Source: a virus
Length of the DNA stretch: 34,645 nucleotides
Direction: 5' to 3' (one strand)
IMG/VR virus record: IMGVR_UViG_3300023171_000320
Coordinates: 1-34,645 of that record
Numbering within the stretch: the stretch's first letter is position 1; every line of letters begins with the position of its first letter. The position numbers and the translations under genes are program-made. Shown here in pieces: positions 1 to 34,645 of this stretch. Below the pieces are notes generated by a model, which saw only the letters and a list, made by a program, of their open reading frames with translations, had not been told where the DNA came from and did not search any database.

Positions 1-615
1 ACGATCGCCGGTAAGACCGAGAAGCGCCGCGCGCTCTATTGCCAGGTCGACGCCAACGACCAGCTCGTCGCCTTGGTCGCGGCCAACCAGAAGCCGTTCC
101 CATCGGTCGAGCTGACGCCGAGCTACGCCGGCACCGACAAGATCGGTCTGATCGGTCTCGCCTTCACCGACAAGCCGGCATCGATCGCGACCGAATCGCT
201 GCAGTTCTCGCGCAGCGCCCCAGGCACGATGTTCGCCGCGGCGACCGAGGGCGTGCCGCTCGAATTCGAAGCCGCGCCCGCGGATCCCGCTAAGGTCGAG
301 GGCGCCATCGCCAGCTTCTTCTCGGCGCTCGCGGTAAAGCTGAAGGGCGAACCCGAGAAGCCGACCACGCCGGTAACGCCGCCCACCCCCGCGAACGACA
401 ACGCCTTCGATCCCGCCGCGTTCACCACCCAGCTCGGCGACGCCGTCCGGTTGTCGATCGCCGCGGCGATGAAGCCCGTCACCGACGTCCAGACCGCGAT
501 GCAGGCGGAGTTCGCGACGCTGAAGGGCCAGCTCGAGACGACCGAAGGGTCGGCCTTCTCGCGCCTGCCGGCGTCGGGCGGCGCGGTCGACGCGAAGTTC
601 GCCACCGACTGCTGA
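1..615 (+). CDS. O: Capsid scaffolding protein/protease GpO (5'-truncated)
   Basis: The frame is open from the first base and the gene enters from the left, so no start is visible; 204 residues remain. In P2, GpO is both the internal scaffold for procapsid assembly and the serine protease that trims the capsid protein. The visible N-terminal half has the family signature: a polar stretch ending near NDQLVALV, then QKPFPSVELTPSYAG, then GLIGLAFTDKPASIATE. The Ser in the PAS motif sits where the P2 nucleophile is expected; this is by analogy and was not aligned. The second half is Pro/Ala-rich and then helical, as expected of a scaffolding tail. It lies 40 bp upstream of the major capsid gene, the P2 order. 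The catalytic Asp and His, if present, would lie in the missing part or near the edge. Confidence 0.9.
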   Translation, partial: TIAGKTEKRRALYCQVDANDQLVALVAANQKPFPSVELTPSYAGTDKIGLIGLAFTDKPASIATESLQFSRSAPGTMFAAATEGVPLEFEAAPADPAKVEGAIASFFSALAVKLKGEPEKPTTPVTPPTPANDNAFDPAAFTTQLGDAVRLSIAAAMKPVTDVQTAMQAEFATLKGQLETTEGSAFSRLPASGGAVDAKFATDC

Positions 616-655
616 TCGCCGTCAGCCCCACCGTTTCTCACGCCGGAGTCCCTCC

Positions 656-1708
656 ATGCAGACCGCCACTCGCCTCAAGTTCAACCAGTATGTCGGCCAG
701 CTCGCGCAGCTGAACAACATCGACGCCTCGCTGACCGTCATTCCCGGTGAGCTGAAGCAGTTCGCGGTCGCCGCGGTCATCGAACAGCGGCTGCAGGCCA
801 AGCTGCAGCTGACCAGCGACTTCATGAGCCGCATCAACGTCGTGCCCGTCGCGGCACAGCAGGGCCAGCGCGTCGGCGTCGGCGTCAACCGCTCGCTCGC
901 CAGCCGCACCGACACCGCGGCCGGTCATCGCCGCAACGTCAGCGATCCGACCACCAGCGACGTGATCGACCAGTATTTCTGCAAAAAGACCGATTACGAT
1001 TATTCGTGGGGCTACACGCTGCTCGACGCCTGGTCGCATCGGCCGGAATTCCAGCAGCTCGTCCGCGATGCCGTGCTGGTGCAGAAGGCCGAGGACATCA
1101 TCACCATCGGCTTCAATGGCGTCGACGCGGCCGTCGAGACCAACCGCAACACCTATCCGCTCCTGCAGGACGTCAACTGGGGCTGGCTCTACAAGATGCG
1201 CACCTATGCCGGCGCGCGCGTGATGAGCCACGGCAGCAAGGATAGCGCGAAGGTCTACGTCTCCGACACCGGCAACGCCGACTACGTCAACCTCGACGCA
1301 CTGGTGTTCGACGCGATCGGCAACCTGTTGCACGAGCGCTTCCGCACCTCGACCGACCTGGTCGTGATCGTCGGCTCCGACCTGGTGCAGGAGAAGTATT
1401 TCAAGATCATCTCCGCGGCCGGCGACAAGGCGACCGAACAGGTGGCGCGCGACGTGATCATGTCGAGCCGCAACCTGGGCGGCAAGCCGACCATGCAGGT
1501 GCCGTTCTTCCCCGCCAACGCGATCATGATCACCAGCCTGAAGAACCTATCCTACTACTGGCAGACCGGCTCGGCCCGGCGCGCGGTGAAGGATGAGCCC
1601 GAATACGACCGTATCGCCAACTACGAGAGCATCAACGACGCTTTCATGGTCGAGGAATACGGCAAGGCCTGCCTGATCGAGAACATCCAGCTCGGGCCGA
1701 AGGTCTAA
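656..1708 (+). CDS. N: Major capsid protein GpN
   Basis: This 350-residue protein is close to the 357 residues of P2 GpN and would form the icosahedral T=7-type shell after cleavage by GpO. The N-terminus has the family pattern (TRLKFNQYVGQLAQLN, then SDFMSRINVVPV and VGVNRSLASRTDT). The rest continues with typical blocks such as YFCKKTDYDYSWGYTLLDAW, HLPEF-like HRPEFQQLV, and GGLPTMQVPFFP-like GGKPTMQVPFFP. A Shine-Dalgarno GGAG at 645-648 lies 7 nt before the ATG, supporting this start. The gene follows O and precedes M, as in P2. No anomalies were seen. Confidence 0.95.
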   Translation: MQTATRLKFNQYVGQLAQLNNIDASLTVIPGELKQFAVAAVIEQRLQAKLQLTSDFMSRINVVPVAAQQGQRVGVGVNRSLASRTDTAAGHRRNVSDPTTSDVIDQYFCKKTDYDYSWGYTLLDAWSHRPEFQQLVRDAVLVQKAEDIITIGFNGVDAAVETNRNTYPLLQDVNWGWLYKMRTYAGARVMSHGSKDSAKVYVSDTGNADYVNLDALVFDAIGNLLHERFRTSTDLVVIVGSDLVQEKYFKIISAAGDKATEQVARDVIMSSRNLGGKPTMQVPFFPANAIMITSLKNLSYYWQTGSARRAVKDEPEYDRIANYESINDAFMVEEYGKACLIENIQLGPKV

Positions 1709-1758
1709 CCGACCTTCCGCCCCACCAGCTGCCCGCCCCTCGCTTTTCGGACACGATC

Positions 1759-2628
1759 ATGAGCCCAGCTCGCCTCCATAGGGAACGCCTCGCCGCTTCG
1801 ACGGCCATGCCTTGCCCCAACCCGATCGTTCCAAACGCGGGGGGTGGGCAACCACCCATGCCCGACCTGACGCCAGCATCCGAACATCGCCTGGCGCTCG
1901 CCATAGCCGCTGCCGCGGCCAACGGTGGGCAAGTGATCGACGGCGACCAGGTGATCGACCCGATCGCCGCGCAGATGAAGCTGCGCCTGGCGCACGACCT
2001 GCGCCGGCTGAAGACGATCCAGTCGATCGAATTGAAGGTCAAGGCGAAGCGCGAGATGCTTCCCGAATATCGCGCCTGGTGCGATCATCTCCTAACCCTC
2101 GGGCAGGAAACCAAGGGCATCGAAATGCCATCGACCGGCGCCGACGACGTGCTGCCGATCATGATGGTCTGGTCGATCGACGTCGGCGACTGGCCGCGCG
2201 CGATCGAACTCGCCACCTTCGTCCTCGACTTCAACGTGCCGCTGCCCGCTCGCTACGTCCGTGCCGCGCCTTCGCTGCTCGCCGAAGAGATCGCGGTTGC
2301 CGCGATCAAGCTGCAGGCGACCGGCGCCGTGTTCCCGCTCGACGTCCTCGAGCAGGTCGAGGTGATGACTGCGGAAGCGGACATGCATGACGAGATCCGC
2401 GCCAAGCTGATGAAGGCGATCGGCTTCGAACTCGCCCGCCGGGCGGAAGACATCGAGTCCGGCACCCCCGATTTCGTCACCGCGGCCGAACGCGCGCTCG
2501 TGCCGCTGCGCCGCGCGCAGGCGCTGCACGATCGCGTCGGCGCAAAGGACAAGATCAAGCGGCTCGAGCGGGCGCTCGCGCCGCCCAAGCCACCCAAGAA
2601 CAGGGCCGGAACTCCACCGGCCGCATGA
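1759..2628 (+). CDS. M: Terminase small (endonuclease) subunit GpM
   Basis: The protein has 289 residues (P2 GpM has 247). In P2, GpM works with GpP to recognise and cut cos and start packaging. The ATG at 1759 is chosen because the N-terminus MSPARLHRERLAA matches the conserved SPAxRHRxR start of the family. Two later in-frame ATGs (1807, 1858) would remove this motif, although 1858 has a G-rich stretch upstream. Between the N-terminal motif and the conserved core is an extra Pro/Gly-rich stretch of about 30 residues. The core includes LRLAHDLRRLKTIQSIELKVKAKREMLPEY and VWSIDVGDWPRAIELATFVL. The C-terminus is Pro/Lys-rich and its stop overlaps a possible ATGA restart. Confidence 0.9.
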   Translation: MSPARLHRERLAASTAMPCPNPIVPNAGGGQPPMPDLTPASEHRLALAIAAAAANGGQVIDGDQVIDPIAAQMKLRLAHDLRRLKTIQSIELKVKAKREMLPEYRAWCDHLLTLGQETKGIEMPSTGADDVLPIMMVWSIDVGDWPRAIELATFVLDFNVPLPARYVRAAPSLLAEEIAVAAIKLQATGAVFPLDVLEQVEVMTAEADMHDEIRAKLMKAIGFELARRAEDIESGTPDFVTAAERALVPLRRAQALHDRVGAKDKIKRLERALAPPKPPKNRAGTPPAA

Positions 2629-2771
2629 ACGACCGGCCGGGCAACCCTCGGCCGGCGACCAGCTCGCCCCCGGCGCTCGGGGACGGATCGCGCGATGCGG
2701 GAGAGCCCTTCGGGGCTGAGGGCCGCCATCGAACCCGATCCCCACCCCCGTGTTTCTCGAAGGACCGCCCC

Positions 2772-2987
2772 GTGAACATCGTCACCGGCATTACCCTCGC
2801 GCTGGCACTGCTCTGCATGGGCGTCGGCGCCTGGCTCACCATGGCGGGGTTCGTCCTAGCTACCTTGCGCGCGACCGAGGGCGGTGCCCGTGCTGCGCTG
2901 ATGATCCGGCAAGGCGTCGCTGCTAGCTGCATCGGCATGCTAATGTTCGGCGCGGGATCGATCGGCATCGCCCGGCTGATGTCATGA
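2772..2987 (+). CDS. Small two-helix membrane protein of unknown function
   Basis: A 71-residue protein inserted between M and L, where P2 has no gene. It has two hydrophobic segments (about residues 2-27 and 45-67) separated by a short charged loop (LRATEGGAR). GTG at 2772 is preferred because a GAAGGA ribosome-binding site lies 8 nt upstream and the protein then begins directly with the first membrane segment. An in-frame ATG at 2625, overlapping the M stop as ATGA, would add 49 low-complexity residues and cannot be excluded. The stop overlaps the start of L (ATGA). A role in head assembly, DNA entry or early lysis is possible, but nothing in the sequence decides this. Confidence 0.6.
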   Translation: MNIVTGITLALALLCMGVGAWLTMAGFVLATLRATEGGARAALMIRQGVAASCIGMLMFGAGSIGIARLMS

Positions 2988-3463
2988 GCAGCCTTGTTAT
3001 CGGCCCCGTCGTCGGCAGGCCTCCGATCGTCGAGGCGCCTATCTTGAATGACGGCTGGTTTCCCGACATCGACCCTGCCGCCATCCGCAAGGTCGCGCGG
3101 ATCCCTGTCGAGCGCGTGATTCCCGAGCGGCTCCGCGAAGCGTTGTTGAACGCCATCATCACGGTCGGCGACGAACTCGGCGACTGGCGGGTCACCCACA
3201 TCGCGGCCGGTCGCGCTCAGCTCGATCAGGTCGATCCCCGCACGATCGACGGCGAGAATCGTCTCGTCATCCTTTACCGTCGCGCCATCGCCGCGACCGC
3301 CAAGGCCGAGCTGGTCGAGCGCCAGCGCGACATCGATACGACGACGGGCGGGCAGCGCGACGTCGCGGATCTGGAACCGTCGATCGGTGAACTGCGCCGC
3401 GACGCCATCCATGCCGTGCGCACCATCCTCGGCCGCGGCCTGACCGATATCGAGCTGATCTGA
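2984..3463 (+). CDS. L: Head completion/stabilisation protein GpL
   Basis: The protein has 159 residues (P2 GpL has 169). In P2, GpL completes DNA-filled heads and stabilises the connector before tail joining. Family features seen here are the WFPDIDPAAIRKVARIP start of the conserved domain, VIPERLREALLNAI, and a C-terminal DLEPSIGELRRDAIHAVRTILGR helix. The start codon overlaps the preceding stop (ATGA) and its own stop overlaps the start of X, so it is probably translationally coupled on both sides. Confidence 0.9.
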   Translation: MSSLVIGPVVGRPPIVEAPILNDGWFPDIDPAAIRKVARIPVERVIPERLREALLNAIITVGDELGDWRVTHIAAGRAQLDQVDPRTIDGENRLVILYRRAIAATAKAELVERQRDIDTTTGGQRDVADLEPSIGELRRDAIHAVRTILGRGLTDIELI

Positions 3464-3675
3464 TGGCGGACATCATCCACGCGCGCGCGGACGATACGCT
3501 CGACGGCCTGATCTGGCGCGAACGTCGTCTCGACGCCGCGAACCTCCCCGCCGTGCTGGCCGTGAACCCCGGTCTGGCGGCGCTTGGCGCGATTCTGCCC
3601 GACGGGACCGCAGTCACGCTTCCCGACACCGCGCCCGCCTCGACGGTTCGCGACATCATCCAGCTCTGGGACTGA
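3463..3675 (+). CDS. X: Tail protein GpX
   Basis: A 70-residue protein matching the short Phage_tail_X family (P2 GpX has 67 residues). It has the TLDGLIWRE motif near residue 13, the PGLAALGAILPDGTAVTLPD core and a WD C-terminus. In P2, X is an essential tail gene of LysM-like fold, probably acting at the baseplate or tail tip. Its ATG overlaps the L stop by one base (TGATG). It sits between head completion and lysis genes exactly as in P2. Confidence 0.92.
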   Translation: MADIIHARADDTLDGLIWRERRLDAANLPAVLAVNPGLAALGAILPDGTAVTLPDTAPASTVRDIIQLWD

Positions 3676-3679
3676 TCGC

Positions 3680-4033
3680 ATGAAGGATCTACTCCACGAA
3701 TTCGGCGTCACGTTGCTGGGGTTCATCATGAGCCTGATGCCGGCTGCGCTCGGCGCCGCTGTCAGTCTCGCATACGAACCCGGCCTCACCTGGTCGCGCC
3801 GCTTCACGCAGATGAGCGTCGGCATTGTCGTCAGCTATTTCGCCTCGGGCGTGATCAAGGTGCTCTGGCCGTGGGGCGTGCCCGACCCCTTCGTCATCCA
3901 GGCGGTGTCGTTCGTGCTGGGTATGATCGCGTTCAAGGCGACCCCGAAGTTCATCGCCGGGCTCAGCGAGCGCGTGACCGACATTCCCGCCGCCTTTTTC
4001 GACCGCTTCTTCCCGCGAAAGGATCGCCTGTGA
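3680..4033 (+). CDS. Putative holin
   Basis: A 117-residue membrane protein with three predicted transmembrane segments (about residues 9-31, 43-61 and 69-90) and a charged C-terminal tail ending RFFPRKDRL. It directly precedes and overlaps (GTGA) the endolysin gene and follows X, the P2 position of holin Y. This supports a role in forming inner-membrane lesions that release the endolysin at lysis. An internal ATG at residue 14-15 (FIMSLMP) could give a shorter product as in dual-start holins, but this is speculation. Function is assigned from topology and position. Confidence 0.75.
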   Translation: MKDLLHEFGVTLLGFIMSLMPAALGAAVSLAYEPGLTWSRRFTQMSVGIVVSYFASGVIKVLWPWGVPDPFVIQAVSFVLGMIAFKATPKFIAGLSERVTDIPAAFFDRFFPRKDRL

Positions 4034-4554
4034 CCTATGACCGCGCCCGCCTGGCGGCCGAGATCGGCCGCGACGAAGGCGACAAGCTGAAATGGTATCG
4101 CTGCACCGCGGGCAAGCGCTCGATCGGCAAGGGGCGCAACCTCGACGACGTCGGGATCTCGGCCGACGAAACTCGCCTGCTGGGCATCACGGTCGCGAGC
4201 TGCATCGCGCGCGGCATCACTCAGGCGCAGTCCGATGCGCTGTTCGCCAACGATATCGGCCGCAGCGAACGCGACCTCGACGCGAAGCTGCCCTGGTGGC
4301 GCACGCTCGACGGCGTGCGTCAGCGCGTGCTGCTCAACATGTGCTTCAACATGGGTATCGGCCGCGCCCCGAATGCCAGCCGCAAGATCTCCGGTGCTGG
4401 TCTGCTCGGTTTCTACGGCACGCTGCCGAAGATCCAGCGCGGTGACTGGGCTGGCGCGGTCGCCGGCATGAAGTCGTCGAAATGGCACGCCCAAGTCGGC
4501 GCCCGCGCCGAGCGTCTGGAGGCAATGATGCTCACCGGAAAGGAGCCGAAATGA
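4030..4554 (+). CDS. Endolysin, T4-lysozyme type (GH24 muramidase)
   Basis: A 174-residue enzyme expected to cleave the MurNAc-GlcNAc bond of peptidoglycan. GTG at 4030 overlaps the holin stop. The catalytic block is RDEGDKLKWYRCTAGKRSIG: Glu16, then eight residues, Cys25, then five residues, Ser31. It therefore fits the known E-x8-D/C-x5-T arrangement with Cys in place of T4 Asp20 and Ser in place of Thr26. Further family features are FANDIGRSERDLDAKLPWW and LLNMCFNMGIG. There is no signal peptide or SAR segment, so export depends on the holin. P2's own endolysin K is of another class, so this lysis gene is a replacement relative to P2. Confidence 0.9.
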   Translation: MTYDRARLAAEIGRDEGDKLKWYRCTAGKRSIGKGRNLDDVGISADETRLLGITVASCIARGITQAQSDALFANDIGRSERDLDAKLPWWRTLDGVRQRVLLNMCFNMGIGRAPNASRKISGAGLLGFYGTLPKIQRGDWAGAVAGMKSSKWHAQVGARAERLEAMMLTGKEPK

Positions 4555-5015
4555 TCAAGTCCCTGTTCGCCAAGCTGCGCGGCGACATGGCGTTCATCGT
4601 CCTCGTCATCGTCGCCGCGGTCGGTGCCTGGCAATATGTCGAAGCCGGCCAGGCGCGCGCGGATCGCGACGATCTGCAGCACCGCGCCGAACTGATCTGT
4701 GCGCGCTCGGGTGCCGACTTCGCGGCCAAAGGCAAGATGGCGCGAGGCGTCGCCTGTGCGTCGACGATCGCCGGCCTGGCGAAGTTCAAGGCCAATAGCG
4801 ACGAGCTGGCTGCCACGACGCTGGCGCAGGCGCTGGCCGACCATGACGCCCGACAGAACAACGACACCCGCGCCGCGCGCGCTGCCGCAGAGGCAGCAAG
4901 CTCGGCCGCACAACGCATGGAGATGGCAGATGCGAACGCTGAACGAACGAACCTGGTCGATCGCGATTGGTTTCGCGCTGTCAACGGCGTTGCTGGCCTG
5001 CGCCCCGCACACTGA
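4551..5015 (+). CDS. Rz-like inner-membrane spanin (i-spanin)
   Basis: A 154-residue protein with one N-terminal membrane segment (about residues 13-31, preceded by KSLFAKLRGD) followed by a long Ala-, Arg- and Glu-rich helical region likely to form a periplasmic coiled coil. The start has a good AGGAG site at 4541-4545 and overlaps the endolysin stop (ATGA). A second reading frame inside its 3' end encodes an outer-membrane lipoprotein, the Rz/Rz1 architecture. The pair would fuse inner and outer membrane in the last step of lysis. Function is inferred from topology and the nested partner. Confidence 0.8.
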   Translation: MIKSLFAKLRGDMAFIVLVIVAAVGAWQYVEAGQARADRDDLQHRAELICARSGADFAAKGKMARGVACASTIAGLAKFKANSDELAATTLAQALADHDARQNNDTRAARAAAEAASSAAQRMEMADANAERTNLVDRDWFRAVNGVAGLRPAH

Positions 5016-5265
5016 GGCACCCCCGGCCGTCGTCTCGACGCCGATCGTCGTGAAGGTGAAGGATACGCCCCCGGCCGAGCTGCTCGCGTGCGCCGAGCGC
5101 CCTGAAGGGTTGCCCGAGGATCCCGCGCTGATCGCGCAGATCCCGACCGCGATCCGTGCCGGCATCATCCGCCTGGCGCGGGCGTTCGCCGGCAACGCCG
5201 ATCGCGCCGACCGACTGGTCAACTGGAACGCGCCAGGCACCTGCGCGGGTCGCGGGTCGAAGTGA
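4930..5265 (+). CDS. Rz1-like outer-membrane spanin lipoprotein (o-spanin), partly nested in Rz
   Basis: A 111-residue protein read in another + frame, beginning at ATG 4930 inside the i-spanin gene and continuing past its end. It starts MRTLNERTW, has a hydrophobic signal (SIAIGFALSTALLA) and a lipobox LLAC with the acylated Cys at residue 24. A Pro-rich stretch (TEAPPAVV, DTPPAEL) follows, as in Rz1 proteins. This places it as the outer-membrane partner of the upstream i-spanin. It is longer than lambda Rz1 and its C-terminal part (LPEDPALIAQIPTAI onward) resembles P2 LysC-type proteins. Its stop overlaps the GTG of R. Confidence 0.82.
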   Translation: MRTLNERTWSIAIGFALSTALLACAPHTEAPPAVVSTPIVVKVKDTPPAELLACAERPEGLPEDPALIAQIPTAIRAGIIRLARAFAGNADRADRLVNWNAPGTCAGRGSK

Positions 5266-5747
5266 AGAAACCCGCGCTCCTGCGCGAGACGCTGCTCCGC
5301 GCCGTGCCGTCGCTCGCGTTAGCGCCGGAAACCCTCGCGATGTATATCGACAAGGGGCGCATCGCGGCGCGCAGCACGAAGACGCTCAACTTCGAATATC
5401 GCTACACCGTCAACATCGTCGTCGAGGATTTCGCCGGCGATATCGACGCGCTGTTCGTGCCGCTGCTCGCATGGATCGCCCAGCAGCAGCCCGACCTGCT
5501 CGACCGCGCGCCGCAGGAACCCTTCAGCTTCGAGTCCGAGATCCTCGACGGCGATGCGGCTGACGTGTCGATCAACCTAGAGCTGTCCGAACGCGTCCGG
5601 GTCGAGCGCTTGGCTGACGGTAAGATGAGCGTCACCCATCTCGACGAACCGCCCTGCGCCGACGTGTTCCCCGGTGTCGAAAGCGTCAACCTGTGGCGCG
5701 GCCTCCTCGACGATCTGACCACCGGCGCCGGCGGCGTCCTACCGTAA
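5262..5747 (+). CDS. R: Tail completion protein GpR
   Basis: The protein has 161 residues (P2 GpR has 155). It carries the family start KKPALLRETLLRAVP, the FEYRYTVNIVVEDFAGD block and the DVSINLELSERVRV block. In P2, R and S finish the tail so that it can join the head. The start is a GTG overlapping the o-spanin stop (GTGA), and the gene is followed by S with a one-base overlap. Confidence 0.9.
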   Translation: MKKPALLRETLLRAVPSLALAPETLAMYIDKGRIAARSTKTLNFEYRYTVNIVVEDFAGDIDALFVPLLAWIAQQQPDLLDRAPQEPFSFESEILDGDAADVSINLELSERVRVERLADGKMSVTHLDEPPCADVFPGVESVNLWRGLLDDLTTGAGGVLP

Positions 5748-6412
5748 TGGCCGGTGACTTCGCCGCGATCGAGACGCTCGCCGGCGCGCTGCTCCGCTCC
5801 CTCGAGCCCGGCGCGCGCCGGTCGCTCCTCCGCAAGATGGCGCGCGAAGTTCAGAAGACACAGAGCGCGCGTATCGCCGCCAACCGTGCGGCCGATGGCA
5901 CGCCGTTCGCACCGCGCCGCCCGAAAAAGGCGCAGAAGCCGGGCAACTTCGCCGTCCGCTTCCTCTACCCCAAGGGCGCGACCGAGCCGCGCGTCGTGTT
6001 CATGAAGAGCTGGGTCCGCGAAGGGCCGCTGATGACCGGCTTCGACGTCGAGGCGGGCGGGATCCGCAGCTTCTTCTGGGACAAAGTCGAGAAGTGGCTC
6101 CCCGTCGAAGCGGCCGAACAGAACGCGCGCGCTGGCAAGTTTCGGCGCCGCGGCTCGATCAAGCAGAAGGCGATGTTCCGGAAGCTGCGCAACGGCCGAA
6201 ACCTGCGCGCCGATGCGACCGATCGCGAAGCATGGATCGGCTTCACCGGCCGCGCGGCCGACATCGCGCGCATCCACCAGGACGGCCTGTTCGATCGCCC
6301 GGCCGCTAAGGCGAAACCCGTCCGATATGCGGAACGCGCATTGCTCGGCCTGACCGAGGCGGAACGCAGCCGGGCGCTCGACATCTTCCTCGAGCACGTT
6401 GCTTCGGTTTAG
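5747..6412 (+). CDS. S: Tail completion/virion morphogenesis protein GpS
   Basis: The protein has 221 residues, longer than P2 GpS (150). Family features are the N-terminal IETLAGALLRSLEPGARRSLLRKMAREVQKTQ, the GTPFAPRRPK block and the C-terminal YAERALLGLTEAERSRALDIFLEH. The extra length is a central basic insert (GKFRRRGSIKQKAMFRKLR, about residues 126-150), common to longer alphaproteobacterial versions as far as I recall. ATG at 5747 shares a base with the R stop (TAATG). It closes the head-tail joining block; the envelope-gene island begins right after it. Confidence 0.88.
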   Translation: MAGDFAAIETLAGALLRSLEPGARRSLLRKMAREVQKTQSARIAANRAADGTPFAPRRPKKAQKPGNFAVRFLYPKGATEPRVVFMKSWVREGPLMTGFDVEAGGIRSFFWDKVEKWLPVEAAEQNARAGKFRRRGSIKQKAMFRKLRNGRNLRADATDREAWIGFTGRAADIARIHQDGLFDRPAAKAKPVRYAERALLGLTEAERSRALDIFLEHVASV

Positions 6413-6418
6413 TCCGGT

Positions 6419-6452
6419 ACCGCCCACTAGCGGACATTCGTGGGTCCGCTAG
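6419..6452. repeat. Repeat copy A with 9-bp hairpin at left edge of the island
   Basis: The segment at 6419-6443 resembles two other copies at about 7042-7084 and 7914-7956, sharing a ccgccca...gcggacattcg core. It also carries a perfect inverted repeat, CTAGCGGAC (6427-6435) and GTCCGCTAG (6444-6452), with an 8-nt loop. The hairpin could end tail-operon transcription or be an operator for the next gene; no T-run follows it. Confidence 0.55.
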
Positions 6453-6460
6453 GATAAGGG

Positions 6461-6979
6461 ATGACCAAGCGTCGCCGCCTGTTAGCAATCGTCGCGCTTG
6501 CACTTTTGGTGACCAACGCGCTCCTCTTATTCGCATCGTACAAGCGCCATCTTTCTCACAACGCAACAGTCACGTACGTTGGACTAGATTCGACAGACAT
6601 GCTTGTGCCGGTTGGTATGCGTCCTGCCAAATTACAGGGCGGCAAATGGGACGTAGATCCGATACCAACGCTCAATGCAGCGATGTTGGAAACGCACAGC
6701 GGCGCACGTCCTAGGCCAATTGCTTTAGTCAGCTTGGCTCCTCAAGCGACGTACGGCAAAGCGATAAGTGTTTTTCGAGCTTTGAAGGCCCGCAAAGTCT
6801 GTAACGTACTCATTCGAGAGAGCGGGCGGGTGGAACCTAACATCGTGAACTTTCCGGATGGGCCGGAAAGAGCGATCGCAATCCCGGCTTTAGTGCTTTG
6901 TGGTTCTTCGATAGGCGATGCGGGCTTCTTCGGCGTTCTCCCAGCGGACGGCCCAATCCACGTGGATCACGACGGTTAG
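6461..6979 (+). CDS. Membrane-anchored protein of unknown function, possibly ExbD/TolR-like
   Basis: A 172-residue protein with a basic start (MTKRRR) and one hydrophobic segment (about residues 8-26), predicting a signal anchor with a periplasmic domain. The stretch IALVSLAPQATYGKAISVFRALKA vaguely recalls the periplasmic domain of ExbD/TolR (a strand, then a Tyr-containing helix), but this is a weak impression. GATAAGGG directly precedes the ATG. The gene is visibly richer in A/T than the tail genes around it and starts an island between S and J where P2 has no gene. It is probably a moron or lysogenic-conversion gene; the alternative is a host-derived insertion. Confidence 0.6.
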   Translation: MTKRRRLLAIVALALLVTNALLLFASYKRHLSHNATVTYVGLDSTDMLVPVGMRPAKLQGGKWDVDPIPTLNAAMLETHSGARPRPIALVSLAPQATYGKAISVFRALKARKVCNVLIRESGRVEPNIVNFPDGPERAIAIPALVLCGSSIGDAGFFGVLPADGPIHVDHDG

Positions 6980-7041
6980 TCGTTTTCCCAATGTCTCTTT
7001 TCCACCACGTCGCGACATTGGCGCTCGGCAATGCGGATGCC

Positions 7042-7084
7042 AGAAGCCGCCCTTCCGCTGTCGCCCAGTTGCGGACATCAGGGG
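7042..7084. repeat. Repeat copy B inside the island
   Basis: A 43-nt segment sharing 30 of 43 positions by hand alignment with copy C at 7914-7956. It lies between the first and second island genes, just before the lipoprotein start. Such degenerate intergenic repeats, including the gcggacat core, look like the dispersed repeats I associate with sphingomonad chromosomes. Confidence 0.55.
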
Positions 7085-7102
7085 ATGCCGTATCTTCGCC
7101 CA

Positions 7103-7504
7103 ATGAACAGAACCAACATGGCCCTGCTTGTGATGGCCAGCGTGACCGCGTGCACCACCACATCGGTGCCACGAAGCTATCTGACTCCGTCGGAAGCCCT
7201 CACTCGCGCTACCACGCTTGATGGGACGCGGGTAACGGTTGGCGGAGTAGTTGATTTGGGAACGAACTCCCGCTGTTTGTATGACTCAATGGAGGCAATC
7301 CGCAGTCGCCGTGGCGACGGAGAAAGCGTCCTCACCCTATCGGAAGGCGACCGGGTTCTTCAACGTAGAGCGGACCTGAACCATCGCTTCGTCATAGTAA
7401 CGGGCACGTTCAAGCGGGTGTTCAATGAGCAGGATGTGCTCGACCTTTATCAGTGCAACGACGCCGGGATTGAACAGGATTCGGTCCGGAGAGCGCATCC
7501 TTAG
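7103..7504 (+). CDS. Predicted lipoprotein of unknown function
   Basis: A 133-residue protein starting at ATG 7103 (MNRTNMALLVMASVTAC). It has a short signal sequence with lipobox VTAC, acylated Cys at residue 17, and Thr/Ser residues after it. An upstream in-frame ATG at 7031 would put 24 non-signal residues before the signal and is unlikely. The mature part begins LTPSEALTRATTLDGTRVTVGGVVDLG, a pattern seen in small OB-like periplasmic domains, but I do not recognise the family. It is second in the island between tail genes S and J. An envelope-modifying lysogenic conversion role is possible but not shown. Confidence 0.65.
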   Translation: MNRTNMALLVMASVTACTTTSVPRSYLTPSEALTRATTLDGTRVTVGGVVDLGTNSRCLYDSMEAIRSRRGDGESVLTLSEGDRVLQRRADLNHRFVIVTGTFKRVFNEQDVLDLYQCNDAGIEQDSVRRAHP

Positions 7505-7602
7505 CGCACGGCAGCTAACCACCAATGGTTGCCGTTCGCAGCGCAGGTAGCGCTTCCCGAAAGCCGACGTTACGGTTGGCCCTAAATCAAGATGAGGGCA
7601 GC

Positions 7603-7881
7603 ATGAAAGCGGCATTTTGGCGTTTTGCGCATCAGCACTATCAAAACAGGACGCCGCTGCTCCTCGTTGATGCTGCGGCATTTACATGGTTCACGTTCTT
7701 CGTGCTGATCTATGGAGCGGCTCTGCTGGCTGGCTGGTTGCCGGATTTCATAGAGGCGCTGGTCGGTCTGCTTCTGGTAGGCGGTCCGTTGATAGTGGGG
7801 GTGCTTCATCGCCGTATCAGGATTGAAGCGGCTAAGGCCCCAGATGCGCTGTATAGGAAGCGGTTGCTTACAAGTCGGTAA
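7603..7881 (+). CDS. Small membrane protein of unknown function
   Basis: A 92-residue protein with two hydrophobic segments (about residues 20-43 and 48-66) and basic cytoplasm-like ends (MKAAFWRFAHQH; HRRIRIEAAKAPDALYRKR). ATG 7603 is chosen for the GAGGG site at 7594-7598; an upstream in-frame ATG at 7525 has no such support. I do not recognise the family. It is third in the island and lies before repeat copy C. Confidence 0.5.
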   Translation: MKAAFWRFAHQHYQNRTPLLLVDAAAFTWFTFFVLIYGAALLAGWLPDFIEALVGLLLVGGPLIVGVLHRRIRIEAAKAPDALYRKRLLTSR

Positions 7882-7913
7882 TCCACTGCGTCAGCTTTCC
7901 AACGCATCGACCC

Positions 7914-7956
7914 GAAAGCCGCCCGTCCGTTTTCCACCAATGACGGACATTCGGTG
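7914..7956. repeat. Repeat copy C at right edge of the island
   Basis: This segment aligns with copy B (30 of 43 matches by eye) and shares the cggacattcg core with copy A. On the minus strand it reads through MSVIGGKRT-like codons, a translated string I associate with dispersed sphingomonad repeats. It closes the island 31 bp before a long palindrome. Confidence 0.6.
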
Positions 7957-7986
7957 ATCATCGCCGGCGCGTAATCCCGATGCCGT

Positions 7987-8019
7987 CCGCTCTTGTCGCG
8001 TGCGTCGCGACAAGAGCGG
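7987..8019. repeat. Palindromic element, copy 1 (upstream of J)
   Basis: A perfect 14-bp inverted repeat (CCGCTCTTGTCGCG and its complement) with loop tgcgt, ending 42 bp before the J start codon. A copy identical over 34 nt, loop included, lies at 16251-16284 upstream of V. There is no T-run after it, so a simple intrinsic terminator is less likely than a REP-like or recombination-associated element. Confidence 0.85.
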
Positions 8020-8061
8020 GTGCTGGTCACGCCGCATCGCGCGCGACGACATGGCGCGATC

Positions 8062-8961
8062 ATGGCCGCGCGCTCCACCTCCACAACCGTCGACCTGTCG
8101 CGCCTCGCCGCGCCGACCATCGTCGAGCAGAAGAGTTTCGAGACCATCTTTGCCGAGATGGTCGCGCAAATGCACGTGCTGCTGCCGAGCTTCGACGCGA
8201 ACGTCGATAGCGATCCCGCGGTGAAGGTGCTGCAGGTCGCCACCTATCGCGAGCTGCTGATCCGCCAAGCGTTTCAGGATGGCGGCAAGCAGCTCATGGT
8301 CGCGTTCGCAACCGGCTCGCGGTTGGATCACCTCGCTGCGCTAGTCGGAATCGCTCGCCTCGTCGTCACGCCGGCCGATGCATCGACCGGTGCCGCGGCG
8401 ATCTACGAAGACGACGACACCTTCCGCCAGCGCGTCGTGCTCGCGCCCGAGGGCTTCTCGGTCGCCGGTCCCGAACTGGCTTATGTGAAGCACGCAAAGG
8501 ACGCGAGCGGCGACGTCGTTGATGCGAGCGCCATCTCGCCGGCACCAGGCCGCGTGCTGGTGTCGGTCCTGTCGGCGATCGGCAATGGAACGGCGTCGGC
8601 CGATCTGCTCGCCGCGGTCGCCGCGATCGTGACGGATCCCGCTATCCGCCCGCTGGGCGATTCGGTCACCGTCGCATCGGCGTCGATCGTCCCGTTCGCG
8701 GTTCATGCGCGCCTGGTCACGCTGTCGGGACCCGACATCGGGCTCGTCCTGCTTGCTGCCCGTACCAGGCTCGACGCGTATCTCTCGGTCAATCGCCGCC
8801 TCGGCCGCGAGATTAGCATCTCGGGTATCATGGCCGCGCTGTCGGTCGAAGGCGTGCTGAAGGTCCACCTCGACGCGCCCGGCGCCGATGTCGCGTGCGA
8901 CATGACGCAGGCGGCGAACTGCACCGAAATCGTCATCACGCATGGCGGCTATGCGGCCTAG
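8062..8961 (+). CDS. J: Baseplate wedge protein GpJ
   Basis: The protein has 299 residues (P2 GpJ has 302), a member of the baseplate J family shared by P2 and Mu-like contractile tails. It carries the early DLSRLAAPTIVE block, GSRLDHLAALVGIARLV, and the long middle block EDDDTFRQRVVLAPEGFSVAGPELAYVKHAKDAS. ATG 8062 is used because the upstream extension encodes the palindrome region. J and I form the baseplate edge. Here J follows the island rather than W, unlike P2. Confidence 0.92.
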   Translation: MAARSTSTTVDLSRLAAPTIVEQKSFETIFAEMVAQMHVLLPSFDANVDSDPAVKVLQVATYRELLIRQAFQDGGKQLMVAFATGSRLDHLAALVGIARLVVTPADASTGAAAIYEDDDTFRQRVVLAPEGFSVAGPELAYVKHAKDASGDVVDASAISPAPGRVLVSVLSAIGNGTASADLLAAVAAIVTDPAIRPLGDSVTVASASIVPFAVHARLVTLSGPDIGLVLLAARTRLDAYLSVNRRLGREISISGIMAALSVEGVLKVHLDAPGADVACDMTQAANCTEIVITHGGYAA

Positions 8962-9604
8962 CCTTCTCCCGCCCAACGCCTTCCCGCTCGAGCGCGCGCT
9001 CGAGGCCGGTACCGCGCGCCTAGGCGAGGTCGAGGCGCCGATCGCGCCGCTCTGGGATCCGGCGACCATGCCGCTCGCGTCTCTGCCGTTCCTCGCCTGG
9101 GCGTTGTCGGTCGACACCTGGGATACGAATTGGTCGGAGGCCGTGAAGCGCCAGGCCGTCGCCAATTCGATCGCACTGCACCGCGTTAAGGGCACGCGCG
9201 CGTCTGTCGAGATGGTCCTGGCACGCTTCGACGATCTGCTCGAGCTGGTCGAATGGCACGAAGCCGGCGGCTCTACCCAGCCCAACACCTTCGACGTGCT
9301 GCTGCCGCTTGTAACCGCCCCCGGCCAGGCGCCGGGCGGCGACCGATCGTCCGCGGCGTTCGCCGATGCGATCATCCGCGAGGTCGCGAAGGTGAAGCCG
9401 CTGCGCGAGCACATGACGCTCGTCCAATCGCTGAAGCTGCAGGCAGCGGTCGGCGTCTACGGAACGGCGCGCATCGCGACCTGGCAGCGCGAGACGCTCG
9501 CGCTGACCGTCGACAGCTCGCCCGACTGGGACACGTACCTTCAGACCGAGGACGGCGAGCCGTTCGTCGCTGAGGGCGGGTCCGGCTTTTTGGAGGACGC
9601 ATGA
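8951..9604 (+). CDS. I: Baseplate/tail protein GpI
   Basis: The protein has 217 residues (P2 GpI has 176). The N-terminus SLLPPNAFPLERALEAG and the following block with LPFLAWALSVDTWD are diagnostic of GpI, a wedge protein at the tip of the baseplate arms. The ATG at 8951 gives the usual family start MRPSLLPPN; the ATG at 8942 would add three residues and is also possible. It overlaps the J stop by 11 nt and its own stop overlaps the next ATG. The C-terminal extension (VDSSPDWDTYLQTEDGEPF) probably links to fibres. Confidence 0.9.
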   Translation: MRPSLLPPNAFPLERALEAGTARLGEVEAPIAPLWDPATMPLASLPFLAWALSVDTWDTNWSEAVKRQAVANSIALHRVKGTRASVEMVLARFDDLLELVEWHEAGGSTQPNTFDVLLPLVTAPGQAPGGDRSSAAFADAIIREVAKVKPLREHMTLVQSLKLQAAVGVYGTARIATWQRETLALTVDSSPDWDTYLQTEDGEPFVAEGGSGFLEDA

Positions 9605-10647
9605 CCGCCCCCGCGCTTACCATCATCATGACCAACGCCGGCCTCGCGCGGTTCACCGCGGCGCAGCTCGGCGAGCCCGTGGACCTCACCGTCGCGACGA
9701 TCGGCCTGACGAACAACGATTTCGTCGCAGCGCCGACCCTCGACGCGCTGCCCGGCAAGTTCCGCACGATCTCGACCATTTCCGGTGAGGCGATCGGCGA
9801 CAACGTCATTCATCTGGTGCTGCGCGACGATGACGAAGCCGCAGCCTACACCGCGCGGGGGTTCGGCCTGTTCTTCGCCGATGGCACGCTCTTCGCCGCC
9901 TACGGCCAGTCGACTCAGCTCTTCAGCAAGTCGGTGCAGTCGAGCTTCATGGCTGCGATCGACCTCGCGTTTCCGACCCCCGATATCGATCGGCTGACGT
10001 TCGGCGACGCCAACTGGCTCAACCCGCCGGCGACGACGGAAACGGCTGGCGTGGTGCAGCTCGCCACGCTCGAGCTGGCCAACGCCGGTGACACGCGCCG
10101 CCCGACCACCGGCGCCATCGTCAAGGCGATGATCGCCGATGCTGTCGCCGCCATGCAGGCGGTGGTGGACGATGCGCTTGACCTGTTCGGCCAGGCGCTC
10201 GACGGCCTCGCCGCCCGCACCGTTTATGGCAGCGGCCTGGTCACCGGTGGCGGCCGCAACGACACGAACCGGACGCTCGACGTTTCGGCCGCGACCGGCA
10301 CCGACGTGCGGACGGGCACGGCGACCAACCTTGCGGTCACGCCCGCGGCGCTCGGCGCAGCTGGCGCCGTCTACGTCGTCGCGCAGAGCCTTGCCGGCGG
10401 AAGCGGATACCGGGTTTGGTCGGACGGCTTGAAGGAATGCTGGGGCGCGATCGGCGTCCCCGCGAACGCAGTGGTCACCGTCGACCTGCCTGTCGCGCAC
10501 ACCGAGAGCTGCGTTCCGGTCGGCTCCTGCAGCATCCCCCAGGACGAGGCGTCGATCGGCGTCCTCAACCCCTCGGCCGCAGGCTTCCAGGTGCGAAGCC
10601 GCAACCCGGTCGGCACCACGTTCTACTGGCACACGAAGGGGCTCTGA
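9601..10647 (+). CDS. H: Tail fibre protein, GpH-type (short)
   Basis: The protein has 348 residues, about half the length of P2 GpH (669). The first 150 residues form the conserved baseplate-attachment domain (ITNAGLAR-type start, ARGFGLFFADGTLFAAYGQ). Then comes a fibre repeat of the ETAGVVQLATLELANAGDT / TTGAIVKAMI type and a second shorter one (ATNLAVTPAALGAAG). The C-terminus (YRVWSDGLKECWGAI onward) looks like a gp53-type trimeric tip domain. A strong GGAGGA site precedes ATG 9601, which overlaps the I stop. It may serve as the adaptor for the larger proteins that follow. Confidence 0.88.
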   Translation: MTAPALTIIMTNAGLARFTAAQLGEPVDLTVATIGLTNNDFVAAPTLDALPGKFRTISTISGEAIGDNVIHLVLRDDDEAAAYTARGFGLFFADGTLFAAYGQSTQLFSKSVQSSFMAAIDLAFPTPDIDRLTFGDANWLNPPATTETAGVVQLATLELANAGDTRRPTTGAIVKAMIADAVAAMQAVVDDALDLFGQALDGLAARTVYGSGLVTGGGRNDTNRTLDVSAATGTDVRTGTATNLAVTPAALGAAGAVYVVAQSLAGGSGYRVWSDGLKECWGAIGVPANAVVTVDLPVAHTESCVPVGSCSIPQDEASIGVLNPSAAGFQVRSRNPVGTTFYWHTKGL

Positions 10648-10650
10648 CCG

Positions 10651-13191
10651 ATGGCCAAGATCTCCGAACTTCCCTCGCTCGACGCCCCGACCGGTGAAGA
10701 GGCTGTCGTTGTCGTCAGCGATGGAGCGACCAAACGCGCAACCATGTCGGGCCTCGTGGCGGGCGCGGTCGCCCCGGTGGCTAACGCGGTCGAGGATCTG
10801 CGGCACGACGCCATCCAGTTCATCGGCCGCCCCGGTTCCGCGACGCTCGTCAACGGCACCGCGCTATCGGCGGGCGCCGTCTATTTCCGCGACGTGGTTG
10901 CCAACGGCGGCACGCTGTACGCGATCGACGTGTTCGACAAAGCCGCGGGCACGATCCGCGTCGCCGTCTACCGTGGCGAGCCGTCCGACCTAACCCGCAT
11001 CGCCCTCACCAGCGTTGCCGCAACCGGCACCGGCACGATGCGGACGCTAGTCCTGCAGAGCCCGATCGGCGTGCTGCCGACCGACATCTGCGCGATCCAG
11101 ACGCCCAACGCGGGAACCCTGGCCGTCGCCGAAGTCCAATCTGGCAACACCGGCTACACGTACAGCTTCCCCGACCTTCCCGCGACGATCGCCCTCGACG
11201 CGCCGACCACCAACGGCCAGGTGCAGGCACGCTTCCGCATCGCCTACCGCCAGCAGGTGGTGACTGCGCAATCGTTCACGGCGTTGAGCGCCGTCGAGAT
11301 CGCCGACTTCCGCGCAACTGCCTTGTCGGGTGCCGCCAACCCGACCGTGAACCTCACCTGGGCGATCCAGGGCGTCATGCCCGATATGCAGGTGATCGCG
11401 TGGGAAGGTACGTCGGTCGCGATCGGCGGCGGTGTTCGCAGCTTCATCCCCAAGAACCAGCGCGCGGTGAAAGACTTCTTCGTCTCCGGCAACAGCATCG
11501 ACGACGCGACCGACACTCCCAAATGGCACACGATCCTCGCCGCCAGGCGCAACGTCACGTCGCGGTTCACGGCGCGCTATTCGTCCGATGGTCGACAGAC
11601 CTTTCGCGCCGGGATCGACCCGCTCACGTTCACGATCGCGGGCAACGCCCTCCCGGCTGGCGGCGCGGTCGGAAGCGCGGCATCAAAGGCCATCACGGCG
11701 ATCAACGGCAACAGCCCGATCAATGCCGGCACCGACTATGCGTTCCTCAACACCGGTGACGCCGGCCTTACCACCGGCCTGCAGATGACCGGCGTGATCG
11801 TCGACGGGGCGGTGTCTCGGCACGGCACCGTCTCCATCCCGAACGCGGCCAGCAACGCGTACCGCTTCACGCAGGACGCTGGCTTGCCCGCGATCATGTT
11901 GAGCGGGCCGGTGCGTTTCATCCCCGACATCGCGAAGTACATGGCGACATCGGACAACTTCTGCGGCGTCGGCCAGAACCTGTTCTACAGCGGCGTGCCG
12001 GGGGTCGATGGCAACCACGTCAACGTCTTCGGCTATGCGATCGTCGACAAGTTCGCGGCGGCTGCAGACGGTAACCGCTTCATGCTGCGCGACGTGCTGC
12101 CGGCAGCGTCGTGGCAGCCTGACGGCACCCCGAACGTCATCGACGGCACCACGTACACCTGGCAGTGCTTCTCGGCCATGGAGGCGTGGAACGCGCGTAA
12201 CGAGGCGGTCCATCCCGGATGCCGTCCGCGCTCGCTGCCGACGCCCGGTTTTCCGAACGGCCGGTTGCTGCTCAAGTATCTGCAGGATCACGGCGACGGT
12301 TCCGCCGGCAGCAATGCCGACATCGCGGCCGGGCTGGTGCCGCGCAACCTGCGCGAGGATGACCTGCATCCGAACCTCGCCGGGCAGACTGTCATGGCGG
12401 ACTTTTACGAAGAGGCGATGCAGGCACAGGCGCTTGCACCGGCTGTCACGCTCGCCACCGTTTTCACGATCACGGCATCGGGCCTGATCCCGACGACCGA
12501 CACGGTGACGACGGCCGTCGCCACCGCGGGCATCGGGAGGGACGCCAATACCGATCTCGCAGACGCCGTCGCGCGACTTTCCTACCGCGGGATCGATGTC
12601 ACCTCGCTGACTGTCACACCCTCGGTCGCGGAGATCGGCGCGACGGTCCCGAGCGTAGAGCTGGCATGGACGATCGTCGGTGCGTCGCCGACCGTTCAGA
12701 CGGCGACGTGGACCGGCGGCGGCTCGACGGCTCTCGTCGCCAGCGACCGTGCCAAGACGGTCGCTGTGGGGCGCACAGCCGACACGACGTTCACCCTGAC
12801 GGCGACCGATGGCGCGGCGCCGGCGGGGGCGGCCAATACGGATACTGCAACCGCGACCCTGCGCTTTCGGCACAAGGGGCACGCGGGCATTGTCGATAAG
12901 GCGGCGGCGATGACCTCGGCCGAGGCGAACGGGATGGCAATGTCGTGGTGGGCGGAGGGGGGCGCGCGCACTCTCTCGGTTACCGCGACGTCGGCAGGAT
13001 ACCTTTGGTATTCGCAGCCCGCGACGCAGGCCGATCCGTCCGCGTTCAAGGTCAACGGGTTCGCGGTCACCGCGGTCAAGACCTTGCGCGACCATACGAC
13101 AGCCACCGGCCAGGTCGTTCAGTACGCCGACTTCCGCCTTAGCAACCGCCTCTCCGTCGGCGCCGTAATGAACATGGAGGTCTTCGCATGA
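10651..13191 (+). CDS. Large tail fibre/tailspike protein with SGNH-hydrolase-like domain
   Basis: An 846-residue protein beginning with a fibre-type attachment motif (AKISELPSLDAPTGEEAVVVVSD). Residues 275-590 contain SGNH-like blocks: SGNS at 279-282 (nucleophile Ser282, with Asn instead of Asp in the GDS block), GQN at 441-443, and DDLH at 570-573 (catalytic Asp570 and His573) followed by PNLAGQTVMADFYEEAM. The remaining C-terminal 250 residues look like beta-sandwich, Ig-like modules rich in Thr and Val. The likely role is binding host surface polysaccharide and removing ester groups such as O-acetyl. It lies within the J-to-fibre block and overlaps the next gene by ATGA. Confidence 0.75.
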   Translation: MAKISELPSLDAPTGEEAVVVVSDGATKRATMSGLVAGAVAPVANAVEDLRHDAIQFIGRPGSATLVNGTALSAGAVYFRDVVANGGTLYAIDVFDKAAGTIRVAVYRGEPSDLTRIALTSVAATGTGTMRTLVLQSPIGVLPTDICAIQTPNAGTLAVAEVQSGNTGYTYSFPDLPATIALDAPTTNGQVQARFRIAYRQQVVTAQSFTALSAVEIADFRATALSGAANPTVNLTWAIQGVMPDMQVIAWEGTSVAIGGGVRSFIPKNQRAVKDFFVSGNSIDDATDTPKWHTILAARRNVTSRFTARYSSDGRQTFRAGIDPLTFTIAGNALPAGGAVGSAASKAITAINGNSPINAGTDYAFLNTGDAGLTTGLQMTGVIVDGAVSRHGTVSIPNAASNAYRFTQDAGLPAIMLSGPVRFIPDIAKYMATSDNFCGVGQNLFYSGVPGVDGNHVNVFGYAIVDKFAAAADGNRFMLRDVLPAASWQPDGTPNVIDGTTYTWQCFSAMEAWNARNEAVHPGCRPRSLPTPGFPNGRLLLKYLQDHGDGSAGSNADIAAGLVPRNLREDDLHPNLAGQTVMADFYEEAMQAQALAPAVTLATVFTITASGLIPTTDTVTTAVATAGIGRDANTDLADAVARLSYRGIDVTSLTVTPSVAEIGATVPSVELAWTIVGASPTVQTATWTGGGSTALVASDRAKTVAVGRTADTTFTLTATDGAAPAGAANTDTATATLRFRHKGHAGIVDKAAAMTSAEANGMAMSWWAEGGARTLSVTATSAGYLWYSQPATQADPSAFKVNGFAVTAVKTLRDHTTATGQVVQYADFRLSNRLSVGAVMNMEVFA

Positions 13192-15050
13192 CCGTGACGA
13201 TTCCTGATACCATCTCGCCGGGAGGCGCATTCCCCGTTGCGATGTCACCGGACATCGGCCGCTCGAACGGGTCGACCGTAGAGGCGACACTCCTGAAAAC
13301 CGAAGCCGACGCGATCCCGACCCAAGAGTTGCTTGGGAAGGTGCGGCCACTTCGTAGCGAGACGGGTACGAACGGTGCGCGTTGGCGGATCGGTAACCGC
13401 CTCTTCGTGACACTCGACACTGTAAGCGGTCTTTTCCCTCGCAAATTGACGGTGCCTTCGACCGCGAAGCTCGAGGATGGAAGCTCGCTGACGAAGCGCC
13501 TCGTCGGGACGAATGCCGGCGACAAGATCAAGGCGCTTGCAGCGGAGCTCGGGCCAGCCAGCATTCGTTGGCGCGCCGGCAATCGGCTGCTGATGACGCT
13601 CGACGTTGCACGAGGGCTGTATCCGCGGCGTGCGACGCTTCCCGCATCGACCAAAGTCGATGACGATTTGAGCACGTCCCTTGCGTTGCGCCTGGTTGCC
13701 GCCGGTGTCGGCGCGCTGCTCAAGCGGCTTCCGATCGAGGCGGGCGGCGTGGTCCGTGTCCGCTGGGGCAATCGACTTCTCGGTCAGTGGACGAAGGCTG
13801 GCGGCTTCATGTGGTCGCGGCAGACCCTGCCGGCCGACTGTAAATTGGCAGACCAACCCGGCGTCAACCTGATCGACCGGCTGAGCGGATCGGGCCGAGG
13901 CGCAGCGGTCACTGCGAACTACATTGCCATCGCGTCGGCCGACGCAGCGGGCAAGACGCAGATCAGCGTGCGGCGTCGCGCTGACGGCATGCGGTTCCAG
14001 ATCACGAGCGGCGCGAGCAGCGCCCGTGCGCCACTGCTCACAAGCGATGACAAGGTCTTGTTCGACAGCGATGCGACGGGCCGCATGATGTACGCGCCGG
14101 CGACCGGCGGTACGATCTGGCCAGTTGATCCCTACGACGTCATCGACGCGTACGGCGACAGCCTGACCGCCAGCGCGGGCAGCACCGGTGGGCGAACGTT
14201 CCCTAAGGTGCTGGCCGATATGCTTGGCAGCGTCGTATCGACCGTGAACAACCGTGGTGTCGGAGGGCAGATCTCGGCCGATATCGCGGCCCGGCAAGGC
14301 AGCATGCCGGCGCTGATCAGCGTCACCGACAACGTTATTCCGGCATCGGGCCCAGTGACCGTGACGGCCTATAGTCAAGATCTGCTCTACGGGTCCGGCG
14401 TGTCCGGCGTGCTTACGCTGACCGGCACGCTCGCCGGCATTCCCGGCACGTTGTCGGGCAACGCGCAGACTGGCCGGAACACGGCCACTTACATCTTCAC
14501 CCGGACCACTCCCGGTGATGCGGTGCCATGTGCCGCGAAGACCGCGTTCATACCCGACTTCGGCACTGCATCGCGCCCGCGTGTCCAGCTATTCACCTAT
14601 GGGCGGAACGACGGCACCAGCCAGACGGCCACCAACAACATCCTCGCTGCCCTCGCGGCAAGCGTCGCCTACCAGACTGCTTACCTGCCACGCTTCCTTG
14701 TCGGTGGCGTCCTGGCACAGCCGGGCGAGGCGCTCGGACCGTTCAACACGCTCCGCGACACCATCGCGGCGGCTTACCCTGGTCGTTTCGTCGACCTGAA
14801 CGCGGCGCCGACCGCCGAGGAGATGGCAAAGGTCGGCTTCGTACCTGACAGCTACGGCACCTACAGCAACGGTCGAACCGACGCGCAGGATCTCGCCGCG
14901 GGCTACGTGCCTTCGGGCATGCGTACGGGCGCAACGACCGGCAGCGGCGACTTCCTTCACATGAACAATTTTGGCTACGCACTGTGGGCGCTCCGGTACT
15001 ACCGGAAGATCGTCTCCATGGGCTGGTGGCCGACCCTTCCCCTGCTCTGA
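13188..15050 (+). CDS. Tailspike/fibre protein with complete SGNH/GDSL esterase domain and tandem repeats
   Basis: A 620-residue protein. Residues 318-610 form an SGNH hydrolase with all expected blocks: YGDSL (Ser325 nucleophile), RGVGGQ (block II Gly), YGRND (472-475) and DFLH (Asp588, His591). The N-terminal third has three imperfect repeats of about 62 residues, each with an RWRxGNRL core (Gly at 69, 131, 194), an aromatic/basic segment and a TLP motif. These may be stalk or carbohydrate-binding modules. It probably deacetylates capsule or lipopolysaccharide during adsorption. It overlaps the previous gene by four bases, so the two are co-translated. Confidence 0.78.
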   Translation: MTVTIPDTISPGGAFPVAMSPDIGRSNGSTVEATLLKTEADAIPTQELLGKVRPLRSETGTNGARWRIGNRLFVTLDTVSGLFPRKLTVPSTAKLEDGSSLTKRLVGTNAGDKIKALAAELGPASIRWRAGNRLLMTLDVARGLYPRRATLPASTKVDDDLSTSLALRLVAAGVGALLKRLPIEAGGVVRVRWGNRLLGQWTKAGGFMWSRQTLPADCKLADQPGVNLIDRLSGSGRGAAVTANYIAIASADAAGKTQISVRRRADGMRFQITSGASSARAPLLTSDDKVLFDSDATGRMMYAPATGGTIWPVDPYDVIDAYGDSLTASAGSTGGRTFPKVLADMLGSVVSTVNNRGVGGQISADIAARQGSMPALISVTDNVIPASGPVTVTAYSQDLLYGSGVSGVLTLTGTLAGIPGTLSGNAQTGRNTATYIFTRTTPGDAVPCAAKTAFIPDFGTASRPRVQLFTYGRNDGTSQTATNNILAALAASVAYQTAYLPRFLVGGVLAQPGEALGPFNTLRDTIAAAYPGRFVDLNAAPTAEEMAKVGFVPDSYGTYSNGRTDAQDLAAGYVPSGMRTGATTGSGDFLHMNNFGYALWALRYYRKIVSMGWWPTLPLL

Positions 15051-15064
15051 ACTGGAGACCTGAC

Positions 15065-16207
15065 ATGCCTGATTACGGCCTCGACATCGCGATCCCTTTC
15101 ACTGGCGATCCCGATCCTACCTTGCCCTGGGCGGATGACGATGATGCCCTGCTGGTGCCCGGATCATTGGCCTTGTTCGACGCGACGCACTCGGCGGCCC
15201 CTTTGGCTGCGGGTATGCCTGCCAAAGACACGGACATTCCGAATATCGCATGGAAGCGGTTCCGCGACCTGGTGGGGTACGCAAACTTCTCCGGGCGCGT
15301 GGATAGTGGAACAGCCGGCACGGCTGGCAACGTGCTGACAGTGACTGCGCTCGCCGCTGGTGCACTGGCCCCCGGTCAGTCCCTGTCGGGAACGGGCCTC
15401 GCAGGCGGCGGGGTGTATATCACAGTGCAGCTCACCGGCACGCCCGGAGGCATCGGCACCTATCAGACCACGGCGCCAACCTCGACCAACACGGGATCGC
15501 AGACGCTTGCCGCAGCGCCGATCGACGCCACCTCAGGGTCCCTCACGCGTTCGGGCGTTGCCGATCAGCCAAATATCATCGTGTCGGAGCGTAGCAGCAA
15601 GGGCGGCATCCACGTCATGGTGTCGCAGGTCAACGATACGGTGAATGGCAACAGTATCGCGATCAGCGCCAAGCCGACCATCCTCAATTACGTCACGGCC
15701 AACCGGTCGCACTCTTTCTACTTCTCGCGCTGGTTCCGAACGACGCGGTCGGCCACGGCTGTCTCAACGATCGCACCCCTCACTGGGGGCATTGGCACGG
15801 GAGGCACCAACTACATCATGCAGCTGATTCAGGCAGCCGCGGCCGGTTTTCCTGCCGCGTCGGTGCCGACCCCTTTGCTGGCACTGGAAGACCCTATCGC
15901 GCCGCATCTGGGCTACACCGGAAACAACTTCCGCGCCTACGCAGGAGCTGGACCCGGGAATGGCCCTGTCACGGCGCAGCTGCCCGTAGCCCTCAACGGC
16001 TGGGGTCTGTTGGGATCGTACAACAACGCGGGAACTTACGGCAACAAGTCGTCGAGCTACATCGCCTATCGCAGCTATATCGAGGATCTCACCGTATCCG
16101 GTCGCACCGCGGCGCAGGTCGCGGCGATCGATTATGCACTGTACCAGGCGACCATGGGCGCCGGCGGGCGTTACAGCGGCGACACCTTCACGCAGCCGCT
16201 CGCTTAA
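15065..16207 (+). CDS. Tail fibre-like structural protein of unknown fold
   Basis: A 380-residue protein, third in the fibre series. The start has GGAG about 8 nt upstream. The segment at about residues 77-165 (NFSGRVDSG, GNVLTVTALAAGALAPGQSL, then GGIGTYQTT) matches a small domain I have seen repeated in many phage fibre proteins. The C-terminal half is Ser/Thr/Gly-rich with lectin-like character (RSHSFYFSRWFRTTRS), but I cannot name the fold. A receptor-binding or capsule-binding accessory role is inferred from position. It is the last gene before the second palindrome copy. Confidence 0.6.
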   Translation: MPDYGLDIAIPFTGDPDPTLPWADDDDALLVPGSLALFDATHSAAPLAAGMPAKDTDIPNIAWKRFRDLVGYANFSGRVDSGTAGTAGNVLTVTALAAGALAPGQSLSGTGLAGGGVYITVQLTGTPGGIGTYQTTAPTSTNTGSQTLAAAPIDATSGSLTRSGVADQPNIIVSERSSKGGIHVMVSQVNDTVNGNSIAISAKPTILNYVTANRSHSFYFSRWFRTTRSATAVSTIAPLTGGIGTGGTNYIMQLIQAAAAGFPAASVPTPLLALEDPIAPHLGYTGNNFRAYAGAGPGNGPVTAQLPVALNGWGLLGSYNNAGTYGNKSSSYIAYRSYIEDLTVSGRTAAQVAAIDYALYQATMGAGGRYSGDTFTQPLA

Positions 16208-16249
16208 CGACTGCCTTCCTTCGTGGTCTGTTGACCGCAGCATTAGCCA

Positions 16250-16284
16250 CCCGCTCTTGTCGCGTGCGTCGCGACAAGAGCGGG
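16250..16284. repeat. Palindromic element, copy 2 (upstream of V)
   Basis: The same inverted repeat as at 7987-8019, here extended by one pair to a 15-bp stem around the identical tgcgt loop. It lies 39 bp before the V start codon. The two copies bracket J, I, H and the three fibre genes. A separate 12-bp palindrome, GGGATATATCCC, follows at 16295-16306. Confidence 0.85.
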
Positions 16285-16323
16285 GCCTCGTCATGGGATA
16301 TATCCCGTCGTCATGGTCGTCGG

Positions 16324-16875
16324 ATGGCCGATCCGACCGACATTCAGCGCCTGATTGGCGACCTCTCGCGTGAAGGCACCGTCGTGTCGGTCGATCACGC
16401 CACCGGCACCGCGCGCGTCCGCTTCGCCGATGACGTGACCACCGGCGACATTCCCTGGCTCAGCCCGCGATCGGGCAAGACGCGCGTGTGGGCACCGCCC
16501 AGCGTCGGCGAACAGGTGTCCGTCCTCTCGCCCGAGGCCGACACGAAGCGCGGTGTCATCATCGGAAGCCTCAGCTCCGACGCGCATCCCCATCCCGCGC
16601 GCAACAGCTCGACGCTCATGGAGTTCGGCGACGGCGCCCAGATCGAATACGATCCAGAGGCGCACATGCTTCGCGCGGTGCTGCCCGGTGGGGGGCTCGC
16701 GCACCTCGAGGCGGAGTCGGTCGTGCTGCGCGGCACGGTCTACATTCAGGGCTCCGCCTTCGTAAGCGGCCAGATCACGGTCGACGGCGACGTCGTCGGC
16801 GCCGGCAAGAGCCTGAAGGATCACGTCCACACCGGCGTCCAGGCGGGCGCCGCGGTGTCGGGGAAGCCGCAGTGA
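16324..16875 (+). CDS. V: Baseplate spike protein GpV
   Basis: The protein has 183 residues (P2 GpV has 211). V is the trimeric membrane-piercing spike at the tail tip. The N-terminal OB-fold block is visible (IQRLIGDLSREGTVVSVDHA, then IPWLSPRSGKTRVWAPPSVGEQV), followed by a repetitive beta-helix-like region (VVLRGTVYIQGSAFVSGQITVDGDVVGAG). The C-terminal DHVHTGVQAG contains the HxH that in P2 binds the iron ion at the spike apex. ATG 16324 is chosen since upstream in-frame codons run through the palindromic element. It follows the fibre genes, unlike P2. Confidence 0.93.
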   Translation: MADPTDIQRLIGDLSREGTVVSVDHATGTARVRFADDVTTGDIPWLSPRSGKTRVWAPPSVGEQVSVLSPEADTKRGVIIGSLSSDAHPHPARNSSTLMEFGDGAQIEYDPEAHMLRAVLPGGGLAHLEAESVVLRGTVYIQGSAFVSGQITVDGDVVGAGKSLKDHVHTGVQAGAAVSGKPQ

Positions 16876-17240
16876 ACGGCATGAACGCCCGCACCGGCAA
16901 GCCGCTCGCCGGCGCCGACCATCTGCGCCAGTCGATCGCCGACATCCTCGGCACCCCGCTCGGCACGCGCCTGGCGCGGCGTGACTATGGCTCGATCCTG
17001 CCCGAGCTGCTCGACCAGCCGATGAACGACCTCGGGCGGCTGCGCGTGTTCGCGGCGACCGCGCTGGCGCTGATGCGACAGGAAGGCCGCGTGCGCCTCA
17101 CCCGCGTCGCGTTCGCCGCGGGTGACCAGGCCGGCGCCTACACGCTGCGCATTACTGGCCGACGCACCGACGTCGCCGCGACGATCGCCCCGTTCGATTT
17201 CTCCCTGCCCATCCGCGCGGCTTCCGCGCTCGCTGCCTGA
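16872..17240 (+). CDS. W: Baseplate wedge protein GpW
   Basis: The protein has 122 residues (P2 GpW has 115), of the gp25-like lysozyme-fold baseplate family without lysozyme activity. The diagnostic start NGMNARTGKPLAGADHLRQSIADIL is followed by GTRLARRDYGSILPELLDQP. A GTG at 16872 overlapping the V stop is preferred, since it preserves the usual residues before GMN; ATG 16881 is the alternative. It initiates sheath assembly with the other wedge proteins. Confidence 0.92.
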   Translation: MNGMNARTGKPLAGADHLRQSIADILGTPLGTRLARRDYGSILPELLDQPMNDLGRLRVFAATALALMRQEGRVRLTRVAFAAGDQAGAYTLRITGRRTDVAATIAPFDFSLPIRAASALAA

Positions 17241-17251
17241 AAGGATTGCCG

Positions 17252-18439
17252 ATGTCGTTTCTCCACGGGATCGAGGTGACCGAGGTCACCAACACCAGCC
17301 GCACCATCGCCATCGTCGGCACCGCGGTTATCGGCCTGGTCGCGACCGCCATGGCGGCCGACCCGGCGGTGTTTCCGCTCAACACGCCGGTGCTGGTCGG
17401 CGCCGACACCTCGCCGATGACGCTCGCCGACGCCATCGTCGCAGCCGGCGCGACCGGAACGCTGCGCGATTCGCTTTCGGCAATCGCCGAGCAGGTCCGC
17501 TGCCCGGTCATCATCGTGCGCATCGCGCCTGGCGCCGACAGTGCGGCGACCGACGTCGCGGTGATCGGCAACGACGTCGCCGGCGTGAAGACCGGCATGC
17601 AGGCATTGCTGGCGGCCGAGGCGCAAGTCGGCATTCGTCCGCGGATTCTCGGCGTGCCCGGCCTCGATACCGAGCATGTCACCACGGCGCTCGCCGAACT
17701 GGCGAACCGCCTGCGCGGAATGGCCTATGCGCACTGCCTCGGCGCCGATCGCGCAGCGTGCGCCACCTATCGCGCCAAGTTCGACCAGCGCGAGCTGATG
17801 CTCATCACCCCGGACTTCACCGCGCCGAACGGCGCCGACGGCACGACCGTCCCGATGTCGGCGGTCGCCACTGCGCTCGGCCTGCGCGCGCAGATCGACC
17901 AGGCCCAGGGCTTCCACAAGACGCTGTCGAACGTGCCGGTCGCCGGCGTCACCGGCTTGACGAAGGATGTCCAGTTCGACCTGCAGGATCCGGATAGCGA
18001 CGCGAATATCCTGAATGCGGCCGGCATCACGACGCTCGTCCGGATCAACGGCGAGCTACGCTTCTGGGGCAACCGGACCTGCGCTGATCTCGATAGCGCC
18101 TTCACCTTCGAAAGCGCCACGCGCACCGCCCAGGTGCTTGCCGACAGCATCGTGCAGGGCATGATCTGGGCGATCGACAAGCCGCTCCTGCCCAGCCTCG
18201 CGCGCGACATCGTCGAGCAGATCAACGAGGCGTTCCGCAAGCTGAAGCGCGCCGGGTTCATCCTCGGCGCCGAGGCGCAGTTCATCGCGGCGAAGAACCC
18301 GGCAACGGCGCTGAAGGCCGGCCAGCTGACGATCAGCTACCGCTACACGCCCGTCCCCCCGCTTGAGCGCCTCGGCCTCGAGCAGGAGATCACCGACGAA
18401 TATCTGGCCGACTTCGCCAGCCTCGTCGCCGCCGGCTGA
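17252..18439 (+). CDS. FI: Contractile tail sheath protein GpFI
   Basis: The protein has 395 residues (P2 FI has 396). It has the family start SFLHGIEVTEVTNTSRTI, the middle LGVPGLDTEHVTTALAELA-type block and the C-terminal domain with LRFWGNRTCADLDSAFTFESATRTAQVL and TISYRYTPVPPLERL. AAAGGA lies six bases before ATG 17252. A TTG at 17246 is in frame but overlaps that site. Sheath subunits contract to drive the tube through the envelope. FI and FII are neighbours as in P2. Confidence 0.95.
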   Translation: MSFLHGIEVTEVTNTSRTIAIVGTAVIGLVATAMAADPAVFPLNTPVLVGADTSPMTLADAIVAAGATGTLRDSLSAIAEQVRCPVIIVRIAPGADSAATDVAVIGNDVAGVKTGMQALLAAEAQVGIRPRILGVPGLDTEHVTTALAELANRLRGMAYAHCLGADRAACATYRAKFDQRELMLITPDFTAPNGADGTTVPMSAVATALGLRAQIDQAQGFHKTLSNVPVAGVTGLTKDVQFDLQDPDSDANILNAAGITTLVRINGELRFWGNRTCADLDSAFTFESATRTAQVLADSIVQGMIWAIDKPLLPSLARDIVEQINEAFRKLKRAGFILGAEAQFIAAKNPATALKAGQLTISYRYTPVPPLERLGLEQEITDEYLADFASLVAAG

Positions 18440-18474
18440 TCGCCGCCACCCTTTCCAACGTCCGGAGAAACGAC

Positions 18475-18990
18475 ATGGGGTTCCCCCGCAAGCTGAAGCA
18501 GATGGCGATGTTCAACGAGGGCGCAGCCTGGGTAGGCGAGACCGTATCGGTCACGCTGCCCAAGCTCGACCGCAAGTTCGAAGGGTATCGTGGGGGCGGT
18601 ATGGGCCGCCCAGCCAAAATCGACATGGGTGGTGGCGACGATCTCGACCTCGAGGCGACCTATGGCGGCCCGATGCGCGAGATCCTCGGCCAGTACGGCA
18701 TGATCTCCATGTCGGGCGTCTACCAGCGCTTCGTCGGCTCCTACGAGAACGACGACACCGGCGAGATCACCGCGATCGAAGTCGTCACCCGCGGCCGTCA
18801 CGAAGAGATCGAGATGGGCGAGCAGAAGCCGGGCGAGGCCGGCGAGTTCAAGGTCAAGAGCGCGCTCGTCTACTTCAAGCTCATCTGGGACGGCGTGACC
18901 GTTATCGAGATCGATATCCTCGGCGGGGTCGAAATCGTGAACGGCGTCGACCTGATGGCGGGGCACCGCGCCGCGCTCGGGATCTACTGA
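18475..18990 (+). CDS. FII: Tail tube protein GpFII
   Basis: The protein has 171 residues (P2 FII has 172), forming the inner tail tube. Features are FPRKLKQMAMFNEGAAWVGE at the start, the EATYGGPMREILGQYG block, and the C-terminal FKLIWDGVTVIEIDILGGVEIVNGVDL. A GGAGAA site precedes the ATG by six bases. Confidence 0.95.
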   Translation: MGFPRKLKQMAMFNEGAAWVGETVSVTLPKLDRKFEGYRGGGMGRPAKIDMGGGDDLDLEATYGGPMREILGQYGMISMSGVYQRFVGSYENDDTGEITAIEVVTRGRHEEIEMGEQKPGEAGEFKVKSALVYFKLIWDGVTVIEIDILGGVEIVNGVDLMAGHRAALGIY

Positions 18991-19082
18991 TCCCATGACC
19001 GCCCATCGCCGCCCGAGGCGCCGCCCCGGCGTCCTCGCGCGGCCTTCGAACCTGCCTCCCGGCCGCAACTGAAAGCCGAATC

Positions 19083-19442
19083 ATGATCGACCAGAACGAT
19101 ACGACCAACGCCATCGCTGCCGACCAGGCCGCGCGCGCCAATCCTCTGTTCCGCAAGTTCACGCTCGACGCCCCTGTGATGCTCGGCGACTCCGAGCTGA
19201 TCGCAGCCGGCACGGAAATCACCGTCCGCCTGCCGGGATCCGGCGAGCTGCGCGGCCTGACCCTGATGGGGCTCAGCCAGCTCGACGTCATCCAGCTTGC
19301 GACGTTGGCGCCTCGTATCACCACGCCCATCATTGCAAAGGGCGCCGTCATGCATCCGGCCGACCTGATGCAACTCGGCGGCGAGGTGATGGATTTTTTG
19401 CTGCCGAAGGCCGCGAAGGCGGAGGCCTCCCTTCAAGCGTAG
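19083..19442 (+). CDS. E: Tail assembly protein GpE (zero-frame product)
   Basis: The protein has 119 residues (P2 E has 91), of the GpE-type tail assembly chaperone family. The core PVMLGDSELIAAGTEITVRLPGSGELRGLTL is followed by LSQLDVIQLATLAPRIT. Near the 3' end (codons 104-106, GAT TTT TTG) is a T TTT TTG slippery heptamer in the zero frame at 19394-19400. This is the P2 signal for a -1 frameshift into E'. In P2, E and E+E' act as chaperones of the tape measure. The gene follows FII after a 92-bp spacer. Confidence 0.88.
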   Translation: MIDQNDTTNAIAADQAARANPLFRKFTLDAPVMLGDSELIAAGTEITVRLPGSGELRGLTLMGLSQLDVIQLATLAPRITTPIIAKGAVMHPADLMQLGGEVMDFLLPKAAKAEASLQA

Positions 19443-19567
19443 ACGAGGTGATGGCCGATATCGCGACCGTGTTTCATTGGTCGCCGGCCGTCATGGACAG
19501 CATGAGCATCGCCGAATTGATGGGCTGGCGCGACCGCGCCGCGAAACGGCATAATCCGGAGAAATAG
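19400..19567 (+). CDS. E': E' extension, expressed by -1 frameshift from E
   Basis: The -1 frame is open from the slippery site at 19394-19400 to TAG at 19565-19567. It adds 55 codons and gives an E+E' fusion of about 161 residues (P2 about 142). Its C-terminal 38 residues (MADIATVFHWSPAVMDSM, then IAELMGWRDRAAKR) are the short GpE/E' family. An ATG at 19451 in this frame could in principle start a free E', but in P2 only the fusion is used. It directly precedes the tape measure gene, a near-universal place for tail-chaperone frameshifts. Confidence 0.85.
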   Translation, partial: AAEGREGGGLPSSVDEVMADIATVFHWSPAVMDSMSIAELMGWRDRAAKRHNPEK

Positions 19568-19569
19568 TC

Positions 19570-21999
19570 GTGGCCGATCGCAACCTGCGGATCCGCATGC
19601 TCCTCGAGGCAGGCGACAAGGCGACCAAGCCGATGCGCGACATCGCTGCAGGATCGTCGCGTCTTAGCCAGAGCCTGCGGGTAACGCGGGATCGGTTGAA
19701 GGATATCGAGCGCGCACAGGCAGACGTCGCCGGATTCCGCCAGCTCAAGTCCGGCCTGCGAAGTACCGAACACCAGCTGGGGCTGGCGCAGACCCGCGTC
19801 GGCCAGCTCGCGCGAGAGATGGATCAGGCGGGAACCCCGACCAAAAAACTGGCGGCCGATTTCGCGAAGGCGAAGAAGGAGGCGGCGCAGCTCACCACGC
19901 AGCATGCCGAGGAGTCGGCCGAACTGCAGCGGCTGCGCGATCGGATGCGTGCCGCGGGTATGGCCGCCGGCGGGCTGGTCGACCACGAACGCGACCTGCG
20001 CACGGCCGCGGCGCGAACGACGGAAGAGATCGAGCAGCAGTCGCGCCGCCTGGTCACACTGACCGAGCGCCAGAAACGCATGGCGCGGGCGCGCGAGAGC
20101 TTCGGCAAGGTGCAGGGTATGGCCACCGGACTCGCCGCCGGCGGCGCGTCGGGCATCGCCACTGGCATGGCGCTCGGCCGGCCGATCATCGGTGGGGTCG
20201 AGGAGGCGCAGGCCTTCCAGTCGGGCATGACCGACATTGCGCAGAAAGCGAACCTGACGCGCGTCCAGGCCGATCGGATGGCGGCAGGTCTATTGATAGC
20301 CGCGCGCGCCGCGAACCAGATGCCCGACGACCTGCAGAAGGGTGTCGACGCTCTGGCAGGGTTCGGCCTCGATCCGCGCAAGGCCGTCGAGATGATGAAG
20401 CCGATCGGGCGTGCCGCGACCGCCTACAAGGCGGAGATTGCAGATCTGTCCGCTGCGGCGTTTGCGGCCAACGACAATCTGAAGGTGCCTGTCGCGCAGA
20501 CCGCGCGCGTGATCGACATCATGGCGCAGGCCGGAAAGTCCGGAGCCTTCGAGATCAAGGACATGGCGGGCGCGTTTCCGTCGCTCACCGCGGCGTACCA
20601 GGCGCTTGGCCAGAAGGGGCTCGGCGCGGTCGCGGATCTGTCGGCCGCGGCGCAGATCGCGCGCAAGGGCACCGGCGATTCGGCGAGTGCCGCGACCAAC
20701 CTCGAAAACGTCATCCAGAAGATCGCGTCGCCCGCGACGATCAAGGCGTTCGACAAGATGGGGGTCAAGCTGCCGGCAGCGCTGAAGAAGATGTACGCCG
20801 AGGGCAAAACGCCGCTCGAGGCCATTGCCGAGCTGACCAACAAGACCTTGAAGGGCGACCTCGGCAAGCTCGGTTTCCTGTTCGAGGACGCCCAGGTGCA
20901 GCAGGGGCTACGCCCGCTCATCCAGAACATGGAGGAATATCGCCGCATCCGTGCCGAAGCGGCGGGGGCGAACGGCACGACCGATAAGGATTTCGCCGAA
21001 CGGATGAAGGACTCGGCGGAGGAGACCCGTCAGCTTACGGTCAATGCTGAAGCGCTGAAGGTGACGCTCGGGACGAGTCTCCTGCCGACCGTCAACGCCG
21101 TAACCGTCAAGGCCACCGCGCTCGTAGAGCGGCTCAGCGGTTGGGCGCAGCGTAATCCCGCTCTAGCGAAGGGCGTCGTCATGTTCGCCGCTGGCCTGGC
21201 AGTGCTGTTCGCGATCCTCGGGGGCTTCGGCATCCTGGTCGCAGCCATCATGGGTCCGATTGCCATCCTCAATGCCGGGCTAATCGCCATGGGCGTTGCG
21301 GGCGGCACCGCGACGATCGGATTGCTCCCCATCATCGGCACGGTCGCGGCGATCGTACTCGGCCTCGCCGCGCTGGCGATGGTCGCTTACGCGATCTATT
21401 CGAACTGGGGCGGCATCACCGCATGGTTTGCGGGCGTGTGGAACGGCATCAAGGGCATCGTCAGCGGCACGTTGCAATGGTTCGCGGCGCTGCCTGCTCG
21501 ATTCGCCGAGTTCGGTCGTAACATGATCGCCGGCATCATCACCGGCATCACCAGCAAACTCGCCGCGCTGAAGGCGACCGTGGTCGGCGCCGCTTCCGGA
21601 GCGGCCAACTGGTTCAAGCGAAAACTCGACATCAACTCGCCGTCTCGCGTTTTCATGGGCTTCGGCGGCTTCATGATGGACGGACTGTCGAACGGCATCG
21701 CCGCCGGTGAGAGCGAACCGGTGCGCCGCCTCGACCGGCTGTCGAAGCGGATGGTTTCGGCGATCGCGCTCGGCACCGCGGCGCCGGCGATGGCCGTCAC
21801 GCCTGGCGCAGCGGGCGCGGCACCATCGCAACAGGCCGCGGCGTCGCGCTCGGCCGCGCCGATAACGATCAACGTCTATCCGCTGCCCGGGCAAGATCCC
21901 GTCGCGATCGGTGAAGCCGTCCGCAAGGCCCTCGAGGACGAACGCAACCAGGCTAGCGCCGCGCAGCTATCTGCGTTCGCCGACAACGACGAGTTCTGA
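19570..21999 (+). CDS. T: Tail tape measure protein GpT
   Basis: The protein has 809 residues (P2 T has 815), so a tail of about P2 length is expected. The N-terminal 200 residues are coiled-coil-rich (KDIERAQADVAGFRQLKSGL, VGQLAREMDQAGTPTKKL). Then comes the TP901-type core (residues about 200-450: FQSGMTDIAQKANLT, then GAFPSLTAAYQALGQKGLGAVADL), strongly hydrophobic segments at about 535-610, and the WFKRKLDINSPSRVFMGFGGFMMDGL motif near 677. The start is GTG at 19570, two bases after the E' stop. Confidence 0.95.
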   Translation: MADRNLRIRMLLEAGDKATKPMRDIAAGSSRLSQSLRVTRDRLKDIERAQADVAGFRQLKSGLRSTEHQLGLAQTRVGQLAREMDQAGTPTKKLAADFAKAKKEAAQLTTQHAEESAELQRLRDRMRAAGMAAGGLVDHERDLRTAAARTTEEIEQQSRRLVTLTERQKRMARARESFGKVQGMATGLAAGGASGIATGMALGRPIIGGVEEAQAFQSGMTDIAQKANLTRVQADRMAAGLLIAARAANQMPDDLQKGVDALAGFGLDPRKAVEMMKPIGRAATAYKAEIADLSAAAFAANDNLKVPVAQTARVIDIMAQAGKSGAFEIKDMAGAFPSLTAAYQALGQKGLGAVADLSAAAQIARKGTGDSASAATNLENVIQKIASPATIKAFDKMGVKLPAALKKMYAEGKTPLEAIAELTNKTLKGDLGKLGFLFEDAQVQQGLRPLIQNMEEYRRIRAEAAGANGTTDKDFAERMKDSAEETRQLTVNAEALKVTLGTSLLPTVNAVTVKATALVERLSGWAQRNPALAKGVVMFAAGLAVLFAILGGFGILVAAIMGPIAILNAGLIAMGVAGGTATIGLLPIIGTVAAIVLGLAALAMVAYAIYSNWGGITAWFAGVWNGIKGIVSGTLQWFAALPARFAEFGRNMIAGIITGITSKLAALKATVVGAASGAANWFKRKLDINSPSRVFMGFGGFMMDGLSNGIAAGESEPVRRLDRLSKRMVSAIALGTAAPAMAVTPGAAGAAPSQQAAASRSAAPITINVYPLPGQDPVAIGEAVRKALEDERNQASAAQLSAFADNDEF

Positions 22000-22002
22000 T
22001 CG

Positions 22003-22392
22003 ATGTTGCTCGCAATCGGCATGTTCGCCTTCGCCCTTCCGACTCTCGCGTTCGACGAGCTGCAGCGGCGTTGCTCCTATTCGCATGCGGTTACCCCTCG
22101 CATCGGCGAACGCGACGCGACGCAGTTCGTCGGCATCGGGCCGGAGACGATCGCCATCAACGGCACGGCCTATGCCGAACTGAGCGACGGCGCCGCGTCA
22201 CTCGACCAGCTCCGTGATATGGCCGCGACCGGCGACGCTTGGTCGCTCGTGGACGGCACCGGGCTGGTCTACGGCGCCTATGTGATCGTCGGCATAGACC
22301 AGCGCGGCACCGCCCTGTTTGCCGATGGCACCCCCCGCAAGATCGACTTCGGTATCGATCTTCTCCGCGTCGATAAGGTCGCCGCGCTGTGA
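22003..22392 (+). CDS. U: Tail terminator-type protein GpU
   Basis: The protein has 129 residues (P2 U has 159). The start MLLAIGMFAFALPTLAFDELQRR and the blocks RDATQFVGIGPETIAINGT, LDQLRDMAATGDAWSLVDGTG and PRKIDFGIDLLRVD are characteristic of the P2 GpU family. The hydrophobic N-terminus is a family feature, not a signal peptide. It lies between T and D as in P2. The next gene's GTG overlaps its stop. Confidence 0.92.
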   Translation: MLLAIGMFAFALPTLAFDELQRRCSYSHAVTPRIGERDATQFVGIGPETIAINGTAYAELSDGAASLDQLRDMAATGDAWSLVDGTGLVYGAYVIVGIDQRGTALFADGTPRKIDFGIDLLRVDKVAAL

Positions 22393-23420
22393 TCGCCAAC
22401 GTGCCGGATTATCGCGTCACCCTCGGGGACATCGACCTGACCCCCAAGCTCAAGGGGATCGTCACCCGTGGCAACGGCAACCGCCGTCCGCGACTCGTAT
22501 CGCTCTCGATCAGCGAGAAGCGTGGCGAGGCGGCGGACCAGCTCGACATCGTCCTCGACGACACCGACGGCTTGATGGCGTTGCCGGCCGAGGGTGCGGT
22601 GCTGCACATCGCGATCGGATGGGCGCAGGGGAGCGATGTCACGCCCGGCCTGGTCGACAAGGGCAGCTTCACGATCGACGAGGTGTCGCATGCGGGTCCG
22701 CCCGATCTCATCACGATCCGCGGTCGATCGGCCGACTTCACCAGCGACTTGAAGACGCGGCGCGAGAAAAGCTGGCACGGCACGACACTCGGCAGCATCG
22801 TCAGTGAGATCGCCGGCCGCCATAAGCTGACGCCCCGCTGCGCCCCGTCTCTCGCGTCGATCGCCATCACCGACAAGGTGCAGAGCCGCGAAAGCGATCT
22901 CGCCTTCCTGCGCCGTCTGGGGCGCGAGCGGAATGCCGTGGCGACGATCAAGCGGGGTTCGCTCATTCTGTCGCCGATCGGCGCCGGAGTCACGCCGAGC
23001 GGCAAGTCGCTGCCGGCGATCAAGCTCCTACGCCGAGACGGCGACGGCCATAGCTTTTCACGGCAGAAGCGAGACGACGTCGCCGGCGTCACCGCCACTT
23101 GGCACGACCGCAAAGGCGCCAAGCGGGAAACGGTCACCGCTGGCAAGGCGGAGGGCGCGAAGAAGCTGGCGCGTGTGTACGGGTCGGCGGCGGAGGCGCG
23201 CGACGCTGCCAATGCTGCGAAGAGCAAGGCTGCGCGTCAGCCCGTCACTTTGGATCTGAATCTGTCGCTCGGCCGTCCCGATGTCTATCCGGAGCAGAAG
23301 GCGAGCGTCGCTGGCTACAAGGCAGAAATCGACGCGGTGCAGTGGCTGGTCTCGGAAGTGACGCACGGCATCGGAGACCGCGGCTATGCGACGAGGCTGA
23401 AACTCGAAGCGGGCGCCTAG
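22389..23420 (+). CDS. D: Baseplate hub protein GpD
   Basis: The protein has 343 residues (P2 D has 387). GpD forms the central hub between tube and spike and is homologous to T4 gp27. Features are the start NVPDYRVTLGDIDLTPKLKG, LVSLSISEKRGEAADQLDIVL, and the TLGSIVSEIAGRHKLTPRCAP, SDLAFLRRLGRERNA and VTATWHD-type blocks. GTG 22389 overlaps the U stop. It is the last late gene. The late activator ogr that follows D in P2 is missing here and lies at 25719. Its stop overlaps the stop of the opposing gene in a shared CTAG. Confidence 0.92.
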   Translation: MIANVPDYRVTLGDIDLTPKLKGIVTRGNGNRRPRLVSLSISEKRGEAADQLDIVLDDTDGLMALPAEGAVLHIAIGWAQGSDVTPGLVDKGSFTIDEVSHAGPPDLITIRGRSADFTSDLKTRREKSWHGTTLGSIVSEIAGRHKLTPRCAPSLASIAITDKVQSRESDLAFLRRLGRERNAVATIKRGSLILSPIGAGVTPSGKSLPAIKLLRRDGDGHSFSRQKRDDVAGVTATWHDRKGAKRETVTAGKAEGAKKLARVYGSAAEARDAANAAKSKAARQPVTLDLNLSLGRPDVYPEQKASVAGYKAEIDAVQWLVSEVTHGIGDRGYATRLKLEAGA

Positions 23421-23428
23421 CTGCCCGC
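23409..23428. terminator. Possible bidirectional terminator between D and the lipoprotein
   Basis: A GCGGGC/GCCCGC hairpin (6-bp stem, 8-nt loop) surrounds the shared CTAG of two convergent stop codons. No clear T-run follows on either strand, so termination is suggested mainly by position. Confidence 0.35.
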
Positions 23429-23923
23429 GCAGATCCCAAATTTAGAGCCGTTGCAATAATCGGTCACAACATCGTCGTTCGCTGGCGTCCATGAGCCAAA
23501 GTCCCGCGCTGACTCGATCACGTTCGCCCCATCGACGCCGAAATGTGCAAGCTGCCGCAGTTCCTGCCCGTCGATGGTGAAGTGCACGATCTTTCTACCG
23601 ACGCTGGGATCTGCGCCCGCTTTTCCCAGCACCACGAAATTGATCGTCTTGATCTCCCCCGCGACCGGGGGTTTACCGGTGACCATCGCTTTTCCGATCG
23701 CTAGCGCTTCGTCGCCCGCAGCTTTGATCAGCGCCCCGCTCCGCGGGCTCTCGCCGAAATCGATCTCCATGTTGAGGATAGGCGCGAAATAATCGGCGGT
23801 TCGAACCGACGCATGAGGCGCTGCCGTCGATGGTTCTACAGCTTGGCTACAGGCGCCAAGCGTCAGCGCGGCTAGGACGCCTGCAGTGAGCCGCGTCTCG
23901 CGCTTCCGATAGTTAATCGCCAT
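23417..23923 (-). CDS. Predicted lipoprotein coupled to the repressor (moron candidate)
   Basis: A 168-residue protein with a basic start (MAINYRKRETR), a hydrophobic signal (LTAGVLAALTLGA) and lipobox LGAC, acylated Cys at residue 25. The mature domain has blocks TINFVVLGKAGADP and KIVHFTIDGQELRQLAHFGVDG, which I do not recognise. Its ATG overlaps the repressor stop (TGATG), so it should be made whenever the repressor is made, i.e. in the lysogen. Position and targeting suggest superinfection exclusion or another surface change, as with small phage-encoded outer-membrane lipoproteins. That is inference only. The stop shares CTAG with the stop of D on the other strand. Confidence 0.75.
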   Translation of the reverse strand: MAINYRKRETRLTAGVLAALTLGACSQAVEPSTAAPHASVRTADYFAPILNMEIDFGESPRSGALIKAAGDEALAIGKAMVTGKPPVAGEIKTINFVVLGKAGADPSVGRKIVHFTIDGQELRQLAHFGVDGANVIESARDFGSWTPANDDVVTDYCNGSKFGICAGS

Positions 23924-24579
23924 CAGACCGGCTTCACGACACGCGTGATCCTGCCAATGATATTAATCTCGGAATGGTGCGCCGTATCCTCAGGTACGTC
24001 GCTGTTGTCCGACAGGATCGTCACCTTTTCGCCGCGCACACGCAGGCGTTTGATCATCGCCATGTCGCCTATAGTGAATGCCCAGATTAGGTCCTGGTCT
24101 TCGATCCGCCTTTCCGAACGATCGATCAGCACCATGTCGTTGTCATTGATCGTCGGCGCCATGGAGTCGCCCTTTCCTCTCGCCCAGGCGAGATGGGCTG
24201 CAGCGGTATGCGTTAGCTGATCAACCCACTGTTTCGGAAAGTGCAGCACCTCGACCTGTACCTGATCGTCGGCGAACGTGGCGCCCATCCCGTACGCCAT
24301 ATCGACGGATGCGATCTCGACCAGTTCAAGTTGATCAGCAATCTCGCGCTCACTTGGCGCTGGAACGGCGCCTTCGGCTGGATCATCTGTCTCGCCCGTC
24401 AGATACTCAGCAGTCGTTTTCAACACGCGCGCGATCTTGTGGAGATGCGACGAGCCGCCCGGATTGTTGCTGACGATCTTGGCAATCGCGCCCTGGGTTA
24501 CGGCGACCCGGCGAGCCAGCTCTGACTGCGTAAGCCCCTGTGCCTCCATCAGGCCCCGCACACGCTCGCTAAGAATCAT
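23923..24579 (-). CDS. CI/LexA-like prophage repressor (HTH plus S24 peptidase-like domain)
   Basis: A 218-residue protein. Residues 3-62 form an HTH_3 domain (LTQSELARRVAVTQGAIAKIV). The C-terminal half is the S24 fold: KGDSMAPTI with Ser139 and MAMIKRLRV with Lys177 as the catalytic dyad. It should hold the divergent early promoter off. I cannot see an Ala-Gly cleavage site in the linker; the segment in that place reads MAYGMGATF (94-102). RecA-triggered self-cleavage is therefore uncertain. There is no Shine-Dalgarno before ATG 24579. P2's own C repressor is much shorter, so this control module is of a different type. Confidence 0.9.
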   Translation of the reverse strand: MILSERVRGLMEAQGLTQSELARRVAVTQGAIAKIVSNNPGGSSHLHKIARVLKTTAEYLTGETDDPAEGAVPAPSEREIADQLELVEIASVDMAYGMGATFADDQVQVEVLHFPKQWVDQLTHTAAAHLAWARGKGDSMAPTINDNDMVLIDRSERRIEDQDLIWAFTIGDMAMIKRLRVRGEKVTILSDNSDVPEDTAHHSEINIIGRITRVVKPV

Positions 24580-24662
24580 GCGAACGAATTATCACTGCTG
24601 GAATAGCACGCCACCGCACTTTGGTATTGACGCATCTATTCCTCCGGTAATAGACGGCAGGA
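24580..24662. promoter_or_regulatory. Divergent early/repressor promoter and operator region
   Basis: This 83-bp spacer lies between two divergent regulators. Half-sites GGAATAG occur at 24600-24606 (+) and, inverted, at 24636-24642, with GGTAATAG at 24646-24653. The last two make a dyad (TCTATT...AATAGA, 24635-24654). A rightward -35-like TTGACG (24627-24632) with a -10-like AATAGA or TAATAG (24648-24654) ends about 9 bases before the Cro-like ATG. Leftward, GATAAT (24593-24588 on the minus strand) lies about 8 bases before the repressor ATG. Repressor binding to the dyad would cover the rightward -10. Confidence 0.6.
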
Positions 24663-24980
24663 ATGGAAAGAACCCCTTTTGAAGCGCTGACCGAAGCAGT
24701 TAGCCGCGCCGGCTCTCAATCGGCTTTGGCGCGGGTATGCGGAGTGGGGCAGCCTGCGGTCTGGAAGTGGCTGCAGAGCAGCAAGCGACTTCCCGCTGAG
24801 CACTGCATCACGGTGGAGCGCGAGACGGGGGTTTCGAAGCATCTCTTGCGTCCTGACATCTATCCTGCGGAGCTGTCGTCCGACCCCCTCCCTGACGACA
24901 CTTCCGGCTTCGTAGGCCCTGGCGCCTCGACCGTCGCGTGCGATCGGGGCGCCCTTTTGAACCGGGCGGCGCGAGCATGA
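24663..24980 (+). CDS. YdaS/Cro-like HTH regulator
   Basis: A 105-residue protein with the YdaS-type HTH at residues 6-60: ALTEAVSRAGSQSALARVCG, then VGQPAVWKWLQSSKRLPAEH and TVERETGVSKHLLRPDIYP. Such proteins serve as Cro counterparts opposite a CI-type repressor. The family is sometimes called an antitoxin, but no recognisable YdaT partner follows. It is the first gene of the rightward early operon. The ATG has no properly spaced ribosome-binding site (AGGA abuts it). The C-terminal 35 residues are unstructured-looking. Its stop overlaps the next ATG. Confidence 0.85.
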   Translation: MERTPFEALTEAVSRAGSQSALARVCGVGQPAVWKWLQSSKRLPAEHCITVERETGVSKHLLRPDIYPAELSSDPLPDDTSGFVGPGASTVACDRGALLNRAARA

Positions 24981-25228
24981 CCGATCTTCGCCAGGGCGTC
25001 ACCGACGCGGGCCACGCGGTGCTCGACTGCCTAGACCTTAACCAATCCCGGTGGGGCGACACCGTGACGCAAGACCTGCAGTTGTTGTGGGCGGGCAGTC
25101 TCGCGATGTCGGCCAGCGCCGATCACTTCTCGCTGGCCCAGACACGCACGATGGCTGTCGAGGCGGCTGCACGCCTGATCGACGCGATCGGCGAGATCGA
25201 TCGTTGCATCGCGGCAGGTGAAGCATGA
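24977..25228 (+). CDS. Small early protein of unknown function
   Basis: An 83-residue, mostly helical soluble protein (MTDLRQGVTDAGHAVLDCLD; later MAVEAAARLIDAIGEIDRCI). I do not recognise it. It is coupled to the Cro-like gene by ATGA and to the next gene in the same way, so it is a genuine member of the early operon. A DNA-binding or regulatory accessory role is possible from its place only. Confidence 0.65.
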   Translation: MTDLRQGVTDAGHAVLDCLDLNQSRWGDTVTQDLQLLWAGSLAMSASADHFSLAQTRTMAVEAAARLIDAIGEIDRCIAAGEA

Positions 25229-25722
25229 CGAGCATGCGCACCCCTAAGACCTTTGCCGACGCCATGACCCGCGTCGCCGGGCTCCTCACATGGGAAGTCT
25301 GCGCCAAGCTGGTGAAGCGCTCGACGCGGTGCGTGCGCAACTGGTCGGAGCCGGCATGTGCCAAGCGGCCGACCGTCGACCAGGCGCTGATCCTCGACGC
25401 TGCCTATCAGCGCGAGGGCGGGGAGGGCGCTCCCTTCCGCGAAGCCTATGAATTCCTGCTCGACGTCCGCGTGACCGAGCAGACCGCGTGCCAGCGCGCC
25501 CTTGCCGACGAGATCGCGAACTTCGCGCTCGAGTCCGGCGAGGCGATATCGTTCAGCATGGCGATCACCCATTCCAACGCTTCGCCGGCCGCGGTTCACC
25601 GCGCCGTCGCAGAAGCGACGCATGCGCATACGGCCTCGGCCGCGTTGCTGCGGCGGCTCGCCAGTTTCCTTCCGTTCGGCGCGGGGCCGCACGCGGGAAA
25701 GCTCGGGGGTACCCACCTGTGA
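25225..25722 (+). CDS. Early regulatory-type protein, possibly CII-like
   Basis: A 165-residue protein. Residues 8-45 (TFADAMTRVAGLLTWEVCAK, then LVKRSTRCVRNWSEP) look like an HTH, followed by a helical domain with PTVDQALILDAAYQREGGEG that resembles the layout of CP76/CII-type phage regulators. The resemblance is weak and based on pattern. Its place between a Cro-like gene and the late activator fits a role in the lysis-lysogeny decision. Start and stop overlap both neighbours. Confidence 0.6.
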   Translation: MTSMRTPKTFADAMTRVAGLLTWEVCAKLVKRSTRCVRNWSEPACAKRPTVDQALILDAAYQREGGEGAPFREAYEFLLDVRVTEQTACQRALADEIANFALESGEAISFSMAITHSNASPAAVHRAVAEATHAHTASAALLRRLASFLPFGAGPHAGKLGGTHL

Positions 25723-26069
25723 AGAAGACGTCGCGTCCCAGAATTCCGACCATCCACTGCCCGCACTGCAACGCGCGGTCGATGGCTCGCACCAGCGAAC
25801 AGCTCTCGCCTACCTACCGCGAAATGCGGCTGCGTTGCGAGGACGACGATTGCGGTCACCAGTTCGTCATCCAGATCTCGGTGATCCGCACCGTCGTGGC
25901 GAGCCGCAAGCCGAACCCGGAGGTCACGCTCCCTTTCTCCAACCCGAACCTGACGGCGCAGCGACCGAAACCGGCCAATGACGACGCGATGGTTCCGACC
26001 CCGGCCAACGACGACGTGCCCCACCTGACCGAGGCTGTCACCGCGGCTGTCGATCCCATGACCGGCTGA
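25719..26069 (+). CDS. ogr: Ogr/Delta-type zinc-finger late transcription activator
   Basis: A 116-residue protein starting at GTG 25719, which overlaps the previous stop. Cys14, Cys17, Cys40 and Cys45 form the CX2C-X22-CX4C zinc site. The flanking residues ARTSEQLSPTYREMRLRCED and GHQFVIQISVIRTV match the Ogr/Delta family, which recruits RNA polymerase through its alpha subunit to late promoters. P2 Ogr has 72 residues; this one has an extra Pro/Asn-rich tail with a repeated PANDD motif. In P2 the gene follows D, whereas here it is inside the early operon, which would make late activation a direct consequence of early transcription. Confidence 0.88.
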   Translation: MKKTSRPRIPTIHCPHCNARSMARTSEQLSPTYREMRLRCEDDDCGHQFVIQISVIRTVVASRKPNPEVTLPFSNPNLTAQRPKPANDDAMVPTPANDDVPHLTEAVTAAVDPMTG

Positions 26070-26112
26070 TCCCCGCGGCCCCGGCCGCACCGCCCCCGCT
26101 GATCTACTTCCC

Positions 26113-26133
26113 CCCGGCGAACCCTTCGCCGGG
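26113..26133 (+). promoter_or_regulatory. Strong hairpin in the leader of the replication gene
   Basis: A perfect 9-bp stem (CCCGGCGAA and TTCGCCGGG) with a 3-nt CCC loop lies in the only sizeable gap of the early operon, 36 bp before the replication gene. No T-run follows. It may be an RNA processing or attenuation element, or part of an origin. Confidence 0.4.
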
Positions 26134-26168
26134 AACGGCCCCCGCTTGCCCGAAAGACTCGCCTTTCC

Positions 26169-28889
26169 ATGCGTTCAGACCTGCACCGAGATCTGCTGCT
26201 CCGCCTGAAGACCGACTTCGGTCTGCAGGTGAAGGGCACCTATCTGCGCAACGGCCGGTGCCCCGCGGAGCATGGCGGCTGCGGCAAGAAAGACGTCCTT
26301 TGGTCCAACGCCGAAAAGCCGTGGATCCTCCGCTGCGGACGCGAGGACAAATGCGGCGAGACCTTCGCCGTCAAATCGCTCTACCCCGAGATCTTCGACG
26401 ACTGGTCGAAGCGCCACGTCAAGACGCCCGAGGCCCCGAACGCCGCGGCCGACGCCTACCTGTCGCACGCCCGCGGCTTCGACCTGCTCGGCCTGCGCGG
26501 GTTCTACACGCAGGAATCATATCACGATCGCAAGCTCGACATCGGCTCGGCGACCGTCCGTTTCCCGCTCCCCGGCGGCACCTATTGGGAACGCCTGATC
26601 GACCAGCCCGGCCGGTTCGGGGACAAGAAGGCGAACTTCGCGTTCGGCGGCTCCTACAAGGGCGAATGGTGGTCGATGCTGCCGATCGAGACGCTCGCCG
26701 CGGCGGACTCGATCTGGCTGGTCGAGGGTATCTTCGACTCCATCGCCATGGTGCAGACCGGCAAGCAGGCCGCGGTCAGCCTCATGAGCTGCAACAACTA
26801 CCCGGCGAACGCCCTCGAGGCCCTGCGCCGTGCCGCGGCCGAGCTGGGGAAGAAGACGCCCAAGATCATCTTCGCGTTCGACGTCGGTAAGGCCGGCGTC
26901 AGCTACACCCGCAAGTTTGTGAAGCAGGCGCGCGAGGATGGCTGGATCGTCGGCGCCGCCCAGGTCCGTCCCGATGGCGAGGGCGAGAAGCGCGACTGGA
27001 ACGACCTCGCGCTGGCGGACGAGCTGAAGTCCGAGAACCTTGCCGACTACCTCTACAACGGCGACGTCACGATCGCGTCGGACGCCTCCGAAAAGGCGAT
27101 GCTGATCTACAAGCGCAACCGCTACGCGTCCTTCCCCTTAGTGTTCGGCGGGCGCCAGCTCTGGGCGACATTCTCGGTCGAGCGCATCCAGGCCGTCCAG
27201 CAGCAATGGATGGAGAGCGACGACCCCGAGTTCGCCGCCTTCAAGGAAATGGCGCCCCAGGACCGCTGGGATAAGGCCGCGGCCGAGGCGATCGACATCA
27301 CCGAACTCGCGAATTGCGTGTTCCGTACCCTGTATTTCCAGAAGGATGCCGCGCTCGAGGAAGGCGCCTACTTCCTCCGCGTCGACTTCCCGTCCGACCG
27401 GCCGACCGTAAAGGCGACCTTCTCGGGCTCGGCTGTCACCACCAGCGGCGAGTTCACCAAGCGCCTGGCATCCGTCGCGCCTGGCGCACTGTGGACCGGG
27501 TCGCAGCATCAGATCGCCCGCCTGATGCAGATGCAGTGGGGCAAGATCCGCACGGTCGAGGCGATCCAGCACACCGGCTATTCGATCGACCACGACGCCT
27601 ACATCTTCGGCGACATCGCCGTGCATCGCGGTCGCGTCTACAATCCGAACGAGGATGATTATTTCGTCCTAGGCAAGCGCTCGGTCAAACTGCGCACGAC
27701 CGACCGCCTGCTGCGCATCACCTACGACGCAGACAAGCTCGACCTGTCATGGGTCAAGGATCTCGTCACCGCGTATCGCGCCAAGGGCGTCGTTGTCCTC
27801 GCCTTCTGGGTGCTGGCGCTGTTCGCCGAGCAGATCCGCAACATGCAGGACTCGCTGGCGTTCCTCGAGGCGACCGGCCTACCCGGCACCGGCAAATCGA
27901 CCCTCCTCGAATTCCTGTGGAAGGTGTCGGGCCGCTCGAATTACGAGGGGTTCGATCCGACCAAGGCGACGTCGGCCGGCATCGCGCGCACCATGGGGCA
28001 GGTCGGCAATCTGCCCGTCGTGCTGATCGAGGGCGACCGCAGCAAGGATAGCCCGCACGCCAAGCGGTTCGAATGGGACGAGCTGAAGACGGCCTATAAC
28101 GGTCGCGCCGTCCGCACGCGCGCCATTGCGAACGGCGGCATGGAGACGTTCGAACCGCCTTTCCGCGGTGCAATCATCATCGCGCAGAACGACGTCGTCG
28201 AGGGCTCGCCGGCGATCACCGAGCGCATTCTCGGCATCCACTTCGACAAGTCGCATTTCAGCGAGGCGGGCAAGACAGCGGCCGAGCGTCTGTCGGCCGT
28301 GCCGATGGAGGATATCAGCGGCTTCCCGGTGCATATCGTCCGGCGCGAGAAAGAGATCCTCGAGCGGTACCGTGCCGCCTTCGCCCATCACGAAGCGGCG
28401 ATGCTGAAGCATCCCGGCATCCGCAACGGCCGTCTCGCCAAAAACCACGCCCAGCTCGCCGCGATGCTCGACGCCATGCGCATCGTCGTGCGGACGCTGT
28501 CTGACGCCGACGTCGCCGCGGCGCATGCCGCGATCGTCGACATGCTCGAGCAGCGCCAGAAGGCGGTCGAGACGGATCACCCGCATGTCGAATGGTTCTG
28601 GGAGCGCGTAGACCACATGCGCGCGCTGGAAGGACCATCGGTCGAGCGGCCGATCAACCATAGCCGCACGCCCGACGTCCTCGCGATCAACCTGGTCCAG
28701 TTCGAGCAGCGCTGCGGCGAACTCAACCAGCGGATGCCGTGCGCAGCCAACGAGCTGAAGCGCCTCCTCCGGTCCTCGAAGGCCCGCAAGTTCGAAGCCG
28801 TGAAGACGGTCAACTCGGTCACCGACAAGTCGGTCGCCTGCTGGGTCTTCCGCAATCCCGACCACCTCTCCCCAACCCCCAAGAGCTGA
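26169..28889 (+). CDS. Primase-helicase-type replication protein (zinc ribbon, TOPRIM, P-loop ATPase)
   Basis: A 906-residue protein. An N-terminal zinc ribbon uses Cys31, Cys38, Cys56 and Cys62. A TOPRIM-like domain has WLVEGIFDS (Glu186) and IIFAFDVG (Asp238). The Walker A motif GLPGTGKST lies at 570-578 (Lys576), with VVLIEGD as a probable Walker B near 620 and IIIAQND as a sensor-like segment near 677. This is the P4-alpha/DUF927-like arrangement for unwinding and priming at an origin. P2 instead uses the nicking protein A, so this phage probably does not replicate by P2-type rolling circle. It begins after a 99-bp spacer and is the largest early gene. Confidence 0.85.
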   Translation: MRSDLHRDLLLRLKTDFGLQVKGTYLRNGRCPAEHGGCGKKDVLWSNAEKPWILRCGREDKCGETFAVKSLYPEIFDDWSKRHVKTPEAPNAAADAYLSHARGFDLLGLRGFYTQESYHDRKLDIGSATVRFPLPGGTYWERLIDQPGRFGDKKANFAFGGSYKGEWWSMLPIETLAAADSIWLVEGIFDSIAMVQTGKQAAVSLMSCNNYPANALEALRRAAAELGKKTPKIIFAFDVGKAGVSYTRKFVKQAREDGWIVGAAQVRPDGEGEKRDWNDLALADELKSENLADYLYNGDVTIASDASEKAMLIYKRNRYASFPLVFGGRQLWATFSVERIQAVQQQWMESDDPEFAAFKEMAPQDRWDKAAAEAIDITELANCVFRTLYFQKDAALEEGAYFLRVDFPSDRPTVKATFSGSAVTTSGEFTKRLASVAPGALWTGSQHQIARLMQMQWGKIRTVEAIQHTGYSIDHDAYIFGDIAVHRGRVYNPNEDDYFVLGKRSVKLRTTDRLLRITYDADKLDLSWVKDLVTAYRAKGVVVLAFWVLALFAEQIRNMQDSLAFLEATGLPGTGKSTLLEFLWKVSGRSNYEGFDPTKATSAGIARTMGQVGNLPVVLIEGDRSKDSPHAKRFEWDELKTAYNGRAVRTRAIANGGMETFEPPFRGAIIIAQNDVVEGSPAITERILGIHFDKSHFSEAGKTAAERLSAVPMEDISGFPVHIVRREKEILERYRAAFAHHEAAMLKHPGIRNGRLAKNHAQLAAMLDAMRIVVRTLSDADVAAAHAAIVDMLEQRQKAVETDHPHVEWFWERVDHMRALEGPSVERPINHSRTPDVLAINLVQFEQRCGELNQRMPCAANELKRLLRSSKARKFEAVKTVNSVTDKSVACWVFRNPDHLSPTPKS

Positions 28890-28897
28890 AAGGCCGC

Positions 28898-29320
28898 ATG
28901 ATGTTGCACGTCACCATAGCAGCGCGCCGCGAGGGCCAGAGCCTCGCCGCCCGCATCATGACACCCGCCCACTATCTCCGCCTGCGCCGCACCGCGGCCG
29001 GCTTGTCGATCGCCCAGGTTGCCGAGCGCCTGATGCCCCGCGCGGACTTCCGCCACATGACGGCCGCGTTCCTACGCGTGATCGAGACGGACGGCTGCAC
29101 CGCGAAGAACCGCGAGCATATCGAGCGCTTGGCGTCGGTCTACCCGTTCGACCCGGACGTCTATTTCCAGCTCACCACCAGCGACACGCCGCGGATCTGC
29201 AGCGGCTGCGGCTGCTCGGCGTTCGATCCGTGCCACGGCACCGAGGGCGTCTGCAGCTGGAGCATGCTCGACGCATGCGGCCGCTGCACCAACGCCATCG
29301 CTAAGCGGGCAGCGGCATGA
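28898..29320 (+). CDS. HTH protein with C-terminal Cys-rich motif
   Basis: A 140-residue protein. Residues 23-60 (TPAHYLRLRRTAAGLSIAQVAERL) resemble an XRE-type HTH. The last 40 residues hold seven Cys (101, 104, 106, 112, 119, 127, 130) in a CxxCxC...CxxC arrangement with a conserved-looking CSW. This motif is familiar from unnamed alphaproteobacterial phage proteins and probably binds zinc. It follows the replication gene and is coupled to the next gene by ATGA. A regulatory role is likely but undefined. Confidence 0.7.
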   Translation: MMLHVTIAARREGQSLAARIMTPAHYLRLRRTAAGLSIAQVAERLMPRADFRHMTAAFLRVIETDGCTAKNREHIERLASVYPFDPDVYFQLTTSDTPRICSGCGCSAFDPCHGTEGVCSWSMLDACGRCTNAIAKRAAA

Positions 29321-29499
29321 TGGCCAGCGCCCCGATCCACCCCTTCGCGTGTGACTGCGAAGCCTGCGATCCCGACCAGGACAACGGCTTCCAGACCTTC
29401 ATGGCGCAGGTCACTGGCCTCGCTGCCGGCGCCGTCATCGTCGGCCTGATCGAAGCCGCCCGCGCGATCCTCCCCCTGATCGAAAGGCTCGCGTCATGA
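29317..29499 (+). CDS. Small protein with one membrane-like segment
   Basis: A 60-residue protein with an N-terminal Cys-containing part (FACDCEACDPDQD) and a hydrophobic C-terminal segment (about residues 32-56). Unrecognised. Both ends overlap neighbouring genes by four bases (ATGA), which supports it as a real gene in the chain. Confidence 0.5.
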   Translation: MMASAPIHPFACDCEACDPDQDNGFQTFMAQVTGLAAGAVIVGLIEAARAILPLIERLAS

Positions 29500-29855
29500 A
29501 CATGCTGACGATGCGCACCATTCGCGACGAGGGCGGCCTGGTCCGCCACATGCCGATGCCGTTCGTACCCGCGAAGCCCGGCAAGAAGGCGCGGGTCGTG
29601 CCGGACCCGATCCAGACCAACGGCGAAGCTGCAGCGGAAGAGCTGCGTCTCCTGGTCGAGCGCGCCGAGCGCATCGTGGAGGAGATCAAGGGCGCGCAGG
29701 ATGATCTGAAGGAGGTCATCGCCGAGGCCAAGGGCCGGGGATACGACGGCCGGGCTTTCCGGAAAATCATGGCGATCCGGCTCAAGAAAAAGGAGGAGTT
29801 CCTTCAGGAGGAGGGCGTCCTCGAGACGTATCTCCAAGCGCTGGGGATGCTGTAA
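29496..29855 (+). CDS. GapR-like (DUF2312) DNA-binding protein
   Basis: A 119-residue protein. Residues 44-119 match the DUF2312/GapR family: EELRLLVERAERIVEEIKGA, DDLKEVIAEAKGRGYDGRAF, then RKIMAIRLKKKEEF and a QALGM end. Chromosomal GapR of Caulobacter is about 89 residues, binds overtwisted DNA ahead of RNA and DNA polymerases, and assists topoisomerases. The 43-residue N-terminal extension (Pro/Lys-rich, FVPAKPGKKARVV) is additional. In the phage it may manage supercoiling during replication or compete with the host protein. It is fully embedded in the coupled early operon. Confidence 0.85.
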   Translation: MNMLTMRTIRDEGGLVRHMPMPFVPAKPGKKARVVPDPIQTNGEAAAEELRLLVERAERIVEEIKGAQDDLKEVIAEAKGRGYDGRAFRKIMAIRLKKKEEFLQEEGVLETYLQALGML

Positions 29856-30364
29856 TGCGTCGCTGGCAGAACGATTACGAGCTGCTCGCATGCGTGGCGT
29901 CGCGCCTGCATGTGCAGCGGATCGTCGGCTATCCCGACCTAGTCGAGACGAACCGCATGACGCCCGCGACCGCGGCCGACGGCATCCGGATCATGGGCAC
30001 GATCGCCTGCAGCTGGTGGGCGATTGCCGAGCGCCAGCCTGAACAGGCGTGGATCTACGACCCCGAGCTGGGCGGCGCCTGGCCGTATGAGCGCATTGCC
30101 GCACTGAAGGTCGCCGCCAAGCGCCCGCGCGCCGCGGCGATCGACCTGCCGAACGATTTCGAGATCGTCGGGTTCGCCGACGCGATCGACACGCTGATCT
30201 GGTGGGAAACCGCCCGCCCGTCCGCGCGCCTGATCGTCGGCCCCTGTGGCATCGTTCCCGTCACCCAGCCGGCCGCGCCCGTCGTCCCCGCCAAGCCCGC
30301 CACACCGGCCGCGCAGCCCGCCCCGCGCGCCGGTCAACCCTTCCTGTTCGGAGAAGCCGCATGA
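29855..30364 (+). CDS. Early protein of unknown function
   Basis: A 169-residue protein. The first 135 residues look globular (RRWQNDYELLACVASRLHVQ; GIRIMGTIACSWWAIAERQP; WWETARPSARLIVGPCGIVP). The end is a Pro/Ala-rich tail finishing GQPFLFGEAA. I do not recognise the family. The ATG shares one base with the preceding stop (TAATG) and the stop overlaps the next ATG. Confidence 0.6.
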   Translation: MRRWQNDYELLACVASRLHVQRIVGYPDLVETNRMTPATAADGIRIMGTIACSWWAIAERQPEQAWIYDPELGGAWPYERIAALKVAAKRPRAAAIDLPNDFEIVGFADAIDTLIWWETARPSARLIVGPCGIVPVTQPAAPVVPAKPATPAAQPAPRAGQPFLFGEAA

Positions 30365-30489
30365 GCACGAAACCTGCCGCGCCTGGCTGGCGCAAGTCGA
30401 AGACCGCAATCGCGATCCTCATCGCCATCATCGCCTCGCCGTTCGTCCTGATCATGCTGTTCGCCAGCATGAACGAAGGTCGCCGGTGA
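30361..30489 (+). CDS. Tiny single-pass membrane protein
   Basis: A 42-residue protein: a basic start (KPAAPGWRKSK), one hydrophobic segment (about residues 16-37) and a short charged tail. Both ends overlap neighbouring genes. Its function is unknown; small early membrane proteins of phages are sometimes exclusion or inhibition factors, but nothing here shows that. Confidence 0.5.
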   Translation: MSTKPAAPGWRKSKTAIAILIAIIASPFVLIMLFASMNEGRR

Positions 30490-30689
30490 TGTGGGCCGCA
30501 CACCGCGCCGCCCAGATGGTGGAGATTGAACAGCTTGAGCAGCTGCAGCGCGAACGCGCGCTGACCAGCGCGGAGAGCGCCCGGCTAGAGAAGCTTCTCT
30601 ACAACGAGAAGCAACGCGCTCGCCGCCTGCGGGACCAGATCCGCGCAACCCGCGCGAAGCTGCGCAAGCTCGAGGCGATGGCAGCATGA
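30489..30689 (+). CDS. Small coiled-coil protein
   Basis: A 66-residue, almost entirely charged helical protein (MVEIEQLEQLQRERALTSAE, then EKQRARRLRDQIRATRAKLR) with heptad-like leucines. ATG 30489 shares a base with the preceding stop (TGATG). Unrecognised; probably an oligomeric or adaptor protein. Confidence 0.5.
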   Translation: MWAAHRAAQMVEIEQLEQLQRERALTSAESARLEKLLYNEKQRARRLRDQIRATRAKLRKLEAMAA

Positions 30690-31306
30690 GCATGCCCGAT
30701 ATCGAGCCCGGCTATCCATTGCGGTATCCGAATGGTCGCCCCCGCACCGCCACGCGCAAACCCGCGCTATTCCGAAACGCCGGCAGCCACATGACCCTGA
30801 CCACGTCGCGCAAGCGGCTGCGCGACCAGATCGCACTGATGACGCGCACCGGTAAGGACTGGCGCGTCACCAACATGGTGCTGTCGACGAACATCCGCTT
30901 CACCGCCTCCGGCTCTCGCGATCAGAATGTCAGTCGACGCGATCCCGAGGATCCGGGCGTCGCCTTCTACTTCGATCTCGACGGCCGATCACATGTCCTC
31001 GCGTGCGATCGCTGGGACACGGTGCCCGACAACATCACCGCGATCGCCGCCCATATCGAGGCCCTTCGCGGTCAGGAGCGTTGGGGCGTCGCGGATTTGC
31101 GTCAGGCGTTCGCAGGGCACATCGCTCTGCCCGCGCCCGATCCTTGGTGGGCCGTCCTCGGCGTCGACCGGCGCGCGGACGCTGCGACGATCGACAGCGC
31201 TTACCGCGCCCTCGCCAAGGCCGCACATCCGAACGCCGGCGGCGAGCGTGCCGTGTGGGATCGTCTCAGCGCGGCCTATCAGCAGGCGAAGGCGGCGCAG
31301 GCTTAA
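30686..31306 (+). CDS. J-domain protein with HPN in place of HPD
   Basis: A 206-residue protein. The N-terminal 140 residues are an unknown domain (SRKRLRDQIALMTRTGKDWR; GVAFYFDLDGRSHVLACDRW). The C-terminal 60 residues form a J domain: PWWAVLGVDRRADAATIDSA, then YRALAKAAHPNAGG. The conserved His-Pro-Asp is His181-Pro182-Asn183. The Asp of HPD is generally needed to stimulate DnaK ATPase, so this may be a J-like protein that binds but does not activate. Related phage proteins with an intact HPD occur, as far as I recall. Host chaperone capture for replication is a possible role. It is coupled to both neighbours. Confidence 0.8.
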   Translation: MSMPDIEPGYPLRYPNGRPRTATRKPALFRNAGSHMTLTTSRKRLRDQIALMTRTGKDWRVTNMVLSTNIRFTASGSRDQNVSRRDPEDPGVAFYFDLDGRSHVLACDRWDTVPDNITAIAAHIEALRGQERWGVADLRQAFAGHIALPAPDPWWAVLGVDRRADAATIDSAYRALAKAAHPNAGGERAVWDRLSAAYQQAKAAQA

Positions 31307-32295
31307 TGCCGATCAGCCCGGAAAACTTAGAGCGCTACCCGCCCGACTGGCCCGCGATAAGCCTTCGCATCCGCAACGAGCGCGCGGGCGGGCGTTGCGA
31401 ATGCCAGGGTGAGTGCGGGCATGATCATGCCGGTCGCTGCCCGGAACGCGACGGCGAGCGCCACACGATAACTGGCTCGCCCGTCGTGTTGACGGTCGGC
31501 CACCTGTATCACGATCCCGAGCGCTCGGCGGACGACGAGCTGCGCGCTTGGTGCCAGCGCTGCCACCTCGCCTACGATCGCGATCATCATTCTGCGAACG
31601 TGCGCCGCACGATGTCGCTGCGCCGCATCGAGGGGGCGCGCACTTTCGAGCTTTTCGAGGGCGATCTTGGCGACCGGACTCGTTTACCGGTGCCGCTGCC
31701 GGCGGTCGCGCCGCTACCGGCGCAGCAACCGGCCGCTTGGCCGTTCGGTGCGCTGCAGCCGGGTCGCTATGGCGTGATCCTCGCTGATCCACCCTGGCGC
31801 TTCCTTAACCGGACGTCAGCCGGCGAGGTCAAGAACCCGATCGCGCACTATCCCTGCATGACGATCGCCGAACTGGCGGCGCTGCCGGTGTCGCGCCTGG
31901 CCGCGCCCGATTGCGCGCTGGTCATGTGGGCGACCGCTCCACTACTCGACCGCGCGATCGAGCTGCTGCGCGCGTGGGGCTTCACGTTCAAGAGCGCCGG
32001 CGCATGGGCGAAACAGTCGTCGACCGGCCAGAAATGGACGTTCGGCACCGGCTACATCTTCCGGTCTGCGGCCGAGTTCTACGTCGTCGGCACGATCGGC
32101 AAGCCCCGCGTCCAGTCGCGCTCGATACGCAACCTGATCGCGGCACCAGTGCGCGAACACAGCCGCAAGCCCGACCAGATGCACCAGGACGTCGAGGCGC
32201 TCTACGCTGGTCCCTATGCCGAGCTGTTCAGCCGCCAGCGCCGGCCGGGCTGGGAAACGTGGGGCAACGACATCGACAGGTTCGCGGCACCGTGA
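31306..32295 (+). CDS. Fusion of HNH-endonuclease-like domain and MT-A70 adenine methyltransferase
   Basis: A 329-residue protein. Residues 1-100 resemble the small HNH-type proteins of alphaproteobacteria and their phages: YPPDWPAISLRIRNERAG, Cys31/33/37, VLTVGHLYHDP with His66 and His69, and LRAWCQRCHLAYD with Cys83, Cys86 and His87. A Pro/Ala-rich linker (about 125-148) leads to an MT-A70 domain with YGVILADPPWRF (Asp161-Pro-Pro-Trp), CALVMWATAPLLDRAIELL and a C-terminal WETWGND. The second domain should make N6-methyladenine. Whether the first still cuts DNA is unknown. It lies in the early operon before xis and int. Both halves are in one uninterrupted frame. Confidence 0.82.
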   Translation: MPISPENLERYPPDWPAISLRIRNERAGGRCECQGECGHDHAGRCPERDGERHTITGSPVVLTVGHLYHDPERSADDELRAWCQRCHLAYDRDHHSANVRRTMSLRRIEGARTFELFEGDLGDRTRLPVPLPAVAPLPAQQPAAWPFGALQPGRYGVILADPPWRFLNRTSAGEVKNPIAHYPCMTIAELAALPVSRLAAPDCALVMWATAPLLDRAIELLRAWGFTFKSAGAWAKQSSTGQKWTFGTGYIFRSAAEFYVVGTIGKPRVQSRSIRNLIAAPVREHSRKPDQMHQDVEALYAGPYAELFSRQRRPGWETWGNDIDRFAAP

Positions 32296-32579
32296 CCGAC
32301 CTGCTCACCCCGGCCGAAGCGGCCGTGCGGATCCATGTCTGCACGAAGACCTTGCGCCGACTCCGCGTCGACGGGCACATCCGCTATGTCGCCATCACCG
32401 ATCGCAAGATTCGATACCGGCCGGAGGACTGCGACGAGTTCGTTGCCGCCCGCGCCCGGAAGGCCCCTGAATGTCCGTCTACAAGCGCAAAACCTCGCCC
32501 TACTGGCACTTCGACTTCGTCTGGGAAGGTCGTCGCTTTTTCGGCTCGACCGGCTGCAAGGGCAAGCGCGAGGCGCTGA
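32292..32579 (+). CDS. Excisionase-like HTH protein
   Basis: A 95-residue protein from a GTG overlapping the methyltransferase stop. Residues 1-55 form a MerR/excisionase-type winged helix (LLTPAEAAVRIHVCTKTLRR, then DGHIRYVAITDRKIRYRPED). The remaining 35 residues are Ser/Thr/Ala-rich and are read through the first 109 bases of the integrase gene in another frame. The HTH and the place directly before int support a directionality role. The tail may be dispensable. No earlier stop exists in this frame. Confidence 0.78.
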   Translation: MTDLLTPAEAAVRIHVCTKTLRRLRVDGHIRYVAITDRKIRYRPEDCDEFVAARARKAPECPSTSAKPRPTGTSTSSGKVVAFSARPAARASARR

Positions 32580-33559
32580 AGCACGAAGAGTTGGAGCGGA
32601 CGAAGGCGCGTAATGGCGGTGTCTCGCGCCCGCCTATCACGCTCGACGAAGCATGCGGCCTCTATCAGGACAAGGTCGAAGAGCTGCCCTCCTGGGTCGA
32701 TACGAAGCGAACGCTGCGGACCCTGATTGAGGGCCTGAACAAGACCGATCTGTTGGCGTCGATCAACCAGCGCGATCTGCTCGCCTTGGTCGCTCGTCGG
32801 CGTGCCGGCCGCGTCAACGCATCAGTCAATCGCGAGATCGAGGTATGGCGAGCCGTTTGGCGCTGGGCGGCGAAGGCGCGATACGACGTCGGCGAGATGC
32901 CCGACTGGGGCGCCCTGATGCTGAAGGTCAGCCGCACCGATCCGCGCGAGCTAAGCGCGGCCGAGGAAGCATCGCTCTTCACCGAGATCCGGCCCGACCT
33001 CTATGACTTTTGCGAGTTCGCCCTGAAAACGGGGTGGCGGAAGGGCGAGGTCATGGGCCTGCGCTGGTCGGACGTCGACCTTGGCGCCCGCACCGCCACA
33101 ACCAAGATTAAGGGCGGCGACGTCGTGAAGCGTCCGCTCACCCAAGACATGCTGGTGATCATCGCCAACCAGAAGAAGGTCGGCCCATTTGTCTTCACCT
33201 ATGTCGCGGCACGGACGAAGCCCGAGTTCACGGACAAGCTCGGCCGGAAACAGCCGGCGCGCAAGAAGGGCGATCACTACCCGATGACAGCCCAGGTGCT
33301 GCGCAAGCCATGGGTGACGGCAAAGAAGGCGGCCGAGATCGAAGGCTTCCGCTTCCATGATCTGCGCCACACCCGCGGCACGCGGATCCTGCGTGCGACC
33401 GGCAACCTGAAAGCCGCCCAGCGCGCGCTGGCGCATCGTTCGATCAAGACGACCCTGCGTTACGCCCACGCGACCGACGACGACGTGCGCGACGCGCTAG
33501 ATGCGAGCGAGTCCCGACCTATTCCCGACCTGACGGGTGCAAAGGCTCAAAAAAGCTAG
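32471..33559 (+). CDS. int: Tyrosine-recombinase integrase
   Basis: A 362-residue protein. It has an N-terminal arm-binding-type start (SVYKRKTSPYWHFDFVWEGR), a core-binding SAM-like domain (about 70-170) and a catalytic domain with TGWRKGE (Arg190), HDLRHT (His296, Arg299), LAHRS (His322) and YAHA (nucleophile Tyr331). It should recombine attP with a tRNA-Val gene; the att region starts within 25 bp of its stop. It is the last gene of the early rightward operon and overlaps the excisionase-like gene by 109 nt, so both come from the same transcript. No separate promoter is obvious. Confidence 0.95.
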   Translation: MSVYKRKTSPYWHFDFVWEGRRFFGSTGCKGKREALKHEELERTKARNGGVSRPPITLDEACGLYQDKVEELPSWVDTKRTLRTLIEGLNKTDLLASINQRDLLALVARRRAGRVNASVNREIEVWRAVWRWAAKARYDVGEMPDWGALMLKVSRTDPRELSAAEEASLFTEIRPDLYDFCEFALKTGWRKGEVMGLRWSDVDLGARTATTKIKGGDVVKRPLTQDMLVIIANQKKVGPFVFTYVAARTKPEFTDKLGRKQPARKKGDHYPMTAQVLRKPWVTAKKAAEIEGFRFHDLRHTRGTRILRATGNLKAAQRALAHRSIKTTLRYAHATDDDVRDALDASESRPIPDLTGAKAQKS

Positions 33560-33580
33560 GATTTCTGCGGCTCACAGCCA

Positions 33581-33606
33581 TCTCGGTACACGCGGTGTAA
33601 ACGAGA
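33581..33606. other. Putative integrase core site at the prophage-chromosome junction (attR)
   Basis: An interrupted palindrome, TCTCG-g-TACAC-gcg-GTGTA-aa-CGAGA, spans the point where tRNA identity ends (about 33593). The right half is the tRNA anticodon arm and the left half is phage DNA. Such paired core-binding sites around a short overlap are expected for tyrosine integrases. The partner attL would be left of the window. Confidence 0.65.
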
Positions 33607-33632
33607 CGCTCTACCAACTGAGCTAATCGCCC
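33593..33632 (-). tRNA. tRNA-Val(TAC) 5' remnant at the attachment site
   Basis: On the minus strand the segment begins GGGCGATTAGCTCAGTTGGT (acceptor strand and D arm) and continues through the anticodon stem 5' strand TCTCG and the loop TTTACAC, with anticodon TAC at 33599-33597. Expected alphaproteobacterial tRNA-Val continues CCGAGA...; here it diverges after CCG and no T arm (TTCGA) follows. It is therefore a 5' fragment cut in the anticodon arm by integration. The functional gene is presumably restored at the other prophage end. Confidence 0.75.
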
Positions 33633-33641
33633 CCTCAGGGT

Positions 33642-33664
33642 CCCCACGCTCTTAGCGGGGTTTT
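33642..33664 (+). terminator. Possible intrinsic terminator right of the attachment site
   Basis: A hairpin (CCCC...GCT, loop ctt, AGC...GGGG) is followed by TTTT on the + strand, in host DNA between the tRNA remnant and the MarR-like gene. It would stop rightward transcripts leaving the integrase. Confidence 0.45.
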
Positions 33665-33703
33665 CGCCGCGAGCAAGTCGGACCCGCGGCAATTGGGCGC
33701 GCA

Positions 33704-34645
33704 TCAGTTCGCCGCCGACTCCGCGCGCCGCACCGCCGCCATATAGCCGTGCATCGATTCGCTCGCGCGGATCGACAGCGCCATGTACGCGCGGCGGCGG
33801 TCGAGCGGGTCGGGGCGGCGGTCGAGCCAGCCGGCGTCGGACATCCGGCCGATCCAGCGCAACGCAGTCGTCGGCGCGACCGCTGCGGCGATGCAGAGGC
33901 TGGACACCGACACCTGCGCGCCCTCCAGTTCGGCCGCGTAGAGGTCGAGCAGCATGTCCCAGCCGGGATCCTCGAAATAGCCGGGACCGAAGAACTGGTC
34001 GCGTGCACGCCGGGCGCGGATCATGCGGCGGATATCCCCCGCGGTCGGAGTGGGCATCGGCGGGGCGCCGTACGTGTTGGTACGGTCGCCAACGATCGGC
34101 GGATGCTCGTCGCGATCCTTCTCGTCGCGCGCCAGCCGCGCCAGCACGTCGGCGATCCGCGCGACTTCGGCGTTCAGCCGCTCGAACCGTGCCGAATCGC
34201 CTTCGCGACCGACATCGGCGACTCCGGCGGGCACGCGCGCGCGTTCGGCGGCGATCGTCAGCGCGGCGACGCACGCGGCGATGTCCGGGTCGACCAGCAG
34301 TTCGGTCACGCCGCCAAGCGACACGGATGCGACAAGGTCGATCTGGTCCGGCGTCATCGCGATCACAACCGCCGCGGCGCAATCGGCTGCCCAGTCGACG
34401 ATATCGGGCAGCGTCGCGCGCAGGATCGCGTCATCGACGTCCGCCACCTCGATCGCCACGACCTGCGGGACCGCGAACGGCGCGCGCGGATGCTCCCAGT
34501 CGAGCCGTATCGGTACGCGGCGGCCGATGATCCCGATCGCCACCGCCAGCCGGTCGGGGGCGTCCGCCGCCGCGACCAGTACGGTCGTCGGGCCTGCATC
34601 ATAGCTGTAGTTGCCGGGGTCGCCCGCGCCTTCGGTGTCGTTCAT
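33704..34645 (-). CDS. MarR-family winged-helix regulator (chromosomal)
   Basis: A protein of 313 residues from an ATG exactly at the window edge; a start further upstream cannot be excluded. The C-terminal 110 residues carry a MarR-type winged helix (YFEDPGWDMLLDLYAAELEG, VSSLCIAAAVAPTTALRWIG, DAGWLDRRPDPLDRRRAYMA). The first 150 residues look like an alpha/beta receiver-type or nucleotide-binding-like domain (VLVAAADAPDRLAVAIGIIG), separated by a helical linker. I take it as a host gene outside the prophage since it lies beyond the tRNA junction and is oppositely directed. The regulated genes are unknown. Confidence 0.8.
   Translation of the reverse strand: MNDTEGAGDPGNYSYDAGPTTVLVAAADAPDRLAVAIGIIGRRVPIRLDWEHPRAPFAVPQVVAIEVADVDDAILRATLPDIVDWAADCAAAVVIAMTPDQIDLVASVSLGGVTELLVDPDIAACVAALTIAAERARVPAGVADVGREGDSARFERLNAEVARIADVLARLARDEKDRDEHPPIVGDRTNTYGAPPMPTPTAGDIRRMIRARRARDQFFGPGYFEDPGWDMLLDLYAAELEGAQVSVSSLCIAAAVAPTTALRWIGRMSDAGWLDRRPDPLDRRRAYMALSIRASESMHGYMAAVRRAESAAN

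Follow-up and report, generated by a model that had tools for sequence, protein, structure and literature searches.

An MT-A70 methyltransferase fused in frame to an HNH-like zinc domain in temperate phages of Sphingomonas-type bacteria

A temperate phage of Sphingomonas-type bacteria encodes a single polypeptide that joins an HNH-like zinc domain to an MT-A70 methyltransferase, and the same fusion is found in related proviruses and bacterial genomes. On balance, we think that the protein is an orphan phage N6-adenine methyltransferase with an in-frame, HNH-derived zinc domain that would bind or target DNA, and that it is made from the early operon and would methylate the phage DNA against restriction. 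For the protein encoded by the window (the whole stretch of DNA that was analysed, the viral record IMGVR_UViG_3300023171_000320 with 34,645 bases), a cut-and-protect system is less likely than an enzyme that marks DNA and has its own module for DNA binding.

The fused gene and its distribution

The gene content of the window is that of a temperate phage (tail sheath, tape measure, terminase small subunit, head genes, CI-like repressor, primase, excisionase-like gene and integrase; see Table 1 for the features relevant here). The fused gene is the third-last gene of an early operon that consists of primase, GapR-like gene, J-like gene, fusion, xis and int. The J-like gene upstream ends within the sequence TAATG, in which its stop and the start of the fused gene overlap, and the two genes are apparently translationally coupled. 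Just past the integrase there is a tRNA-like remnant (33542-33632, minus strand; Rfam 19.9 bits, below the gathering score) that is probably the attachment site, followed by a MarR-like gene (33704-34645, minus strand) that is probably host DNA.

Table 1. Features of the window that are relevant to the fused gene
Feature	Position	Strand	Evidence and remarks
Fused gene, 329 aa: HNH-like zinc domain, Pro/Ala-rich linker and MT-A70 methyltransferase	31306..32295	+	open frame, 329 codons; profile matches
N-terminal HNH-like domain, residues 1-112	31306..31641	+	Cys 31, 33, 37, 45, 83, 86 (zinc-type); H66 and H87 kept; G65 and E78 versus A65 and N78 of relatives
Flexible linker, residues 113-150	31642..31755	+	pLDDT mostly < 50; fastest-evolving part
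MT-A70 catalytic domain, residues 151-329	31756..32292	+	DPPW 161-164; K288, R310 and N321 invariant across all fused copies
Upstream gene, J-domain-like segment at its end	30686..31306	+	PF00226 weak, just under cut-off; PHROG 9210, E 1.9e-45
Excisionase-like gene	32292..32579	+	start overlaps fusion stop (GTGA)
Tyrosine integrase	32471..33559	+	
Phage primase, first of conserved early block	26169..28889	+	homologue upstream of every fused relative
GapR-like DNA-binding protein, phage-borne	29496..29855	+	PF10073, E 1e-20; homologue upstream of every fused relative
CI-like repressor	23923..24579	-	divergent from early operon that ends with fusion, xis and int

An earlier note on this DNA had described an uninterrupted frame with H66, H69, C83, C86, H87 and a DPPW motif at residue 161, and had proposed that an HNH-like domain and an MT-A70 methyltransferase are joined in one polypeptide. 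All of these residues are present in the frame and two profiles score independently on the two halves: PHROG 1571 'HNH endonuclease' matches residues 5-105 (E 2e-33) and Pfam MT-A70 (PF05063) matches residues 155-321 (E 2.5e-24, 86.6 bits versus a cut-off of 23.9).

Database searches identified the same full-length fusion, with 68-83% identity, in 15 further contigs, of which 10 are viral and 5 belong to Sphingomonas-type genomes. Removal of duplicates left 13 distinct fused sequences besides that of the window, 14 in all (one of these, L025, is cut by the contig end and the rest of the gene is on the next contig). All 13 are from Sphingomonas genomes or similar proviruses and are part of the same early operon. 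With this recurrence in other contigs and genomes, the fusion is neither chance nor a join of two genes in a single assembly, and an assembly artefact is ruled out. Synonymous change is much more frequent than non-synonymous change in both halves (median pairwise dN/dS of 0.23 for the N domain and 0.25 for the methyltransferase; 0.45 for the linker): both halves are under purifying selection and neither is drifting.

Both domains are present in 36 open reading frames among 187 loci, all of which belong to the Sphingomonas-type set or are repeats of it. Two of 398 genomes of the same family have the fusion, and a sample of 398 genomes from the phylum has the HNH-bearing form only in the Sphingomonas genome that was used as centre. 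No phage or plasmid record covers 80% of the fused protein, and a literature search found no description of a fusion between HNH and MT-A70. Candidates with long frames and larger N-terminal regions (L208, L210, L211, G407, G415 and G561) have no HNH domain; the fold search also gave a long HNH protein, gp10 of Leptospira phage LE4, whose tail has no methylase motif. PHROG 359 'DNA methyltransferase' is matched by the window protein in full length (positions 7-298 of 329), and the N domain of one subset of fused proteins (set B, see below) matches, on its own, the N-terminal positions 4-80 of this family (E 2.5e-4). The architecture is therefore probably already present in PHROG 359: judged from the profile match, some of its members probably share the fusion and are filed as methyltransferase only, without comment.

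The HNH-like domain and its nuclease site

AlphaFold2 was run with a 65-row alignment, which gave a full-length model with a mean pLDDT of 83, and with a 13-sequence alignment, in which the N half only was modelled. The N domain is predicted to have two strands (63-66 and 79-82) followed by a helix (84-111), which is the beta-beta-alpha order known from HNH nucleases; pLDDT is about 80-93 through residue 90 and falls after about residue 90. H66 ends the first strand, position 78 is located just before the second strand and H87 is in the helix, while the linker is largely unstructured from about residue 118 to 141. In the fold search, predicted viral proteins annotated as HNH match the N domain with E-values of 1e-9 and 6e-7. 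Foldseek searches of the PDB, done with the model that has the confident N half, returned no solved HNH match below 0.001, and with the better full-length model the best 50 matches are methyltransferases only.

The one sequence match to a solved HNH enzyme is a weak profile match (E 0.15) to GVE2 HNHE (PDB 5H0M). It covers the HNH motif, where D-H, N and C-x-x-C-H of GVE2 HNHE align with G/A65-H66, position 78 and C83-C86-H87, respectively. GVE2 HNHE has an Asp before the first His as well as the Asn, both of which are missing in the window protein, and it has no methyltransferase. A predicted structure that lacks a beta-beta-alpha metal site in residues 1-100 would have spoken against the proposal of the earlier note. 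The beta-beta-alpha topology is present in the AlphaFold2 prediction, but the HNH metal site is incomplete in the window's copy, with E78, G65 and changes at L67 and M82.

The fused proteins fall into two sets, clade A (7 sequences, including the one of the window) and set B (7 sequences, including L022 from Sphingomonas pituitosa). A reference of 64 distinct stand-alone N domains has 50 columns that are at least 90% conserved. Clade A has changed six of these columns (R8, R10, A65, L67, N78 and M82), four of them within the beta-beta-alpha motif, and set B has changed none. C31, C33, C37, C45, C83, C86, H66, H87, D91 and H95 are kept in both sets. Position 78, the Asn of the HNH motif, is Asn in all set B proteins and in 62 of the 64 stand-alone domains; it is Glu in the window and Glu or Asp in all seven proteins of clade A. 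The residue before the first His is Asp or His in canonical HNH enzymes. Here, this metal ligand position (65) is nearly family-wide Ala or Gly, with Gly in the window and clade A and Ala in 63 of the 64 stand-alone domains; an Ala in place of the metal ligand is already a feature of the stand-alone family and says little about the fusion in particular. Neither the first His, H66 (probably the general base), nor the final His, H87, varies among the fused proteins. In comparison with the phage HNH proteins of PHROG 1571 (from mycobacteriophage, Gordonia, Rhodobacter and other phages), the window protein has the same cysteine pattern, the same two His residues and about 50-67% identity; unlike it, these proteins are stand-alone with about 100-130 amino acids, and they keep N78, A65 and M82, where the window has E78, G65 and W82.

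In GVE2 HNHE, replacement of the equivalent Asn by Ala caused the loss of 60% of the nicking and abolished Zn-dependent nicking, and in EheA, another HNH enzyme, Asn substitutions removed all activity (PMC5304195). Judged from its residues, the window protein has probably lost its nuclease activity or retained a weak one. The pattern of clade A is what would be expected from relaxed catalysis with a zinc scaffold that is still useful. Residual nuclease activity may be present in clade A, as both His residues are retained, and the invariance of H66 and H87 would be odd for a fully dead site, unless these residues now have a structural role or a role in zinc binding. Within clade A (window versus L001-L006), dN/dS is about 0.10-0.19 for the N domain and 0.15-0.30 for the methyltransferase, showing that the altered N domain of this clade is constrained as much as the methyltransferase.

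The earlier note had suggested, as the first of two readings, a self-protecting or restriction-modification-like nuclease: the HNH half would nick or cut unmodified host or rival DNA and the methyltransferase would protect the phage DNA, all within one chain. We consider such an active bifunctional enzyme, comparable to fused restriction-modification enzymes of the type IIG/IIC kind, unlikely. The predicted beta-beta-alpha topology, the invariant H66 and H87 in all fused copies and the complete H-N-H residues that set B has in common with the stand-alone family are consistent with it, but the HNH Asn and neighbouring motif residues are lost in all seven proteins of the window's clade, which have Gly at the metal ligand position, and no recognition domain was found. 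Even in set B, ordinary HNH chemistry is doubtful because of the nearly family-wide Ala at the metal ligand position. Moreover, a cut-and-protect pairing is not the rule among the stand-alone N-domain genes: a recognisable methyltransferase neighbour is present at about 4 of 46 loci (raw count; L015, L016 and L045 by Pfam and L032 by motif only), and there is one prophage record besides with such a gene near a methyltransferase. For the window, with Glu at the position of the HNH Asn, Gly before the first His and the changes at L67 and M82, a self-protecting nuclease fits less well than the alternative reading of the same note, a DNA-binding zinc domain. For L007-L010, L021 and L023, which are sister fused proteins, a nuclease is easier to defend than for the window. 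It is also conceivable, at rather long odds, that the atypical HNH fold, with Ala or Gly for the metal ligand, nicks DNA that lacks its own m6A mark in set B and has been converted to a pure DNA-targeting module in the window's clade; this would be a restriction-modification-like protein on its way to an orphan methylase.

The methyltransferase half and its likely role

MT-A70 enzymes include the m6A writers METTL3 and MTA1. In Foldseek, the C-terminal domain of the window protein matches METTL3 with an E-value of 3.5e-15 and Tetrahymena MTA1 with an E-value of 5e-14; its closest solved relatives by sequence are MTA1 chains (E 4.7e-17), and the fold-search listing labels MTA1c as a DNA methyltransferase complex. 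The domain shares with the MT-A70 family (PF05063; METTL3, Tetrahymena MTA1 and phage MunI-like methylases) the fold, the DPPW motif and an alignment over the whole domain; the difference is the HNH-like zinc domain that the window protein has in the same chain. D161, P163 and W164 do not vary in 13 fused sequences. The window protein, with its intact motif and fold, is a putative SAM-dependent m6A-forming enzyme. Two fused relatives, L002 and L006, have DFPW instead of DPPW at the residues equivalent to 161-164.

There is no third domain that could serve in target recognition: in Pfam searches and in the AlphaFold2 model, residues 113-150 are a mostly disordered linker and MT-A70 accounts for the remainder. 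Enzymes of this family are small, have no recognition domain, and in the eukaryotic METTL3 and MTA1 the contacts to the nucleic acid come from separate partner subunits. In the window protein, the zinc domain is the obvious candidate for such contacts. Most of the other phage MT-A70 relatives that were checked are stand-alone proteins of about 175-240 amino acids, and a few have N-terminal regions of the ParB- or HTH-type.

We suggest the following model. An MT-A70 methyltransferase acquired a small HNH-derived zinc domain at its N-terminus, in frame, and this domain, on its flexible linker, would bind or position DNA for the methyltransferase. In the window's clade, the HNH nuclease site decayed, presumably with loss of cleavage, and the zinc scaffold was kept. 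As the protein is made from the early operon, its likeliest role would be to methylate the phage's own DNA during early replication, and the phage could in this way escape host restriction. DNA rather than RNA is the presumed substrate, with a presumed recognition motif. If this is correct, the phage family may hold its nucleic acid with a single small zinc domain of HNH origin within the methyltransferase chain, where METTL3 and MTA1 use partner subunits. The close fused copies with and without the HNH Asn offer a natural comparison of whether an HNH fold within a methylase cuts, targets, or does both.

The operon is also the basis for a different role, to which we assign a slim chance: the m6A could control promoters of the phage or of its host (examples would be lysogeny, excision and alphaproteobacterial cell-cycle sites) instead of protecting from restriction. 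The fused gene is immediately followed by xis and int, and the operon that they share also encodes a phage GapR-like protein; this placement is the evidence for a regulatory methylase. However, xis and int are exchanged among relatives, and several fused loci have no homologue of the window's integrase in the stretch examined.

Stand-alone relatives and the origin of the fusion

Phages commonly have the N domain as a gene of its own, with 400 matching stretches in the viral collection (80 of which were kept) and 164 phage records. In the tree of N domains, the fused sequences form a group (99/93) in which a single stand-alone gene, L032, is nested; the branch of clade A has strong support (100/99). 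Judged from this tree, the simplest account is either a single fusion with a single later loss of the methyltransferase half, or local recombination. The stand-alone HNH gene of L032 (L032:4001-5046) is followed by a different methylase-like gene with an NPPF motif and no Pfam match, not by MT-A70.

Stand-alone MT-A70 genes with up to 70% identity to the C half begin almost exactly at the boundary of the fused domain; such relatives are present in other phages (L118-L122). At one locus (L045:3126-4384), an MT-A70 gene shares 10 bases with the start of a gene that encodes a stand-alone member of this HNH family. This pair is a plausible picture of the unfused state, though the order is reversed.

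The same pair would also suit a captured homing nuclease: a homing gene of the HNH type, next to or within an MT-A70 gene, would have become fused in frame and would now be decaying, with minor function or none. Phage methylase genes are known to have HNH homing elements within them and next to them (the ShiLan element; PMC11855218), a Klebsiella phage has a homing-endonuclease-type HNH gene just upstream of MT-A70, and the motif has decayed in clade A. Still, we regard this origin as improbable: the domain is N-terminal, in frame and under purifying selection, with all zinc cysteines kept across the 14 sequences, and there is no sign of recent mobility, as the fused copies group together save for the one nested stand-alone gene. 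The ShiLan-type HNH insertions in mycobacteriophage methylases are the nearest described case, as a single gene locus of a temperate phage has both HNH and methylase there too, but differ in kind: the ShiLan insert is out of frame, mid-gene and actively homing, whereas the fusion of the window is in frame, N-terminal and vertically conserved (PMC11855218). In Rhodobacter capsulatus phages, for example RcSwan (OP009286.1), a gene of the HNH family and an MT-A70 gene are both present and separate, at about 27.8 and 39.7 kb.
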